64,000 bases of DNA, taken from the NCBI GenBank assembly GCA_016125275.1, contig WGMB01000013.1, forward strand, positions 1 to 64,000, given 5' to 3'. The position numbers and the translations under genes are program-made. Below the pieces are notes generated by a model. It was not told the DNA's origin. It was given only the letters and a program-made list of their open reading frames with translations, and ran no database searches. This document shows, piece by piece, positions 1 to 64,000 of the stretch (positions are counted from its first letter, which is position 1; every line of letters starts with the position of its first letter). This DNA comes from Acidobacteriota bacterium. Its GTDB lineage: Bacteria; Acidobacteriota; Terriglobia; Bryobacterales; UBA6623.

Positions 1-1
1 G

Positions 2-184
2 ACGACGGACGTGACGGGCGTGGCGACGCTGCCGGAAGGCACCGAGATGGTGATGCCGGGCGACAACGTGACGCTGGCGATCGAGCTGATTGCGCCGATC
101 GCGATGGAGAAGGGCTTGCGCTTCGCGATCCGCGAAGGCGGTCGCACCATCGGCGCCGGCACCGTCGCCGACATCGTTGAGTAA
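2..184 (+). CDS. tuf: Elongation factor Tu, C-terminal end (partial)
   Basis: Reading from base 2, 60 codons run to a TAA at 182-184. They encode the end of EF-Tu domain III, with recognisable blocks [34 protein letters not shown] and the usual ending TVADIVE. EF-Tu brings aminoacyl-tRNA to the ribosome as a GTP complex. The GTPase domain lies outside the window. The gene ends 11 bases before rpsJ, which is the common str-S10 junction, so tuf and the ribosomal genes are probably co-transcribed. The rpsJ ribosome-binding site overlaps the tuf stop codon. Confidence 0.96.
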
Positions 185-195
185 GGAATAGGTCT

Positions 196-513
196 ATGCC
201 GAAGGAACGCATCCGGATCCGCCTCAAAGCGTACGACTATCGCGTGCTCGATCAGTCGACGGGCGAAATCGTTGATACAGCCCGGCGGACGGGCGCGCAA
301 GTGGCGGGGCCGATTCCGCTGCCGACGGTGAAGAACAAGTACACGGTGCTGCGCTCGCCGCACACCGACAAACGGTCGCGCGAGCAGTTCGAGATTCGGA
401 CGCACAAGCGGCTGCTGGACATCCTCGAGCCGACGCAGGACACCGTAGACGCTCTCATGCGTCTCGACCTGCCGGCCGGGGTGGACGTAGAGATCAAGGC
501 GTTCGGCAAGTAG
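196..513 (+). CDS. rpsJ: Small ribosomal subunit protein S10
   Basis: S10 of 105 residues, matching the usual 100-105. It is a 30S head protein and, as NusE, also a partner of NusB in antitermination. The start [20 protein letters not shown] is typical, as is [23 protein letters not shown] overlaps the tuf stop at 182-187 and sits about 8 bases before the ATG. It is the first gene of the S10 block. The short gap from tuf leaves no room for a long L4-binding leader such as the one in E. coli. Confidence 0.97.
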
Positions 514-554
514 TCAGGGCTGAACCGCGAGGAATCGAGTAGGAAGGACGGATC

Positions 555-1190
555 ATGGCGCCAGGCATTCTCGGCAGGAAGATCGGCATGACGCAGGTCT
601 TCGACGAACAAGGGCGAGTCGTACCTGTGACGGCGTTGCAAGCGGGTCCGTGCGTGGTTGTGCAGCGCAAGACCCGCGACAAGGACGGCTACGAGGCGGT
701 GCAGCTCGGACTAGTGGAGTTCGTCGCCGAGCGTCACGTCAACAAGCCGTCGGCGGGTCGCTTTAAGGGCGCCGGGGTGGAGCCTTCGCGGTTTCTCTCC
801 GAGTTGCGGCTCGACGACGACCCGAACGCCGAGCTCAAGGCGGGCGATCGGGTGCTGGCGTCGGAGTTCAAGCCCAAGCAGAAGGTCGACGTGGTCGGCA
901 CCTCGAAGGGCAAGGGCTTTCAGGGCGTCATCAAGCGGCACGGCTTCGCCGGCGGTCCGGACACCCACGGTTCGATGACGCACCGCGTGCCCGGCTCGAT
1001 CGGTCAGTCCTCGTATCCCTCGCGCGTGCTGCGCGGGACGCGCATGGGCGGCCAGACGGGCAACAAGCGGATCACGACGGTGGGCCTCGAGATCGTGCGC
1101 GTGATCGAGGATGACAACGTGATTCTGGTCCGCGGGGCGGTGCCGGGCGCCAACGGGTCCTACGTCGTCGTGAGGAGGTCGCGGAAGTAA
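555..1190 (+). CDS. rplC: Large ribosomal subunit protein L3
   Basis: L3 of 211 residues, an early-assembly 50S protein that reaches toward the peptidyl transferase centre. Diagnostic parts are the start [17 protein letters not shown], the loop [20 protein letters not shown] and [14 protein letters not shown] near the C-terminus. A strong AGGAAGGA (541-548) precedes the ATG. It is followed after one base by rplD. The length is normal and nothing is unusual. Confidence 0.97.
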
Positions 1191-1191
1191 G

Positions 1192-1854
1192 ATGCCGACC
1201 ATCGATATTTACGATCTCGGAAACAACGTGGTCGGCTCGATGGAGCTGGCGCCGGACGTCTTCGACGTCGAAGTCAATGTAGGCTTGATGCACGAGTCGG
1301 TTCGGCACTATTTGGCCGGTCGTCGCGCGGGCACCCACAAGACCAAGGCTCGCCACGAAGTCTCGGGCTCGGGCAAGAAGCTTTGGCGTCAAAAGGGCAC
1401 CGGTCGCGCCCGCATGGGCTCGGTGCGCTCGCCCCTGTGGCGCCACGGCGGTACGGTCCATGGGCCGCAGCCCCGGGACTATTCGTTCAAGCTCAACAAG
1501 AAGATGCAGGCCGGCGCGGTGCGCTCGGCGCTGACGGCGAAGCTTCGCGACGGCGAGATCAAGGTGGTTCGCTCGCTCGAGCCGGACAGCCACAAGACCG
1601 GGGCCTTGCAGGCGATCCTGGCGAAGCTGACCGAGGCGGGCAAGGTGCTGCTGGTCGACAACGAACAGGGACGCAACTTGCTGCTGGCTAGTCGCAATCT
1701 ACCCGGAGTCACCCTGGTGACGAGCCGGGAGATGGAGACCTATCACCTGCTGGCTCACCAGAACGTGATTCTGTCGGAGGGCGCCGCGAATCAGTGCGCC
1801 CAGGCGCTGGCCGGCGGCCGCGCCGCTTCGAGCGAGGAGGAAGCTGCGGCATGA
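1192..1854 (+). CDS. rplD: Large ribosomal subunit protein L4
   Basis: L4 of 220 residues, a 50S protein lining the exit tunnel and, in some bacteria, a repressor of the S10 operon. The tunnel-loop motif KGTGRARMGSVRSP is present, followed by the L4 signature GGTVHGPQPRDYSFKLNKK. The likely ribosome-binding site GAGGAGG lies inside the last codons of rplC. The stop TGA overlaps the rplW start as ATGA (1851-1854), so L4 and L23 are translationally coupled. The last 20 residues are a short Ala/Glu-rich tail. Confidence 0.97.
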   Translation: MPTIDIYDLGNNVVGSMELAPDVFDVEVNVGLMHESVRHYLAGRRAGTHKTKARHEVSGSGKKLWRQKGTGRARMGSVRSPLWRHGGTVHGPQPRDYSFKLNKKMQAGAVRSALTAKLRDGEIKVVRSLEPDSHKTGALQAILAKLTEAGKVLLVDNEQGRNLLLASRNLPGVTLVTSREMETYHLLAHQNVILSEGAANQCAQALAGGRAASSEEEAAA

Positions 1855-2138
1855 CGCCCTACGAAGTGCTCCGCGGGCCGCTGGTGACCGAGAAGTCGGA
1901 AACCATTCGCGCCGAAGAGAAGACGCTGTGTTTCCGCGTCCACAAGGACGCCACCAAGACCGATATCCGCAACGCGGTCCGTAAGGTCTTCAAGGTCGAA
2001 GTAGAGGATGTCCGCACCATCAACTACTCCGGGAAGATGAAGCGGAAGGGTCGGTACGCCGGGTATCGCCCGGATTGGAAGAAGGCGTACGTGAAGCTGA
2101 AGGCCGGCCAGAAAATGGTCGAGTACGCTCAGATCTAA
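1851..2138 (+). CDS. rplW: Large ribosomal subunit protein L23
   Basis: L23 of 95 residues, the tunnel-exit protein that docks trigger factor and SRP. The ATG at 1851 is chosen over upstream in-frame starts because it gives the family start MTPYEVLRGPLVTEKS and overlaps the L4 stop as ATGA. AGCGAGGAGGAAG just upstream supplies the Shine-Dalgarno sequence. The family ending KMKRKGRYAGYRPDWKKAYV is present. Confidence 0.97.
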   Translation: MTPYEVLRGPLVTEKSETIRAEEKTLCFRVHKDATKTDIRNAVRKVFKVEVEDVRTINYSGKMKRKGRYAGYRPDWKKAYVKLKAGQKMVEYAQI

Positions 2139-2178
2139 GGCGAGCGAACCGGAAGAGGAAGAGGCGTAAGAGCTCAAG

Positions 2179-3012
2179 ATGCCGATCAAGACATACCGGC
2201 CAACGACAAAGACGCGGCGTTTTCAGACGACGGTGACGCGTGAGGAGATCACGCGGCAGACGCCGGAGAAGTCGCTGACGCGCGGGCTGACCAAGACGGG
2301 CGGACGCAACAATGTCGGTCGTATTTCGGTGCGCTTCCGCGGCGGCGGCCACAAGCGCCGCTATCGCCTGATCGACTTCAAGCGCGACAAGCGCGGCGTG
2401 GCCGCGACAGTCGTCTCGGTCGAGTACGATCCGAATCGTTCGGCCAACATCGCGCTGCTCAAGTACGAGGATGGCGAGAAGCGCTACATCCTGCAGCCGG
2501 TGGGCCTGAAGGTCGGCATGACGATCCTGTCGGGGCCGGAAGCGGACATCCTGGTCGGAAACGCGCTGCCGCTCGAGAATATTCCTCCGGGCACGCTCGT
2601 CCACAACGTGGAGCTGCGGCCGGGCAAGGGCGGCCAGATGGGTCGCGCCGCCGGAGCGGAGATTCGGCTGGTGTCGAAGGAAGCCGGCTATGCTTTGCTG
2701 CGCCTGCCCTCGGGCGAGGTGCGGAAGGTGGACTCGACGTGCATGGCGACGGTGGGTCGCGTGGGTAACGTCGACCACTCCAACGTCAGCCTGGGCAAGG
2801 CGGGCCGCAGCCGTTGGCTGGGTCGCCGGCCGCACAACCGCGGCGTGACCATGAACCCGGTCGATCACCCGCACGGCGGCGGCGAGGGTCGCACCTCGGG
2901 CGGTCGCAATCCGGTGACCCCGTGGGGTCAGCCGACCCGCGGTTACAAGACGCGAAACAACCCGCGGACGGACAAGTTCATCCAGACCAAGCGCGGCAAG
3001 AAGAATCGGTAG
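2179..3012 (+). CDS. rplB: Large ribosomal subunit protein L2
   Basis: L2 of 277 residues, essential for subunit association and the peptidyl transferase region. It has [15 protein letters not shown] at the start, the [19 protein letters not shown]-binding stretch, and near the C-terminus [12 protein letters not shown], which contains the conserved histidine needed for activity. Length is normal (273-277). It sits between L23 and S19 in the standard order. Confidence 0.97.
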
Positions 3013-3031
3013 GCGGAGCGCAAGATAAGAC

Positions 3032-3304
3032 ATGGGTCGTTCACTCAAGAAAGGACCGTTCTACGACGAGCACCTCGACCGCAAGGTGCAGCAGGCGGTG
3101 GAATCGGGGCGGAAGCAGGTGATCAAGACCTGGTCGCGCCGCTCGACCATCTTGCCGGAATGGGTCAATCAGACCATCGCCGTGCACAACGGTCGGAAGT
3201 TCATCCCCGTGTTCGTGTCCGAGAACATGGTGGGCCACAAGTTGGGCGAGTTCGCGGCGACGCGCACCTTCCGGGGTCACTCGGGCGGCGCGAAGAAGGG
3301 CTAA
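3032..3304 (+). CDS. rpsS: Small ribosomal subunit protein S19
   Basis: S19 of 90 residues, a 30S head protein that binds 16S rRNA with S13 near the A site. The start [14 protein letters not shown] and the signature [20 protein letters not shown] are typical. The stop codon is 6 bases before the rplV start and AAAGGG lies in between, so the two are probably coupled. Confidence 0.97.
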
Positions 3305-3310
3305 AGGGCG

Positions 3311-3685
3311 ATGACGGCGACAGCAAAGTTGAACTACGTCAGAGTCTCACCGCAGAAGGCGCGGCTGGTCGTGGACTTGATCCGCGGGCTGCCGGTCGAG
3401 CAGGCGTTGACGACGCTGAAGATGACCAACAAGGCGATTGCGCCCAAGGTGGCGAAGCTGCTGCAGTCCGCGGTGGCCAACGCCGAGGACATCGGCGACG
3501 TCGATGTCGACGACCTGAAGGTGTCCGAGGCCTACGTCAACGAGGGCCCGCGCCTCAAGCGCATCCGGCCCGCGCCGATGGGTCGCGCCTACCGCTACGT
3601 GCATCGCTTGGCGCACATTGTGATCCGCGTCTCCGACGGCCGGGACGAGGGAATCGAGCTCGAAGACGAGGAGACGGAAAACTAA
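3311..3685 (+). CDS. rplV: Large ribosomal subunit protein L22
   Basis: L22 of 124 residues, lining the exit tunnel; its extended loop is a known macrolide-resistance hotspot. The start has [17 protein letters not shown] and the loop has [19 protein letters not shown]. The tail is acidic and a little longer than the ~110-residue E. coli protein. It ends two bases before the rpsC start. Confidence 0.97.
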
Positions 3686-3687
3686 CG

Positions 3688-4560
3688 ATGGGGCAGAAAG
3701 TACATCCCTACGGCTTCCGCCTGGGGTACACGAAGGGCTGGCGGTCGCGCTGGTACGCCGGCCACGGCTACGCCGACCTCGTCGCCGAGGACCTCAAGCT
3801 CAAGGAAGCCCTGCGCTCGAAGTTGCGTTCGGCGGGCATTAGCTCGATCGAGCTCGACCGTCCGGGCAACAAGCTGCGGATCTCGATTCGGACCGCCCGG
3901 CCCGGCATCATCATCGGCCGTCGCGGCTCGGAGATCGAGAAGCTCAAGCAGGATCTGCAGGTCAAGACCAAGCGGGACGTCTACATCGATATCCAGGAGG
4001 TCCACCGCCCCGAGCTCGACGCCCAGTTGGTGGCCGAATCGGTGGCGATGCAGATCGAAAAGCGCGTGGCGTTTCGCCGGGCGATGCGCAAGGCAGTCGA
4101 TTCGGCGCTGCGCTTCGGCTGCAAGGGCATCAAGATCATGGTCGCCGGCCGCCTGAACGGCAAGGAGATCGCGCGCAGCGAGTGGCACCTGCAAGGGCGT
4201 CTGCCGCTGCAGACTCTGCGGGCCGACATCGAGTACGGCTTCTGCGAGGCGCGCACGACCTACGGCGTGATCGGTGTGAAGTGCTGGGTCTACAAGGGCG
4301 ACCTTTTGGACAACCAGTCGCGGCGGGACGAGCCGGAGCCGGCTCGCCGGCGGGAAGCGCGCGACGCTGCGCGAGATCGCCGGCCGCGTCCGGAAGTCCG
4401 GCCCGCTGCGATCGCGCCCCCGGTCGCGCACGCACCGGCGCAGGCCGCTCCGGTGCAATCAGCGCCGGTGCAGGCCGCGCCCATCCAAACCCCGCCCGTC
4501 CAGGCGGGCCCGGCGGGAACGGCCGGCGGATCCGAGGGAGGACCGGAGGGCGGCGCCTAG
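3688..4560 (+). CDS. rpsC: Small ribosomal subunit protein S3 with long low-complexity tail
   Basis: S3 of 290 residues, part of the mRNA entry channel. The ATG at 3688 gives the family start [18 protein letters not shown]; the frame is open further upstream but runs through rpsS and rplV. The KH domain is visible as [16 protein letters not shown], and the C-terminal domain as [21 protein letters not shown]. After about residue 210 there is an Arg/Glu stretch and then an Ala/Pro/Gln tail with repeats of the form APVQxAPVQ, ending Gly/Glu-rich. This makes the protein roughly 57 residues longer than E. coli S3. The tail is probably disordered. Confidence 0.96.
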
Positions 4561-4586
4561 GCGCTGTCTGAGAGGAGAAACCGACC

Positions 4587-5009
4587 ATGTTGATGCCGAA
4601 GAAGGTAAAGCACCGCAAGGTGCAGCGCGGCAATCGCAAGGGCAAGGCTTGGCGCGGGTCCAGCTTGGACTTCGGCGATTTCGGCCTCAAGGCGCTCGAG
4701 CCGGCGTGGGTGACCGACCGTCAGATCGAAGCGGCGCGTATCGCGATCATGCGTCACGTCAAGCGCGGCGCGAAGCTGTGGATCCGGATCTTCCCCCACA
4801 AGCCGATCACGAAGAAGCCGCCGGAAACGCGCATGGGTAAAGGAAAGGGCGCGCCGGAGCAGTGGGTCGCCGTGGTCAAGCCGGGCAAGATCCTGTTCGA
4901 GGTCGAGGGCGTGGCGGAAGATGTGGCCAAGCGGGCGATGGAGCTGGCGGCGCAGAAGCTTTCCGTGCCGGTCCGCTTCGTGAGCCGCGAGTCGGGAGGT
5001 CTGCTGTGA
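4587..5009 (+). CDS. rplP: Large ribosomal subunit protein L16
   Basis: L16 of 140 residues, a 50S protein near the A-site tRNA elbow. The start [15 protein letters not shown] and the signature [20 protein letters not shown] are diagnostic. AGAGGAGA is 9 bases upstream of the ATG. Its stop TGA overlaps the GTG start of rpmC. Confidence 0.97.
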
Positions 5010-5200
5010 AGGCCGAAGAGCTACGGAATTTGGACGGCGCCGAGGCGCGAGCCAAGGAAGCGGAGATGCGCGAGCAGATGTTCCGGCTGCGCTTCCAGTT
5101 GGCGATGGGGCAGACCGACGGGCTGCGGAAATATCGTGCGCTCAAGAAGGATTTGGCGCGGTTGTTGACGGTCCAACGCGAGAGAGAGCAGGCGAGCTGA
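5006..5200 (+). CDS. rpmC: Large ribosomal subunit protein L29 (GTG start)
   Basis: L29 of 64 residues, next to L23 at the tunnel exit. The start is a GTG at 5006 that overlaps the L16 stop (GTGA). GGGAGGT lies 6 bases upstream and decides the start. The protein begins with the family pattern [20 protein letters not shown] and contains [19 protein letters not shown], the usual two-helix hairpin. It is easy to miss because it is short and lacks ATG. Confidence 0.95.
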
Positions 5201-5202
5201 AG

Positions 5203-5520
5203 ATGGCGGATACTCAACAGGTAGGGACGCCGGACGCGAGTGAAGCGACCGAGAAGACGGTCCCGCACAAGAACCGTAAGGTCGGCGAAGTGGTGTCCAC
5301 CAAGATGGACAAGACGATCGTCGTCGAGGTGACGCGCCGCGTCGCTCACCCGCTGTACCGCCGGATCATGAAGCGGAAGAAGAAGTTCTTGGCGCACGAT
5401 GAGACGGGCGAAGCCAGGACCGGCGATCGCGTCCGGATCGTGGAGTGCCGGCCGCTGAGCAAGCGCAAGTGCTGGCGTTTGGAAGCGGTGGTGCTGCGCG
5501 CCAAGCGCGCCGAAGACTAG
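5203..5520 (+). CDS. rpsQ: Small ribosomal subunit protein S17
   Basis: S17 of 105 residues, a primary 16S rRNA binder with an OB fold. The core [20 protein letters not shown] and [16 protein letters not shown] are diagnostic. Compared with the ~84-residue E. coli protein it has an extra polar N-terminal stretch of about 20 residues ([16 protein letters not shown]). The next in-frame ATG is inside the core, so this extension appears real. Confidence 0.96.
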
Positions 5521-5553
5521 CCGGAAATTGGGAAAGGGGAGACCTAGACAACC

Positions 5554-5922
5554 ATGATCGGCATGCAAACACGGCTCGAGGTCGCCGACAACTCCGGCGC
5601 CCGCAGGCTGCAATGTATTCTGCCGCGCGGCGGCAACGTCGGCGACAAAGCGGGGCTGGGAGACATCGTCACCGCCTCGGTGAAGGAAGCGTCGCCGGAC
5701 GGCAACGTCAAGAAGGGCGCCGTGGTGAAGGCCGTGATCGTGCGCATGCGCAAGGAAACGCGGCGCAAGGACGGCAGCTACATCCGCTTCGACCAGAACG
5801 CGGCGGTGCTGGTGAATGATATCGGCGAACCGATCGGGACGCGTGTATTCGGGCCGGTGGCGCGCGAGCTGCGCGACAAGCGGTTCATGAAGATCGTCTC
5901 GCTCGCGCCGGAAGTGCTCTGA
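5554..5922 (+). CDS. rplN: Large ribosomal subunit protein L14
   Basis: L14 of 122 residues, exactly the family length, forming intersubunit contacts and the binding site of the silencing factor RsfS. The start [18 protein letters not shown] and the end [12 protein letters not shown] are canonical. AAAGGGGAG lies upstream. It begins the spc-type block (L14-L24-L5-S14-S8 and onward). Confidence 0.98.
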
Positions 5923-5935
5923 GGAGTAAGGGACG

Positions 5936-6298
5936 ATGACGGCCCAGCAAAATGAACGGACCAAGACCCGGCTGGTGCGCGACGACACCGTCGAGGTGAT
6001 CGCCGGGCGCGACAGCGGCAAGCGCGGGCGCGTGCTCGACATCGATCGCAAGAAGGGGCGCATCCTCGTCGAGCATGCGATGGTCGTCAAGAAGCACGTA
6101 CGGCCCAACCCGCAGCGGCAGGTCAAGGGCGGCATCGCCGAGAGCGAGGCGTTCTTCGACATCTCGAACGTGATGATCGTGTGCCCGCAGTGCGGCCCCG
6201 TCCGGATCGGCATGCTGGTCGGCGAGGACGGATCGAAGACGCGGATCTGCCGCAAGTGCGAGCAGCCGCTAGAGAAGAAGAAGCGGACGGCGAAGTAA
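5936..6298 (+). CDS. rplX: Large ribosomal subunit protein L24
   Basis: L24 of 120 residues, an assembly initiator of the 50S subunit. The N-terminal KOW domain shows [19 protein letters not shown]. The C-terminal half has CPQC and CRKC, a four-cysteine zinc-ribbon form that is common in bacterial L24. GAGGAG overlaps the rplN stop. It is a little longer than average because of a polar start [10 protein letters not shown]. Confidence 0.97.
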
Positions 6299-6300
6299 CC

Positions 6301-6855
6301 ATGGCCAGCAGGTTCAAACAGAAGTATCTCGACGAGGCGGCGCCGGCTCTGCAGAAGGAGTTCGGCTACTCCAGCCCCATGGCGATCCCGAAGATCGCGT
6401 GCATCAAGATCAACATGGGTCTGGGCGAGGCGATCTCGAACTCGCGCCTGATGGACGCGGCGGTGGAAGAGCTGGCGGCGATCGCCGGCCAGCGCCCGGT
6501 CGTCACCAAGGCGAAGAAGTCGATCGCGGCCTTCAAGCTGCGCGAGGGGATGCCGATCGGCTGCTGCGTGAGCCTGCGCGGAGATCGCATGTACGAGTTC
6601 CTCGACCGGCTGATCTCGATCGCGCTGCCGCGCGTGCGTGACTTCCGCGGCGTGCCGACGAAGTCGTTCGACGGCCGGGGCAATTACACCCTCGGCGTGC
6701 GGGAGCACGTCATCTTCCCCGAGATCGATTTCTCGAAGGTGGACAAGACCAAGGGCATGAACGTGACGTTCGTGACCACGGCGAAGACCGATCCGGAAGC
6801 GCTGAGCCTGCTGCGCCTGATGGGGATGCCGTTCCGGAATCAGGCGACGAGCTAG
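6301..6855 (+). CDS. rplE: Large ribosomal subunit protein L5
   Basis: L5 of 184 residues, the 5S rRNA-binding protein of the central protuberance. The ATG at 6301 is selected because it lies two bases after the L24 stop and gives the normal length; the open frame continues upstream only through rplX. Signatures are [29 protein letters not shown] and [19 protein letters not shown]. Confidence 0.97.
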
Positions 6856-6882
6856 GGCTGAGGGGCAAGAGAGGAACTACGT

Positions 6883-7068
6883 ATGGCGACGACGGCAAAG
6901 ACTGCTCGGGAGCAGAAGAAGCTCAAGTACAAGATTCGGTTCCGCAACCGCTGCCGGCGCTGCGGACGGCCCCGGGGCTTCATCCGGAAGTTTGAGATGT
7001 GCCGCATCTGCGTGCGCCAGTTGGCCCTGTTGGGCGAGCTGCCCGGCGTCGTCAAGAGCAGCTGGTAG
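6883..7068 (+). CDS. rpsN: Small ribosomal subunit protein S14, zinc-binding type
   Basis: S14 of 61 residues of the short zinc form (type Z), binding 16S rRNA in the 30S head. The four zinc ligands are in CRRCGRPRG and CRICVRQLA, and the ending LPGVVKSSW is typical. AGAGGAA precedes the ATG. The zinc form suggests that a zinc-independent paralogue, if there is one, would be encoded elsewhere. Confidence 0.97.
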
Positions 7069-7089
7069 AGCGAGAGGACGCGACAGATC

Positions 7090-7485
7090 ATGGTGACCGA
7101 CCCGATCGCAGACATGTTGACGCGCATCCGTAATGGGATCGCCGTCGGGAAGCCGCGCGTGGATATGCCGGCTTCGAAGCTCAAGATTGAGATGGCTCGC
7201 ATCCTCAAGGAAGAGGGCTACGTGATGAACTATCGCGTGGCCGAGGAAGACGGCAAGCGGACGATCAAGGTGTACTTGAAGTACCGGCCCGACGCCCGTC
7301 CGGTGATCACGAAGCTGGAGCGCATCTCCCGCCCGGGTTGCCGTGTGTACGTGGGCTCGACCGAGATCCCGAAGGTGATCGGCGGCATGGGCGTCAATAT
7401 CTTGACGACCTCGCGCGGCGTGATGACCGACCGCCAGGCGCGGACGTTGGGCGTCGGCGGCGAGCTGCTCTGCCGGATCTACTAA
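7090..7485 (+). CDS. rpsH: Small ribosomal subunit protein S8
   Basis: S8 of 131 residues, a central-domain 16S rRNA binder and in E. coli the repressor of the spc operon. It begins with DPIADMLTRIRNGI and ends with ILTTSRGVMTDRQARTLGVG followed by ELLCRIY. Length and position after S14 are standard. Confidence 0.98.
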   Translation: MVTDPIADMLTRIRNGIAVGKPRVDMPASKLKIEMARILKEEGYVMNYRVAEEDGKRTIKVYLKYRPDARPVITKLERISRPGCRVYVGSTEIPKVIGGMGVNILTTSRGVMTDRQARTLGVGGELLCRIY

Positions 7486-7518
7486 CGAAGGCCGCAAGCG
7501 ACGAAAGAGGCTGAAGCG

Positions 7519-8052
7519 ATGTCAAGAGTAGGAAAGAACCCGATTGCCGTCCCCTCGGGGGCGCAGGTCGAGATCGTCGGCGCCCAGATCCGCGTGAAAG
7601 GGCCGAAGGGCGAGCTCACGGCTCCGATCCCCGCGGGAATCGAAGCAAAGCTCGAGGACGGCAAGCTCGAGTTTACGCGCCAAAGCGATCTCGACGCGGC
7701 CAAGCACGGACTGGCGCGGGCTCTGGCGGCCAACGCCGTGCGCGGCGTGACCCAAGGGTTCACCAAGCAGCTCGAGATCGTCGGCATCGGCTATCGCGCC
7801 GCCGTCGCCGGTCGCGTGGCCGTGTTCAGCCTGGGCTATTCGCACCCCATCGAGGTCCTCATGCCCGAGGGCATCGAGATCAAGGTGGACGCGCAGACCA
7901 AGATCGAGGTCTCCGGCGCCGACCGCCAGAAGGTCGGACAGATTTCGGCGATGATTCGCCAACTCCGCCCGCCGGACCCCTACAAGCAGAAGGGCGTCCG
8001 CTACGCCGGCGAGGAATTGCTGAAGAAGGAAGGAAAGACGGGCTCCAAGTAG
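7519..8052 (+). CDS. rplF: Large ribosomal subunit protein L6
   Basis: L6 of 177 residues with the usual duplicated fold, near the factor-binding site. It has the start [18 protein letters not shown], the middle [13 protein letters not shown] and the C-terminal signature [16 protein letters not shown]. No oddities. Confidence 0.98.
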
Positions 8053-8075
8053 CCTGAGCTGGGAGCGACGACGCC

Positions 8076-8438
8076 ATGTATACGCCGCCAAATCGCAAGA
8101 AAATTCGCGAGACCGTGCACGCCCGGATCCGCCGCACCCTGCGGGGCGGGCCAGAGCGGCCGCGTCTGGCCGTCTTTCGCTCGCTCAAGCACATCTACGC
8201 CCAGGTGATCGACGACATCGCCGGGCGGACGGTGGCGTCGGCCAGCACTCAGGAGAAGGATCTGGGGCTGAAGTACGGCGGCAACATCGATGCGGCGAAG
8301 GCGGTCGGCAAGCTGCTGGCCGAGCGCTCGAAGGCGGCCGGCGTCGAGACGGTGGTGTTCGACCGTGGCGGGCATCGCTACCACGGCCGGGTGAAGGCGC
8401 TGGCCGACGCCGCGCGAGAAGCCGGGCTGAAGTTCTAA
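8076..8438 (+). CDS. rplR: Large ribosomal subunit protein L18
   Basis: L18 of 120 residues, binding 5S rRNA with L5. The N-terminus is a short basic region, then [17 protein letters not shown], and the C-terminus has [19 protein letters not shown], both family signatures. GGGAG lies upstream of the ATG. Confidence 0.97.
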
Positions 8439-8483
8439 GGCCCGGATTCGAGACATTGAGCAAGGACTAGGCAAAGAGCAGAC

Positions 8484-8993
8484 ATGCCCGTACATCGCGA
8501 AATCATCGACCCGACGGACTTGGACCTCAAAGAGCAGGTCGTAGCCATCAACCGCACGACCAAGGTCGTCAAGGGCGGCAAGAACCTGAGCTTTTCGGCG
8601 CTCGTGGTGGTGGGCGATCCCTCCAAGCACGTGGTGGGCTACGCCAAGGGCAAGGCCAAGGAAGTTCCTTCGGCGATCCGCAAGGCGATCGAGAAGGCCA
8701 AGAAGAGCCTGATCCGGGTGCATGTGCTCGAGCACACGATTCCGCACGAGGTGCTGGGAACCTTCGGCTCGGGTCAAGTGCTGCTCAAGCCGGCCCGGCA
8801 AGGTAAGGGAACCATTGCCGGCGGCGCCGTGCGCGCGGTCGTCGAGGCGGCGGGGATTCAGAACGTGCTGACGAAGTCGATCGGCTCCAAGAATCCCCAG
8901 AACGTGATCAAGGCGACCTTCGACGGACTGCTGCAGTTGCGCGAAAAGGCCGAAATCGCCGAGATTCGCGGCGTGGACGTAGCGAATCTGTGA
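8484..8993 (+). CDS. rpsE: Small ribosomal subunit protein S5
   Basis: S5 of 169 residues, involved in decoding accuracy and mRNA unwinding. The N-terminal double-stranded RNA-binding part shows [18 protein letters not shown] and [13 protein letters not shown]. The C-terminal half has [19 protein letters not shown]. Its stop TGA overlaps a possible GTG start for rpmD. Confidence 0.97.
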
Positions 8994-9013
8994 GCGCGGC
9001 GGGAGAATCGAGG

Positions 9014-9193
9014 ATGGCGGAGATGATCAAGATCAAGCTCGTGCGCAGCACCAACAGTGTGCCGGCGAAGCTGCGGAAGGTCGCCGAAGGTTTGGGGCTG
9101 CGGAAGATCGACCAGGTCGTGACGCGGCCGGACAATGACGCCATCCGCGGCATGGTCGCCAAGATTCCGCATCTGGTGGAGGTGCAACAATGA
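9014..9193 (+). CDS. rpmD: Large ribosomal subunit protein L30
   Basis: L30 of 59 residues. The core [29 protein letters not shown] and [15 protein letters not shown] matches the family. The ATG at 9014 is preferred because GGGAGAA is about 7 bases upstream. An in-frame GTG at 8990 overlapping the S5 stop would add 8 residues, and an ATG at 9023 would remove 3. The stop overlaps the rplO ATG as ATGA. Confidence 0.93.
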
Positions 9194-9651
9194 ATTTGAG
9201 CGATCTGAGGCCTCCGGCCGGATCTCGGCACAAGGTCAAGCGCGTCGGTCGCGGTCCCGGCTCCGGTCACGGCAAGACTGCCGCTCGCGGCGAAAAGGGT
9301 CAACGCTCGCGTTCGGGTTACAAGGGTAAGCGCGGCTTCGAGGGCGGCCAGATGCCGCTGATTCGGCGCGTGCCCAAGCGCGGCTTCGTGAACATCTTCC
9401 GCAAGGAGTTCGCGATCGTGAATCTGGACCGGCTCAACGAGCTCGAGGGTTCGGAGTTCACGCCGCAGGCGCTGCTGGAGTCGCGGGTGATCCGCAAGCT
9501 GCAGGCCGGGCTCAAGATCCTCGGCGACGGCGAGATCGGACGGGCCATCACGGTGCATGCGCACAAGTTCACCGCCTCGGCCAAGGAAAAGATCGAGGCG
9601 GCCGGCGGCAAGGCCGTCGTCATCGAAGCGGCTGCGGCCGCCAAGGACTAG
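9190..9651 (+). CDS. rplO: Large ribosomal subunit protein L15
   Basis: L15 of 153 residues, a late-assembly 50S protein. The N-terminus has the glycine-rich [11 protein letters not shown] and [20 protein letters not shown]. The C-terminal domain includes [20 protein letters not shown]. It is translationally coupled to rpmD by ATGA and precedes secY. Confidence 0.97.
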
Positions 9652-9690
9652 GACGGTCCTCGAAGATTCGATTGGGTCAGGTAAGAACGA

Positions 9691-11079
9691 ATGGGTAAGT
9701 TCTTCGAAGCTTTCGCGAACGTGTTCCGGATTCCGGATCTGCGCAATCGCGTGCTGTTCACGCTGGCGATGCTGGCCGTGTACCGCATCGGCGCGCACAT
9801 TCCCACGCCGGGCGTGAACACGGCCGAACTGCAGCGCCTATTCGAACAGGCGTCGGGCACGGCCCTGGGCTTCCTGAACTTGTTCTCGGGCGGCCAGTTG
9901 AGCAAGCTGACGATCTTCGCCCTGGGCATCATGCCCTACATCACGGCGTCGATCATTCTGCAGTTGCTCACCGTGGTGGTGCCCACGCTCGAAAAGCTCC
10001 AGAAGGAAGGCGAGCTGGGCCGTCGCAAGATTACCCAGTGGACGCGCTACCTGACGATCATCCTGGCGATCGCGCAATCGATTGCGTTCTCGGGCGTCGT
10101 GCAACAATCGGGGCTGGCTTATGATCCCGGCATCGGCTTCACGCTGATGACGGTCATTACTTTGACGACCGGCACGGCGTTCGTGATGTGGCTGGGCGAG
10201 CAGATCACCGAACGTGGCATCGGGAACGGCATGTCGCTGATCATCTTCGCCGGCATCGTCATCGGTCTGCCCGGCGCGGTGCAGAACCTGTACGAGAACG
10301 TCTTCGTCACCGGCGAGTGGAACATCCTGCAGTTGGTGTTGATTCTGTTGGCGATGGTGGCTGTGGTGGCTTTCATCGTATTGGTGGAGCGCGGCGAGCG
10401 CCGAATCCCGGTGCAGTACGCGCGCCGCATCGTGGGGCGCCGCATGATGGGCGGCCAATCGACGCATTTGCCGCTGAAGGTCAACTCCGGCGGCGTGATC
10501 CCGGTGATCTTCGCCTCGTCCATCCTGTCGTTCCCGCAGACGCTGTCATTGATCGTCAAGGACAGCCCGTATCTGACCAACCTGTTGAGCACGATCTCCT
10601 ACGGCGAGCCGCTTTATGAGCTGCTCTACATCACGGGCATCGTGTTCTTCTGCTTCTTCTACGTGTCGATCATCTTCAACCCGAACGAAGTGGCGGACAA
10701 CATGCGCAAGTACGGCGGCTTCATTCCGGGCATTCGTTCGGGCAAGCCGACGGCGGACCACATCAACAATATCCTCACGAAGATCACCTTGGTGGGCGGC
10801 CTGTACCTGGCGCTGATCTCGATCATCCCGGACTTCCTGATCGCTGGTGTGAAGCTTCACCACCTGCCGCTGATCGGGACCTGGGCGGACGCGAATCTGC
10901 CGCGCTGGTTCCTCGACGGCCTCAATGTGAACTTCTACTTCGGCGGCACCTCGTTGCTGATCATCGTGGGCGTAGCGATGGACACCGTCAACCAGATCGA
11001 AGCCCAGTTGGTGATGCGGCACTACGAAGGATTCACGCCGCGGGCGGGCCGCATCAAGGGACGGCGGTCGTTCGCTTGA
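9691..11079 (+). CDS. secY: Protein translocase subunit SecY
   Basis: SecY of 462 residues, the ten-helix channel of the Sec translocon in the inner membrane. Visible features are the first helix after IPDLRNRVLFTLAMLAVYRI, the plug region with FLNLFSGGQLSKLTIFALG, the signature WLGEQITERGIGNGMS and the C-terminal loop with RHYEGFTPRAGRIKGRR. Length is slightly above E. coli (443). It lies between L15 and map with no adk gene, which many bacteria have here. Confidence 0.97.
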   Translation: MGKFFEAFANVFRIPDLRNRVLFTLAMLAVYRIGAHIPTPGVNTAELQRLFEQASGTALGFLNLFSGGQLSKLTIFALGIMPYITASIILQLLTVVVPTLEKLQKEGELGRRKITQWTRYLTIILAIAQSIAFSGVVQQSGLAYDPGIGFTLMTVITLTTGTAFVMWLGEQITERGIGNGMSLIIFAGIVIGLPGAVQNLYENVFVTGEWNILQLVLILLAMVAVVAFIVLVERGERRIPVQYARRIVGRRMMGGQSTHLPLKVNSGGVIPVIFASSILSFPQTLSLIVKDSPYLTNLLSTISYGEPLYELLYITGIVFFCFFYVSIIFNPNEVADNMRKYGGFIPGIRSGKPTADHINNILTKITLVGGLYLALISIIPDFLIAGVKLHHLPLIGTWADANLPRWFLDGLNVNFYFGGTSLLIIVGVAMDTVNQIEAQLVMRHYEGFTPRAGRIKGRRSFA

Positions 11080-11119
11080 GGAGACCGGACGATTGGAAGC
11101 AGGCGCAGGACGGTCGGGA

Positions 11120-11890
11120 ATGATCATTCGCAAGAGCCCATCCGAGCTCGACAAGATGCGGGCGAGCGGACGGTTGGTGGCGGAGATTCTCGACGTGCTG
11201 AGCGGGATGGTCGAGCCGGGCGTCACCACGCTCGACCTGGAAGTGGTGGCGGAGAAGATGGTGAACGACGCCGGGGCGAAGGCGGCGTTCAAAGGGTATT
11301 ACGTGCCGCAGGCGGGGAGACGGTTTCCCTGCGTGCTGTGCACCTCGGTGAATGAAGAGGTCGTCCACGGGATTCCTTCCAAGAAACGGAAGCTTCTCGA
11401 AGGCGACATCGTGAAAATCGACATCGGCGTGCAGCTCAACGGCTACTTCGGCGATTCGGCCACGACGGTTCCCGTCGGCCCGATCAGCCCGGAGTCCGAG
11501 CGGCTGTTGGCGGTGACGAAGAAGTCGCTGGAGTTGGCCATCGAGCAGGCAAAGGCCGGAAATCGGCTCTTTGACATCAGCGGGGCCGTCCAGCAACACG
11601 TCGAGTCGCACGGTTATACGATCGTGCGCGAGTTCGTGGGTCACGGGATCGGAGCGAAGTTGCACGAAGAGCCGCACGTTCCGAACTACGTCGACCCAAA
11701 GGTGAAGAATCCGCGCCTGCGGGAAGGAATGGTGCTGGCGATCGAGCCCATGGTGGCGGCGGGCCGGCCCGAGACGCAGGTCCTGTCGGATCGTTGGACG
11801 GCGGTGACCAAGGACGGCTCGCGCGCAGCGCATTTCGAGCACTGCGTAGCGATCACGGAAAACGGCCCGTGGGTGTTGACGGTGAAGTGA
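11120..11890 (+). CDS. map: Methionine aminopeptidase, type I
   Basis: Peptidase of 256 residues that removes the initiator methionine from new proteins. The ATG at 11120 gives the family start [23 protein letters not shown] at 11093 has GAGGAG upstream and would add nine residues, so the start is not certain. Metal ligands are visible: the two aspartates in [18 protein letters not shown], the histidine in [14 protein letters not shown], and glutamates in LAIEPM and EHCVAIT. The gene lies between secY and infA, and its stop overlaps the infA GTG. Confidence 0.95.
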
Positions 11891-12114
11891 GCGGCTCGAC
11901 GGCTTCGGGAAGAGTTCTCGAGGCTGTCGTGGTGGAACAACTGCCGAGCGATCTGTATCGCCTGGCGCTGGCCGACCGGTCGACGGTGCTGGCGCATGTG
12001 TCGGATCGGCGGCAAAACGATTTTCTCCGGCTCTTGCCGGGCGACAAGGTGGAGGTTCGGCTCTCGCCGCAAGATCGGCGGCGGGGCAGGATCATCCGGC
12101 GGGTGCAAGCATGA
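11887..12114 (+). CDS. infA: Translation initiation factor IF-1 (GTG start)
   Basis: IF-1 of 75 residues, the OB-fold factor that occupies the 30S A site during initiation. The GTG at 11887 overlaps the map stop (GTGA). The core [19 protein letters not shown], the segment [19 protein letters not shown] and the end [18 protein letters not shown] follow the family pattern of LP..F.V.L, AHISG.MR...IRI and GD.V.VELSPYDL.RGRI. It is more divergent than usual. The stop overlaps the rpmJ start as ATGA. Confidence 0.93.
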
Positions 12115-12224
12115 AAGTACGAGCGTCAGTCAAACGGCTCTGTAAGGACTGCAAGGTAGTTCGCCGTAGCGGCGTGGTTCGGGTGATCTGCAAGAACCCG
12201 AAGCACAAGCAGCGGCAGGGATAG
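12111..12224 (+). CDS. rpmJ: Large ribosomal subunit protein L36, zinc type
   Basis: L36 of 37 residues, starting at the ATG overlapping the infA stop. [19 protein letters not shown] and [13 protein letters not shown] match the family almost exactly. Cysteines 11, 14 and 27 and histidine 32 form the CCCH zinc site. The normal infA-rpmJ-rpsM order confirms it. Confidence 0.97.
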
Positions 12225-12228
12225 AATC

Positions 12229-12609
12229 ATGGCACGACTGGAAGGCGTCGATCTGCCCAACGACAAGCGCGCTGAGATCGCGCTGACGTACATCTACGGC
12301 ATTGGCCGCGCGCGGGCGCGTTCGCTGCTCTATCGCGCCGGCATCCCCTTCGAGAAGAAGATGGGTGACGTCGACGACAACGAGATCACCGCGCTGCGCC
12401 ACTTGCTCGAAGCCGAAGGCGCCGTCGAGGGCGATCTCCGCAAGGAGGTGGCGCTCAACATCCGCCGGCTGATGGAGATCGGCTGTTATCGCGGACTGCG
12501 CCATCGTCGCGGCCTGCCGGTTCGCGGACAGCGCACGAAGACCAATTCGCGCACCCGCAAGGGACCGCGTCGCGCCATCGCGGGCAAGAAGAAGCCGGCG
12601 AAGAAGTAA
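12229..12609 (+). CDS. rpsM: Small ribosomal subunit protein S13
   Basis: S13 of 126 residues, which forms intersubunit bridges from the 30S head. It has [20 protein letters not shown], the helix-two-turn-helix [10 protein letters not shown] and the C-terminal [20 protein letters not shown]. It starts four bases after rpmJ and opens the alpha-type block S13-S11-S4-RpoA-L17. Confidence 0.98.
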
Positions 12610-12638
12610 GTAGGAATTGAAGCGGGAACCGGATCACC

Positions 12639-13049
12639 ATGGCGAAATCGACAGCAGCAAAGGGCAAAGGCAAGAAGAAGTTCAAGAGCCGCGTCAAAAA
12701 GAACGTCCAGAACGGGCTTTGCCACATCCAGGCGACGTTCAACAACACGATCGTCACCTTCAGTGACGTCGAGGGCAACACGTTGAGCTGGTCGAGCGCC
12801 GGCGCTCTGGGTTTCCGCGGGTCGCAGAAGGGGACGCCGTTCGCGGCGCAGCAGGCCAGCCTGACGGCGGCGAACGCCGCCAAAGAGCACGGCCTGCGGC
12901 AGGTGAACGTTCGCGTGAAGGGTCCCGGCGGCGGTCGGGAATCGGCGATCCGCGCCCTGGCGACCGCTGGAATCATGGTGCGGCATATCAAGGACGTGAC
13001 GCCGATCCCGCACAACGGCTGCCGGCCTCCGAAGAAGCGGCGCGTTTGA
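12639..13049 (+). CDS. rpsK: Small ribosomal subunit protein S11
   Basis: S11 of 136 residues on the 30S platform, binding the Shine-Dalgarno helix region. It has a basic N-terminal tail, then [34 protein letters not shown] and the end [13 protein letters not shown]. Length and place are standard. Confidence 0.98.
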
Positions 13050-13063
13050 GGAGTTAGACGACG

Positions 13064-13681
13064 ATGGCGAGAAATCGAGGACCTCTTCTTCGCAAGTCCC
13101 GGCGGCTGGGCTTGGCGCTGGACCCCAAGTCCGAGCGCAATCTGGACAAGCGCCCCTACCCGCCCGGACACCACGGAAAGTCGCGGCGGCCGCGCAAGCA
13201 GAGCAACTACGGCATCCAGTTGCAGGAGAAGCAACGGGCGCGGTTCATGTACGACGTCTTGGAGCGGCAGTTCCGTCGCTATTATGAGAAGGCGACGCAC
13301 AAGAAGGGCGTCGTCGGCGACAACTTGATGACGTTGCTCGAGCAGCGGCTCGACAACACGCTCTTCCGGCTCGGCTTCGCCACCACGCGCCGCATGGCCC
13401 GGCAGATCGTCAATCACGGTCACGTTCAGGTCAACGGCCGCAAGGTCGACGTCCCGTCGTACCAGGTGGTGGTCGGCGACATCATCGAGATCCGCGAGAA
13501 GAGCCGCGCCCACGGCGGCATTCAGTTGGCCGTGGACACGCCGCTGCACAGCCTGTTGCCGGGCTGGCTCGAAGTGGATCCGCTGCATCTGCGGGGCAAG
13601 GTTGTTGGCGAGCCCAGCAAGCAAGATATCGAACAGACTCAGATCAACGCCCAGCTGATCGTCGAGCTTTACTCGCGATAG
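13064..13681 (+). CDS. rpsD: Small ribosomal subunit protein S4, cysteine-free form
   Basis: S4 of 205 residues, a primary 16S rRNA assembly protein and, in E. coli, the alpha-operon repressor. The N-terminal part has [14 protein letters not shown], and the S4 RNA-binding domain has [19 protein letters not shown] and [18 protein letters not shown]. The N-terminus lacks the zinc cysteines found in some S4 proteins, in contrast to the zinc-type S14, L24 and L36 of the same cluster. Confidence 0.97.
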
Positions 13682-13727
13682 GGCTGCGCCCAGACGCGCC
13701 AGGCGCGAAGGGGAGCGAAATCGTTTG

Positions 13728-14723
13728 ATGTGGAAAGGTTTTCAAAAGCCGAAGCGGCTGATCGCAGATCCTGACACGCTCACCGACGGCTACGGGCGGT
13801 TTACCGCCCAGCCGTTCGAGCGGGGTTTTGGCTATACGATCGGAAATCTGCTGCGTCGGGCCGTCCTCGGCTCGGTCGAAGGCGCCGCCATTACGGCGGT
13901 TCGGATTCAAGGCGCTGACAGCGAGCTCAGCGCTCTGGACGGCGTGAACGAAGACGCCGGAGACGTCATTCTCAACCTCAAGCAGATTCCCCTGAAGCTG
14001 CACGGGGAGTCGACGGCGACCCTGCGCCTGAAGGCGACGGCGGCCGGCGAGGTCTACAGCGGTCAGATCGAGACCGACGCCAAGCTGGCGGTGCTCGACT
14101 CGAACATCCTGATCGCGACGATCGAGCCGGGCGGCTCGCTCGAGGTCGAGGCCCGCGTCAAGTTGGGCCGCGGCTTCGTGAGTGCGGAAGAGAACGACGA
14201 CGAGGATCTGGCGACGGACTTCATCCGCGTCGACTCGGTGCACTCGCCGGTTCGCCGGGTGCAGTATGTGGTCGACGAGGCACGCCTCGGTCAGATGACC
14301 GATTACGACAAGCTTCAGCTCGAAATCTGGACCAACGGCGCGATCGCACCGCAGGACGCGATCAGCCACGCCGCGGAGGTCATCCGCGACCAGATGGGCA
14401 TCTTCATCAACTTCGAGGAAGAGGCGATCGCGACCGAAGCGCCGGCCGAGAAGGAAAGCGACGAGTTCGCCGAGCACCTCAACCGTTCGGTGGAGGAGCT
14501 GGAGTTGTCGGTTCGTTCTTACAACTGCCTCAAGAACGCCAACATCCAGACCATCGGGGACTTGGTGGTCCGCACCGAAGCGGACATGCTGAAGACGAAG
14601 AACTTCGGCCGCAAGTCGCTCAACGAGATCAAGGACATCCTCGCGACGATGGGGCTCGGGCTCGGCATGCGCTTCGATGAGCGCGGCCGTCTGATCGGTC
14701 CCGAAAGCGAAGACGCCAGCTAA
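13728..14723 (+). CDS. rpoA: RNA polymerase subunit alpha, copy 1 (diverged N-terminal domain)
   Basis: Full-length alpha subunit of 331 residues. The ATG at 13728 aligns with copy 2; an in-frame TTG lies directly before it. GAAGGGGAG is about 12 bases upstream, a weaker arrangement than for copy 2. The N-terminal assembly domain has [20 protein letters not shown] and [20 protein letters not shown], and the C-terminal domain has [20 protein letters not shown] and [13 protein letters not shown]. Compared with copy 2 and the usual consensus, copy 1 changes LLSS to VLGS and HEFS to SELS, in the part of the domain that dimerises and contacts beta. The C-terminal DNA-binding residues (equivalents of E. 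coli R265, N268, C269, G296, K298, S299) are kept. The reading frame is intact, with no sign of decay. Confidence 0.95.
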
Positions 14724-14745
14724 CGGCGAACCAGGAGGAAAGCAC

Positions 14746-15741
14746 ATGTGGCGGGGATTCCAAAAACCCAAGCACTTGGCCGTCGAGCCTGACTCGCTGA
14801 CGTTGACCTACGGGCGTTTTTCCGCGCAGCCGTTCGAGCGCGGCTTCGGGACCACGATCGGCAACTCGCTGCGTCGCGCTCTGTTGAGCTCGATCGAAGG
14901 CGCCGCCATTACGGCGGTCCGGATCGAGGGCGTCTCTCACGAGTTCAGCCCGCTGCCCGGTGTGACCGAGGATGCGACCGACATCATCCTCAACCTCAAG
15001 CAGATCCCGATCAAGCTCCACGGCGAAGGTCCGCGGACCATTCGGCTGCGCGCGACCGAGCCCGGCGAAGTCCTGAGCGGCCGGATCGAGGCGGACTCCG
15101 AGGTCGAGATCCTCGACCCGAACGTCTACATCGCCACCGTCGGCGAAGGCGGCATCCTCGACATCGAGATGCGCGTGAAGGTCGGCCGGGGCTACGTGAG
15201 CGCCGAAACCAACTTCGACGAGGACCTGGCGCTGGGTTACATCCCGATCGATTCGGTCCACTCGCCCGTTCGGAAAGTAAACTTCACGGTGGACCAAGCG
15301 CGGTTGGGGCAGATCACGGACTACGACCGCTTGGGGATCGAAGTGTGGACCAACGGCGCCGTCTCCCCGCAGGATGCGGTGGGCTTGGCGGCCAAGCTGC
15401 TCAAGGACCACATGGCGATCTTCATTCACTTTGAAGAAGACGCCGTCGGCGACGAGCCCGCCGGAGAGGGGCAGGCCGATCGCTACAACGAGCATCTCAA
15501 TCGCTCGGTGGAAGAGCTCGAGCTGTCGGTGCGCTCGTACAACTGCCTCAAGAACGCCAACATCCAGACGATTGGCGACTTGGTGGTGCGTACCGAGTCC
15601 GACATGCTCAAAACGAAGAACTTCGGCCGCAAGTCGCTGACCGAGATTCGGGAGATCCTGGCCGGGCTCGGCTTGAGCCTGGGCATGCGCTTCGACGAGC
15701 ACGGCCGGCTGATCGCGCAAGACGGCGCGGACGAAGACTAG
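14746..15741 (+). CDS. rpoA: RNA polymerase subunit alpha, copy 2 (consensus form)
   Basis: Second complete alpha subunit of 331 residues, starting 22 bases after copy 1 with a near-ideal CAGGAGGAA seven bases before the ATG. The N-terminal domain keeps the common motifs [20 protein letters not shown] and [20 protein letters not shown]. The C-terminal domain is almost identical to that of copy 1. In a hand alignment the first 240 residues of the two copies are roughly 60-65% identical, while the 50-residue C-terminal core differs at one position. This copy is the best candidate for the ancestral alpha. It is followed by rplQ in the standard position. Confidence 0.96.
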
Positions 15742-15774
15742 TTTCAACGGAAAGAGAGGAACGGAGAATACGAC

Positions 15775-16218
15775 ATGCGACATCGGGTTGGCGGCTTCAA
15801 GCTGCAACGCGACGGGTCGGCTCGGCGCGCACTGCTGCGTGGGTTGACGACGAGCCTGATCATGGAAGACCGGATCGTGACCACGGTGACGAAGGCGAAG
15901 GCCGTGCGGCCGCACGTTGAGCGCATGATCACCTTGGCCAAGCGCGACACCTTGCACTCGCGGCGTCAGGCCGCTTCGTTCCTCAACTCGCCCGAAGCCC
16001 TCAAGAAGCTCTTCGAAAAGCTTGGCCCCCGGTTTTCGGAACGGCCCGGCGGCTACACCCGCATTCTGCGGTTGGGACCGCGGCAGGGCGATGGCGCCGA
16101 GAAGGCGCTGATCGAACTGCTCGGTTCGGAGATCAAGCGCAAGGCCGAAGAGCGCAAGAAGCGCCGGGAAGAGCGCATCAAGGAACAGGAAGAGCAGGGC
16201 GAAGCCGCCGAAAGTTAA
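15775..16218 (+). CDS. rplQ: Large ribosomal subunit protein L17 with charged tail
   Basis: L17 of 147 residues, near the tunnel exit. The start RHRVGGFKLQRDGSARRALL and the segment YTRILRLGPRQGDGAEKALI are diagnostic. A C-terminal Lys/Arg/Glu-rich helix of about 25 residues (KRKAEERKKRREERIKEQEE) makes it longer than the ~127-residue E. coli protein. AAGAGAGGAACGGAG precedes the ATG. It ends the ribosomal cluster, three bases before the foldase gene. Confidence 0.96.
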   Translation: MRHRVGGFKLQRDGSARRALLRGLTTSLIMEDRIVTTVTKAKAVRPHVERMITLAKRDTLHSRRQAASFLNSPEALKKLFEKLGPRFSERPGGYTRILRLGPRQGDGAEKALIELLGSEIKRKAEERKKRREERIKEQEEQGEAAES

Positions 16219-16221
16219 GCT

Positions 16222-17274
16222 TTGAGGCGCATCCGATTCCGCTTTGATACGGCGATTTGCGCCGTTGTGCTGGCCCTGGTCGTTCTCGCGACCGGGGCCT
16301 GTGATCGTGCAGGCAATGACGGCGTGGCCGCCGTGGTCAACGGCTACCGGATCACCGACGAGGAGTTGGAGCGCTACTACCAGAGCCAACTCCAGGACCA
16401 GTCCGCGCCGCCCAGCGAAGACCAGGCCCAGATGATGCGGCTCAGCATCTTGAGCGAGATCATCGATCGGCAGATCCTGCTCCACAAGGCCGAGGAGCTG
16501 GGGCTGACGGCGGTCGACGAGGAAGTCAATCAGCGCCTGCAGGAGTATCGGGCGCCGTTCGACGACGAAGACGGCTTCCTGGCCTCGCTGCGCGACCGCG
16601 GCATGAGCCTCGAGGACCTGCGCGCGGAGATCCGCCGCAACCTCACCATCGACAAGCTGTTCAATCGGCAGATCGCCTCACGGATCAAGATCACTGACGC
16701 CGAAATGCGGTCCTATTTCGAGGAGAACCGCACCAGCTTCGCCCTGGCCGAGCAGCAGCTCCATCTGGCGCAGATCCTGGTCACGGACACTCCCGAAACG
16801 CCGGTGCCGAACCTGCTCAACGACGACGCCACGGACGAGGCCGCGGCCAAGGCCAAGATCGAGATGCTGGCCGAGCGGCTGCAAGGCGGAGAGGACTTCG
16901 CCAAAGTGGCTGAGGACTACTCGGAGGACCCGGTGACGGCAACAAACGGCGGCGACCTGGGCTTCGTACCGCAGTCGTCGCTCGAAAAGGCCGACATCGT
17001 CTTGCGGCGCGTCGTGGCGGCGCTTTCGCCGGGCGAGGTGTCGCCGGTGGTCGAGACCGACGGCCAATTCCGCATCATCAAGCTGATCGCACGGGAGCCC
17101 GCCGGGCAGCGGGATTATTCCGATCCGCGCGTCCAACAGACGATTCGCGAAACCCTGCTGAATCGGAAGGACCAGATGCTCAAGGCCGCCCTGCTTGAGG
17201 CGTCCCGTAGCGCGGCGGAAGTCCGAAACTTCTACGCCGAAAGGCTGGTAGCAAAGTACGGCGTCGCCGACTAG
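16222..17274 (+). CDS. SurA/PrsA-like parvulin peptidyl-prolyl isomerase, probable lipoprotein
   Basis: Extracytoplasmic foldase of 350 residues. A TTG start at 16222 gives a basic n-region (MRRIRFRF), a hydrophobic segment and LATGAC, a plausible though non-ideal lipobox with cysteine 27. A SurA-type N-terminal helical domain (about 30-150) begins with VVNGYRITDEELERYYQSQL. A parvulin domain follows at about 180-290, with LHLAQILV, FAKVAEDYSEDPVTATNGGD and VVETDGQFRIIKL. It probably assists folding of exported or outer-membrane proteins. It follows rplQ by three bases and is likely read with the ribosomal operon. Its last codons form one arm of a strong stem-loop. Confidence 0.88.
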   Translation: MRRIRFRFDTAICAVVLALVVLATGACDRAGNDGVAAVVNGYRITDEELERYYQSQLQDQSAPPSEDQAQMMRLSILSEIIDRQILLHKAEELGLTAVDEEVNQRLQEYRAPFDDEDGFLASLRDRGMSLEDLRAEIRRNLTIDKLFNRQIASRIKITDAEMRSYFEENRTSFALAEQQLHLAQILVTDTPETPVPNLLNDDATDEAAAKAKIEMLAERLQGGEDFAKVAEDYSEDPVTATNGGDLGFVPQSSLEKADIVLRRVVAALSPGEVSPVVETDGQFRIIKLIAREPAGQRDYSDPRVQQTIRETLLNRKDQMLKAALLEASRSAAEVRNFYAERLVAKYGVAD

Positions 17275-17293
17275 CGCCGGCGACGCCGTACTT
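17254..17293. terminator. Perfect 16-bp stem-loop across the foldase stop codon (convergent terminator)
   Basis: AAGTACGGCGTCGCCG (17254-17269) is the exact reverse complement of 17278-17293, with an 8-base loop that contains the TAG stop at 17272-17274. It lies between the convergent foldase gene and purF, ending seven bases before the purF stop. There is no long T run on the plus side. On the minus side the stem is followed by a short T-containing tail. It is read as a bidirectional terminator. Confidence 0.75.
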
Positions 17294-17299
17294 CACGCC

Positions 17300-18805
17300 T
17301 CAGGAACGATCGACGTTCCGGCGGCCGTTGACCAACTGCTCGATACCCACCAGATCCGTCGGATAGTCGCCCGTGTAGCAGGCGTAGCAGAACTCCTGCT
17401 CGCGGGCGCCCGTCGCCGACCGCAGTCCGTCCAGCGACAGATAAGCCAGGCTATCCGCGCCGGTGTACTGCCGAACGTCCTCGATCGAATGATTGGATGC
17501 GATCAGCTCGGTCCGATCGGGCGTATCCACGCCGTAGTAGCACGGAGAGATCGTAGGCGGGCAGGAGATCCGCAGGTGCACCTCGCGGGCTCCGAACTCC
17601 CGCATCAGGCTCACAATCTTGCGACTCGTCGTGCCGCGCACCAGCGAATCGTCCACCAGGATGACGCGTTGATTCTCGATCAGCCGGCGCACGGGATTGA
17701 GCTTGAGCTTCACGCCGAACGACCGAATCGACTGCTTCGGCTCGATGAAGGTCCGGCCCACGTAGTGGTTGCGAATCAGCCCGGGCCGATACGGCAGGCC
17801 TGACTTGCGGGCGTAGCCCAAAGCGGCCGAGACGCCCGAATCGGGCACCGGGATAACGCAATCGGCTTCTACCGGACTCTCCGTGGCCAGGATCTCGCCC
17901 ATCCGCTCGCGGGAGTGCTCCACCGACTTGCCGAACACGATCGAATCCGGCCGCGAAAAGTAGACGTGCTCGAAGACGCAGTGCGAGGGCGGCAATGCCG
18001 GCGCAAAGCGCTCGCGGGCGATGCCGTCGGCGGTGACCGTGATCATCTCGCCTGGTTCGACGTCGTTCACGTACTTGGCGCCGATCAGGTCGAAGGCGCA
18101 GGTTTCCGAGGCGAATACGTGCGCCGTACCAAGGCGGGATTCCATCGTGCCGTAGCAGAGCGGCCGGAACCCTCTCTGGTCGCGTGCCACGATCAGCCGG
18201 TCGCGCGCCAACAGCACCAATGAGAAGGCGCCCTCCAGCCGCAACAACGACTCACGCAGCGCGTGCCGCAAGGTCGTCTCGCGGGACCGGGCCATCAGGT
18301 GCAACACCACCTCGGTGTCGCTGGTGGCTTGGAAGATCGAACCGGCCATCTCCAGCTCGCGGCGTAGCTCGATCGCGTTGGTCAAATTGCCGTTGTGGGC
18401 GACCGCGAGCTGACCCTTGTTGCACTCGACGAAGAACGGCTGGGCGTTGAGCGTGGCGCTCTGCCCGGACGTCGAATAGCGGGTATGGCCGATAGCGGCG
18501 TAGCCGGGCAACTGATCGAGCACGTCGCGCTCAAAGATTTGTTGCACCAAGCCCATCCCCTTGTGAGAGTGCAGGCGCTCGCCGTCGCTGGTGACGATGC
18601 CGGCGCTTTCCTGCCCCCGATGCTGCAGCGCGTGCAGCGCCAGGTAGGCGTGGTTGGCGGCTTCCGGGTGACCGTAGATGGCCACCACGCCGCACTCGTC
18701 GTGGAAGTGGTCGTCGGGCTCGGCGATGCGAATCGACCAAGGTTCCGCCGGTCCGAGCCCGGACTGGATGAGATGTTGACGAAGAGCCTTCTTGCAGTCA
18801 GCCAT
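17300..18805 (-). CDS. purF: Amidophosphoribosyltransferase (purine step 1)
   Basis: PurF of 501 residues, making phosphoribosylamine from PRPP and glutamine. The ATG at 18805 follows the purL stop by two bases with GGGGGAG upstream. There is a 37-residue propeptide before the nucleophile in ECGVVAIYGH (Cys38), typical of the B. subtilis class that carries a 4Fe-4S cluster. Cluster cysteines fit SETCAFDLIGA, SCPPTISPCYYG and FCYACYTGDYP. The PRPP loop is VILVDDSLVRGTTSRKI. It is the last gene of the purQ-purL-purF run. Confidence 0.97.
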   Translation of the reverse strand: MADCKKALRQHLIQSGLGPAEPWSIRIAEPDDHFHDECGVVAIYGHPEAANHAYLALHALQHRGQESAGIVTSDGERLHSHKGMGLVQQIFERDVLDQLPGYAAIGHTRYSTSGQSATLNAQPFFVECNKGQLAVAHNGNLTNAIELRRELEMAGSIFQATSDTEVVLHLMARSRETTLRHALRESLLRLEGAFSLVLLARDRLIVARDQRGFRPLCYGTMESRLGTAHVFASETCAFDLIGAKYVNDVEPGEMITVTADGIARERFAPALPPSHCVFEHVYFSRPDSIVFGKSVEHSRERMGEILATESPVEADCVIPVPDSGVSAALGYARKSGLPYRPGLIRNHYVGRTFIEPKQSIRSFGVKLKLNPVRRLIENQRVILVDDSLVRGTTSRKIVSLMREFGAREVHLRISCPPTISPCYYGVDTPDRTELIASNHSIEDVRQYTGADSLAYLSLDGLRSATGAREQEFCYACYTGDYPTDLVGIEQLVNGRRNVDRS

Positions 18806-18807
18806 GG

Positions 18808-21057
18808 TCACTCCCCCTCGAGCTGGCGCCGCAGAGCGCCGTCCCACGCCTCGTACAACCCCTCGATCGGCGCCGCTATCAGCGTCCGATCGCCCACCTT
18901 GAGCTCCAAGAAGCCGGCCACGGTCCTTCCAGCCACGGGCGCCGGCACGCCGGCGGCCGCCGCTTCCTGTTGGACGCGTTCGACAGTCTCCGCTCGTACC
19001 GCAATCAAGACCCGGGAAGGCGATTCGTGGAACAATGCGTACACCGCCGGCAGATCGCCCGGCGCGGCGATGGAAGCGCCCATGCCGGCCGGGCCGAACG
19101 AGCATTCCGCCGCCGCCACGGCCAAGCCCCCGTCGCTCAGGTCGTGCGCCGCTTCGACCAACCCTTCGCGGACCAAGCTCCTGGTCAGATCCTGCACCTT
19201 CTTCTCGAAGTCCAGATCCAAGGCCGGCGGCAGCCCCCAGGTCTGACCCAGCACAACGCGCGCATACTGCGAGCTGCCGAATCGCCGATCGAGCGCATCC
19301 TCGGCCCCGGGCATCCAGCCGCCCAGCAGCAGCAGCGTGAGCCCCTCAGCCGGGAAGACGCTCGAAGGAGGCGCCTCCATTCCGGGAATCAAACCGACCA
19401 CACCGAGCACCGGCGTAGGGTTGATCCCCTTGCCGAGCGTTTCGTTATACAGACTGACGTTGCCCCCGGTGATCGGGGCGCCGAAGTGCGAGCAGGCCTC
19501 GCCGATGCCTTCGATGGCGGCCACGAGCTGGGCCATGATCTCGGGCTTCTCCGGGTTGCCGAAATTCAGATTGTTCGTCGCGCCCAGCGGCTGCGCGCCC
19601 ACTACCGACAGATTGCGGCAGCTCTCGGCCACATTCAGCATCGCGCCGGCCTTCGGGTCGAGCGCGCAGTAGCGGCTGTTGCCGTCCAGCGCCATTGCCA
19701 GCGACACGCCGGCTTCCTTCACCCGCACGACGGCCGCGTCGCCGCCCGGTCCGGCCGTGGTGTTGGTCCGGACCTGGTAGTCGTACTGTTCCCAGATCCA
19801 GCGTTTGGAGCACAGATCGGCCGAACCGACCAGCTTGCGCAAGGCGTCCAGCGCCTGGGCCGAATCGACGTCCGCCACAGGTGGTCCATCGAGCGGCGCC
19901 GAGCGGGCGGGAACGGTGTGCGGCCGATCGTACAGCGGGGCGTCGTCGGTCAGAAAGGAGTTTTGTAGCTCGGCCACGGTCTCGCCGTGGTTGTTCACGC
20001 GCAGCAGGCCGTCGTCGGTCACCGTGCCGATCTCGGCCGCGTCCAGCCCCCACTTCTCGAACACCGCAAAGACTTCAGCCTCGCGGCCCCGCTCCGCCAC
20101 CAGCAACATGCGCTCCTGGGACTCCGACAGCATGATCTCGTAAGGAGTCATGCCTGTCTCCCGCTGCGGCACGAGCTTCAGGTCGATCTCGATGCCCGCG
20201 CCCGAACGGCCGCCCATTTCGCAGGTAGAGCAGGTCAGCCCCGCGGCGCCCATGTCTTGGATGCCCAGCACGGCCCCTGTCTGCATCGCCTCGATACAGG
20301 CTTCGAGCAGCAGCTTCTCCAGGAAGGGGTCGCCGACTTGCACGTTCGGCCGCTTGGCTTCCGAGTCCGCGCTGAACTCTTCCGACGCCATCGAGGCGCC
20401 CTTGATGCCGTCGCGACCCGTTTTCGCGCCGACGTAGATCACGGGGTTCCCTACCCCGGTGGCGCGGCCAAAGAAGATCTGGTCGTGACGGAAGATCCCC
20501 AGGGCGAACACGTTGACGAGAGGATTGCCCGAATAGCCGGGGTCGAACAGGCACTCGCCGCCGACGGTCGGAACGCCGAAGCAGTTGCCATAGTGGCTGA
20601 TGCCGCCCACCACGCCTTCCAGAATGTGCCGGTTGCGCGCGCCGTTCTCCGGATCGTCCAGGGGTCCGAAGCGCAGGGAGTCCAGCACCGCGATGGGCCG
20701 CGCGCCCATCGTAAAGATGTCCCGCAAAATCCCGCCGACGCCCGTGGCCGCGCCCTGGAAGGGCTCGATGTAGCTGGGGTGATTGTGCGACTCGATCTTG
20801 AAGGCCGCCGCCCAGCCGCCGCCGATGTCGACGATGCCGGCGTTCTCGCCGGGCCCGACCAAGATGCCGGGCCCTTTGGTGGGGAGCTTCTTCAGGTGCA
20901 GCCGCGACGACTTGTAGGAGCAGTGCTCGCTCCACATCACGCTGACGACGCCGAGCTCGGTCAACGTCGGGGTGCGGCCCAACCGATCGAGCACACGCTG
21001 GTACTCTTCTGCTGTCAACCCGTGTTCGCGGACGACGGCAGGGGTAATTTCAGACAT
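18808..21057 (-). CDS. purL: Phosphoribosylformylglycinamidine synthase subunit PurL
   Basis: Small-type PurL of 749 residues, the synthetase part of the FGAR amidotransferase that works with PurQ and PurS. Signatures are [40 protein letters not shown] followed by SHNHPS, and the second-half GGNVSLYNE and [15 protein letters not shown]. Length is that of Bacillus-type PurL (about 740), not the 1300-residue fused form, so a separate PurS is expected. It begins three bases after the purQ stop. Confidence 0.97.
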
Positions 21058-21060
21058 GGT

Positions 21061-21756
21061 TCAGCTAGCGAGGCTCAGGGCCCCGATCATCGACTCAAAG
21101 ATGCAGCGACCGTCCGTCGAGCCCATCACGGGATCGGCGGCGCGTTCCGGGTGCGGCATCATGCCCAGCACATTGCGGCCTTCGCTGAGCACGCCGGCGA
21201 TATGGCGCGCCGAACCGTTCGGGTTGGCCGCCTCGGTGAGCTTGCCCTCGGCGTCGCAGTAGCGGAAGGCGATACGGTCCGCGCGCTCGAGTTCGTCGAG
21301 CGTGGCCGCATCGGCGTGATAGCGCCCCTCTCCATGCGCCACCGGGATCGCCAGCGGCGTAGAAGGGCAATGGGAGGTGAACGGAGAATCTTTCGTGCCC
21401 GCGGCCAAATGCACCGTCTTGCAGACGAAGTGAAGATTGGCGTTGCGCACCAACGCCCCGGGCAGCAGATGCGCTTCGGTCAAGGCCTGGAAACCGTTGC
21501 AGATGCCGATGACCAAGCCGTCGGAGTCGGCAAAGCGCTTGACCGCCTTCATCACCGGCGAGAAGTGCGCGATCGCCCCGGCGCGCAGGTAGTCCCCGTA
21601 GGAGAAGCCGCCCGGCAACACGACCGCGTCGCAGCCTTGCAGATCCTCGGACTGATGCCAGATCGGGACCGCTTCTTGGCCGAGATTGCTCTCGAGCGCA
21701 TAGAGCGCGTCGTGATCGCAGTTCGAACCGGGGAAGATGACGACGCCGAACTTCAT
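21061..21756 (-). CDS. purQ: Phosphoribosylformylglycinamidine synthase subunit PurQ (glutaminase)
   Basis: Class I glutamine amidotransferase of about 231 residues supplying ammonia to PurL. The catalytic cysteine is in VIGICNGFQALTEAHLLPGA, and the His-Glu pair is in MMPHPERAADPVMGS. The start MKFGVVIFPGSNCDHD is the family start. A GTG 18 bases upstream, with GAGAG before it, is an alternative. It heads the purQ-purL-purF run. No purS is found just upstream, where it normally sits. Confidence 0.95.
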   Translation of the reverse strand: MKFGVVIFPGSNCDHDALYALESNLGQEAVPIWHQSEDLQGCDAVVLPGGFSYGDYLRAGAIAHFSPVMKAVKRFADSDGLVIGICNGFQALTEAHLLPGALVRNANLHFVCKTVHLAAGTKDSPFTSHCPSTPLAIPVAHGEGRYHADAATLDELERADRIAFRYCDAEGKLTEAANPNGSARHIAGVLSEGRNVLGMMPHPERAADPVMGSTDGRCIFESMIGALSLAS

Positions 21757-21841
21757 CCGTTCCGGCTGGACCACTGCCGGACTCTCATCTTAGCATTCCC
21801 GTAACAGGGCCGAACCCGGTTTGAAGCGCACTTTCTGCCTT

Positions 21842-21859
21842 CTCCGACGGATGTCGGAG
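21842..21859. other. Short perfect stem-loop directly after the YbjQ-family stop codon
   Basis: CTCCGAC (21842-21848) and GTCGGAG (21853-21859) form a 7-bp stem with a four-base loop. On the minus strand it starts immediately after the stop codon of the YbjQ-family gene. It lacks a U-rich tail, so it may be a weak terminator or an mRNA 3' stabiliser. Confidence 0.4.
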
Positions 21860-22180
21860 CTAGCTGAGCTTCACGGCGGTCCCGCTGGCGCTCACCATCA
21901 GCATGCCGTTGTTCTCGCCGAGCACCTCGTAGTCGAGGTCGACTCCGACGACGGCGTCCGCCCCCAACGAGGCCGCGTGATCGCACATCTCGTCGAGAGC
22001 GATCTGGCGAGCCTTCGCCAACTCCTTCTCGTAGGAGCCGCTCCGGCCGCCGACGATGTCGCGCAGCCCGGCAAACAGGTCGCGGAAGATGTTCGCGCCC
22101 AGAATGGCCTCGCCGACAACGATGCCGAGGTAGCCGCGGACCGGCCGGCCCTCGACAGTGGGTGTGGTGGTGGTGATCAT
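21860..22180 (-). CDS. YbjQ/UPF0145 family protein
   Basis: Protein of 106 residues from the YbjQ (UPF0145, also called heavy-metal-binding domain) family, which forms a pentameric fold of unclear role. Matching segments are [36 protein letters not shown] and [17 protein letters not shown], with the ending [14 protein letters not shown]. The ATG at 22180 gives the usual length; an ATG nine bases upstream is possible. It is divergent from the methyltransferase gene and just upstream of the pur run, with no visible functional link. Confidence 0.9.
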
Positions 22181-22284
22181 GGCTACCATTGCTACGAAGT
22201 TCGAGCGCGAAATGTTTGCTCGTCAGGCCCGCATGTCGGGAGCCCCGCCGCCGCTGCGCACTGATTGTTGAGCGGAAACTAGCT

Positions 22285-23394
22285 ATGTCCCTGAGTCCCA
22301 CCCTCCCCGTCGACCGGTACAGAGCGCGCCGCGAGGCCTTCCAGGCGAAGCTGCTCGAGTCGCTCGGCGGCGCCTTCCGCCTGCTCGGCGTCTATCTCGG
22401 AGACCAGCTCGGCTACTACGAGGCGCTGGCCGCCGCCGGAGCGCTGACGTCGGCCGGGTTGGCTGACGCCACCCAGACCCATGAGCGCTATGCCCGCGAA
22501 TGGCTGGAGCAGCAAACGACGGCCGGAGTCCTGGAAGTCGACGACGAGAATCGGCCCGCGGCGGAGCGCCGCTACAGCCTGCCGGAAGCGCACCGCGCTG
22601 TGCTGGCTGACCCCGATAGCCTCGACTTCATGGCGCCGCTGGGTCAACTCTTGGCCGGCGCTTCGAAGCCGCTGCCGCGGTTGCTGGAGGCCTACCGCAC
22701 CGGCGCAGGCATTCCCTTCGAGGCCTACGGGGAAGAGCTGCGCACGGGACAATCGCGCATCAACCGTGCGATGTTCCTCCAGCAGTTGGGGCAGGAATGG
22801 ATTCCGACCATGCCGGATGTGCTGGCTCGACTAGCCTCCGCCCCCGGCGCCCGTGTGGCGGACATCGGCTGCGGTTGCGGCTGGTCCGCCATCGGCGTGG
22901 CCCAGTGCTTTCCTCAGGTGCAGGTCGACGGCTTCGACTTCGACGCCCCTTCGGTGGCGGACGCCCGCCGGAATGTGGCCGCGCACGGTCTGGAGGATCG
23001 CGTCCGCACCCTGCAGGCCGACGCCGGCGACCCTTCCTTCGAAGGTCGTTACGACCTGGTGATGGCTCTGGAATGCGTACACGATATGGGCGATCCGGTC
23101 GGCGCCCTGCGGACGATGCGCCGGCTCGCCGGCCCCGACGGCGCCGTTCTCATTGCCGACGAATGCGTAGCGGAGAAGTTTCGGGCCGACGGCGGTGATG
23201 TCGACTGGATGATGTACGGCTGGAGCATGCTCCACTGCCTGCCGGTAGGGCTCGTCGACCCGCCCGCCAAGGGCACGGGGACCTGCATGCGTCCGGACAC
23301 TCTGCGCGAATACGCCCTGGAAGCGGGATTTGACTCGGTGGAGATCCTGCCGATCGAGAGCCTCTTCTTCCGGTTCTATCGCCTCAGGGCGTAG
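22285..23394 (+). CDS. Class I SAM-dependent methyltransferase with N-terminal helical domain
   Basis: Methyltransferase of 369 residues; the substrate is unknown. The N-terminal ~170 residues look like a winged-helix dimerisation domain as in small-molecule O-methyltransferases (LGYYEALAAAGALTSAGLAD, YAREWLEQQTTAGVLEVDD). The catalytic domain has the SAM loop ARVADIGCGCGWSAIGVAQ, the acidic residue in VDGFDFDAPSVADAR and ALECVHDMGDPVGALRTMRR. A dimethylglycine-, RdmB- or ubiquinone-type activity is possible, but nothing here decides it. The ATG at 22285 is used because the frame upstream is not protein-like. It is a single gene between divergent and convergent neighbours. Confidence 0.85.
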   Translation: MSLSPTLPVDRYRARREAFQAKLLESLGGAFRLLGVYLGDQLGYYEALAAAGALTSAGLADATQTHERYAREWLEQQTTAGVLEVDDENRPAAERRYSLPEAHRAVLADPDSLDFMAPLGQLLAGASKPLPRLLEAYRTGAGIPFEAYGEELRTGQSRINRAMFLQQLGQEWIPTMPDVLARLASAPGARVADIGCGCGWSAIGVAQCFPQVQVDGFDFDAPSVADARRNVAAHGLEDRVRTLQADAGDPSFEGRYDLVMALECVHDMGDPVGALRTMRRLAGPDGAVLIADECVAEKFRADGGDVDWMMYGWSMLHCLPVGLVDPPAKGTGTCMRPDTLREYALEAGFDSVEILPIESLFFRFYRLRA

Positions 23395-23409
23395 CAGCCG
23401 GGGAGGGAC

Positions 23410-23498
23410 GCCGCTCCTCGATCGGGTTTAGGGCCGGCACTCTTCGAGGACGGGTGAAGCTGTCCCCCGTCGGCTCGAGGCTCGTCCCGAGGAGCGGC
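23410..23498. repeat. 11-bp inverted repeat framing the convergent intergenic region
   Basis: GCCGCTCCTCG (23410-23420) and its exact reverse complement (23488-23498) are separated by 67 bases. Between them GACGGG (23449-23454) can pair with CCCGTC (23466-23471), giving a nested structure. The repeat fills the gap between the methyltransferase gene and the convergent small secreted-protein gene. It could act as a bidirectional terminator, although the loop is long for that. Confidence 0.45.
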
Positions 23499-23500
23499 TG

Positions 23501-23830
23501 TTACTTCTTGGGCTTGATCTTCTGGATCTCCAAGAAGTTGTCTTCCACCACGCCTTCCACCTCGACCATCTTGCCGACGTAGGGGTCGGCGGGGTCTTCA
23601 AAGAGCAACTCCAGCACCTTCTTCGGGTTCTTCTCGGGCACGAAGACCAGCACCTGATCGTCCCGGTTCTTGCCCTGTGCGCACTTGGCGTGCTCGGCTT
23701 CAGTGATCTTGCCGTCCTCGGCGCAGTCGGCGTAGGCGATCAGGCCGGTGAGCTTTTCGGCGGCCTCGGACGGGATGGGAGCCAGAGTCAAGGATCCGAA
23801 TACGGCGGCAAAGGCTAAGGTCGATCGCAT
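23501..23830 (-). CDS. Small secreted protein of unknown function
   Basis: 109 residues with a Sec signal peptide (MRSTLAFAAVFGSLTLAPIP, likely cut after SEAA near residue 24). The mature part has two cysteines (36 and 50) that could form a disulfide, and a C-terminal stretch VGKMVEVEGVVEDNFLEIQK that resembles an OB-like beta barrel. No family recognised. It is divergent from the threonylcarbamoyl-AMP synthase gene, with 88 bases between them. Confidence 0.75.
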   Translation of the reverse strand: MRSTLAFAAVFGSLTLAPIPSEAAEKLTGLIAYADCAEDGKITEAEHAKCAQGKNRDDQVLVFVPEKNPKKVLELLFEDPADPYVGKMVEVEGVVEDNFLEIQKIKPKK

Positions 23831-23861
23831 GGCAGAGATTCTCTCTCATCCTTGAGACTGT

Positions 23862-23876
23862 TGGCACGCCGCGTGC
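23862..23876 (+). promoter_or_regulatory. Candidate sigma-54 (-24/-12) promoter
   Basis: TGGCACGCCGCGTGC matches the sigma-54 pattern TGGCACG-N4-TTGC with one mismatch (G for T), and the GG and GC dinucleotides are correctly spaced. The GC at 23875-23876 predicts a start near 23888, 31 bases before the ATG at 23919. The same bases lie in an imperfect dyad (23861-23884). An NtrC-type activator is encoded in this window, but no activator site was identified here. Confidence 0.4.
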
Positions 23877-23918
23877 GTTGCCAAAAAACGAGCGCTAGGC
23901 TGGAAGTCTTCCGCCGCC

Positions 23919-25013
23919 ATGCGAACTGAAACGATCCAGGTCGATCCGGAGAGGCCGGACCCTGCAGCCGTCGAACGCGCCGCTTCCGTCATCCGCCGGG
24001 GAGGCTTGGTCGCCTTCCCTACCGAAACCGTCTACGGCCTCGGCGCCGATGCGACCAGCGCTCGGGCCGTCGCCGGAATCTTCGAGGCCAAGCAGCGGCC
24101 TTCGTCGGATCCTCTGATCGTGCACCTCGCCCAGGCGGCTCAGCTCGGGGAGGTCGCCCAGGCGCCGCCGCCGATTGCAATGGAACTTGCCGGGCGCTTC
24201 TGGCCGGGTCCGCTGACGCTGGTGCTCTGTCGCGGCGCCTCGATTCCGGCGGTGGTCTCTGCCGGGTTGGACACCGTCGCCGTCCGCGTCCCCGCCCATC
24301 CCGTCGCCAAGGCCTTGCTGGAAGCAGCACGAGTCCCCATCGCCGCCCCCAGCGCGAACCTTTTCGCGCGGCCGAGCCCGACGACGGCCTCCCACGTTCT
24401 CGAAGACCTCGATGGCCGCATCGACATGGTCCTCGACGGCGGTGCGGCGCCGATCGGCGTCGAATCCACCGTGCTCGACCTGACCGGTCCCCTGCCCCTG
24501 GTGTTGCGCCCGGGCGGGACCCCTCTGGAGGCGCTTGAAGCCGTCCTGCCGCAAGTCGCTTTTCGACCCAAGCATCTGCCGCTGAGCGGCGAGGCCGCCG
24601 CGTCGCCGGGCATGTTGCTCAAGCACTACTCGCCAAAGGCCGCGCTGTGGCTGTTCCGCGGCACGGGTCCGGAGACAGCCGCGCGAATGCTGGAGGCCGC
24701 CGAAGGCGTTGCTCGGGCTCGCCGGGTCGGCGTGCTGGCTTTTGACGAAGAGCTCGAGAGTTGGAGCCGATTCCCGGTCGAGATCTACGGGTTGGGGCCA
24801 GTGGATCAGCCGGAGCAGGCGGCGCGTCGGCTCTTCGCCGGGCTGCGCGAGCTCGACCGTCGCGGCGTCGAGATCATCCTGGCCCGCGGGCCCGCTCGAC
24901 AAGGACTGGGAGAGGCGGTGTGGGATCGGCTATTTCGCGCCGCCGAAGGCCGCTTGGCCGACGAGCAGGAGGCCGCGGCCGGCGGCCCGGAAATCCCCGG
25001 TGAGTTAGAGTAA
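23919..25013 (+). CDS. sua5: L-threonylcarbamoyladenylate synthase (Sua5/TsaC family)
   Basis: Long-form enzyme of 364 residues that makes threonylcarbamoyl-AMP from threonine, bicarbonate and ATP for the t6A37 modification of tRNA. The YrdC domain (about 15-205) shows GGLVAFPTETVYGLGADATS, KQRPSSDPLIVHLAQ, and APSANLFARPSPTTASHVLE. The C-terminal Sua5 domain follows from about 215 (PGMLLKHYSPKAALWLF). It sits alone between divergent and downstream genes, with a possible sigma-54 promoter in front. Confidence 0.95.
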   Translation: MRTETIQVDPERPDPAAVERAASVIRRGGLVAFPTETVYGLGADATSARAVAGIFEAKQRPSSDPLIVHLAQAAQLGEVAQAPPPIAMELAGRFWPGPLTLVLCRGASIPAVVSAGLDTVAVRVPAHPVAKALLEAARVPIAAPSANLFARPSPTTASHVLEDLDGRIDMVLDGGAAPIGVESTVLDLTGPLPLVLRPGGTPLEALEAVLPQVAFRPKHLPLSGEAAASPGMLLKHYSPKAALWLFRGTGPETAARMLEAAEGVARARRVGVLAFDEELESWSRFPVEIYGLGPVDQPEQAARRLFAGLRELDRRGVEIILARGPARQGLGEAVWDRLFRAAEGRLADEQEAAAGGPEIPGELE

Positions 25014-25048
25014 CGGCCAGTTTTCGCCATCGACAGGAGGTAGCACCC

Positions 25049-26497
25049 ATGAAGAAATCGCTCGAAACACTGCTCGACCGCCGCTCGTTCTTCCGACGCA
25101 GCGCCGGAGCGGGGGCCGCGATCGCCGCCGGCAGTTGGGTCACCGAAGCAGACCTCGAAGCGGCCATGCAGGCCGCTCCGCAAATGTCCCGGCCGTCGGA
25201 CCTCAAGATCACCGACTTGCGCATTGCGCACGTCAAAGACGCGCCCATGCGCTGTCCGCTCATCAAGCTCTATACCAACCAGGGAATCGTCGGCCTCGGG
25301 GAGGTGCGCGACGGCGCCGACCCGCGCTACGCCCTGATGCTCAAGCCGCGCCTGCTGGGTGAGAACCCTTGCGACGTCGACCGGCTGTTCCGCAAGATCA
25401 AGCAGTTCGGCGGCCACGCCCGCCAAGCCGGCGGCGTGTGCGGCGTCGAGATGGCGTTGTGGGACATCGCCGGCAAAGCCTACGACGTCCCCGCCTATCA
25501 ACTCCTCGGAGGCAAGTTCCGCGACCACGTGCGCTGCTACTCCGACACCACGATCTCCAAGGACCCCGAGGAGTTCGCGCAGCGCCTCTATGACCGCAAG
25601 GAGGAGAAGGGCTTCACGTTCCTGAAGATGGATCTGGGGACCCGGCTGTTCCCGGAAGACTCCTCCAAGTATCTGACCCAGCCCCTCGGCCCCAAGACCC
25701 AGTGGGAGCAGAGCCGGGTGATGCACTTCTTCACCGGGCAAGAGCTCACGCCGGCCGGCGTGGACTACCTGGCCAACTATGTCTCCGTGGTGCGCCAGAA
25801 GGTCGGCATGGAGGTGCCCCTGGCCGCGGACCACTTTGGGCACATCGGCCTCAACTCCTGCATACGGCTCGGCAAGGCCCTCGAAAAGTACAACATGGCC
25901 TGGCTCGAGGACATGGTCCCCTGGCAGCACCCGGAGATGATGAAGCAGATCACCGACGCCGTCGACATCCCGATCCTCACCGGCGAGGACATCTTCCTCA
26001 AGGAAGAGTTCATGAAGCTGATCGACATGCACGCCGTCGACATCGTGCACCCCGACCTGGCCAGCTCCGGCGGACTGCTCGAGACCAAAAAGATCGGTGA
26101 CTACGCCCAAGAGCACGGCGTGGCAATGGCAATGCACTTCGCCGGTACGCCCGTGAGCTTCATGGCAAACGTCCACTGCGCCGCCGCCACGGAGAACTTC
26201 CTGGCGCTCGAGAACCACTCAGTGGACGTGCCCTGGTGGGGCGACATGGTCAAGACCACCGGGAAGGCCGGCAAGCCATTGTTCGACAAGGGCTTCGCGC
26301 CGGTGCAGGACGGTCCGGGGCTGGGCGTGGAGCTGGTCGACGAGGTGATCAAGCAGCACCTCTACGAACCGGGATACTTCGAGCCCACGCCGGAGTGGGA
26401 CAAGTCGCCGGCCAACGACCGGCTATGGAGCCTGAACCCGTCGCCGGCCCCAACCCGCCGGGTGAAGGCGGGCGTAGCCCGGCTGCTGGAGGTCTGA
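25049..26497 (+). CDS. TAT-exported enolase-superfamily sugar-acid dehydratase (mandelate racemase/RspA-like)
   Basis: Enzyme of 482 residues. It starts with a twin-arginine signal (RRSFFRRSAGAGAAIAAGSW), so it is probably periplasmic. After it come an enolase N-terminal capping domain (about 50-165; GVCGVEMALWDIAGKAYDVP) and a TIM barrel. Metal ligands are suggested by LAADHFG, WLEDMVPW and ILTGEDIF; the acid/base lysine region is FLKMDLG, and a late histidine lies in AMAMHFAGTP. The closest known groups are mannonate/galactonate dehydratases (RspA/ManD). The substrate cannot be fixed. CAGGAGG is 8 bases before the ATG. Confidence 0.88.
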   Translation: MKKSLETLLDRRSFFRRSAGAGAAIAAGSWVTEADLEAAMQAAPQMSRPSDLKITDLRIAHVKDAPMRCPLIKLYTNQGIVGLGEVRDGADPRYALMLKPRLLGENPCDVDRLFRKIKQFGGHARQAGGVCGVEMALWDIAGKAYDVPAYQLLGGKFRDHVRCYSDTTISKDPEEFAQRLYDRKEEKGFTFLKMDLGTRLFPEDSSKYLTQPLGPKTQWEQSRVMHFFTGQELTPAGVDYLANYVSVVRQKVGMEVPLAADHFGHIGLNSCIRLGKALEKYNMAWLEDMVPWQHPEMMKQITDAVDIPILTGEDIFLKEEFMKLIDMHAVDIVHPDLASSGGLLETKKIGDYAQEHGVAMAMHFAGTPVSFMANVHCAAATENFLALENHSVDVPWWGDMVKTTGKAGKPLFDKGFAPVQDGPGLGVELVDEVIKQHLYEPGYFEPTPEWDKSPANDRLWSLNPSPAPTRRVKAGVARLLEV

Positions 26498-26521
26498 CGA
26501 CGCCTCTGCCGGACGCCGAGC

Positions 26522-27946
26522 CTATTTTTCCAGCGGGGCGCTCTCGTTGAACGCCCGCAGCACGACCTCGTCCACGCCCAATTGGGATTCGAGGCCGCGT
26601 TGCAGCACTTCGAGCGCGCCGTCGTCCAGGCTTTGGTCGGCCTCGTAGGAAACGCGCACCACGAGGCCTGCCGGCGTGAAGCCGATCTCATAGGAGAGCA
26701 GGCAGGCCCGGCTCGACGGCCACAGCTCGTCGAGCGGCCGCTGCACGCGGGCCAGCAGGTCGGCCTGCAAGACCGTGAGGTCCGTCGGGCGGGCCGCCGC
26801 CGCCGCGGGCTGCGCCATCAGGCCTTCGCGCAGGCGCTCGAACTCCTCTTCGCCTGTCACCCGTCGAACGCTCAAGCGGGCCTCCCTGCCCGTCCGCATC
26901 AGAATCATGCGCTCGGCGTCGGCCACCCGCTCGTTGTCCACCGCATTGGTGACGATGAGGCTGACGCGAATGGTGTCGCCGAGCACGTTGGACTGTTGGG
27001 TGACCACCGAGTCGGGGTCGTCCTGGGTGATGAGCTTGACGGCGCGCTGAACCGCGTCGCGGGCGACCGCTTCGTTGGCGAGCTGAATCAGCGACTTGCT
27101 CAGCGGGTAGAGCACCGCCCCCAAAGTGAGCGCGAGCATCGCAACGCGCCAGCGCAGCTTGCCGATGTTGGCGAACGAGCGCGAGATGGCCGTCTTGCTC
27201 TCGAGAAAGTGATAGATCGAGTCCTTGGAGGCCCGCTCGAGCAGTGGCTGGGCGATGCCGAGCCGCACCTCCGGGGCGTCCATGCGCAGCACCGAAAACA
27301 CCACGAAGGCGCTGGCCACGATGGCGGCCAGGTTCGTGAGGAACAGCAGCATCGCGCCGCCCATGATCTCGGTGTCGAAGCTCGAGCCAAGCCCAAAGCC
27401 CACCGTACACAGCGGCGGCATCAAAGCCACCGCGATCGCCACGCCAGGCAGGGCGCTCGTTCCGCCGCCGGTGGGGCTGCAACTGCGCGACACCAGCAGC
27501 GATCCGGCCAGTCCGGAGAACAGCGCCACGCCCAGGTCCAACAGGTTCGGCCGCGTGCGGGCCAGAATCTCCGGCGTCGCCGTATCCAGCGGCAGCAGCC
27601 AGACCAAGGTCCCCGCGAACAGGATGGAGCCGACGATGCTGATTGCCAACTGGATCGCCGACTTGATGCCCAAGTAGAGGTCCGCGGCTGCGAACGCCAG
27701 TCCCGACCCGATGATCGGCCCCATCAGCGGGGAGACGAGCATCGCGCCGATCACCACCGCCGGGCTGCTCAGCACCAAGCCTAGCGTGGCGATACCGGCG
27801 GAGAGGAACAGCTCCAGCCAGTAGTTGACGTTCGAGATATCCGCACCGTCGAAGATCTGCAGGTAGACCTTGGGCTTGGATTCCGGATCGACCCGCAGGA
27901 TGTCCTCGAAGCGGGGGCGGAGGAGGAAACGCAAAACGGGGTTCAC
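26522..27946 (-). CDS. DUF389 (TIGR00341-type) integral membrane protein
   Basis: 474 residues with about seven hydrophobic segments in the first 270, in the DUF389 pattern: NVNYWLELFLSAGIATLGLV, SPAVVIGAMLVSPLMGPIIG, GLAGSLLV...GVAIAVALMPPLCTVGFGL, then LLFLTNLAAIVASAFVVF. A soluble C-terminal region of about 200 residues follows. The molecular function of this family is unknown; it is often called a hydrophobic-domain or putative transport protein. The stop codon is 25 bases from the convergent dehydratase gene. Confidence 0.88.
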   Translation of the reverse strand: MNPVLRFLLRPRFEDILRVDPESKPKVYLQIFDGADISNVNYWLELFLSAGIATLGLVLSSPAVVIGAMLVSPLMGPIIGSGLAFAAADLYLGIKSAIQLAISIVGSILFAGTLVWLLPLDTATPEILARTRPNLLDLGVALFSGLAGSLLVSRSCSPTGGGTSALPGVAIAVALMPPLCTVGFGLGSSFDTEIMGGAMLLFLTNLAAIVASAFVVFSVLRMDAPEVRLGIAQPLLERASKDSIYHFLESKTAISRSFANIGKLRWRVAMLALTLGAVLYPLSKSLIQLANEAVARDAVQRAVKLITQDDPDSVVTQQSNVLGDTIRVSLIVTNAVDNERVADAERMILMRTGREARLSVRRVTGEEEFERLREGLMAQPAAAAARPTDLTVLQADLLARVQRPLDELWPSSRACLLSYEIGFTPAGLVVRVSYEADQSLDDGALEVLQRGLESQLGVDEVVLRAFNESAPLEK

Positions 27947-28003
27947 GATGGCTCCACTGTAGCCAAAGAATGTTCGTCGTAGCGCGTCCTTTTGATCTTG
28001 GGC

Positions 28004-29857
28004 CTATTCGATCGCGATGGTCACCTCGTTCGAGGCCGCCTCGCCTTGAAAGATCTGGAGCGGGACGGCCGAGCCGGAGGGGAAGTCGCCGACCAACTCG
28101 ACGTTTACCTGGTAGAGCCCGACGAAGCCCGGCGCGAGCCCGGAGAACAGAACCCGTGCCGGCTCGGCGTCGCCGATCCGCACCGTCGGCTGCTGTACCG
28201 TGGCCTGTAGGCCGGCTGCGTCGGCAGACACCGCTCCGAGCCCTGTCGCGAAGATTTCCAGCGCCTCGCCGATCCGTGCGGGCCGACCGTGGGGAGGTCC
28301 GTCGGCCGGCGCAGCCAGCAGCCCGGTCCCGGCGATCAGCACCGCTCCCTGTCCCGCGCCGCTCTGGTCCAATGTAAAGATTCCCGGCGCGAACGGCGTG
28401 AGATCGACGCTGGTCGCCTGCCCTTCCACGCCGTCCCGCGTGGTGATGAGCTGAGCGCCGCGCAAACCTTCCAGCTCGCGCGGAATGTAGACGTTCATCT
28501 GACCCGACGAGGCGAAGAATAGCGGGACCGGAGCGCCGCCCAGAGTGAGCGAGCCGCCGCCAAGGGTCGTGGGCAGCGGCGTGGCGTCGGCCGACGCGGT
28601 CTCGACCGCCAGCCCCACCCCGAATACCGACGCGATCGAGCCCGGCGCCACCGATCCGGCCAGAAAGCTCGCCGCGTTGACCACCCCGTTCTCTGACACC
28701 GTCGGCGTCGGTTGCGGGCCCTCGATGCGGTAGATCGCGCCGTTGCGAAGGTTGGCGAAGTAGATCTCGCCGCCCTCGTCTTCGCCAAAGGCTGAAATCT
28801 CGATGCCGACCGGGCGCGGGCCCAGCAGACGCCAGGCGCCGCCCTCGAAAGAGCCGGCATAGAGGGCCGCCTGGCAGAAGTCGGCGAAGATGTAGAGCCC
28901 GTCGAGAGCCGGGTAGGCGGCGCCGCGGTAGACGTAGCCGCCGGTCACCGAACAGCCTCCCGAGGCGTGGGTGTACTCCAGGATGGGCGGCGTCAGGGAG
29001 CCGTCGTCGCAACCCGTGTCCGGGATGTTGCAGCGGGCGCCCTCCATCCTCCGCCAGCCGTAGTTCGCTCCGCCCATACCGGCCGGCTGGAAGTCGATCT
29101 CTTCCCGCTGCCCCTGGCCCACGTCGCCGATGAGCAAGTCGCCGGTGCCCCGGTCGAAGCTGAAGCGCCAGGGATTGCGCAGCCCGTAGGCCCAGATCTC
29201 AGGCCGAGCTCCCGCCTGGCCGGCAAGTGGGTTCGAGGGGGCGGCCCGCGCCGGCGCGCCCTGGCTCACGTCCAGCCGCAACATCTTGCCCAGCCACGTC
29301 GACAGATCCTGGGCCCGGTTGCCCGGGTCGTCCCCGGAGCCGCCGTCGCCAAAACCGACGTAGAGGTATCCGTCGGGGCCGAAATGCATGTCGCCGCCGT
29401 TGTGGTTGGAGAACGGCTGCGGCTGGGTGAGGTAGATCTCCTCCGAAGCCGGGTCCGCGCGGTCTGAGTTCTGGGCCGTGACGAGAAAGCTCGAGATCAC
29501 CGAGCCCGAGTCTGCGTTGTAGTTGACGAAGAAGCGCCGAGACGTCGCGAAATCCGGCGGGAAGGCCACGCTGTACAGCCCTCGCTCGTCGGTGAAGGAC
29601 TGGCTCGTCGCCACCCGGTCGCGGATGTCCAGCAGCGGCTCGGACGGCCGCTCGAAGTTTCGGTCCAGGGCCCAGATCCTGCCGCTGCGCTCCACGATGA
29701 ACAGCCGGCCCGAGCCGTCGGCGGCGTTCGAAATGCCGACCGGGAACGAGAATCCCGTGGCGACCTGCCGGAAATCGACGTCGCCCAACGAGACTTGCGC
29801 CGCGCCCTCGCCGGCCAGCAATAGAGCGAAAAACAGCAGGGGGATCGACCGTCGCAT
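28004..29857 (-). CDS. Secreted PQQ-type sugar dehydrogenase with C-terminal TIGR03437 domain
   Basis: 617 residues. A signal peptide (MRRSIPLLFFALLLAGEGAA) is followed by a six-bladed GSDH-type propeller (about 28-380) with PVGISNAADGSGRLFIVERS, NHNGGDMHFGPDGYLYVGFG, IWAYGLRNPWRFSFDRGTGD and GANYGWRRMEG, as in soluble aldose dehydrogenases. From about 390 to the end lies a separate domain starting NGVVNAASF and APGSIASVFGVGLA and continuing with GEALEIFATGLGAV. This is the TIGR03437 pattern frequent at the ends of Solibacter-type secreted proteins. The ATG at 29857 is set by the signal peptide. The mature protein may oxidise sugars in the periplasm or outside the cell. Confidence 0.9.
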   Translation of the reverse strand: MRRSIPLLFFALLLAGEGAAQVSLGDVDFRQVATGFSFPVGISNAADGSGRLFIVERSGRIWALDRNFERPSEPLLDIRDRVATSQSFTDERGLYSVAFPPDFATSRRFFVNYNADSGSVISSFLVTAQNSDRADPASEEIYLTQPQPFSNHNGGDMHFGPDGYLYVGFGDGGSGDDPGNRAQDLSTWLGKMLRLDVSQGAPARAAPSNPLAGQAGARPEIWAYGLRNPWRFSFDRGTGDLLIGDVGQGQREEIDFQPAGMGGANYGWRRMEGARCNIPDTGCDDGSLTPPILEYTHASGGCSVTGGYVYRGAAYPALDGLYIFADFCQAALYAGSFEGGAWRLLGPRPVGIEISAFGEDEGGEIYFANLRNGAIYRIEGPQPTPTVSENGVVNAASFLAGSVAPGSIASVFGVGLAVETASADATPLPTTLGGGSLTLGGAPVPLFFASSGQMNVYIPRELEGLRGAQLITTRDGVEGQATSVDLTPFAPGIFTLDQSGAGQGAVLIAGTGLLAAPADGPPHGRPARIGEALEIFATGLGAVSADAAGLQATVQQPTVRIGDAEPARVLFSGLAPGFVGLYQVNVELVGDFPSGSAVPLQIFQGEAASNEVTIAIE

Positions 29858-29903
29858 GGGGTCAGTATGACGCCCGAACGCCGGAATCCCCTCGAAATTT
29901 CGA

Positions 29904-32231
29904 CTACGGCGCGGGCTGCAGGACCAGCTTGTGCTGGGTCGCGGCCTCCACGGCTTGGCGGCTGAACGGCAGCGGCTGGTACTCGTGACCGGCCCAGCGC
30001 GGCGCCAGATCCGCGTAGTGCGGCGAGCCGGGCATGCCGGATTGACCGGGCGTGGAGGTGTAGACCGAGCGGTCCCAGTCCGAGACGTCGAGAATGTGCC
30101 GGTAGGAGGCGCCGCTGGATTGGCTGAAGCCCGGTCCGGGGGTCGCGTTCGGCGTGTTGGCGTCGCCGCCGCGCTCGAAGGGCCCGACGTTGAAGACCTG
30201 CCGCCGCGCCGCGGTGTTCGCCAAAGGGTGCCGAAACTCAATGTTGTGCAGGGCGCCCCAGCGCCAGCCGGAGGACTGTTCGCCCAGCAGCTTGCGCGCC
30301 TCCTGCCAAGCCTCGTCCAGAGTCTCCAGCAAGACCAGCCGCCGTTCCGAATCCGAAATGCGGGCCAGGCCGGCGATGAGCTCCGGCGTCATCAGGTTGC
30401 GCTCGACCAGCCCTTGGGCGGCCGGCGGGACCTGCGACATGACGTATTTGCCGGGGAGCTTGCGGACCCACAGCTCGAACAGAGCCGCCGCGGCCGAATC
30501 CTTGTCGAGCACCAAGTCCCAGTCCGCGAGCATCGCTCGCGCCTCGGCGGCGGCGCCGCCCTCCGGCAGTTCGCCGAGCATCCCCACGAGCGCCCGCGCC
30601 GGCAGCGAAGTCTCGTCGTGCTGCAGCTTCTGAAAGTCGGCGATGGAGAACTTCTCCCCGGCGGCGAGCACTTCGTCGATGCGCCGGAAGCGATACGGGT
30701 TCGACCAATCGAAGCCGAGGTCATAGGGATAGTCCTTCGGCCGGATGTTGTGGTTGGCCGTGGCGACGTAGCCCTGGGCGGGATCGGCGATGCGGGGCAG
30801 TTGATCGACCGTGCGGAAGCCTGTCCATTGGTACTCGTCCTTCCAGCCGGGCATGGGCAGCAGACCGCGCCAGCCCTGCCGAATCGGCAGCAGGCCGGCC
30901 GGAATCCAGCCGATGTGACCGTCCACGTCGGCGTAGACGATGTTCTCGGACGGCACCTTCCAGGCGCGCATCGCCGTGACGAAGCCGTCCCAATTCTGCG
31001 CCTGGTCGAGCGCCAGGGAGCCCAGGTAGCCCGCCGTCCCCGGCTCCTGGCCGGCCCAACGCAGGGCCGCCACCCGGCCGCCCGCGGGATCGCTCCAGAT
31101 GATCGGGCCTCGGCGGCTGAAGCGCAGCTCGACCTCGACGGGTTCTCCGCCGCGGACGGCGACGGTCTCCTTCTCGACCTCGAACGGCTGGAACCCCTCG
31201 CCGACCCGGTACTCGTCCGGGTTGGCCGGGTTGAGCTGCTCGATGAACAGATCGGCCAGGTCGTACTGCACGATCGTAAAGCCCCACCCGATCCGCTCGT
31301 TGTGGCCGATCGCGACGCCCGGCAGCGCCGGCTCGCCTGAGCCGATCACGTTCCACCCGGGCGCGTTCAAGTGCACCAGATAGCGCAGGGACGGCAGGAT
31401 GACCGGCCGATGCGGGTCCGAAGCCAGCAGCGGCGAGCCGGTCTCGCTCAACCGCCCGGCCACCACCCAGTTGTTGCTGCCCTGGGCCTGTTCGAGCTCT
31501 GGAATCGAGACCGCTTCGCGATAGGCGGCCGTGACGGCGGCGTCAATGCCGGCCAGGTCGAGGTCGGGATCGGGCTTCAGAGACACGACCGGGTCGGTTG
31601 GAAAGTACTTCTCGGTCATCTCGACGCCCAGCTTGGCCACCATTTCGGCGCGGGCGATCTCCTGGCTGATGTTGCGCACCATCAGCAGGCCCGCGATGCG
31701 CAACAGGACGTCCTCGGCCTTCCAGCGACCGGGTTCGAAGTCGAGCAGCTCGAACTCCACCGGCAGGCGGTCGCGATGGGCGTCGACCCAGGCGTTGACG
31801 CCGGAGGTAAACGCCTCGGCGATCTGCCTCGACTGCGGTCCGTAGCTGGCCCACTCGGCGTCCAGGTCGCCGCGGTAGCGCACCAGCCGGGCGATGCGGT
31901 CACGGTCCACGTAGTCCGGCCCAAACACCTCCGCCAGCTCTCCCGCGCCGGTCCTCCGCCAGATCTCGATTTGGTAGAGGCGGTCCTGCGCGGCGACGTA
32001 GCCCTGCGCAAAGAACAGGTCATGCTGATTCTGGGCGTAGATGTGCGCGACGCCGTACTCGTCGCGCAGGATCTCGACCGGGGCTTGCAGCCCGGGAATG
32101 TCCGCCGATCCTTCCAGTTGCGCCAATCGCTCGCTCGAGAGTCGACGCAGGGAATCGGCGGATTCCGGGGCGGGTTCTCCGCCGCCGCAGGAAAGCAGCA
32201 GGAGGGAGCAGGCAAGGGTGAGCCGGCGCAT
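29904..32231 (-). CDS. Penicillin acylase family hydrolase, lipoprotein
   Basis: Ntn-hydrolase of 775 residues, of the penicillin G/aculeacin/AHL-acylase family, cleaving an amide bond of an unknown substrate. A lipoprotein signal (MRRLTLACSLLLLSC, cysteine 15) anchors it. The alpha part has ILRDEYGVAHIYAQNQHDLF and FAQGYVAAQDRLYQIEIWRR. The self-processing nucleophile is Ser252 in AQGSNNWVVAG. The beta part has HLNAPGWNVIGSGEPALPG and IGHNERIGWGFT. The ATG at 32231 is chosen because it gives the lipobox. Confidence 0.92.
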   Translation of the reverse strand: MRRLTLACSLLLLSCGGGEPAPESADSLRRLSSERLAQLEGSADIPGLQAPVEILRDEYGVAHIYAQNQHDLFFAQGYVAAQDRLYQIEIWRRTGAGELAEVFGPDYVDRDRIARLVRYRGDLDAEWASYGPQSRQIAEAFTSGVNAWVDAHRDRLPVEFELLDFEPGRWKAEDVLLRIAGLLMVRNISQEIARAEMVAKLGVEMTEKYFPTDPVVSLKPDPDLDLAGIDAAVTAAYREAVSIPELEQAQGSNNWVVAGRLSETGSPLLASDPHRPVILPSLRYLVHLNAPGWNVIGSGEPALPGVAIGHNERIGWGFTIVQYDLADLFIEQLNPANPDEYRVGEGFQPFEVEKETVAVRGGEPVEVELRFSRRGPIIWSDPAGGRVAALRWAGQEPGTAGYLGSLALDQAQNWDGFVTAMRAWKVPSENIVYADVDGHIGWIPAGLLPIRQGWRGLLPMPGWKDEYQWTGFRTVDQLPRIADPAQGYVATANHNIRPKDYPYDLGFDWSNPYRFRRIDEVLAAGEKFSIADFQKLQHDETSLPARALVGMLGELPEGGAAAEARAMLADWDLVLDKDSAAAALFELWVRKLPGKYVMSQVPPAAQGLVERNLMTPELIAGLARISDSERRLVLLETLDEAWQEARKLLGEQSSGWRWGALHNIEFRHPLANTAARRQVFNVGPFERGGDANTPNATPGPGFSQSSGASYRHILDVSDWDRSVYTSTPGQSGMPGSPHYADLAPRWAGHEYQPLPFSRQAVEAATQHKLVLQPAP

Positions 32232-32263
32232 GACGGTCCCCAGCATACCGTCCTTTGGGGTTG

Positions 32264-33577
32264 CTAGAGCGCTCGAACTTCTTTGTTCTTCGTCAAAAAG
32301 ACGAGGGCGACGAGGACCAGCAGCGCCCCGTTGACCGCCACGATTGCCGGAGCGCCGAGCGAACGCGCCAAGTACCCGGCAACGGGCGGACCGAGCGCCA
32401 TCGAGCCCCGGAAGGCCGTGTTGTAGACGCTCATGATGCGGCCGCGCATGTTCTCCGGCGCCAGCAACTGCACCAGCGAAGTAATCGAGGAGAAGACGAA
32501 CAGCACCGAGGCGCCGGTGGCGAACAACAGCAGCGCTCCGCCCCAGAACTTCGTCATCAGCCCGAACCCGAGCGTAATAGCGCCCAGCGCAAGCTGCATC
32601 ATCAACGCCCGCAAGCCCTTACGCGGCTTGTTGCCGTACGTCGCCACCGCCAGAGCGCCCAGCACGCCGCCCAGGCCGAACGACGACAACAGTTGCGAAT
32701 AGCCCTCCGGCCCCACATGGTAGATGTCTTCAGCGAACGCCGGCAGCAGGATGCGCACCGGGACGCCCAGGAAAGCCGTCGAGACCGCCAGCGCCACCAG
32801 CGAGAACATCGCCTTGTTGTGGAAGACGAAGCGCAAACCCTCTTTCAGGCTCTCGAGCACATGAGTCTGATGCTTCGCTGGCACGAACGTCGACGGCAAG
32901 ATCAGCAGGGTGCCGATCACGGCCAGGAACGACAGCCCGTTGATACAAAAGCACCAGCCGGCGCCAAGCCCGGCGAACGCCGCGCCGCCGATCGCCGGCC
33001 CCACCACCTGCCCCATGTTGAATTGAATCGACATTAGGGCGATCGCGTTCGGCAGGTCCTTCTTGTCGACCAGTGACGGAATCAAAGCCTGGTAGGCCGG
33101 CCCGCCGAAGGCTTGGCCCATGCCGGTCACGAACGCCGCTGCCAGGATGTGCCAGATCTGGATCTGGTCGGTCCAGATCAAGGTCGCCAGCGCCAGCGCC
33201 GCCGACATCTGCGTGAGCTGGGAGCCGATCAGCAGCATCCGACGGTCCATGCGATCGGCCGCCACGCCGCCGATCAGCGAGAACAGCAGGATCGGGGCGT
33301 TGTTCAGGAACGAGACGGCGCCCAGGAGAAACGGATCGTTGGTGAGTTGGTAGACCAGCCAGCTCTGCGCCACTTCCTGGACGAACGACCCGGTCGTCGA
33401 AGTGAACGCGCCCGTCCACATCAACCGGAAATTCCGGTACGTGAACGCCTGGAAGGTCTTGGACAGCAGACTCGGCGGCGGTGCGTCCACAGGCGGTGGC
33501 GGCTGGACGGGAGCGCTCATCGGTTGCGATGCGAAGGAGCCGTCGACGGGGCGGTTCGGGTTTCGACGAAGCTCCAT
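32264..33577 (-). CDS. MFS transporter, EntS/DUF894-like
   Basis: 437 residues with about twelve membrane segments of the major facilitator type, resembling the enterobactin-exporter/MFS_3 group: FTYRNFRLMWTGAFTSTTGS, SFVQEVAQSWLVYQLTNDPF and the loop GGVAADRMDRRMLLIGSQ, a form of the GxxxDRxGRR motif. The N-terminus is proline-rich. The start is uncertain: ATG at 33577, or ATG at 33520 removing 19 residues; neither has a clear Shine-Dalgarno sequence. It is divergent from the POT gene. The substrate is unknown. Confidence 0.86.
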   Translation of the reverse strand: MELRRNPNRPVDGSFASQPMSAPVQPPPPVDAPPPSLLSKTFQAFTYRNFRLMWTGAFTSTTGSFVQEVAQSWLVYQLTNDPFLLGAVSFLNNAPILLFSLIGGVAADRMDRRMLLIGSQLTQMSAALALATLIWTDQIQIWHILAAAFVTGMGQAFGGPAYQALIPSLVDKKDLPNAIALMSIQFNMGQVVGPAIGGAAFAGLGAGWCFCINGLSFLAVIGTLLILPSTFVPAKHQTHVLESLKEGLRFVFHNKAMFSLVALAVSTAFLGVPVRILLPAFAEDIYHVGPEGYSQLLSSFGLGGVLGALAVATYGNKPRKGLRALMMQLALGAITLGFGLMTKFWGGALLLFATGASVLFVFSSITSLVQLLAPENMRGRIMSVYNTAFRGSMALGPPVAGYLARSLGAPAIVAVNGALLVLVALVFLTKNKEVRAL

Positions 33578-33624
33578 TGTGGCATGGGACTGTCGGGAAT
33601 GCGGGCGCCGAGCCGGACCCCGCG

Positions 33625-33630
33625 TATAAT
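33625..33630 (+). promoter_or_regulatory. Candidate -10 box TATAAT before the POT transporter
   Basis: An exact TATAAT lies 25 bases before the ATG at 33655, in the intergenic region of the divergent MFS and POT genes. A correctly spaced -35 resembling TTGACA is not visible, so the support is the -10 box alone. Confidence 0.45.
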
Positions 33631-33654
33631 CGGGGCTTCAACCACCGCAGTGCG

Positions 33655-35127
33655 ATGAAACACCAATCCACCCGACACGACGCAGTGAGCCACGACACCA
33701 GCGGCTTCGGCGGCCACCCGCGCGGGCTGAACACGCTCTTCTTCACAGAGATGTGGGAGCGTTTCAGCTACTACGGCATGCGGGCGCTGCTGATTCTGTT
33801 CATGACGGCGACCCCGGAAGCCGGCGGCCTGGGATTCTCGGCGGCCGACGCGGCCCGCATCTACGGCCTCTACACGGCGGCCGTGTACCTGTCGGGTCTG
33901 CCCGGCGGTTGGATCGCTGACCGCATCTTGGGCATGCAGCAGGCCGTGTTCCTCGGCGGCATCGTGATCGCGGCGGGCCACTTCTGCATGGCGATTCCCG
34001 GTCTGACCACCTTCTACGCCGGCCTGGGCCTGATTGTGATCGGGACCGGGCTCCTCAAGCCGAACGTCTCCGCCATTGTCGGCCAACTCTACGCCCCGGG
34101 CGATCCCCGGCGCGACGGCGGCTTCTCCATTTACTACATGGGCATCAACGTGGGCGCCTTCCTGAGCCCCTTGGTCTGCGGCACCCTCGGGCAGGTCGTC
34201 GGCTGGCACGTGGGCTTTGCTTCGGCCGGCGTCGGCATGGTGATCGGGCTGATCCAGTTCTCGATGACGCGAGGCCGGCTGGGCGAAGCCGGCGCGAAGC
34301 CGGAAAAGTCCGGCGACGTGGGCGGTGGCGCCGGCTTCTCGGCCGGTGGTTCGCTGTGGCTGCTCGGCGCCGCTGTCATCCTCTCCGCGCTGGTCTTCGA
34401 TCTGGAGCCGCTGCAGAGCTTCGGACTGCTCGCCGTCGGCAGCACCATCTTCATCGTGTCTCTGTACGTCGGGGGAAACTTCACGGCGGTCGAAAAGAGG
34501 CGCGGCATCAGCATCTACGTGCTGTTCTGGGTGGCGGCGCTGTTCTGGTCCGGGTTCGAGCAAGCCGGCTCCAGCCTCAACCTCTTCGCCGATCGCTTCA
34601 CCGCCAACACATTGCTGGGCTACGACTTCCCGTCCACCTGGTACCAGTCGCTGAACTCGCTGTTCATCATCTCGCTGGCGCCGTTGTTCTCGGTGCTGTG
34701 GATCCGCATGGGCTCGAAGCAGCCTTCCAGTCCCATGAAGTTCGCCTACGGCCTTTACGGGGTCGGCGCGGGCTTCCTGGTGATGGTATGGGCGGCCGTT
34801 CTCTCCAATGGCGGCGACTACATGGTGAGCCCGATGTGGCTGGTGCTGACCTACCTGCTGCACACCCTGGGCGAGCTCTGCCTCAGCCCGGTCGGCTTGT
34901 CGGCGATGACGAAGCTGGCTCCGCAACGCATCGCCGGCCAGATCATGGGCGTCTGGTTCCTGGCCGCCTCGATCGGCAACTACATGGGGGGCGAAATCGC
35001 CAGCTACTTCGAGAAACTACCGCTCGATCAACTCTTCGGGGCCGTTGCGGCCGTCAACATCGGCATCGGCTTCCTGGTGATGTTGGCCGTGCCGTTGATC
35101 AAGAAGCAGATGGGCGGCGTGAACTAG
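33655..35127 (+). CDS. POT/PTR family proton-coupled peptide transporter
   Basis: 490 residues with about fourteen membrane segments. The POT family ExxER proton-coupling motif is intact in FFTEMWERFSYYGMRALLI, and GTGLLKPNVSAIVGQLY and FSIYYMGINVGAFLSPL are the PTR2 signatures. It imports di- and tripeptides with protons. The ATG at 33655 begins a cytoplasmic tail before the first helix. Its mRNA probably ends at the hairpin-T10 terminator at 35156-35189, inside the convergent accC. Confidence 0.94.
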   Translation: MKHQSTRHDAVSHDTSGFGGHPRGLNTLFFTEMWERFSYYGMRALLILFMTATPEAGGLGFSAADAARIYGLYTAAVYLSGLPGGWIADRILGMQQAVFLGGIVIAAGHFCMAIPGLTTFYAGLGLIVIGTGLLKPNVSAIVGQLYAPGDPRRDGGFSIYYMGINVGAFLSPLVCGTLGQVVGWHVGFASAGVGMVIGLIQFSMTRGRLGEAGAKPEKSGDVGGGAGFSAGGSLWLLGAAVILSALVFDLEPLQSFGLLAVGSTIFIVSLYVGGNFTAVEKRRGISIYVLFWVAALFWSGFEQAGSSLNLFADRFTANTLLGYDFPSTWYQSLNSLFIISLAPLFSVLWIRMGSKQPSSPMKFAYGLYGVGAGFLVMVWAAVLSNGGDYMVSPMWLVLTYLLHTLGELCLSPVGLSAMTKLAPQRIAGQIMGVWFLAASIGNYMGGEIASYFEKLPLDQLFGAVAAVNIGIGFLVMLAVPLIKKQMGGVN

Positions 35128-35147
35128 CGGTCCTGCGGAACCGCTAG
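35124..35147. other. 8-bp stem-loop at the POT stop codon
   Basis: CTAGCGGT (35124-35131) pairs perfectly with ACCGCTAG (35140-35147) around an 8-base loop. The TAG stop of the POT gene is within the left arm. It lies just ahead of a second hairpin that is followed by T10, and may contribute to termination from either side. Confidence 0.5.
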
Positions 35148-35155
35148 CTCACCGG

Positions 35156-35189
35156 GGCTAGCCGACCGTGCTAGCCGCCTTTTTTTTTT
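35156..35189 (+). terminator. Intrinsic terminator of the POT gene, inside the 3' end of accC
   Basis: GGCTAGC (35156-35162) and GCTAGCC (35170-35176) form a 7-bp stem with a 7-base loop, followed after three bases by a run of ten T (35180-35189). On the plus strand this is a normal factor-independent terminator for the transporter mRNA. The same bases encode the last residues and stop codon of accC on the other strand; the accC TAG (35158-35160) lies in the stem. Confidence 0.8.
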
Positions 35190-36525
35190 GCTGCAACTGT
35201 TCGATGAAGCGGGTGTCGAAGTTCCCCAGCGCGAAGTCCTCGTCGGACATGATCCGGCTGTGCAGCGGGATCGTGGTGTGGACGCCCTCCACGACCGACA
35301 TCTCCAGGGCGCGCTTCATGCGGGTGATCGCTTCGGTCCGGTCGCGGCCCGTGGCGATGAACTTCGCCAGCAGCGAGTCGTAGTAGGGCGGAACGAACCA
35401 GCCCGAGTACGCTGCCGTCTCAACGCGGACGCCGATGCCGCTGGGCGGCAGGAACTTGGTGACCTTGCCGGCCGAAGGCGCGAAGGTCTCCGGGTTCTCG
35501 GCGTTGATGCGGCACTCGATGGCGTGACCCTGGATCTCGATCTTCTCGGGCAGGATCGCGTCGAGCGGCTCGCCGTCGGCGATGCGAATCTGGGCCTTCA
35601 CCAAGTCGATGCCGGTGACTGATTCGGTCACCGGATGCTCCACCTGGATGCGGGCGTTCATCTCGATGAAGTACAGCTTGCCGTCCTCGTCCATGAGGAA
35701 CTCGACCGTGCCGGCGTTGGAGTAGCCCACGCGCGATAGGGCGGTTTCGAGCACCTTGCCGATCTCGGCCCGCATCGCTGCGTCCACGCGCGGCGACGGC
35801 GCTTCTTCGAGCAGCTTCTGATGCCGCCGCTGGATCGAGCACTCGCGCTCGCCGAGCGAGACCACGCGGCCGTGCTGGTCGCCCAGCACCTGGAATTCGA
35901 TGTGCCGCGGACGCTGGATGTACTTCTCCAGGTAGACGTCGGCGCACTGGAAGCTCGCCGAAGCCTCGTGCCGGGCCTGGTGGAATGACTGCTCCAACTC
36001 GCGGGCGTTGCGGACGATCCGCATGCCGCGCCCGCCGCCGCCGGCGGCGGCCTTGATGATGACCGGATAGCCGATCCGCTCGGCTTCCTTGCGCGCCTCG
36101 GCTTCGGTCTCCACCGGGCCTTCCGAGCCCGGCAGCACCGGCACGCCGGCGGCGGCCACAGCCTTGCGCGCCCGCGCCTTGTCGCCCATCAACCGGATCA
36201 CGTCCGAGCGAGGCCCGATGAAGTTGACCCCGGAGACCTCGCAGACTTCGGCAAAGGCGGCGTCCTCAGCGAGGAAGCCGTAGCCGGGATGGATCGCCTC
36301 GGCGTCAGTGATCTCGGCGGCGCTGATCACCGCCGGCACATTGAGGTAGCTCTCTGCGCTGCGCGGGGGCCCGATGCAGAGGGCCTCGTCGGCGTAGCGC
36401 ACGTGCAACGCTTCGCGGTCGGCCTGGGAGTAGATGGCCACCGTACGAATCCCCAAGTCCTTACACGCCGCGATCACTCGCAACGCGATCTCTCCGCGAT
36501 TGGCAATGAGGATCTTCTGGATCAT
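35158..36525 (-). CDS. accC: Acetyl-CoA carboxylase, biotin carboxylase subunit
   Basis: AccC of 455 residues, which carboxylates biotin on AccB using ATP and bicarbonate in the first step of fatty acid synthesis. The start [18 protein letters not shown], the glycine-rich [15 protein letters not shown], the active-site region [20 protein letters not shown] with VEHPVTE, and [12 protein letters not shown] are diagnostic. It is downstream of accB with a 25-base gap. The last codons include a run of ten A on the coding strand (QQKKKAAS), which is also the T run of the opposing terminator. Confidence 0.97.
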
Positions 36526-36550
36526 ACTTTCGACCTCGAGAGCGCCGGGC

Positions 36551-37066
36551 TCAGGCTCCTACCGGCCGAATCGCGAACAACGACTGACCATACTCGACCG
36601 GCTGGGCGTTGGCCACGAAGCGCTTGACGACGACGCCGGCGACTTCCGACTCGATCTCGTTCATCAGCTTCATCGCTTCGATGATACAGAGCACCTGGCC
36701 GACGGCGACTTTGTCGCCGACCTCGACGAACGAGGGAGATCCCGGCGCCGAGGATTCATAGAAGGTGCCCACGATGGGAGAGGGCACCAAGGTCAGTCCG
36801 TCGTCCTCGCTCGCTTCCGGCGTCTCCGGGGAGGCCTTCGGCGTGGGACCGGGTTGAGGAACGGGACCGGGGCCCAGAGCCGGCGCCGTCACGCCGGCGG
36901 GCATCGCCCCGGAAGCTACCACCACGTAGGGCGGTTGTGGAGCGGATTCGCGCTCCGGCGCACCGCGCCGAATGCGAACCTTCGCTTCATCGAGCTCGAC
37001 CTCGAGCTCCGTCACGTCGCTGTCGGTAACAGCCTTCAACAGTTCTTTGATGTCGTCGAGATTCAT
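36551..37066 (-). CDS. accB: Acetyl-CoA carboxylase, biotin carboxyl carrier protein
   Basis: BCCP of 171 residues. The biotinylation site is in [19 protein letters not shown] (Lys of AMKL). The N-terminal part is [20 protein letters not shown], then a Pro/Ala linker (about 50-95), then the biotinyl domain starting [20 protein letters not shown], where the thumb-type segment is present. It is located directly before accC and 30 bases after the peptidase gene. Confidence 0.96.
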
Positions 37067-37095
37067 GGCGTGCGACGAATGCGGGGAGCTACCTT

Positions 37096-38175
37096 CTACA
37101 GAATCAGCAGGCCCGGCGTTGCGGGAAGCAGCCGCTGATAGCCTTGTGACGTGACTGTCACAATATCTTCAATCCTAGCTCCGGCAAAACCCTCACGATA
37201 AACGCCCGGCTCTACGGTCAGAACCATTCCGGACCTTAGCCGAGCGTCTTCTGACTTTCCTAACTTGGGACTTTCGTGGATCTCTAACCCCAGGCCGTGT
37301 CCGGTCGAGTGGATGAACAATGAGTCGAGTCCTTGTTCTTTCAAGCTCTCTCGTGCGGCACGGTCTACCGTTTTTGCGGCGACTCCGGCTCGGATGGCGG
37401 CCATTGCCGCCTGCTGCGCAGCCTGCACGGCCTGCGCCAAGTCGCGCGCCCGAGGCCCGGGATCTCCTAGGGAAATCACACGAGTCTGGTCGCTAACGTA
37501 TCCGCCAAGTATAGCACCGTGATCAATGACGATCAGCTCGCGGCGCGGCAGCGGCGTCGGCCGGGGGCGAGCGTGCGGAAGGGCCCCGTGGGCTCCGCCG
37601 GCGACGATGGTTTCGAACGCCGGGCCCGAGGCGCCCCGCAGGCGCATCTCGTGGTCGATCTCGGCCGCCAGGCGCTGCTCGGACCATTGGGCGTCGAGCC
37701 GTCCCAGCACGGCGTCGAGCGAGGCGGCCGCCAACTCCGCCGCTTGCCGGATCGCTTCGATCTCGGCGGCGCTCTTGACCCAGCGCTCCCGTTCCACCCA
37801 CCCCAGGGCCTGCGTCAGCGACGTCTCCGGGGCGCCCGCGCAGAGCCTGCTCCAGGCGGCGTGGGAGAGCCGATCCGCCTCGAAGGCCATCCGGCGGATT
37901 CCCCGGCCGGGCAGCGAGCCCAGCAAGGCCCCGAGCGGGTCCGTCTCCGCGACGACCAGCTCGGCTTCGGGCGCTTCTTGGGCGGCCTGCACCCGGTACC
38001 GGCCGTCGGTGAACAGCGTCCCCGGTCCCGTCGTCGGGACGAGCAGGTGCCCGGCGCTGCCTCGGAAGCCGGTGAGATAGGCGATGTTGGGCAAGGCCGA
38101 GACGTAGAGCGCGTCCACGCCTTCCCGGTCGAGCCGGCGCTGCAGGCGGCGGAGTCTGGCGGAGGCTTCGCTCAC
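37096..38175 (-). CDS. Xaa-Pro aminopeptidase family (M24) protein
   Basis: 359 residues, a metallopeptidase removing N-terminal residues before proline (PepP/PepQ group). The creatinase-like N-terminal domain (1-125) starts with LRRLQRRLDREGVDALYVSA and has YLTGFRGSAGHLL. The catalytic domain shows the metal ligands in VIDHGAILGGYVSDQTR, FIHSTGHGLGLEIHE, LTVEPGVY and ARIEDIVT. The GTG start overlaps the stop of the PilN-like gene (GTGA). DNA encoding roughly the last third (about 37100-37540) is clearly less GC-rich than the rest of the gene. Position before accB is common in many bacteria. Confidence 0.92.
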   Translation of the reverse strand: MSEASARLRRLQRRLDREGVDALYVSALPNIAYLTGFRGSAGHLLVPTTGPGTLFTDGRYRVQAAQEAPEAELVVAETDPLGALLGSLPGRGIRRMAFEADRLSHAAWSRLCAGAPETSLTQALGWVERERWVKSAAEIEAIRQAAELAAASLDAVLGRLDAQWSEQRLAAEIDHEMRLRGASGPAFETIVAGGAHGALPHARPRPTPLPRRELIVIDHGAILGGYVSDQTRVISLGDPGPRARDLAQAVQAAQQAAMAAIRAGVAAKTVDRAARESLKEQGLDSLFIHSTGHGLGLEIHESPKLGKSEDARLRSGMVLTVEPGVYREGFAGARIEDIVTVTSQGYQRLLPATPGLLIL

Positions 38176-38873
38176 GGCTGCCGAATCCGGAGGGACACGC
38201 CGGCGTCGTTGGAGGAGATCTCCACGGCGGGAAAGACTGGCGTCTCGAGCACCAGTCGCACCAAGGGCGGATCGAGCGTGTTCTGGGCGATGCGCACGCG
38301 CTGCACCAGCTCGCCGTCCACGACCTGATTTCGTTGCGCGTCCGGAATGTCCAGCGTCGCGCCGGGAATGTCGAAGACCACGCGGTTGGGATTGTCGACG
38401 CGGAACGAGCGCACGGTGGGCGCGCCCGCGATGCTGACGAACACGTCGAGGCCCGTGGCCAACGGCGTGAGCTGCAAGGCGGTCACATGAAGCGGTGCGC
38501 CCGCCGTCGCGGGTCGCGCGGTTTCGGAGGGCTCCCTCGCGGGTGGGTCGGGCTCGGCCGGCGGCGCCTCCACGATGAGCTCGGCGACCGGCAGCGGGTC
38601 GGGCTGCGCCTGGGCGGGCGGGGCTGCGGGGGGCGAGGCGGGTCGCGGCGCGGGAGTCTCCACGGCTGCTTCGAGGCTGGGGGCCTCGGGCTCCAGATCC
38701 TCCTGCCGGAACCAGAGTTGGGTTCCCAGAATTGCCAGCGCGAGGCCCAGGAACAGGCCGCCCAGCACGACCTCCCGGCGCGAGATGAAGCCCCCGGAGC
38801 GCCCGGGATTCAACATCGCCTGGAGTCGCTCCGTCGGCGCGGGCAGGTGCTCGAGCAGATTGATGCGGATCAT
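38172..38873 (-). CDS. PilN-like N-terminus fused to an AMIN domain (membrane protein)
   Basis: 233 residues. It begins MIRINLLEHLPAPTER, which is the PilN motif known to bind PilM. One membrane helix lies at about 35-55 (VVLGGLFLGLALAILGTQLW). A Pro/Ala/Glu linker (about 60-128) leads to an AMIN domain (about 130-233; VTALQLTPLATGLDVFVSI, RVVFDIPGATLD, LVRLVLETPVFPAVEI), the type found at the N-terminus of PilQ and in amidases. The ATG overlaps the pilM stop (ATGA). The normal PilN coiled coil and ferredoxin-like domain are absent, so this is not a standard PilN. I infer that it links cytoplasmic PilM to the periplasm or cell wall. Confidence 0.8.
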   Translation of the reverse strand: MIRINLLEHLPAPTERLQAMLNPGRSGGFISRREVVLGGLFLGLALAILGTQLWFRQEDLEPEAPSLEAAVETPAPRPASPPAAPPAQAQPDPLPVAELIVEAPPAEPDPPAREPSETARPATAGAPLHVTALQLTPLATGLDVFVSIAGAPTVRSFRVDNPNRVVFDIPGATLDIPDAQRNQVVDGELVQRVRIAQNTLDPPLVRLVLETPVFPAVEISSNDAGVSLRIRQP

Positions 38874-39856
38874 GACTCCTCGAGGGCGCTCAGCGCCAAG
38901 CCCGCCGCGATGGCCAGGGAAGGGCCGTGCTCCTGGATCAAGCGGCCCGACGCAGAGGACGGCGAGTAGCTGACCTTGTGGAACGGATCGACCGCCTCCG
39001 CCGGGCAGCCCAGTCGCTGCGTCAACGCCTCCTGCAACTCCGGGATGCGGGCCGAGCCGCCCGACAGGCGCATCTTCTGAATCTTGTGAGGCAGCGCCCG
39101 CTTCTCGAGCTGGGACATCTGACTCTCGACGGCCTTGAGGACGCGTTGCGTCAACGGTTCCTGCGCGTCGAGCCGCTCGCGCGTGACCACCATGTCGCGA
39201 GCATAGGCGATGGCCCAGCCGCGCATCAGCGCCAGGGTCAGGCAGCGCGCGCCGATGTTGACGAGCAGCACGGTCTCCTGCGAGGTCGGTGCGCTGTTGA
39301 AGCTGTAGGCGTTGGCCAGCGCGCAGGCCTGCGGAGTGACGAACACCGCCGTGCGGCCCGCCAGCGACACCGTCTCGCGCACCCAGTCCACCTGTTCCAC
39401 CGGCGTCGAGGTCCACAGCACCGCGCCGTCGATCATCACCTCGACCGGCTGCCACCCGATGCAGGCGGCGCTGAGCGGATAGGCCAACTGCTTGGCCGCT
39501 TCGTCGCGAACGAAGCCTTCGAGATCTTGCGCCGCCCCGGCCGGCGCGCGGTCGGACTGGCAGATGACCTTCTCGCCGCCCACCGCCAACGCAAAGCGTT
39601 TGGCTGCGATCTCGTAGTCGATGCACAGCGCCTTAATGCTGCGCGCGATGGAGATGCCGTCCGTGAGGGCGCCGGAGGTCAGCACGCCAGCCGGCGTGCC
39701 CGCCAGCGCGGCCTGTTTGAGGAGCACGCTGCCGTGCCGACGTTCCAGAACGACGGCCTTGATCATGGCGGTGCCGATATCAAGGCCCACAACCGACTTT
39801 CGGGATCGAAACGGGTTGGAGAGGACGGAAATGGCGGGCTCGGCTCCTGCTGCCAA
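38870..39856 (-). CDS. pilM: PilM-like type IV pilus ATPase (actin fold)
   Basis: 328 residues of the PilM/FtsA-like family, the cytoplasmic actin-fold protein of the type IV pilus inner platform. The phosphate-1 loop is VVGLDIGTAMIKAVVLERR, the second is in ETVLLVNIGARCLTLALMRG and the adenosine loop is RLSGGSARIPELQEALTQ. The start is probably TTG at 39856, six bases after the preceding stop region, and is uncertain. The stop is coupled to the PilN-like gene. No pilO, pilP or pilQ follows. Confidence 0.86.
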   Translation of the reverse strand: MAAGAEPAISVLSNPFRSRKSVVGLDIGTAMIKAVVLERRHGSVLLKQAALAGTPAGVLTSGALTDGISIARSIKALCIDYEIAAKRFALAVGGEKVICQSDRAPAGAAQDLEGFVRDEAAKQLAYPLSAACIGWQPVEVMIDGAVLWTSTPVEQVDWVRETVSLAGRTAVFVTPQACALANAYSFNSAPTSQETVLLVNIGARCLTLALMRGWAIAYARDMVVTRERLDAQEPLTQRVLKAVESQMSQLEKRALPHKIQKMRLSGGSARIPELQEALTQRLGCPAEAVDPFHKVSYSPSSASGRLIQEHGPSLAIAAGLALSALEES

Positions 39857-39862
39857 TCTAGC

Positions 39863-40537
39863 TCAGCGCACCGAGCGTACCAAGTCTTCCGCCAGCACTT
39901 GGGCGCGTTGGGCCAAATTCCGGGCCAAATTCAGGTCTTGGCCGCGCACTTCCTCGGCTTGCTTGAGAAAGGCTTGGATGCGCTTGACCGCCGCCAACTG
40001 CTCGCCGTTGAGCGAGCGGCCCATCAACGAGCGCAGGTGGCCCCGCGTGACCTCGAGGCTGCGGTCGAGCTCCTGCTCGGTGGTCTTGCGCTCGGCCGGC
40101 GTCATCAAAGGCGAGAGCTGCGGCAACGTCGCGCTGGGCTCGGCGGGAGGCGGCGCCGGTTCGGGCTCCGCCCCGGCCACGGTCGGCGCCGGGCGAGCGG
40201 TCGGCTGCGTCGGCGTGGGCTTGGGCTTCGGCGCGGGGTTGGCGCTGGGCGCCGGAGCGGTCGGGCGCGGCACGGCCCCGTCGGGAATCGGCTGCTCCGG
40301 CGGCAACTGGACGATCGTCTGCGGCGCGGACAACGGAGCCGTCGGCGCGGGGGCCGGGACAGAGGCCGGCGTCGGCTGGGGCGCCGTCACCGGCGGTCCG
40401 GCGGCGGTCCTCTTCTTGATGCAGGCCGTCGAGAACAGCAGAAGGGTCGCCGCCAAGACCACGAGGGTCACCCTCGAAGCCGTCGCGGGACTCGCCGGCG
40501 CCATCGACAACTTCTCTACGGCGTCAGCGTAGGTCAT
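39863..40537 (-). CDS. Proline-rich lipoprotein with C-terminal helical domain
   Basis: 224 residues, family not recognised. After a 20-residue leader a hydrophobic stretch ends in LLLFSTACIKKR, a lipobox with the cysteine near residue 39. Residues about 45-135 are a Pro/Ala/Thr-rich linker (PAPKPKPTPTQPTARPAP). The last ~80 residues are alpha-helical and charged (PAERKTTEQELDRSLEVTRG, AVKRIQAFLKQAEEVRGQDL). The ATG at 40537 overlaps the kinase stop (ATGA). Placement between the kinase and pilM suggests an envelope role in the same system. Confidence 0.75.
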   Translation of the reverse strand: MTYADAVEKLSMAPASPATASRVTLVVLAATLLLFSTACIKKRTAAGPPVTAPQPTPASVPAPAPTAPLSAPQTIVQLPPEQPIPDGAVPRPTAPAPSANPAPKPKPTPTQPTARPAPTVAGAEPEPAPPPAEPSATLPQLSPLMTPAERKTTEQELDRSLEVTRGHLRSLMGRSLNGEQLAAVKRIQAFLKQAEEVRGQDLNLARNLAQRAQVLAEDLVRSVR

Positions 40538-42447
40538 TGGGCCAGTTCCGCTCCTTTGCGGGTAGGATTCGCCCCTTGAGATTCTTCCGCGATCGGTAGT
40601 TGCAGGCGAAACTCGGTTCCAACGCCGGTTTCGCTCGAAAACTCGATTGTACCACCGTGCAACTGCACGACTCGAAAGGTCATCGCCAATCCGATGCCCG
40701 AGCCTTTCGCCTTGGTCGTGAAATAAAGCTGGAAGATTTTCTCTTGATTTTCAGGGGGAATGCCCGGCCCGGTATCGCGGATGGCGACCTGCCACGACTC
40801 TCCCGCCCGGCCCAGCTCTACATCCAGCCGGCCGCCGTCGCTCATGGCCTGGATGCCATTCATGATGATGTTCAGAATGGCCTGCTTGAGCAGGTCGCGA
40901 TCGCCGCGCGTCCACGCCGAAGCGGCGCCCGAGCGGATGACTTCCACGTCCTGCTCGGCCGCGTCCGGAGAGACCAGCTTCACCAGCTCATCGAGCAGTG
41001 CGGCTAGGTCCCACTCGCCGATCTCGAGCTCCACCGGCCGGGTGAAGTCCAGGAACGACCGCACCACGCGGTCCAGGCGCCGGATCTCCCGGGAGATCAC
41101 CTCGATCTCGGCCGCGCCCACGTCCGAGCCCTCGAGCTTGTTCTTGAGGACCTCCAAGTGCAAAGCGATCGAGTTCAGCGGATTTTTGATCTCATGGGCG
41201 GCGCCGCTGGTCAATCGACTGATGGCCGCCAGCCGAGTCGAAAGGTCCAGCCGCGACTCGATCTGGCGCCGCGGCTCGGCTTCGCGCAACGTCACCAGCG
41301 TGCCGATCCGATCCCGGCTCGGGAACTCCTCCAGCATTTCGATCGACAGCAACAGCGACACCGGCTCTCCGTCCTTGCCCCGATGGACGACTTGCAGGTT
41401 CCGCGAGTTTCGCCGCACGCTGATCGCGCTCTGCACGAAGGCCCCTAGCTCGGTCGCCAGCGGAAACACTTCGTCGATCGTGCGGCCCATGATGGCCCAG
41501 CGCCCGCCTTCCACCAGCCGGTCCACGGCGCCGCCGGCCATCACCAGCCGGTCGTCGCGGCCGAACAGCAGCACGGCGTCCTCCAGGCGGGTCAGCAACT
41601 GGTCGATGTTCGAGCGCAGTTGCTCGGCGTCGTCCCGCGCGCCACGGACCCGCTCGCCCAGCAGGCTCAGCTTGGATTCGACGGCGGCAACCTCGCGCGA
41701 GCCGGCCCGCTCCCGCTCGGCGGCTGCCGCTTCGTCGCGCTGGCCGCTGGCGATCCGGTCGATCAGCTCCCCGATGTGGCCGAGCGGGCGCACCGCCAAC
41801 TGCGCCACCACTCCGGCCGCGGCCAGCGAGAGCAGCAACGCCAGCCCGGAGACGATGGCGAGCGGCTGCAACCGTGGCAACAACACGACTTCCCGCAGAA
41901 AGACCAGCGAGAGAATCATGCGGATCGTCAGCACCCTGCGCTGCCCGCCTTCGAGCTGGAAGCCGAGCTCCCGGCTGACCTCGTAGTCCTGATTGCTCGA
42001 AAAGACCTCTTCGAGCCGCTCCAGCAAGGACTTGCTCTCGAACTCCTCGAGCGAGGGCAGGGGCGCGTGCCGCTGGCCTCGCTTGCTCGGGATGGACGCC
42101 GCCACGATGCGCTCGCCGGGGCCGGTGACCAAGCCTTCCACGATGATCGGGTAGTTGGCCATCAACTGCTCGAGCAGCAGGCTCAACTGGGCGTCTTGCT
42201 CGGCGGCGCGCACGTAGACGTCCACCAGCTCGTCCGCCGTGGTCGGCTTGACCTCCACCGAGGCCAGCCGGGCGCGGGCGATGCTGGCGATGTAGGACTC
42301 GACCTGACTGGTGTTGCTGTCGGCGATCGTCCGGGCCTGCTCGAAGCTGTCGGTGATCGTGGCCCGCAGGTAGAGCAGCGACAGCACCACCACGATCGCT
42401 CCGGCGAGAGCGACGATCGAGGCCTGCAGTCGGGTGCGCAGCGACAT
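40534..42447 (-). CDS. Membrane sensor histidine kinase (NtrB/ZraS type)
   Basis: 637 residues. There are two membrane segments (about 9-29 and 190-215) with a periplasmic sensor of about 150 residues between them, then HAMP (RPLGHIGELIDRIASG), a PAS-like region (about 285-385) and a kinase core. The phosphorylated histidine is about residue 418 in SGAAHEIKNPLNSIALHL. The N box is NIIMNGIQAM, G1 is DTGPGIP, F is FQLYFTT and G2 is GSGIGLAM. It follows its NtrC-type partner by 15 bases. The input signal is unknown. Confidence 0.95.
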   Translation of the reverse strand: MSLRTRLQASIVALAGAIVVVLSLLYLRATITDSFEQARTIADSNTSQVESYIASIARARLASVEVKPTTADELVDVYVRAAEQDAQLSLLLEQLMANYPIIVEGLVTGPGERIVAASIPSKRGQRHAPLPSLEEFESKSLLERLEEVFSSNQDYEVSRELGFQLEGGQRRVLTIRMILSLVFLREVVLLPRLQPLAIVSGLALLLSLAAAGVVAQLAVRPLGHIGELIDRIASGQRDEAAAAERERAGSREVAAVESKLSLLGERVRGARDDAEQLRSNIDQLLTRLEDAVLLFGRDDRLVMAGGAVDRLVEGGRWAIMGRTIDEVFPLATELGAFVQSAISVRRNSRNLQVVHRGKDGEPVSLLLSIEMLEEFPSRDRIGTLVTLREAEPRRQIESRLDLSTRLAAISRLTSGAAHEIKNPLNSIALHLEVLKNKLEGSDVGAAEIEVISREIRRLDRVVRSFLDFTRPVELEIGEWDLAALLDELVKLVSPDAAEQDVEVIRSGAASAWTRGDRDLLKQAILNIIMNGIQAMSDGGRLDVELGRAGESWQVAIRDTGPGIPPENQEKIFQLYFTTKAKGSGIGLAMTFRVVQLHGGTIEFSSETGVGTEFRLQLPIAEESQGANPTRKGAELAQ

Positions 42448-42461
42448 CGCCCGAATCGGCG

Positions 42462-43853
<1,392 letters not shown>

Positions 43854-43876
43854 GGGCTCCTTGTTGCGAACTTCGC

Positions 43877-45109
43877 TCAGCCGCGGGCTACGCCCGCGAT
43901 GCCCGCCGCCGGGGCGGGTTGGAATGGGTACTTTGCCTCTTCGATCGACAGCCCTCGCACGTCGATCCGGGAGAGCTCCGCCGCGCCGATGCCGTGCGCC
44001 TCGGCCAGCAGCATCGTGTTGTCGCAAGCGCGAAACGGAAACTCCCCGCGCAGGGCTCGCGGATCATATCCCATCGTGGCCGTCGCGACGGCGTCGGTGC
44101 AAACCGGATTGAAGCCGGCGATCAAAAGGTTCGGCTTGCCCCAGTGCAGATTCTCGGACCCGACCCAGGGGCCCTCTCCGCCGACCATGGTCTCGACCCC
44201 GTCGATGACCGCCAGATCGATGGGCCGCGCCAGCGCCAAATCCGCCACAATCCGGGGCACGCGGTAGCCGGAATCGCGCGGGCTGTCGGGATCATTCTCC
44301 GGCGCCGCGATCGTCGACGGCTGCCGGTCGCCGAAGTGCAGGGGGCCGCGGCCGCTGCCGGGGCTCTCGTTGGGCTCGTCGACGCCCGCGTCGGACCCGT
44401 AAATCGACGACGGCGTGATGCCGAAGCAGTTCTTCAATGACAAGGTGACGCCGCACGTGGCGTGGTTCTTCAGCTTGGCCAGCGAAACGAAGACGTCGGT
44501 CTGGTCGTAGGCCTCGTTCAGCATGAACGAGGGGAACATGTAGCCGCCGCCGGGAACGTCCATCTGCACATAGCGCGAGCCTTTGCCGAGCGAGTTGGTG
44601 TTCTCCATCTCGATCGACTTCGCGGCGGTCTGCAGGGCCCGCAGCGGCCAGCCGGCCTCGAGCATGTACTCTTCCAGCGGCATGGCCGTGACATAGCCGC
44701 TCTCCACCAACCGGATGCGGCGCGCGCCGGCGGCGTCGAGCAGCCCGCAGACGACGCCGACCACATTGGGGTGCGTGTAGTGCGTCAGCCCCAGTGGCTT
44801 GCCTTCGAAGCGTTGCGCGGGGCTCCCGGTCAAATTGAGCTTGACCGTCACCGTCTTGCCGCTCACCAGGCCCGAAAGCCCTCCCAACTGATCGAACAGC
44901 GTCTCCAGGCGGGGCTTCAGCTCCGCCGTCCGGTAGCTCTGGCAGCGTTCGATGGCGACCGGCGCCGCCGGCGCGGTCGCCGCGCGCGCGCCGCGGGCCG
45001 AGCCCGCTGCGGCCGCCGCTGCTCCCGCGGCCGTCTGCAGCCACTGTCGGCGCGTCCAGCAAGGCCGCCGCCCGGCGCGCCCGCAGGCGTCTGTTTCGAT
45101 CGCTTTCAA
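43877..45109 (-). CDS. TAT-exported DUF362 domain protein (TTG start)
   Basis: 410 residues. The TTG at 45109 is chosen because GGAGG lies a few bases before it and it overlaps the stop of the preceding gene (TTGA). A twin-arginine leader WTRRQWLQTAAGAAAAAAG follows. The DUF362 core has GKTVTVKLNLTG, THPNVVGVVCGLLDAAGARR, VFVSLAKLKNHATCGVTLSL, KNCFGI and IDLAVIDGVETMVGGEGPW. The biochemical role of DUF362 is unknown; some members carry iron-sulfur domains, but none is seen here. Probably periplasmic and co-translated with the gene before it. Confidence 0.88.
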   Translation of the reverse strand: MKAIETDACGRAGRRPCWTRRQWLQTAAGAAAAAAGSARGARAATAPAAPVAIERCQSYRTAELKPRLETLFDQLGGLSGLVSGKTVTVKLNLTGSPAQRFEGKPLGLTHYTHPNVVGVVCGLLDAAGARRIRLVESGYVTAMPLEEYMLEAGWPLRALQTAAKSIEMENTNSLGKGSRYVQMDVPGGGYMFPSFMLNEAYDQTDVFVSLAKLKNHATCGVTLSLKNCFGITPSSIYGSDAGVDEPNESPGSGRGPLHFGDRQPSTIAAPENDPDSPRDSGYRVPRIVADLALARPIDLAVIDGVETMVGGEGPWVGSENLHWGKPNLLIAGFNPVCTDAVATATMGYDPRALRGEFPFRACDNTMLLAEAHGIGAAELSRIDVRGLSIEEAKYPFQPAPAAGIAGVARG

Positions 45110-46671
45110 TGGGCCTCCGTCTCGAAGTCGACGACGACAGCGCAGTACCCCGGAACCTCCGGGATCACGATCTCGCCGCCTCCCTCGGTATCGTACACCT
45201 GGAGGTCCTCCGGCTCGCCCGACAAAGGAACCCACACAGCCTTTTGGATCGGCTTGGGCAGGCGGACCGTTACGTTGTCGGTCGGATAGTCGCTGTACTC
45301 GGTCAGGTGCAGGACGGCTCGGTCGCCGGCGTCGCTCTCGGTGTAGAACGACATGAGCGTGCCGGTATTGAACAGCCGGATCGTGCGGCCCCCTTCGTCG
45401 AGTCTCCGCCGCAGATCGGTCGCAAAGCGGTCCTCGTCGAGCTCGGCGTCCGGGTAGGCCAGCACGCCGCCCCCGCCCGCGACGACCGGAGCTGTTCCCA
45501 GGTCGATCCCGGCGCGGGCCCACTGCGGCCCCGTGAACACGATCCCCCCGCTCTCGGCGAACGCCTTCAAGGCGTCGCGCTCGGCCGGCGTAGGCGGGAA
45601 GTCAAAGGTCAGCGCCTGCGCGCCCGGCGGGACGCCCTGAGCCGCCAACGCCGCCCGCAGCGTCAGCCGGTGCGGCACGTGCCGCACGGCCAGCAAGTTC
45701 AAGGTCTCTCCCAGCGAGAACTCATCGGGCGTCGCCGGATCGTGGACCACGACGATGGCGGGCTGGGGCGGCAGCTTCCGCCAGTCCGCATGCTCCTCAA
45801 AGAAGGCCGCTGTTGCCGCGATCTCTTTCCAACCCGCCAGCTTCTCGGCCTGCCGCTGCAGCAGTCCGGCCTGCCACTCGCCGTCGAGCGAGACCGCCCA
45901 GCGACCGCCGGCCATGGCGGTGTCCGCGATCGCCCGCACGTAGTCGGCAGCGACGAAGGGCTGTTCGCGGTAGCGTTTCGGCCGATGGCCGGCCCATACC
46001 GGACGCCCCGTGCGGTCGGCTCGCAGCGCGTCCACGCGCCAAGCGTTCGCCACGACCCAAGGGTTCGTGGTCGGCCCGGCGTTGAAGGCCTCGGAGGCGT
46101 CCTCGGCGCTGAGCAAAGCGGGCCAGACGCCGTCGGAGCCGGCTCGAATCGCCGGGTCGGCCAACTGCAGGGCCTCTCGCCAGCCGCTCAGGGTGACCGC
46201 TACGCCCCCCTCGCCCAGAGCGGCGGCGGCTTGGCGACTTTGCTCCGGGCGGAACGGGCCGTTGAGGGCCACGCCGTCGAGACCTGCCTTCGAGGCGGCC
46301 TCGACCGCCTCGGCCCAATCGGCGCCGGGGTAGATGACGCCCAGCGTGGCCAGGCCTTTCGCCCGCGCGGCCTCGGCGAAGCGCGTGACGGATTGGCGCT
46401 GCGCCGCGTCGGCCTCGTTCTTGTCGCCCAGGCTCCAGGTCAGCAGTAGGCAGTTGAAGGGAGTCTTCTCGAACAGCGCCAGGACTTCGGGCTCATAGTC
46501 CCGCAACAGCAGGTCCGGTTCGATCGGCGAGGCGGCCTCGAAATCCGGCCGGGCTCGTCGCTGAACTTCGAGCGGACCCCCTTCCCAGCGCAGGGGAACC
46601 CAGCTCTCCGGCGCGGCCGCCGCCGCGACTCCGCTCGCCAGCGTCGCCAGCCAGATCCAGCGCCACAACAT
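45106..46671 (-). CDS. Secreted protein of unknown function, barrel plus amidotransferase-like domain
   Basis: 521 residues with a signal peptide (MLWRWIWLATLASGVAAAAA). The first ~300 residues look like a TIM-barrel glycosidase-like fold (LALFEKTPFNCLLLTWSLGD, GLDGVALNGPF, GRWAVSLDGEWQAGLLQRQA). A second part resembles a beta-galactosidase-type trimerisation/GATase1-like domain (LTFDFPPTPAERDALKAFAE, GGIVFTGPQWARAG), with a beta-sandwich end. No known family can be assigned. It shares a four-base stop-start overlap with the DUF362 gene. Confidence 0.7.
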   Translation of the reverse strand: MLWRWIWLATLASGVAAAAAPESWVPLRWEGGPLEVQRRARPDFEAASPIEPDLLLRDYEPEVLALFEKTPFNCLLLTWSLGDKNEADAAQRQSVTRFAEAARAKGLATLGVIYPGADWAEAVEAASKAGLDGVALNGPFRPEQSRQAAAALGEGGVAVTLSGWREALQLADPAIRAGSDGVWPALLSAEDASEAFNAGPTTNPWVVANAWRVDALRADRTGRPVWAGHRPKRYREQPFVAADYVRAIADTAMAGGRWAVSLDGEWQAGLLQRQAEKLAGWKEIAATAAFFEEHADWRKLPPQPAIVVVHDPATPDEFSLGETLNLLAVRHVPHRLTLRAALAAQGVPPGAQALTFDFPPTPAERDALKAFAESGGIVFTGPQWARAGIDLGTAPVVAGGGGVLAYPDAELDEDRFATDLRRRLDEGGRTIRLFNTGTLMSFYTESDAGDRAVLHLTEYSDYPTDNVTVRLPKPIQKAVWVPLSGEPEDLQVYDTEGGGEIVIPEVPGYCAVVVDFETEAH

Positions 46672-46682
46672 CTACCTCAATC

Positions 46683-47510
46683 CTAAGGGCGCCAGGTCAG
46701 CCGCTGCTCCGCGCCGTCCTCCGCCCCGGCCACGCCGCGGAAGCGCAGGGTCGCGCCGCGCTCGTCGAGCGAGCTCTCCAGCCAGCCCAGCCGCTCGTCG
46801 GGATGGAAAGGCATGCCGATCGCCGGCAAGGCCAGTAGATGGAGCCGCCCGGCCGTGTCGCAACGAAATACGTGCTGGTGCCCGCTGATCACCGCCTTGA
46901 CCTGCGGACGCACCTGCAGCAAGGCCAGCAAGCGATCGCCGTCGAGTAAGGCTTGGTCGTCGTCTCCCAAATGGTGATGCACCATGATGACCGTGGGGCG
47001 CTGGTCATGCGTGTCGAGGAACTCGCCCAGCCAGCGCCGCTGCGATTCGCCCAGCAGGCCCGGTACGACGTCGGTGCGGAACAGGGAGTCCAAACCGATC
47101 AGCCGCAACTGTGGCGTCTCGACGACCGAGACCATGCGCTCGGCGGCCACAGGGGCGTCCGGTGCGAAGCGCCGCAGCATACGGTCCCGGCGATCGTGGT
47201 TGCCCGGCAGCATCACCGCCGGCCGCGCCGCCATCAGCGGATGAAACACCTGCTGCCAACGGCCGTAGTCGCCGTCTTCCCCCGAACCCCAGGCCAAGTC
47301 GCCCAAAAAGCAGACGATCTCCGGCTCGCTCTCCTGGGCCTGCGAGGCCGCCACGGTGGCGTTGGCGAAGGGCTGGTGGCCGCTGTCGAACGCCGCCAGG
47401 GGATCGAGCCCCACGTGCGTATCGGCCAGCAGAGCGGCTCGAATCGGGCCTGAATTCGGCCGGCGCAGCCGAAAAACAACGACATTTTCAGCGACCTCGA
47501 GGGATCGCAA
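46683..47510 (-). CDS. Calcineurin-type metallophosphoesterase
   Basis: About 275 residues. All metal-binding motifs are present in order: LLADTHVG, FLGDLAWG, MLPGNHDRR, MVHHHLG and ISGHQHVF. It is a cytoplasmic phosphoesterase of unknown substrate (3',5'-cNMP or Icc-like). The start is uncertain: a TTG at 47510 (MRSLEVAEN) gives a compact protein, while the frame is open to 47663. No clear Shine-Dalgarno sequence favours either. Its stop is 11 bases from the start of the secreted-protein gene. Confidence 0.85.
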   Translation of the reverse strand: MRSLEVAENVVVFRLRRPNSGPIRAALLADTHVGLDPLAAFDSGHQPFANATVAASQAQESEPEIVCFLGDLAWGSGEDGDYGRWQQVFHPLMAARPAVMLPGNHDRRDRMLRRFAPDAPVAAERMVSVVETPQLRLIGLDSLFRTDVVPGLLGESQRRWLGEFLDTHDQRPTVIMVHHHLGDDDQALLDGDRLLALLQVRPQVKAVISGHQHVFRCDTAGRLHLLALPAIGMPFHPDERLGWLESSLDERGATLRFRGVAGAEDGAEQRLTWRP

Positions 47511-47735
47511 CCAGGGGGACCCGGACGGACTTCGGACGGCGATGGGGGCTCTCCTCGGCCCTATCCTAAACCCTCCCGCCCCCGCGCGTGGGATAAAGAT
47601 TCGGCCGCACGCCCCAAAGGCCCGGATCGCGCAAAGCGACCGCGGCTGCTGTGTGCCCCGCATGATAGGCTCAAGAATTCCGCGCCGCGGATCGCATTTC
47701 TTTCAGCCGCCCCCTTCCCGATTCAGCGGTCGCCG
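47511..47735. other. Divergent intergenic region, no clear gene
   Basis: 225 bases between the phosphoesterase and recO, which are transcribed in opposite directions. The phosphoesterase frame stays open through most of it, so part may be coding if an upstream start is used. I see no convincing -35/-10 pair, RNA gene or repeat. Confidence 0.4.
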
Positions 47736-48506
47736 ATGCCCGCCCGTGAAAGCGAAGCGTTCGTTCTGCGCAGCTATCCCTACCGGGAGGCCGACCTGAT
47801 CGTGAGCTTCTTCAGCCGCGATCTGGGCAAGCTGCGAGGCATAGCCCGCGGCGTGCGGCGTCCCAAGAGCCGCTTCGGCGCCTCGCTCGAACGCCTCTCC
47901 CACTCCCGCATCAGCTACTTCCAAAAGGACAACTTGGAACTCGTTCGCATTGACCGCGGGGAACTGCTCAGCCCCGCGCCGACCATGCGCGTCGACTACG
48001 GCGCCAGCGTCGCCTTGGACCTGATCGCCGAGATCTCCGACGAGCTGCTGCCGGAGCACGAGCCGCAAGACGCGCACTTCCGTCTGCTGACGCACGTGTT
48101 GGAGCGGGTCGTCGCCGCCGCCCCTGACCCGGGATCCGGCCCCTCCCCGGACGTGCAGCGCGCGCTGACCTACTTCCAGCTCTGGACCCTCCGGCTGGCC
48201 GGCCTGCTGCCTCCGTTCGGCGTCTGCCTGGAGACCGGCGAGGAGCTCGAACCCGACGAGCCGGCCTACTTCGAGCGCTCGAGCCAAGGGCTGTTCCGGG
48301 CGGAGCGAAAAACGTCGAGCTCCTGGCTACTCTCGCCCGCCTCGCGGCGGCTCGCCCAGGAGATGCTCAAGCGGCCTCTCTCGGAAGTCCCCGCCGCCGG
48401 CTGGACGGCCCACACGGCCGACGACTTGCGCCGCTATCTGGTGCAGCGGCTGGAGGCGCACATCGAGAAGCGCTTGCGCGCCGGCTTGATGCTGGCGGCG
48501 CTGTAG
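47736..48506 (+). CDS. recO: DNA repair protein RecO
   Basis: RecO of 256 residues, which loads RecA with RecR at gaps (RecF pathway). The N-terminal OB fold has ESEAFVLRSYPYREADLIVS and GKLRGIARGVRRPKSRFGAS. The helical C-terminal part has ALTYFQLWTLRLAGLLPPFG and GVCLETGEEL, where many RecO proteins have a four-cysteine zinc site. Here only one cysteine remains, so it is a zinc-free version as in E. coli. Confidence 0.93.
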   Translation: MPARESEAFVLRSYPYREADLIVSFFSRDLGKLRGIARGVRRPKSRFGASLERLSHSRISYFQKDNLELVRIDRGELLSPAPTMRVDYGASVALDLIAEISDELLPEHEPQDAHFRLLTHVLERVVAAAPDPGSGPSPDVQRALTYFQLWTLRLAGLLPPFGVCLETGEELEPDEPAYFERSSQGLFRAERKTSSSWLLSPASRRLAQEMLKRPLSEVPAAGWTAHTADDLRRYLVQRLEAHIEKRLRAGLMLAAL

Positions 48507-48567
48507 CGTCGGAAGTCCTTGTTTCCCGGGTGCGGCGGGCCTAGGATGTGGGCGGAGGAAACCATCC

Positions 48568-49650
48568 ATGCACGATCGCCTCTCCCGCCGCAGCCTCCTG
48601 CGCCTCGTCGCCGGAGCCGCCGGGCTGGCTTCCGCGTCCGCCGCTGAGTGGCCGCCGAAGCTGGGCCCCGGCACGCCGAAGATCTGCGTCGGCTCGAGCC
48701 CGACCGCTTCGCCCGAAGAGATTCGGCAGTGGAAGCAAGTCGGCGTCGACCACGTGTTGATGGGCGGACCCCGCGAGCTGCCCTGGACCGAGGCGAGCTT
48801 GCGCCCGATCCTCGAGCGCTACCGGGCCGGCGGCGTCGAAGTGATCAACATGATGATCGGCGGGATGAACGACATCGTTTGGGGTCGTCCCGGCCGCGAC
48901 CAGGCGATCGAAAAGATCATCGCCTCCATCCGGGCCGCCGGCAAGGTCGGCCTGCCGGTGATCGAGTACAACTTCTACGCCCATCGCTTGATCGAGGGCT
49001 ACAAGGAGGAGACCGGACGCGGCGGGGCGGGCTACACCGCCTACGACTACGAGCTCTCCAAGAACTTGCCGCCGAAAGAGGACGTGGGGACTCACACGCG
49101 GGCCCAGCAGCTCGATCGCGCCCGACACTTTCTCGAGGCCGTCGTGCCCGAGGCCGAGAAAGCCGGCGTCCGCCTGGCTCTGCACCACAACGACCCGCCG
49201 GTGAAGATGAGCCGCGGCAGCGAGCAGCTCTTCGCCACCTTTGAGAACTGGAAGGAGTACCTCAATCTGGTGAAGAGTCCGTCCAACGGCATGACGTTCG
49301 ACTGCGGCGTGACCCGCGAGACCGGGGCGGACCCTGTGGAGGTCTGCCGTTGGCTGGGCGAGCGCGACCGGATCAACCACGTGCACTACCGCAACGTGAT
49401 CGTCCGGCGGCCTTTGGTCGACTACACCGAGGTCTTCATCGACGAAGGGCAGGTGGATATGTTCGCCGTGATGAAGGAGCTGGTGCGCCAGAAGTATCCG
49501 CGCGGGATTTATCCCGAGCATCCCCGAGCGATCGACATCGACCGCGAGCGAGGCATCCGGAATCAGTATCCGGGCGGCGGCGGAACCGTCGCCCAGATCT
49601 ATAACGTGGCCTACACCAAGGCGATGCTGCAGGCCGCCCTTTCGTCCTGA
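48568..49650 (+). CDS. TAT-exported mannonate dehydratase-like (UxuA family) protein
   Basis: 360 residues. The leader SRRSLLRLVAGAAGLASASA is a twin-arginine signal. The rest is a TIM barrel resembling mannonate dehydratase, which converts D-mannonate to 2-keto-3-deoxygluconate. Likely metal residues are in RLALHHNDPP, GMTFDCGV, NHVHYRNV and GIYPEHPRAI. GGAGGAA precedes the ATG by 8 bases. The export signal is unusual for an enzyme of hexuronate breakdown, so the true substrate may differ. Its last codons form one arm of a stem-loop with the convergent gene. Confidence 0.86.
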   Translation: MHDRLSRRSLLRLVAGAAGLASASAAEWPPKLGPGTPKICVGSSPTASPEEIRQWKQVGVDHVLMGGPRELPWTEASLRPILERYRAGGVEVINMMIGGMNDIVWGRPGRDQAIEKIIASIRAAGKVGLPVIEYNFYAHRLIEGYKEETGRGGAGYTAYDYELSKNLPPKEDVGTHTRAQQLDRARHFLEAVVPEAEKAGVRLALHHNDPPVKMSRGSEQLFATFENWKEYLNLVKSPSNGMTFDCGVTRETGADPVEVCRWLGERDRINHVHYRNVIVRRPLVDYTEVFIDEGQVDMFAVMKELVRQKYPRGIYPEHPRAIDIDRERGIRNQYPGGGGTVAQIYNVAYTKAMLQAALSS

Positions 49651-49658
49651 GGCGGCCT
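49631..49658. other. 8-bp stem-loop spanning two convergent stop codons
   Basis: AGGCCGCC (49631-49638) and GGCGGCCT (49651-49658) pair perfectly around a 12-base loop that holds the TGA of the dehydratase-like gene. The right arm reaches the stop of the cytochrome gene (49658-49660). No T run follows. It is a possible bidirectional terminator. Confidence 0.5.
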
Positions 49659-51253
49659 TACAGCGACAGCAGGTATTCCACGATCGCTTTCATGTCGGCC
49701 TCCTCGAAGGGGTAGGGCGGCATCGTGGAGCCCTCGACGAACGCCGCCGGATCGCGGAAGTGGCCGGCCAGCCAATCGGCGTCGTGACGGCCGCGCATGG
49801 AATCCAGCGCCGGTCCGAGCTCGCCGCCCGAGCCGTTGACGATGTGGCACATCGCGCATTGGTTCTCTTGGTAGAGTTGTGCGCCCCGCTTGGCGAAATC
49901 CGGAGCCACTTCCAGGGCCGTCACCATGTCCGGCTCGAGGTTCGCGGAGAAGGTCGCCAGAGCGTCGCGCTGGGCCGAGCTCAGCTCGGCGTGCTCGGCG
50001 ACGTGCTTCTTGGTGGCGTCTTCCTCCGGCGCGGGATTCATCGTCGCCAGCGTCGGCCCGGACTTGGGCCCGCCCTCCGCCAAGTTGTGGCAGGAAGAGC
50101 AGTTGTTGGCTTCGAAGTAGGCGTAGCCGGCCAACTCCGCCGGCGCCAGCGCGGTCCAATCCCCGCCTCCCGGCGGTCCGGCCATCGCCGGAGCCTCGGC
50201 TTCCGGCGGCGTCGAGCGGATGGCGGCCACCGTCAGGGCCGTCCAGCCGATCGCGCAGAAGCCGACGATCCCCATCGCGGTCACCCGCTTGCCGATCCGC
50301 TGCGCCTTGCCGCGGTCGATCCAGGGCAGCAGCGCCAGCGCCGTCACGGCCAGCCCCGGCAGAACCACGGCCCCGACGATCTCGAGCGATCCCTCGAAGA
50401 ACTTGAGCATCTGAAACAGGAACAGGAAGTACCACTCCGGCCGCGGCACGAAGGACGTGTCGGTCGGGTCAGCCAACTGGCCCAGCGGCACGTCCACCAG
50501 GGCGGCCAAGCCGAACAGCAGGCCGAAGACGGCGAAAACGGCGACCGTATCCTTGAAGACCTGTTCGGGCCAGAACTTCTTCTTGGGCAGGGCCTCGTCG
50601 CCGGGCTGGGGAGCCACGCCGTGCCGACGCACCAGGTAGACGTGGAAGAACATCAGCCCCGTCGTGATCGCCGGCAGCAGCATCGTGTGCGCGGCGTAGA
50701 AGCGCGAGAACGTCGCCGCCCCGACGGCGCCGTCTTGACTCCCGAGCACCCGCAGGGTCCAGTCGCCGACCACGGGCGGCAGGCTGGCGATCTGCAACGT
50801 GACCACCGTCGCCCAGTAGGAGCGGTTGTCCCACGGCAGCAGGTAGCCCGTCAGGCCGAAAGCCATCGTCAGCAGCAGCAGCAGGACGCCGGCCAACCAC
50901 GTCGCCTCCCGGGGCTTCTTGTAAGCGCCCCAGAGAGCGACTTGCACCATGTGCAGCACAACGATGATGACCGCCAGACTGGCCCCGAAGTGGTGCAGCC
51001 CGCGAATCAGCCGGCCGGCGGTGACCTCGGTAACGATATATTGCAGGCTCAGCCAGGCTTCGCCCGGTTGCGGCGCGTAGTTGATGGCCAGCAGCAGCCC
51101 GGTGGCGAACTGGGTCACGATGGCGAACATCGCCACGCTGCCGAAAACCTGGTGCCAGCCGCTCGAGGCGGGAATCTCTTCCTCGAAGAAGCCATGGAGG
51201 GCGCTGACGAGCCCTGTGCGGTCGTCAATCCAAGCCAACAGATCGTTGAGCAT
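49658..51253 (-). CDS. Cytochrome b fused to two cytochrome c domains (quinol:cytochrome c reductase)
   Basis: 531 residues. The first ~350 are a complete cytochrome b: heme ligands in LHHFGASLAVIIVVLHMVQ and AAHTMLLPAITTGLMFFH, and the quinol-site motif PEWY in FVPRPEWYFLFLFQMLKF. After a Pro/Ala linker come two c-type heme sites, CSSCH (385-389) and CAMCH (466-470), each followed by a possible Met ligand (MNPAP, MPPYP). With the Rieske protein this gives a bc complex with its own diheme electron exit, so no separate cytochrome c1 is needed. The ATG overlaps the Rieske stop (ATGA). Confidence 0.94.
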   Translation of the reverse strand: MLNDLLAWIDDRTGLVSALHGFFEEEIPASSGWHQVFGSVAMFAIVTQFATGLLLAINYAPQPGEAWLSLQYIVTEVTAGRLIRGLHHFGASLAVIIVVLHMVQVALWGAYKKPREATWLAGVLLLLLTMAFGLTGYLLPWDNRSYWATVVTLQIASLPPVVGDWTLRVLGSQDGAVGAATFSRFYAAHTMLLPAITTGLMFFHVYLVRRHGVAPQPGDEALPKKKFWPEQVFKDTVAVFAVFGLLFGLAALVDVPLGQLADPTDTSFVPRPEWYFLFLFQMLKFFEGSLEIVGAVVLPGLAVTALALLPWIDRGKAQRIGKRVTAMGIVGFCAIGWTALTVAAIRSTPPEAEAPAMAGPPGGGDWTALAPAELAGYAYFEANNCSSCHNLAEGGPKSGPTLATMNPAPEEDATKKHVAEHAELSSAQRDALATFSANLEPDMVTALEVAPDFAKRGAQLYQENQCAMCHIVNGSGGELGPALDSMRGRHDADWLAGHFRDPAAFVEGSTMPPYPFEEADMKAIVEYLLSL

Positions 51254-51729
51254 CAGGCCGGTTCCCCTTCATGGATGGGGCCCAGCCACAGGCGGTCGCC
51301 CTCGATGCGGGTTTCATGGGTGTCGAGCCCGCGTGGCGACGGGCCGCCCTCGACCTTGCCGTCGCGCGCGAAGGTGGAGTCGTGGCACGGACACTCGAAG
51401 ACCTTCTCTTCGCTCGACCAGCTCACGCCGCAGCCCAGGTGCGGGCACTTGGGCGAGAAGGCCGTAATGGCGTCGCCGTCGCGGATCACCCAGACCGGAG
51501 CCTTCTCGACGTCGCGCCGCCAAGCGTCCTGTCGCTGGCGCTCCAGAATCAGCCGGGTCGGTTGCCCTAGGGGAAGCGCTTGCAGCGGGCCGGCGTCAAT
51601 CCAGCCCTCGGCGTCTTCATCCTTCTTCTGCCCCAGCAGCAGATACGCCGCCGCCGGAACGCCGAGGCCGGCCCCGATCAGCCCGCCCAAAACGAAAATG
51701 GCCCCTTGATACAGTCCTCGCCGTGTCAT
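51253..51729 (-). CDS. Rieske iron-sulfur protein of the bc complex
   Basis: 158 residues. An N-terminal membrane anchor (LYQGAIFVLGGLIGAGLGVP) follows a twin arginine (MTRRG). The 2Fe-2S ligands are in CPHLGCGVSW and CPCHDSTF, the Rieske box pair. It takes electrons from quinol and passes them to the cytochrome c domains. It is translationally coupled to the cytochrome b-c-c gene by ATGA. Confidence 0.96.
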   Translation of the reverse strand: MTRRGLYQGAIFVLGGLIGAGLGVPAAAYLLLGQKKDEDAEGWIDAGPLQALPLGQPTRLILERQRQDAWRRDVEKAPVWVIRDGDAITAFSPKCPHLGCGVSWSSEEKVFECPCHDSTFARDGKVEGGPSPRGLDTHETRIEGDRLWLGPIHEGEPA

Positions 51730-51783
51730 CCTGTTCGCTCAACTCCCTTTCAAAAAGCAGTCCCTCTCCGGCTGCCTGCCGTG

Positions 51784-52263
51784 CTACGGGGCGACGGGCG
51801 CGTTGCGTACGATGCGTCCGAACTGATTGCCGCCGGTCTCGCCGTGCCACCACATTCCCGAGTAGTGGTCGCGATAGAACACGATGCGCGCCGTGAAGGC
51901 CGCGCCGGCGCCGGGAAGCTCAACGTCCGTTAACGATATCACGGGGGTGTCCCCCGCCCACAACAACCGCACCGGAACCGGAGCCGTAAAGTCGTGGTCG
52001 CCGTATTGAATCCGCGCGTGGATCGTCCACAGATCGCCGGCTACCTTCACGGCCTTCTCGACTTCATACCTCTCCTGCCGAAGTTTGGAGTCATCCCCTT
52101 TTCCCGTGACCGTGAAAAATCCCTCGAGAACGACATTCCGCATCGATTTCTCGAATTCCTCTTCCTGTTGGGCCAGTTGGGCGGCGTCCGGAGTCGATGA
52201 GCACCCCGCAAACAGGCCGACCAAGAGGAGGAGGGACGGTCCCAAGCGGAGCGGCATAGCCAT
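51784..52263 (-). CDS. Lipoprotein of unknown function
   Basis: About 159 residues. The start is set by the lipoprotein signal MAMPLRLGPSLLLLVGLFAG, with the lipobox LFAGC. ATG at 52263 is preferred, but the frame is open to 52302. The mature part has a Gln/Glu helix and then a beta-rich region (LWTIHARIQYGDHDFTAPVP, VISLTDVELPG, FYRDHYSGMWWHGETGGNQF). The last segment (MWWHGETGGNQFGRI) is distinctive, but I do not recognise a family. It lies after the bc genes and divergent from galK. Confidence 0.75.
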   Translation of the reverse strand: MAMPLRLGPSLLLLVGLFAGCSSTPDAAQLAQQEEEFEKSMRNVVLEGFFTVTGKGDDSKLRQERYEVEKAVKVAGDLWTIHARIQYGDHDFTAPVPVRLLWAGDTPVISLTDVELPGAGAAFTARIVFYRDHYSGMWWHGETGGNQFGRIVRNAPVAP

Positions 52264-52316
52264 CGCCCGCCCATTGTCCCGCCGGGCGGCCCAAGGATGC
52301 AATCATAGGAATACGA

Positions 52317-53411
52317 ATGGCGGATCGGATCTTTCGCGCGCCTGGAAGGGTCAACCTGATTGGCGAGCATACCGACTATAACGAAGGTCTCGTCCTGCCG
52401 GCCGCCCTCGATCTCTTCTGTGAAGTGCGCGCCTCCCGACGCACTGACGCGCTCCTGAATGCAAGCGCTCTCAACCTCAATTCGAGCGCTTTCTGGAAAA
52501 CTCTTTCGATCCCCTCAGCGCGGCCTCGCGGTGATTGGTCCGACTACGTGGCGGGGACGGCGCAGCAGCTCGAGCGGCGCGGAATCAAGGTCTCGGCCCT
52601 GAACCTGGCCATTCGCAGCGACGTGCCCCTCGGCGCCGGCCTGAGCTCGTCGGCGGCGCTCGAGGTCGCCGTGGGAATGGCGCTGGTTTCCTACAGCGGG
52701 CGGACTCTCGGCGGCGCAGAGCTCGCCAAGGCCTGCCAACAGGCCGAGGCCGAGTTCGTCGGGCTGCAGTGCGGCATCATGGACCAGTTCGTGGCGGTTT
52801 TCGGTCGTCGCGGGCACGCTCTGCTGCTCGATTGCCGGACCCTGGAGCACCGCCTCGTCCCCCTGCCCGCCGAGGTCGAGCTGGTCATGGTCAACAGCGG
52901 CGTGCGGCACGAGCTGGCCTCAACCGCTTACAACGAGCGGCGCCGCGAATGCGAGGCGGCCGTGCGGATTCTCGGGCGCTCCCTGCGGGACGTGAGCATC
53001 GCCGAGTGGCCCGACGCCGAGTCGGCGTTGCCGGAGCCCCTCCGGCGGCGCGCGCGTCATGTGGTGTATGAGAATCAGCGCGTGCTGGACTTCGTGGCCG
53101 CTTGTGAGAGGCGGGACCTTACCGCTCTCGGACGGCTGATGCGGGACTCCCACCACAGCCTGGCTCGCGACTACGAGGTGAGCTGCTTCGAGCTCGACTT
53201 TCTGGTCGAAACGGCTGCAGCGATCGACGGAGTCGTCGGTTGCCGTCTCACCGGCGGCGGTTTCGGCGGCTGCACCGTCAATCTCGTCCGCCCCGGCTCG
53301 GTCGAAAGCTTCCGCCGCAAAATCAGCGCGGCCTATTGCCGGCGCTTCGGTCACGAGCCGGCCGTGTACGTCTGCTCGAGCGCGGACGGCGCCCGCGAGA
53401 TCGCCGCCTAA
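52317..53411 (+). CDS. galK: Galactokinase
   Basis: GHMP kinase of 364 residues, phosphorylating galactose at C1 in the Leloir pathway. The galactokinase signature GRVNLIGEHTDYNEG is at the N-terminus. The ATP loop is VPLGAGLSSSAALEVAVGMA, and the third motif is GCRLTGGGFGGCTVNLV. The catalytic aspartate lies in GLQCGIMDQFVAVFG. No galT or galE is next to it, so the rest of the pathway is elsewhere. Confidence 0.95.
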   Translation: MADRIFRAPGRVNLIGEHTDYNEGLVLPAALDLFCEVRASRRTDALLNASALNLNSSAFWKTLSIPSARPRGDWSDYVAGTAQQLERRGIKVSALNLAIRSDVPLGAGLSSSAALEVAVGMALVSYSGRTLGGAELAKACQQAEAEFVGLQCGIMDQFVAVFGRRGHALLLDCRTLEHRLVPLPAEVELVMVNSGVRHELASTAYNERRRECEAAVRILGRSLRDVSIAEWPDAESALPEPLRRRARHVVYENQRVLDFVAACERRDLTALGRLMRDSHHSLARDYEVSCFELDFLVETAAAIDGVVGCRLTGGGFGGCTVNLVRPGSVESFRRKISAAYCRRFGHEPAVYVCSSADGAREIAA

Positions 53412-53427
53412 CTCCTCGACATCCCTC

Positions 53428-54303
53428 TCAGCGCGCCAAGCCGGGGTAGCGCGAGCGCACCGCCAGAATCCGCGCCTTGCCCGCCGAGGCGCCCTCGTCG
53501 GAGTAGAACCCCACGGTGGCGTTGAGCCGATAGAAGTAGGCGTCGCCAGGCTGCGCCGGATGCCGCCCCTCCACGCCGTCCATGCCGCCTCCCGCCACCA
53601 TCTCGCCGCTGCCTTCGAGCAACAGGTAGACCTCCTCTTCGGTCGCGTGATGGTGCGGCTGGTTCGTGCCGCCCGGGGTGAACTCCATGATGAACAGACT
53701 GGTCACGGTGTGCCCCACCGAGAGCAGGTCCCGCCGGCTGTTGGTAGCCCCCAGCAGGAGCTGATACAGCGTAGACGGCGGATGGTTGCCGACGACCTGT
53801 TTCTTGGCCTCGCTCTCATGCGCGATCGGCAGCTTGACCGGCGCGCCGAAGTCTTCGAGGTCCTTGGGCGTCTTGAAGCCCATCACGATCAGCCGCAGGG
53901 GCTCGCCGGAAGGGTTTCCGGCGGCGTGCTCGGTCGTCGGGGCGAAGTACATGAAGTCGCCTTTCCGCACCGCCGCCAACTCGCCCCGGTAGCTGACCGA
54001 ACCGGCCCCTTCGAGGACGTAGTAGATCTGTTCCTCGCCTTCGTGCGACACGGTCTTGCACTGTCCGCCGGGCTGGACCACGATCTCGCCGTAGCGCGCT
54101 ACGCCCTTGACGATCGAGGTCTGCTCGTCGCCCTCTCCGAACAGCGGCCGATAGCCGCAGGTCGGCGTGGAGACGTCGCTGGGCTGGAAGGCGGCTTTGT
54201 TCGTGTTGCGGTAGAGGAAGGTGGGGTCCACCGGCCGCTCCGCCGCCATGGAGACCGCCGCGAATAGGCAGAACAGAAACGTTGCGCGCATAGCCACCGA
54301 CAT
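53428..54303 (-). CDS. Secreted bicupin protein
   Basis: 291 residues with a signal peptide (MRATFLFCLFAAVSMAAERP after a short leader; ATG at 54291 is an alternative start). Two cupin domains follow. The first, near 75-150, has SHEGEEQIYYVLEGAGSVSY and FMYFAPTTEHAAGNPSGEP. The second, near 215-280, has TPGGTNQPHHHATEEEVYLL with the His/His/Glu metal ligands. The first domain has fewer metal histidines. Function is unknown; sugar-binding or dioxygenase activity is possible. It converges with galK. Confidence 0.85.
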   Translation of the reverse strand: MSVAMRATFLFCLFAAVSMAAERPVDPTFLYRNTNKAAFQPSDVSTPTCGYRPLFGEGDEQTSIVKGVARYGEIVVQPGGQCKTVSHEGEEQIYYVLEGAGSVSYRGELAAVRKGDFMYFAPTTEHAAGNPSGEPLRLIVMGFKTPKDLEDFGAPVKLPIAHESEAKKQVVGNHPPSTLYQLLLGATNSRRDLLSVGHTVTSLFIMEFTPGGTNQPHHHATEEEVYLLLEGSGEMVAGGGMDGVEGRHPAQPGDAYFYRLNATVGFYSDEGASAGKARILAVRSRYPGLAR

Positions 54304-54387
54304 TCTACAGGTTTGGGTCTCGGCGAATGAGGCGATCGCTGTATGGACGGTTCCGGCCCCCGAAAGCCGATTCTAGAGAAGAGCCGC

Positions 54388-55929
54388 ATGACCGCCGCCT
54401 CCACCGCTACCGCCCCGCGTGGGCTGCGCTGGGCCGTCACAGCCGCCCTGGGCGTGGCTGCGCTGGCCTTGCTCAGCCACATCGCCGTCGCCTTGTGGGC
54501 GCAGTATTCGCTCACACAGGTCGAACCCATCATCGGCATCCAGGCCGGCGGATTGGCGGCCGGCCGCGGCCTCTACCTGGAGCTCGATCGCTACCCCTTC
54601 ACCGTTTCGCCGTACGGCCCCATCTTCTATGGCCTGTCGGCGCTCGCGCAGCGCTGCGGCGTCGCGGCGCTGCTGGGCGGCCGGTTGGTCTCCATCGCCG
54701 CGCTGCTGGGAACGCTGTGGCTGTTCTGGAGAATCCTGTGCGCCTGGGGCGTGGGCGAGCTCGAACGCAGGACCGGCTTGGCGTTGCTGGCCTGCTCTGG
54801 CGCGTTCGGCATTTGGGGCGTCGTCGCTCAGTCCGACGGACTGGCCTTGTTCTTCTCCGTGGCCGCGCTCGAACGCTTTGCGGCCTACGAGCGGCAGCGC
54901 CGGTGGGCGCCCTTGGTCGCCGCGGGCCTTTGCATCGCGCTCGCCATCTTCACCAAGCAGAGCTTCCTGGCGGCGGGCGCCGCCGTCACGGTCTCGCTCC
55001 TCCTCAAGGAGCCGCGCCGCGGCCTGGCCTTTGCAGGGGCTCTGGCTGCCTTCGGCCCAGCGGTCGTCGCCGTGTTGAACGCCGTGACGGACGGCGGCTA
55101 CCTCGCCAACGCGGTTCTGGCGAATCTGAACCCCTTCGCTTGGTCGAAGCTCTACGACCACCTGCGCTATTTCGCCCTCGCCAGCGGCGGTTTGGCGTTG
55201 GTCGCCGCCGCGGGACTGGCTCGCCGGGGTACCTTCCGCCTGCCGCTGCAGTTGTACGTTGCCTTCTCGCTGGCGATCTGGCTGCTGACCTCTCCCAAAG
55301 TCGGCTCGGACCTGAATTACCAGATCGAGCCGACGCTCGCGCTCTGCCTGGCCGCTGCCGTCTCCCTCGATCGCCTGCGCTTCTTCGAGCTGCTGGCGCG
55401 CAGCGATCCGGGCTGGGTGACGTTGCTGCAGATCCCTCTCCTGCTGCACCTGGTTCTCAACACCGGCGTCGCGGTGCAGTCCGGCATGAACCGCGCGGTT
55501 CGCGAACAGCTTGCTCAGCACGAGAACATGGCGCTAGCCGAGTGGACGGCTCCTGAGCGCGGGCGGCTCCTGTCCGTGGAGATCGATCCGCTGTTGCACG
55601 CCGGCCGGCCCATGGAGGTCGAGCCGTTGATCTACACGATCCTGGTGGAAGCCGGCGTCAGCCCTTCCCAACCGGTCGAAAGGGATCTCGAGACCGGCGC
55701 CTTCCGAACCGTCATTCTCTATCAGGATCTGACCAGCCCGGGCGGCTTGGTCGCCAACCCCGAGCTGCCCTCCCTGCCCGCGAGCCAGCTCGATGTGATC
55801 CGCCGCCGCTACTCACTAGCCGCCCACGTGGACGGCCCGCTGCTCGACGGCGTCTTCGTCTATGAGCCGAAGCCCCTCGACGCCACGGACGGGCTCGAGG
55901 CCTCCGCCACGCCCTCCCACGGCCAGTAG
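54388..55929 (+). CDS. Membrane glycosyltransferase, GT39/RgtA-D-like
   Basis: 513 residues with about ten hydrophobic segments. The ATG at 54388 has GAAGAG upstream and begins a helix after a short tail. Features are the first loop with EPIIGIQAGGLAAGRGLYLE, SPYGPIFYGLSALAQR and an interior of membrane helices, as in polyprenyl-phosphate-sugar transferases (ArnT/GT39/DUF2029). It probably transfers a sugar from a lipid carrier at the membrane. The last 114 bases overlap the 3' end of the methyltransferase on the other strand. Confidence 0.78.
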   Translation: MTAASTATAPRGLRWAVTAALGVAALALLSHIAVALWAQYSLTQVEPIIGIQAGGLAAGRGLYLELDRYPFTVSPYGPIFYGLSALAQRCGVAALLGGRLVSIAALLGTLWLFWRILCAWGVGELERRTGLALLACSGAFGIWGVVAQSDGLALFFSVAALERFAAYERQRRWAPLVAAGLCIALAIFTKQSFLAAGAAVTVSLLLKEPRRGLAFAGALAAFGPAVVAVLNAVTDGGYLANAVLANLNPFAWSKLYDHLRYFALASGGLALVAAAGLARRGTFRLPLQLYVAFSLAIWLLTSPKVGSDLNYQIEPTLALCLAAAVSLDRLRFFELLARSDPGWVTLLQIPLLLHLVLNTGVAVQSGMNRAVREQLAQHENMALAEWTAPERGRLLSVEIDPLLHAGRPMEVEPLIYTILVEAGVSPSQPVERDLETGAFRTVILYQDLTSPGGLVANPELPSLPASQLDVIRRRYSLAAHVDGPLLDGVFVYEPKPLDATDGLEASATPSHGQ

Positions 55930-56628
55930 CGATCCCCCGAACGGCAGCGACAGAGGGCCCAGTAGGTTGCTCTCGATCACCGATCCCCGCGCCAGCAGCC
56001 GGTTGAGCCAAGGAGCGGGGATGCTCGGCGTCTCCGGCTTCGACGGCTTCAGCAGCGCCTCCTTGGCTCGTACCGCCGCCTTGGCGAAGAAGAGCCAATG
56101 GAAGAAGTAGCGCAGCTCATCGAGGCGGAACCCGGCCTTCCCGGCCAAATCGCGGAAGTCTTTGCGCGTGTAGCGAGTGACGTGGTGGTTGAGGTCGTCG
56201 TGGGAGGTCCACAGTTTCCGGAAGGCCGGCACGGTGACCACCAGTTTGCCGCCCGGAGCCAGTAGGCTCACGGCGTGAGACAGCGCGCCGCGGGCGTCCT
56301 CGAGATGCTCCAGCACGTCGAGCATCAGGATCAGGCCGTAGCGCCGTTCGGGCTGGAAGCTCCGGTCGAACGGCTGATAGTGCACTCGGCCCGGGCCCTG
56401 CACGCCGAACTCGCGCCAACTCGTGTCGGACTCCACGCCCTCCGGCTCGCCGAGCTCCCGCAGCCGGTCGAAGAAGAGACCGCTGCCGCAACCGATGTCG
56501 AGAATGGGGCCGTAGCCGCCGGGCGGGCAAGCCGGCCGGATCAGGTCGAGGAGCCGCTCCTCACGGGCTCGCCACCACCAGTGACGGTTGTATAGCTCGC
56601 TGTAGACCTGAACGTACTCTCTGTCCAT
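55816..56628 (-). CDS. SAM-dependent methyltransferase (class I)
   Basis: 270 residues. The ATG at 56628 gives MDREYVQVYSELYNRHWWWR. The SAM loop is PILDIGCGSGLFFDRLRELG, with LILMLDVLEHLEDARGALSH and LLAPGGKLVVTVPAFRKLWT. This type is common beside dolichyl-phosphate-like glycosyltransferases. It overlaps the GT2 gene start-to-end by 88 bases. Its last ~38 codons are antisense to the membrane glycosyltransferase gene. The substrate is unknown. Confidence 0.88.
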   Translation of the reverse strand: MDREYVQVYSELYNRHWWWRAREERLLDLIRPACPPGGYGPILDIGCGSGLFFDRLRELGEPEGVESDTSWREFGVQGPGRVHYQPFDRSFQPERRYGLILMLDVLEHLEDARGALSHAVSLLAPGGKLVVTVPAFRKLWTSHDDLNHHVTRYTRKDFRDLAGKAGFRLDELRYFFHWLFFAKAAVRAKEALLKPSKPETPSIPAPWLNRLLARGSVIESNLLGPLSLPFGGSLLAVGGRGGGLEPVRGVEGLRLIDEDAVEQRAVHVGG

Positions 56629-57566
56629 CGGTCGCCCCTCACCACGCGGTCGGCGATGTAGATCGGCCGGCCCTTCACTTCCTCGTAGATGCGGCCCACG
56701 TACTCCCCGATCACGCCCAGGAACAGCATCTGCACCCCGGCCAGAAAGACGATGGCCGAGATCAGAGCGGCGAAGCCCTGCGGCGGGTCGCCCCACACCA
56801 GCTTCGAGTAGATCGTATAGCCCGCATAGGCGACCGCCGCCGAGACCGTCGCCGCGCCGAACGCCGCCATGGCCCGCAGCGGAACCACCGAAAACGAAAA
56901 GATCCCGTCGATCGCCAGCTTGAACAGCCGCAGCGCCGAGTAGTTCGACCGGCCGCCGGCCCGCGCGTCCCGGTCGACCTCGATGCCGATCTGCCGGAAG
57001 CCGGCCCAGTGGCGCAGTCCCCGCAGGTAGCGGTTGTGCTCCCGCATCCCGCGCAATTGGTCGAGCACGGGCCGGGAGAGCAGCGCGAAGTCCCCTGCAT
57101 CGAGCGGAGCGCGCGACTCCGACACCATGTTCAGCAGCCGGTAATAGGCACGGTAGCAGAACCGTAGCAGCGGCCCTTCCTGACGTGACGCGCGGATTGC
57201 GTAGACCACGTCGTAGCCTTCGGCGTGCTTTTCCAGAAATCGCGGAATGATCGACGGCGAATCCTGTAGGTCCGCGTCCATCACCACGGCCACGTCGGCG
57301 TGAACGTGATCCAGCGCGGCTGTCAGCGCCGCCTGATGCCCAAAGTTGCGCGAGAGGTGGACGACGGTGAGGCGCGGATCGCGCGCGGCGGCCTCATCCA
57401 GCAGGCGCGGCGTCGCGTCGCGGCTACCGTCGTTGACCAGCACGATCTCGGTGGACGGGAACGATGGCCGGTCCAGCAGCTCGCGCAGTTGCGCCAGCAA
57501 CAGCGGCAGCACCTCTTCCTCGTTGTACACGGGGATCGCGAGCGAGAGCAGCGGACGAGAGGTCAT
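56541..57566 (-). CDS. Glycosyltransferase family 2 (DPM/ArnC-like) with C-terminal membrane helices
   Basis: 341 residues. The GT-A domain has LSLAIPVYNEEEVLPLLLAQ, EIVLVNDGSRDATP, SRNFGHQAALTAALDHV and VVMDADLQDSP with the DxD motif. Two C-terminal membrane helices lie near 230-300, as in bactoprenol-phosphate glycosyltransferases (GtrB/ArnC). It likely makes a polyprenyl-phosphate sugar that the nearby membrane transferase could use. It is translated ahead of the methyltransferase with an 88-base overlap. Confidence 0.92.
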   Translation of the reverse strand: MTSRPLLSLAIPVYNEEEVLPLLLAQLRELLDRPSFPSTEIVLVNDGSRDATPRLLDEAAARDPRLTVVHLSRNFGHQAALTAALDHVHADVAVVMDADLQDSPSIIPRFLEKHAEGYDVVYAIRASRQEGPLLRFCYRAYYRLLNMVSESRAPLDAGDFALLSRPVLDQLRGMREHNRYLRGLRHWAGFRQIGIEVDRDARAGGRSNYSALRLFKLAIDGIFSFSVVPLRAMAAFGAATVSAAVAYAGYTIYSKLVWGDPPQGFAALISAIVFLAGVQMLFLGVIGEYVGRIYEEVKGRPIYIADRVVRGDRWTESTFRSTASYTTVTGGGEPVRSGSST

Positions 57567-57707
57567 CGGGGAGTCGCCTCTTCATGCTAGGTCCGCCTCC
57601 CAAGGGCGACAATCAGCCCTTTCGCTTAGACCTCGTCGCCGAATCGAGCCGTCGCCCGCGTCCGGATTCGCCTTAGAACCCCGCGCGGCTGGGTCAGACG
57701 CGACCCG

Positions 57708-58706
57708 CTAGGCCTGCGCGTCGATCGCCGCCAGCACGCCTTTCATCGAGCGCCGGCTGGCTTCGAGCGACGAGCCGTCCACCTTGAAGTGCGTCTCCAT
57801 GGAGACCGTACCGGGGTAGTCGTCCGCCGCCAGCGCCTCGAAGATCTGGGTGTAAGGCATCGCGCCCTGCCCCACGGGGCAGTAGTGGAAGCGTTCGACG
57901 CCTTGCGAAAGATCGGCGTCCTTGAGCTGCACGTGGTACAGCCGCGACTTGTCGAGCCTGGCGTAGCCGTCGGGATAGGGCTGCTCGCCCGTCGAGACTC
58001 CGTTGAGCACATCCCACAGCAGCCCCACGCCGGCCGGCGCCTTCGCCAGCACCTGCATCGCCTCGCCGCAGTCGGCCACGTTGCAGGCGTGCTCGTTCTC
58101 CATCGCCAGCCGCATGCCGGCTTTCTGCGCGATCGGCGCCAGCTCCTCGAGTTTTTCGAGCAGCAGCGGATAGGCCGACGCCGGATCCTCGGTCCGCCAG
58201 AACGAGAAGCAGCGAATCGTATTGCAGCCCAGGATCGAAGCCGCCTCGATGGACTTCTCCAGAAACTCGGCCGAGCGCGGAAACTGCTCCTCGTTGGGGA
58301 TCGGAAAGACCCGTTCGGAGATCTTGATATCGAGCTCGACGCGCTCGATCGGCTTCACGCCCGGGGCGATGCACTTGAGCAGGGGCGTCGACAGCGCCGA
58401 GACCTTCAGGCCGGCCTCGTCGAGCATGCCCCGCGCCTTCTTGATGGTCTCCACGTCCTGCAGAATGCCGTACTTGTCCCAGAGGTTGCGGATCTCCACC
58501 CAGCCGATCTCGAACTCCTTGGCGAAGGCGATCGCTTCGGAGAGCTCGGAGCTGACCTCGTCGGTGATGAAACAAACGCGATCGCGGCCGAGCCGAGGCT
58601 TCTGGGCCGGGACGGGAGCCTCCGCGGCGGGCTCCGGCGAACCTCCGCAGGCGGCCAGAGCGGCGGCCGAGCCGAGAAAGGCGCGACGGGTCAGCATGGA
58701 CTGCAT
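57708..58706 (-). CDS. TAT/lipoprotein sugar phosphate isomerase/epimerase-like protein
   Basis: About 332 residues. The leader MLTRRAFLGSAAALAACGG combines a twin-arginine motif and a lipobox. ATG at 58706 or 58697 both fit; a GTG at 58724 is also open. The mature part is a xylose-isomerase-like (AP endonuclease 2) TIM barrel: ELSEAIAFAKEFEIGWVEIR, GMRLAMENEHACNVADCGEA, VGLLWDVLN, RLYHVQLKDA and GTVSMETHFK. Metal-binding Glu, Asp and His residues are in the usual places. The substrate is unknown. It is 23 bases from the amidohydrolase cluster on the same strand. Confidence 0.85.
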   Translation of the reverse strand: MQSMLTRRAFLGSAAALAACGGSPEPAAEAPVPAQKPRLGRDRVCFITDEVSSELSEAIAFAKEFEIGWVEIRNLWDKYGILQDVETIKKARGMLDEAGLKVSALSTPLLKCIAPGVKPIERVELDIKISERVFPIPNEEQFPRSAEFLEKSIEAASILGCNTIRCFSFWRTEDPASAYPLLLEKLEELAPIAQKAGMRLAMENEHACNVADCGEAMQVLAKAPAGVGLLWDVLNGVSTGEQPYPDGYARLDKSRLYHVQLKDADLSQGVERFHYCPVGQGAMPYTQIFEALAADDYPGTVSMETHFKVDGSSLEASRRSMKGVLAAIDAQA

Positions 58707-58728
58707 CGCCGACGAGTTTCGCACAACC

Positions 58729-60000
58729 CTAAGGGCGCGCGCGGTACTTCTCGTACAGCCGCCGCTGCTTGTTGTCGGTGGAGACCGCCTTGCCCTGAAT
58801 GAACAAACCCTCGATTTGCGTGGTGATCTCCAGCGGATCGCCGTCGGTCAGGATCAGGTTGGCGATCTTGCCTTCCTCGATCGTGCCGAGCCGATCGCCC
58901 AGGCCCAGAATCTCCGCCGGGTAGCGGGTGATGGCCTTCAGCGCTTCGTCCTTGGGCAGGCCGAACGGGATGGCGGCGGCGGCTTCGTACGGCAATGTGC
59001 GGGAGTCGGAGGCGGTGAAGGTGGCGAAGGCGAACTTCACGCCGGCGGCGGCGAGCTCGCCCGGCTGGGCGTACACCGCATCGTAGGCGTCGTCCTCACG
59101 CGGCGGCAGGCTTTGAGTGGGCCCCAGGATCACCGGGATGCTCTTCTCGGCCAGCAGGTCCTTGGCTTTGGCGGCGTCCTCTCCGCCCAGCAGGATCATC
59201 TTGAGGCCCTGCTCCTCGGTGAAGGCCACGGCGTCGCGGATCTCACGCTCCCGGTCGGCGTGGACCAGCAACGGCCGCTCGCCGGCGAGGTAGGGCAGCA
59301 GCGCTTCGAGCTTGCGGTCGACCTCGCCCGGCTTCAGACCGGCCTGCTTGGCTTTGGCGTACTGCCGGGCGCCGTCGAGCCAAGCGACGATCTCGGCCAC
59401 CTCCTTGTCGTATTTCTCCTTCGCCGCCTTGAAGGTGGTCGGGCGCTTGGAGTCCGCGCTCTGACCCGGGGAAAGCGAGTACACGCGGATCGCCGGCCAT
59501 TCGACGAACAGCGGGCCGCCGCGCTCGATCGCCATCTCCTCCCAGGTCCAGCCGTCCAGGTGGATCACGCCCGCCTGGCCGGCCATCACGCCGCCGGTCA
59601 TCGCCGTCACGGCGTGGGTGATACCGTTGGCGCGGGCCACGGCCAAGTGCTCGCTTTCGGGGTTGACGCCGATTACGGCCTCGAGCTGAGGGTTGAAGTC
59701 GCCCTTCTCGCTCACGTCGCGTGTCACGTCGACGGCCCCGATCTCGGCCAAACCCAGGACGGAGAAGGCGTCGAACATCCCCGGGTACAGATGCTTGCCC
59801 TTGGCCTCGATGATCTCGGCGCCCTTCGGCGCGCGCAGCCCGCGGCCCACGCCGGTGATCTTGCCGTTGTCGATCAGCACCGAGGCGCCTTCGAGCGGCG
59901 CTTCGCCGGCCAGGGTGTGGACCGTGGCGTTGCGGATAAGGATCGTCTGCGCCGAAGCCGCCAGCGTCCCCATCACCAGCAGGGCGATTGGACGCATCAT
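58729..60000 (-). CDS. Exported amidohydrolase-family protein lacking HxH (third of a triplet)
   Basis: 423 residues with a signal peptide (MMRPIALLVMGTLAASAQ). It has the amidohydrolase beta-sandwich start ILIRNATVHTLAGEAPLEGA and the C-terminal end LGLGDRLGTIEEGKIANLIL. The metal-binding HxH after strand 1 is replaced: the family position reads LYPGMFDAFSVLGL. A histidine in PLLVHADRER remains. It probably cannot bind metal in the usual way. The ATG overlaps the stop of the middle gene (ATGA). It is the last gene of the triplet. Confidence 0.88.
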   Translation of the reverse strand: MMRPIALLVMGTLAASAQTILIRNATVHTLAGEAPLEGASVLIDNGKITGVGRGLRAPKGAEIIEAKGKHLYPGMFDAFSVLGLAEIGAVDVTRDVSEKGDFNPQLEAVIGVNPESEHLAVARANGITHAVTAMTGGVMAGQAGVIHLDGWTWEEMAIERGGPLFVEWPAIRVYSLSPGQSADSKRPTTFKAAKEKYDKEVAEIVAWLDGARQYAKAKQAGLKPGEVDRKLEALLPYLAGERPLLVHADREREIRDAVAFTEEQGLKMILLGGEDAAKAKDLLAEKSIPVILGPTQSLPPREDDAYDAVYAQPGELAAAGVKFAFATFTASDSRTLPYEAAAAIPFGLPKDEALKAITRYPAEILGLGDRLGTIEEGKIANLILTDGDPLEITTQIEGLFIQGKAVSTDNKQRRLYEKYRARP

Positions 60001-61292
60001 CGGGCCGGCTCCTTCTCCGCGCTCGGCTTCTTGCCTTCGAGCTCTTCGAGCAGCTTCTGCTTCTCGAGCGTCAGCTCGATCCGGCGTTGCCGGTCCAGCT
60101 CGCGGTCGAAAAAGATCTCGCCGTCGACGAAGGTCGTCAGCACCTTCGAGTAGACGCTCAGCGGCGGTCCGTCCCAGATCGCCAAGTCCGCGTCCTTGCC
60201 CACGTCGAGCGACCCGACCCGGTCGTCGATCATCAACTGCTTGGCCGGATTCAGCGTCACCAGGGCCAGCGCTTCGTCTTCGCTCAGCCCGCCCCACTTG
60301 ATCGTCTTGGCGGCCTCCTGGTTCAGGTGGCGAATCTCTTCGTCGGAGTCCGAGTTGATGGAAACCAGAATGCCCCGGCGTGTCATCAGCGCGGCGTTGT
60401 AGGGGATGGCGTCGTAGGCTTCCACCTTGTAGCCCCACCAGTCGGAAAACGTCGACGCCCCGGCGCCGTGCGCGGCGATCTCGTCGGCCACCTTGTAGCC
60501 TTCCAGCACGTGCTGCAAGGTTCGGATCTTGAAGCCGATCTCATCCGCCAGCCGGATCAGCGCCAGGATCTCGTCGGCGCGGTAGCAGTGGGCGTGCACT
60601 AGGCGCTTGCCTTCGAGCACCTCCGCCAAGGCTTCGAGCTGCAGATCCCGTCGCGGCGGCAGCGCCCGGCGGCCGGCCTGCCGGGCGGCGTCGTAGTCCT
60701 TCCAGGCGGCCTGGTAGGCCTTGGCGCGCAGAAACGCCTCGCGGATCACGTCGTTCACGCCTTGGCGCGATCCCGGATGGACCGGCTTGGAGCCGCGCTT
60801 GGGGTTCTCGCCGAGGGCGAACTTGATGCCCGGCTTGGCTCCTTGGAACAGCAGCCTTTCGGCGTCTCGGCCCCAGCGCATCTTGATCACAGTGCAGCGT
60901 CCGCCGATCGGGTTGGCGCTGCCGTGCAGAATGTTGGCCGTGGTCACGCCTCCCGCCAGCGCCCGGTAGATCGAGATGTCCTCCGGGTTCAAGACGTCTT
61001 CCATCGAGACCATCGACGAGACCGCCACGGAGCTCTCGTTGATCGAGTCCGCGGCCAAGTGCGAGTGGCAGTCCACGATGCCCGGCAGTACATAGTGGTC
61101 CGAAGCGTCGATGACCGTCGCGCCGGCCGGCGCCGTCACGTCCGGCCCCAGCGCCGCAATCTTGCCCCCTTCGATGAGCAACGAAGCCTTTTCGAGCGTC
61201 CCATGCGAGACCGTCACGAGCGTGGCGTTCTGAATCAGCGTGGCGGCCGGCGCCAAGGCGGCCGTCAGCAGGGCCAGGACGAGCGGTCTCAT
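59997..61292 (-). CDS. Exported amidohydrolase with intact HxH motif (middle of a triplet)
   Basis: 431 residues with a signal peptide (MRPLVLALLTAALAPAATL). The metal motif is intact in LPGIVDCHSHLAADSINESS. Other features are RLVHAHCYRADEILALIRLA, the segment STFSDWWGYKVEAYDAIPYN, SINSDSDEEIRHLNQEA (probable metal aspartate) and the end DDRVGSLDVGKDADLAIWDG. This resembles exported imidazolonepropionase/dipeptidase-like amidohydrolases. Its start overlaps the first gene and its stop overlaps the third (both ATGA), so expression is coupled. Confidence 0.92.
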   Translation of the reverse strand: MRPLVLALLTAALAPAATLIQNATLVTVSHGTLEKASLLIEGGKIAALGPDVTAPAGATVIDASDHYVLPGIVDCHSHLAADSINESSVAVSSMVSMEDVLNPEDISIYRALAGGVTTANILHGSANPIGGRCTVIKMRWGRDAERLLFQGAKPGIKFALGENPKRGSKPVHPGSRQGVNDVIREAFLRAKAYQAAWKDYDAARQAGRRALPPRRDLQLEALAEVLEGKRLVHAHCYRADEILALIRLADEIGFKIRTLQHVLEGYKVADEIAAHGAGASTFSDWWGYKVEAYDAIPYNAALMTRRGILVSINSDSDEEIRHLNQEAAKTIKWGGLSEDEALALVTLNPAKQLMIDDRVGSLDVGKDADLAIWDGPPLSVYSKVLTTFVDGEIFFDRELDRQRRIELTLEKQKLLEELEGKKPSAEKEPAR

Positions 61293-62554
61293 TCGGCGTC
61301 GTACCTCCGGCCGTCGACGAAGACCATCTCCGGCTTGGCTTTCTTCTCGAAAGGATCGTCCTTGTAGACGACCAGATTGGCGATCTTGCCCGCCGCCAGA
61401 GAGCCCAGGCGGTCGTCCACGCCGTACAGCCGGGCCGGCGTGAGCGTCAGCGCCGTCAGGGCGTCCTGCGCGGAGAGACCGGCCTCGACGGCTTTGCGCA
61501 CTCCGTCGAGCAGATCGTCCGGCGAGTTGGCGCCCTCGGCATAGAAGGCGAACGGGACGCCGACGCGGGCCAGCGCGGCCGGAGATTCCGGAGCCCGCTT
61601 GCGAAACTCGAGCGTCCGCAGGGAGGGCTCGGCCTCCGGGTCGGGGTCGTTGGCCGCCTTCGGCCATGAAACATCCACCAGCGCCGCAATCTTCCGCTGC
61701 GCGAGGGTTTCGGCGGCGGCCTCCTCGTAGGCCTGCTGCGCGCCGTAGACGATCATCTTCGGCGAGGCCTCCTCGGCGGCCAGCCGCGCGGCGCGACCGA
61801 TCTCGATCGCCGTGTTCGCCGGATACAGGGCCGGCTTTCCGGCTTCGAGGAGCTCGATCAGCGGCTCCAGCGCCCGGTCGTACGGCGGCCGCTCCAGCCC
61901 GGCGGGATCTTCCCGGTAGACCCGCAGCGCCTGCTGCTGGGTGCGAGCGTCCAGAAAGATCTGGCGCACGTAGGCCACGCGGCCGAGCAGGGCTCCCGGG
62001 TAGCCGCTGTAAGCCTCATTCGCCTCAGGGATCCGGATGGCCAAGGCGACCTCCGGCTCGACGACCAGCGCCTCGCGCTTGCCCTCTCCCAGGTTCAGCA
62101 CGGACAGGCGACCCGGAAAGATCCCCTGCTGCGGTGTGACGACCAGCGACGTGAAGCCGCCCGCCCGCCACTTGTCGATGTTCTCGGCGGAGGCCTCGAA
62201 GACGTCGGCCGCCCGCAGCCACGGCGTCGTCGCCGGGCGATCCTCGGGCCCCTTGGACAGCGGCCCGCCGCTGGCCTGCCGCGGCGGCGGCGAACCCAGC
62301 GTGCTGCGGGCGTTGATGAACCCAGGGTAGACCGTCATGCCGAAGCCGTCGATCGTCCAGGCGTCCGCCGGAATCGCCACCGACGGCCCCATCGCCTCGA
62401 TCAGGCCGTCGCGCAACACGATCACCCCGACGTCGATCGTCGGCGCATCGACGGGGACGATGCGGGCCTTCTCGATGGCGTAGACGCGCGGGGGATCGGG
62501 TTGCTGCGCCGAGAGCGCGGCGGCCAGGAGCAGGAAGAAGCTGAGCCTTCGCAA
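61289..62554 (-). CDS. Exported amidohydrolase-family protein lacking HxH (first of a triplet)
   Basis: 421 residues. The TTG at 62554 has GAGG five bases upstream and starts a signal peptide (MRRLSFFLLLAAALSAQQ). The fold is recognisable from YAIEKARIVPVDAPTIDVGV and the end LYGVDDRLGSLAAGKIANLV. The HxH position reads VYPGFINARSTLGS, without histidines. Histidines are rare overall. It is coupled by ATGA to the middle gene. A role as a non-catalytic partner is inferred. Confidence 0.87.
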   Translation of the reverse strand: MRRLSFFLLLAAALSAQQPDPPRVYAIEKARIVPVDAPTIDVGVIVLRDGLIEAMGPSVAIPADAWTIDGFGMTVYPGFINARSTLGSPPPRQASGGPLSKGPEDRPATTPWLRAADVFEASAENIDKWRAGGFTSLVVTPQQGIFPGRLSVLNLGEGKREALVVEPEVALAIRIPEANEAYSGYPGALLGRVAYVRQIFLDARTQQQALRVYREDPAGLERPPYDRALEPLIELLEAGKPALYPANTAIEIGRAARLAAEEASPKMIVYGAQQAYEEAAAETLAQRKIAALVDVSWPKAANDPDPEAEPSLRTLEFRKRAPESPAALARVGVPFAFYAEGANSPDDLLDGVRKAVEAGLSAQDALTALTLTPARLYGVDDRLGSLAAGKIANLVVYKDDPFEKKAKPEMVFVDGRRYDAE

Positions 62555-62572
62555 AACGACCTCGAAAGCCGG

Positions 62573-62614
62573 ACGAGGCGGCCGGAGGGGTCCGCCCGCT
62601 CCCAGCCGCCTCGT
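62573..62614. terminator. GC-rich 10-bp stem-loop between modC and the amidohydrolases
   Basis: ACGAGGCGGC (62573-62582) and GCCGCCTCGT (62605-62614) are perfect inverted repeats with a 22-base loop, 10 bases after the modC stop on the minus strand. The stem is followed by CCGGCTTTCG, so there is no strong U run. It may terminate mod transcription ahead of the amidohydrolase cluster or attenuate read-through. Confidence 0.5.
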
Positions 62615-62623
62615 GGCGAAACA

Positions 62624-63733
62624 TCAGCGTACTACTTTTGTCGCGACGTGGGGCACGAAGTGGACGGCCGGCGCCTTGATCGCTGACCAAACCACTCGGC
62701 CCGGCTCCAGCGCCAGCTCCTCGCGCGAAGGTCGCGTCACCAGGGCCGTCAGCGGGAACCCTCCGTCCAGGCGCACCCTTACCAGCGGCCCTTCCGGCTG
62801 AACCTCCACCACCGTGCAGCGCAGGTGGTTCCGGGGACTGTCGCGTTGTGGCGGCTCGATGGAGAGCGAGACGTCCTCGCCCCGTATGCAGGCCAACCCG
62901 CGCTGGCCCTCCACGGCGCCGTCGACCACCGCCATGATGCTGGCCCCGCCGGCGTCGAGCGTCGCCAGGCCGGCCTCACAGCCGACGACCCGGACCGGGA
63001 CGACCGTCTCCACCCCGACGGCCTTCGCCACGTCGGCGCCCGCCGGCCGCCCGAAGACTTCCGCGATCGGCCCCATCTGGCGCAGCCGCCCGTCGATCAG
63101 GACGCCCATCCGGTCCCCCAGCAGCAAAGCCTCGTTGCGGTCGTGAGTGACGACCAGGGCCGGGATGCCCGCCGCCAGCAGGCGCGACCGCAGCTCCGCG
63201 CGCAGGGTTTCCCGCGTGGGGGCGTCGAGGGCGGAGAGGGGCTCGTCGAGCAGCAGCAGCTCCGGCCTGGGCGCGAGCGTCCGCGCCAAGGCCACGCGCT
63301 GGCGTTCGCCCCCGGAGAGTCGGCGCGGCTTGCGATCCGCTAACGCTTCGAGCCCGAACAGCGCCAACTGCTCGGCGACCCGTTTCCGGCGCTCCGGGCG
63401 GTCCAGCCCGGCGAGCCCATAGCCGATGTTGTCCGCGACCGAGAGGTGCGGAAACAGGGCGTAGTCCTGGAAGAGCAAGCCGACCCGCCGCCGCTGCGGC
63501 GCCAGCCAAACGCCGTCCGTTGCATTGAACCAAGGTCTCCCGCGCCAAACGATGCGGCCCGCCGCCGGCCTCTCCAGTCCCGCCAGCGCGCGCAGGATCG
63601 TCGTCTTGCCCGCGCCGGAAGGTCCGAACAGAACGGCAATGGGCGCCGAGGCCGCGTCCCAGTCGAACGCCGCCTCGATCGTCCCGCCGCCGGGCAACTC
63701 GATCCGGGCGTCGAAGCTCAGCTCATTCGCCAT
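62624..63733 (-). CDS. modC: Molybdate ABC transporter ATP-binding protein
   Basis: 369 residues. The ATPase domain has Walker A FGPSGAGKTT, the Q loop LLFQDYALFPHLSVADNIGY, the signature LSGGERQRVALARTLA and Walker B LLLLDEPLSALD, then the switch histidine in VVTHDRNEALLL. A C-terminal molybdate-type (TOBE) domain begins near residue 285. The ATG at 63733 starts inside the modB 3' end, a 16-base overlap. Together with modB it forms the membrane part of a molybdate (or tungstate) importer; the binding protein is outside the window. Confidence 0.92.
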   Translation of the reverse strand: MANELSFDARIELPGGGTIEAAFDWDAASAPIAVLFGPSGAGKTTILRALAGLERPAAGRIVWRGRPWFNATDGVWLAPQRRRVGLLFQDYALFPHLSVADNIGYGLAGLDRPERRKRVAEQLALFGLEALADRKPRRLSGGERQRVALARTLAPRPELLLLDEPLSALDAPTRETLRAELRSRLLAAGIPALVVTHDRNEALLLGDRMGVLIDGRLRQMGPIAEVFGRPAGADVAKAVGVETVVPVRVVGCEAGLATLDAGGASIMAVVDGAVEGQRGLACIRGEDVSLSIEPPQRDSPRNHLRCTVVEVQPEGPLVRVRLDGGFPLTALVTRPSREELALEPGRVVWSAIKAPAVHFVPHVATKVVR

Positions 63734-64000
63734 GGGCTCCAAGCGCGGCGGTGCAGCCCGTAGGTCAGCGACAGCGCCGCGAACGACAGAACCAGCAGAA
63801 AGGCGGCCGTCTCTCCCGCCGCGGCGTAGTCCAGCGCCTGCACCTCGTCGTAGATCGAGATCGACGCCGTGCGCGTCCGCCCCGGGATGTTGCCGCCCAC
63901 CATCAGCACCACCCCGAACTCTCCCATGGTGTGGGCGAAGCTCAGCGTCGCCCCGGTCACCAGACCCGGCCACGACAACGGCAGCACCACGCGCTGGAAC
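63718..64000 (-). CDS. modB: Molybdate ABC transporter permease, C-terminal part (partial)
   Basis: The last ~93 residues of a ModB-type permease; the 5' end lies beyond the window. The EAA loop is seen in ATLSFAHTMGEFGVVLMVGG, and NIPGRTRTASISIYDEVQAL is the ModB signature. A final membrane helix AFLLVLSFAALSLTYGL ends the protein. The stop overlaps the modC start. The frame reads through to the window edge without a start. Confidence 0.92.
   Translation of the reverse strand, partial: FQRVVLPLSWPGLVTGATLSFAHTMGEFGVVLMVGGNIPGRTRTASISIYDEVQALDYAAAGETAAFLLVLSFAALSLTYGLHRRAWSPWRMS

Follow-up and report, generated by a model that had tools for sequence, protein, structure and literature searches.

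A PilM protein paired with a PilN-tip/AMIN fusion in the operon position of pilMNOPQ in Acidobacteriota: a candidate cytoplasm-to-wall tether

The window analysed here, a stretch of 64,000 nucleotides from the Acidobacteriota contig WGMB01000013.1, encodes a PilM protein directly followed by a short fusion protein, referred to below as the tether protein, in which the beginning of PilN is joined to an AMIN domain. The pair is best read as a pilMNOPQ operon that collapsed in place, with the 5' end of pilN becoming fused to a PilQ-like AMIN domain. Anatomy and origin of the pair are well supported, and its function can be proposed from them. The original prediction had placed a PilM and a PilN-like/AMIN protein at 38172-39856 on the minus strand, and both genes were confirmed with exactly these coordinates (Table 1). 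Its interpretation as a whole is partly supported: the reduced link from PilM over a PilN peptide to AMIN, lacking PilO, PilP and secretin at the locus, holds and is conserved in related genomes. It was also right that no pilO, pilP or pilQ lies nearby, so that the operon does not encode a pilMNOPQ alignment complex; pepQ is the next gene in all four whole loci. A mis-called frame could be ruled out, since orthologues with the same borders exist for both frames, and the same is true for an assembly artefact, because the gene order is identical in three other genomes. The pilM and tether genes overlap by ATGA and the tether and pepQ genes by GTGA, which supports coupling of the pair; pilM and the tether gene are probably co-translated. 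In the titles and abstract openings of the open-licence literature searched, we recognised no description of such a pair.

Table 1. Genes and features of the PilM/tether locus (positions in the window).
Feature	Position	Strand	Remarks
Tether protein gene	38172..38873	-	233 aa: N-terminus of PilN type, single membrane helix, Pro/Ala-rich linker and AMIN
MIRINLL, codons 1-7 of tether gene	38853..38873	-	Predicted PilM-binding peptide; motif control
Tether membrane helix, about residues 33-58	38700..38777	-	Model and hydrophobicity
Tether Pro/Ala-rich linker, about residues 59-127	38493..38699	-	Presumably periplasmic
Tether AMIN domain, about residues 128-231 by model (Pfam 143-212)	38181..38492	-	
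pilM, 328 aa	38870..39856	-	PF11104 match, AlphaFold2 model
pilM codons 222-235, site of ~32 missing residues	39152..39193	-	Alignment against other PilMs
PepQ-like M24 peptidase gene	37096..38175	-	Conserved downstream marker
AccB, biotin carboxyl carrier protein	36551..37066	-	Downstream marker
AccC, biotin carboxylase	35158..36525	-	Downstream marker
Putative lipoprotein, Pro-rich, helical-looking conserved C-terminus	39863..40537	-	Lipobox by eye
Sensor histidine kinase, AtoS-like	40534..42447	-	Upstream neighbour of pair
NtrC-type sigma-54 response regulator	42462..43853	-	Upstream neighbour of pair

One argument for the origin comes from the position of the pair. Among nine class loci hand-picked across families from 28 loci (L116-L143), six show the order pilM-N-O-P-Q-pepQ-accB-accC, with PepQ within about 0.5 kb of the pil genes and AccB and AccC coming next. 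Of the others, L160 has pilMNOPQ without PepQ or AccBC, the contig of L165 ends in pilQ, and L166 has AccB-AccC about 2 kb after pilQ and no PepQ match. The pair sits in this slot in the window locus and in two other loci, and also in L067, where the contig ends in accB. The slot holds pilMNOPQ in class relatives belonging to five families (f3, f85, f86, f87, f89), and ordinary pil genes were found in none of the 20 order flanks examined. This correspondence between the pair and the pilMNOPQ operons of the class adds to the original prediction.

The PilM of the window is a genuine family member. It matches PilM_2 (PF11104) with E 9.6e-26 and 90.9 bits at a cut-off of 27, as do all four orthologues of the pair at E<=0.001, and reaches 126.7 with NCBIfam TIGR01175, slightly below the cut-off of 133. 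The nearest solved structures to its AlphaFold2 model (pLDDT 86.4, pTM 0.87) are the tied PilMs 2YCH (Z 32.2) and 5EOU (Z 31.4), both of which contain a PilN peptide. PilM-PilN structures were reportedly published in 2011 and 2016. The model, which also resembles FtsA (Z about 28), shows an FtsA-like actin fold with an IC subdomain, the latter identified by eye from its elements. However, the segment between the strand that follows phosphate-2 and the helix before LSGG comprises only 25-26 residues in all four variants, compared to 56-91 residues in 43 of 43 PilMs from other genomes (L143 and L123 included, and not all of them shown to lie within pilMNOPQ). In most of the latter it carries an AExxK-type helix, the adenine-side motif of actin-like folds. 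By our own assignment the missing piece is what we take to be subdomain IIB. Because these approximately 32 residues are absent in all four variants, it is questionable whether the proteins bind ATP and polymerise in the normal way. Nevertheless, K33 aligns with the ATP-phosphate lysine K26 of T. thermophilus PilM and is, like both glycines of LSGG, invariant in the variants, hence some nucleotide binding may remain. The "actin-like ATPase" of the original prediction must therefore be doubted, even though the phosphate lysine is retained.

Conservation within PilM is uneven. Among positions conserved in at least 85% of 41 other PilMs (L143 and L123 left out; subdomain borders approximated from the model), those retained by every one of the four variants number 13 of 26 in IA, 2 of 26 in IC, 6 of 20 in II apart from the gap and 0 of 4 within the gap. 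The available text of PMC7613929 describes extensive contacts of PilN with IA, and we count the better preservation of IA as support for constraint by this contact. The PilMs of the four pair loci form one clade in two trees (support 100/99 and 100/100), on a long branch whose neighbour differs between the trees. In the first tree L143, an 859-aa frame, was cut to its first 400 aa, which makes its row there meaningless; the second tree leaves out L143, L123 and five further near copies, and L123, a near copy of L070, was left out of both.

The tether protein begins like a PilN, with a PilM-binding-type motif followed by one membrane helix. M1, R3, N5, L6 and L7 are invariant in the four orthologues, i.e. 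M-x-R-x-N-L-L is retained although over their whole length the others are 30-34% identical to the tether protein of the window. Within 201 kb of the genome (the window and nine further stretches), M-[ILVM]-x-[ILVM]-N-L-L opens only one of 7,029 start codons followed by 60 or more open codons, namely the tether gene itself; this rarity and the recurrence of the motif beside PilM in all four orthologous loci argue against chance. A simple scan detected an M-x-x-x-N-L-L gene beside PilM in 22 of 28 class loci, the other six being without it. The retained peptide together with the closeness of the PilM model to PilM-PilN complexes supports a contact between the two proteins. The only hydrophobic segment (best 19-mer at 35-53, KD 2.11) lies in the modelled helix (residues 32-58) and is preceded by 5 K/R and 3 D/E, which suggests a cytoplasmic N-terminus; the linker consists of 28% Pro and 24% Ala. 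F29, R33 and E34 ahead of the helix and core residues of AMIN are also invariant amid the diverged sequence. In contrast, the PilN core (PF05137) gave no Pfam match at E<=1 in any of the four tether proteins, so a PilN-type dimer with PilO is not expected.

AMIN (PF11741) was matched in all four tether orthologues (E 1.5e-9 in the window), and apart from AMIN and AMIN-like the Pfam scan gave nothing else. The protein is no PilQ, as it ends 21 residues past the AMIN match and contains no secretin. In the model (mean pLDDT 68) the AMIN part is mostly at 80-89; its best structural match is AmiC 4BIN (E 9e-4), with PilQ 3JC8 at E 0.013, and when compared with known structures PilQ and the AmiC of E. 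coli come out tied (E 1.1e-9 and 1.4e-9). A profile built from the four tether proteins scores up to 78 bits with AMINs of class PilQs and 71 bits with a sulfatase-type AMIN protein encoded in the same genome; the AmiC of this genome, the sole amidase in the searched set, is absent from its matches. Among the best phylum matches whose loci were retrieved, 33 distinct places counted by hand comprise 26 in secretin proteins, 3 in amidases and 4 in neither (with repeats 38: 30, 4 and 4). Judged by such profiles, the domain appears more PilQ-like than AmiC-like, and its origin is not fixed. The earlier statement that AMIN domains belong to PilQ was too narrow, because AmiC-type amidases have them as well. 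PilQ AMIN domains are reported, in the accessible portion of PMC5285504, to bind peptidoglycan and to recruit the complex to mid-cell; the tether AMIN may likewise grip peptidoglycan.

The pair is rare. A PilM search found it whole in 4 of 200 order genomes spanning two families, and in a fifth genome the AMIN end lies at the edge of a contig; within one genus G315 has it and G313 and G317 are cleanly without it, which makes the question testable by comparison. One further PilM match, in G479, belongs to part of an ordinary pilMNOPQ operon on a contig of 4.4 kb (L068), judged a contaminant by eye and not counted as a pair; if it is not one, one order genome keeps ordinary pilMNOPQ. The tether protein matched 67 of 297 phylum genomes, where matches other than its own gene cover the AMIN domain or the linker and for the most part lie within long open frames. 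The tether profile matched 283 of 396 genomes, and among the matches listed the own gene alone starts at position 1, the others at 44 or later. A search with the PilM alignment gave 21 loci, of which we read the neighbours in L069 (by length and match position the same contig as L067) and 12 others. An M-x-x-x-N-L-L gene adjoins PilM in ordinary pilMNO order within locus reach in 11 of these 12, and L076 has no recognisable pilN beside PilM.

On balance, we lean towards the view that the pair is a remnant of the in-place collapse of pilMNOPQ and now acts as a PilM-AMIN wall tether. In such a collapse pilM would have lost one subdomain segment, the 5' end of pilN, encoding the PilM-binding peptide and the membrane helix, would have been joined via the flexible linker to a PilQ-type AMIN, and the PilN core, PilO, PilP and secretin would have been lost. 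The cytoplasmic tip of the tether would be bound in the IA-IC cleft of PilM as in PilM-PilN, the protein would cross the inner membrane once, and AMIN would hold peptidoglycan, probably where the wall is new or denuded. A PilM platform with weak or absent ATP use and without any pilus role could thereby be placed beneath particular wall sites, much like FtsA by the bitopic FtsN at the septum. A more far-reaching version, which we put forward only tentatively and hold to be somewhat less than probable, regards the ATP-deficient PilM as a pure peptide clamp and the pair as a second, independent FtsA-FtsN-type link outside any pilus. Against the tether stand the AMIN origin that is not fixed, the middling confidence of the tether model, the invariant K33 and LSGG glycines, the three class loci in which PepQ does not follow PilQ, the rarity and the long branch with its unstable neighbour, and also the report (PMC5285504) that Pseudomonas PilM is not needed for mid-cell recruitment.

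The pair could instead still serve a pilus or type II secretion (T2SS) machine, with PilM contacting the assembly ATPase and the AMIN protein anchoring an AMIN-less secretin or machine to the wall, which we regard as unlikely. The genome does retain PilB, PilC-type proteins and a T2SS locus, and its secretin matches lie at five places, none of which coincides with its three AMIN matches. Furthermore, PilM of T. thermophilus is described as a binding partner of the ATPase PilF, even as an ATP-binding-deficient mutant (PMC6325625), and GspB/OutB as fastening a secretin to the inner membrane and the wall (PMC9239104). However, contig C9 encodes a PilM that has diverged strongly, together with PilN, PilO and a PilB, and we conclude that this set goes with the remaining pilus-like machine. 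The C9-type PilM is present in 59 of 61 order genomes, only three of them known to hold the pair, and was not found in the pair holders G297 and G299 (81% and 64% complete). A full pilMNOPQ with its own PilM elsewhere, which the original prediction named, together with a lack of predicted contact between the two proteins, as evidence against it, exists only in part: Pfam gave neither a PilP nor a PilQ match for the six genes of C9 that were scanned, and one without any Pfam match (L022:6835-7587) could be PilP-like. A full ordinary pilMNOPQ at another place was rejected, as the genome has one PF11104 gene in total; its PilN matches are confined to two loci, the one on C9 and the T2SS locus of C14. 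Separate FtsA-family genes are present.

That the pair is a functionless, decaying relic on its way to complete loss would agree with its patchy occurrence within one genus, the very long branches and the loss of the PilM segment and many conserved positions. But both frames are intact in all four whole loci, the motif, F29, R33, E34 and AMIN core residues persist, and two frames at 30-45% identity would hardly survive without selection, which makes decay quite improbable. Least credible, and in our opinion very improbable, is that the pair was put together or acquired at another site and then inserted before pepQ, so that its place says nothing about its origin. The unstable tree neighbour of the variant PilMs and AMIN in other architectures, e.g. 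the genome's FGE-AMIN protein, would fit; the occupation of the slot by pilMNOPQ in five class families and the lack of ordinary pil genes in the order flanks speak against it.

If the more far-reaching version is true, wall sites could be marked or organised without filament, secretin or inner-membrane platform. The locus amounts to a natural deletion experiment in which nothing but PilM, the tip of PilN and a single AMIN domain was retained. Should the pair be functional, PilM-peptide and AMIN together would suffice as a module; this has a bearing on the role of PilM and its need for ATP and illustrates how a large machine can be reduced to a tether. With type IVa PilM-PilN (2YCH, 5EOU) the pair shares the PilM fold and family, a partner starting M-I-x-[IV]-N-L-L, one membrane helix in this partner and adjoining or overlapping genes, but its PilM lacks the segment of approximately 32 residues and AMIN takes the place of the PilN core. 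Compared to PilQ, the tether AMIN is nearest to secretin AMINs among the compared loci and lies in the same operon slot, but has no secretin domain and is inner-membrane-bound via a PilN-type helix. FtsA-FtsN likewise combines an actin-fold protein with a bitopic partner whose cytoplasmic tail is short and whose periplasmic end binds the wall, in FtsN by a SPOR domain. The pair is built of PilM, PilN tip and AMIN instead; this likeness is an analogy, and we know of no link to FtsZ or FtsWI. A precedent for reuse of pilus parts is the Campylobacter flagellar cage, where, as far as the available text of PMC11870540 goes, the alignment proteins FcpMNO act outside a pilus and PflD is a membrane-anchored fragment with a PilQ domain. 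There, however, FcpM, N and O are all kept and act at the flagellar motor, and its authors found the cage only in Campylobacterota. GspB/OutB is similarly an inner-membrane-attached protein linking to the wall, but its HR domain binds the N-terminal domain of the secretin (PMC9239104) and it is not known to have a PilM partner.

Concerning the surroundings of the pair, terminator-like sites were found twice on the plus strand (5.0 expected) and not on the minus strand, and the promoter scan gave one plus-strand site (0.5 expected) and none on the minus strand. For the lower-GC loci L065 and L066 genes were taken from ORF lists, since the gene caller missed some; the NtrC-type regulator gene is present at the window locus and L065, with no match in L066. 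The lipoprotein gene keeps company with the kinase gene in four loci without the pair.

A PilM gene and the gene of a tether protein, joined by an ATGA overlap, lie in the window where the original prediction had placed them, and the tether gene in turn overlaps the next gene, PepQ (GTGA). The tether protein begins with MIRINLL and carries a single membrane helix at about residues 33-58; its linker consists of Pro (28%) and Ala (24%) for more than half. Among 7,029 starts with 60 open codons in 201 kb of the window's own genome (G000), only that of the tether gene has the start motif. A Pfam domain search found the PilN core domain in none of the four tether orthologues. The finding as a whole proved to be real, and its origin is more interesting than was first stated.

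Coordinates of the features discussed (window positions, or fetched loci of G000 where indicated)
Feature	Position	Strand	Match
PilM	38870-39856	-	Pfam PilM_2, E 9.6e-26
Tether protein, 233 residues	38172-38873	-	Pfam AMIN, E 1.5e-9
Putative lipoprotein	39863-40537		no Pfam family at E<=0.2
rpoA, first copy	13728-14723	+	
rpoA, second copy	14746-15741	+	
Pilus-like locus on contig C9	L022:2206-9214		
FGE-AMIN fusion on contig C12	L024:7624-8802		

In the class, a PilM profile matched 243 of 399 genomes from many families, weak matches counted, and nine of 28 class PilM loci were fetched for gene order. Six of the nine (L158, L159, L161, L162, L163, L164) run pilM-pilN-pilO-pilP-pilQ-PepQ-AccB-AccC; in L163 pilN had no tblastn match and a MMKINLL gene is found at that place. 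The others are L166 (pilM, pilQ and AccB-AccC, no PepQ match), L160 (pilMNOPQ without PepQ or AccBC) and L165, which ends inside pilQ. Since six class loci show this order and the pair stands before PepQ, it takes the place of the complete pilMNOPQ operon.

In the window, a putative lipoprotein, a sensor kinase and an NtrC-type regulator are encoded upstream of PilM, and PepQ, AccB and AccC downstream, all on one strand. The same eight genes were found in L065; L066 gave no regulator match, and the short contig L067 covers the genes from the lipoprotein up to the first part of accB. The lipoprotein has a conserved C-terminus and adjoins the sensor kinase in seven loci (window, L065, L066, L106, L107, L110, L112).

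The PilM model, built from 16 sequences (pLDDT 86.4, pTM 0.87), has PilMs as its top structural matches, namely 2YCH (Z 32.2, 302 aligned), 5EOU (31.4, tied) and 3JC8 (30.9), followed by FtsA at Z about 28; Foldseek likewise puts PilM first. The region of residues 222-246 comprises 25-26 residues in the PilMs of the four whole pair loci (the variants) versus 56-91, mostly 58, in all 43 other PilMs compared. In class members the missing stretch is like GGNQYTDSLQKELDLSFDDAExLKxG, and from the fold we take it to be subdomain IIB, with its AExxK helix presumably belonging to the nucleotide site, on the adenine side. FtsA filaments are held together by IIA-IIB contacts, according to parts of PMC7613929, and mutation of K26 abolishes ATP binding in Thermus thermophilus PilM, as stated in sections of PMC6325625. 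The equivalent lysine, K33, is kept in all four variants, which is evidence against nucleotide binding having been lost altogether. The proposed actin-like ATPase retains its ATP lysine, but with the presumed IIB stretch missing its ATPase activity is less certain than first stated. Of the positions that 85% or more of 41 other PilMs conserve, all variants keep 13 of 26 in IA, 2 of 26 in IC, 6 of 20 in II and 0 of 4 in the gap. Such a pattern suits a PilM that keeps its peptide clamp and loses other contacts, because PilN contacts IA extensively (parts of PMC7613929); IA also contains the phosphate loop, and the pattern is therefore no proof of a kept clamp.

Confidence in the AMIN model is lower, with a mean pLDDT of 68 (mostly 80-89 in the AMIN part); its best match is AmiC, followed by PilQ. 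A profile of the four tether AMINs gave up to 78 bits for class PilQ AMINs and 71 bits for the FGE-AMIN protein of G000, whose own AmiC was not among the matches listed. The phylum's best AMIN matches in the fetched loci fall on secretin proteins at 26 of 33 distinct places, on amidases at three and on neither at four. However, solved structures do not separate the two, Myxococcus PilQ and E. coli AmiC being tied, which counts against a PilQ origin. The FGE-AMIN protein fuses a formylglycine-generating-enzyme-like domain to an AMIN whose score with the tether profile reaches the level of PilQ AMINs.

Our best reading, in which function is inferred, is a wall-marking tether resembling FtsA with FtsN, a pair whose likeness to PilM-PilN has already been pointed out by others (parts of PMC7613929). 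The MIRINLL tip would be clamped by PilM in the cytoplasm, the helix would span the inner membrane, the linker would cross part of the periplasm and AMIN would bind peptidoglycan. According to portions of PMC5285504, the AMIN domains of PilQ attach to peptidoglycan and in Pseudomonas recruit the complex to sites of division, for which PilM is not needed there. The Campylobacterota flagellar cage represents a precedent for pilus parts reused outside pili (parts of PMC11870540).

Alternatively, the pair could serve a remaining pilus or secretion machine. G000 contains a T2SS locus on contig C14 and a PilB, PilM-like, PilN, PilO locus on contig C9, one PF11104 gene, FtsA-family matches at two places and secretin matches at five, all of them away from its three AMIN matches. 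The pilus-like C9 locus comprises PilB, a highly divergent PilM, a gene judged by eye to be acetyltransferase-like, a PilN starting MRADMNLASHPF, a PilO-like protein and a large pilin-like protein. No Pfam family matches its PilM-like protein, but profile comparison identifies it as a distant PilM (hhalign probability 98.6%, E 1.3e-15; PDB PilM E 2.6e-7). The C9-type PilM occurs in 59 of 61 genomes of the order, the two misses being incomplete f82 genomes with the pair. Because the C9 locus thus has its own, widespread PilM, the pair is most likely an extra rather than the platform of this cell's pilus, and we regard service to such a machine as unlikely, if still worth considering. That the pair is a relic seems rather improbable: M1, R3, N5, L6 and L7 are invariant in the four tether proteins, as are the AMIN core and, ahead of the helix, F29, R33 and E34, at 30-34% identity of the orthologues to the window protein. 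An arrival from elsewhere appears very improbable. The variants form one clade on a long branch in both trees (100/99 and 100/100), nested among class PilMs in the first and with another neighbour in the second, so that their exact sister is not fixed.

The PilM search of 200 order genomes gave five matches, four of which (G000, G323, G315, G297) hold both genes, ordered alike and followed by PepQ. The fifth, G479 (L068, contig C820), is an ordinary pilMNOPQ fragment on a contig that, judged by eye, looks like a contaminant. In a fifth candidate holder, G299, a contig edge preserves the end of an AMIN protein immediately ahead of PepQ; holders belong to families f1 and f82. PepQ was matched at E <= 1e-30 in 59 of 61 genomes of the order, and neither the pair nor matches to ordinary pil queries were found in 20 PepQ flanks of order genomes lacking a PilM match, one of which (L108) reaches just 0.7 kb upstream. 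In four of these flanks (G313, G317, G341, G310) lipoprotein and kinase lie directly upstream of PepQ and the pair is missing; within the stretch fetched, G341 and G310 gave no AccB/AccC match after PepQ. G313 and G317 share their genus with G315, which has the pair. Elsewhere in the window, rpoA (RNA polymerase alpha) is present as two complete tandem copies, 67% identical over 329 residues, amid ribosomal-protein-like genes.
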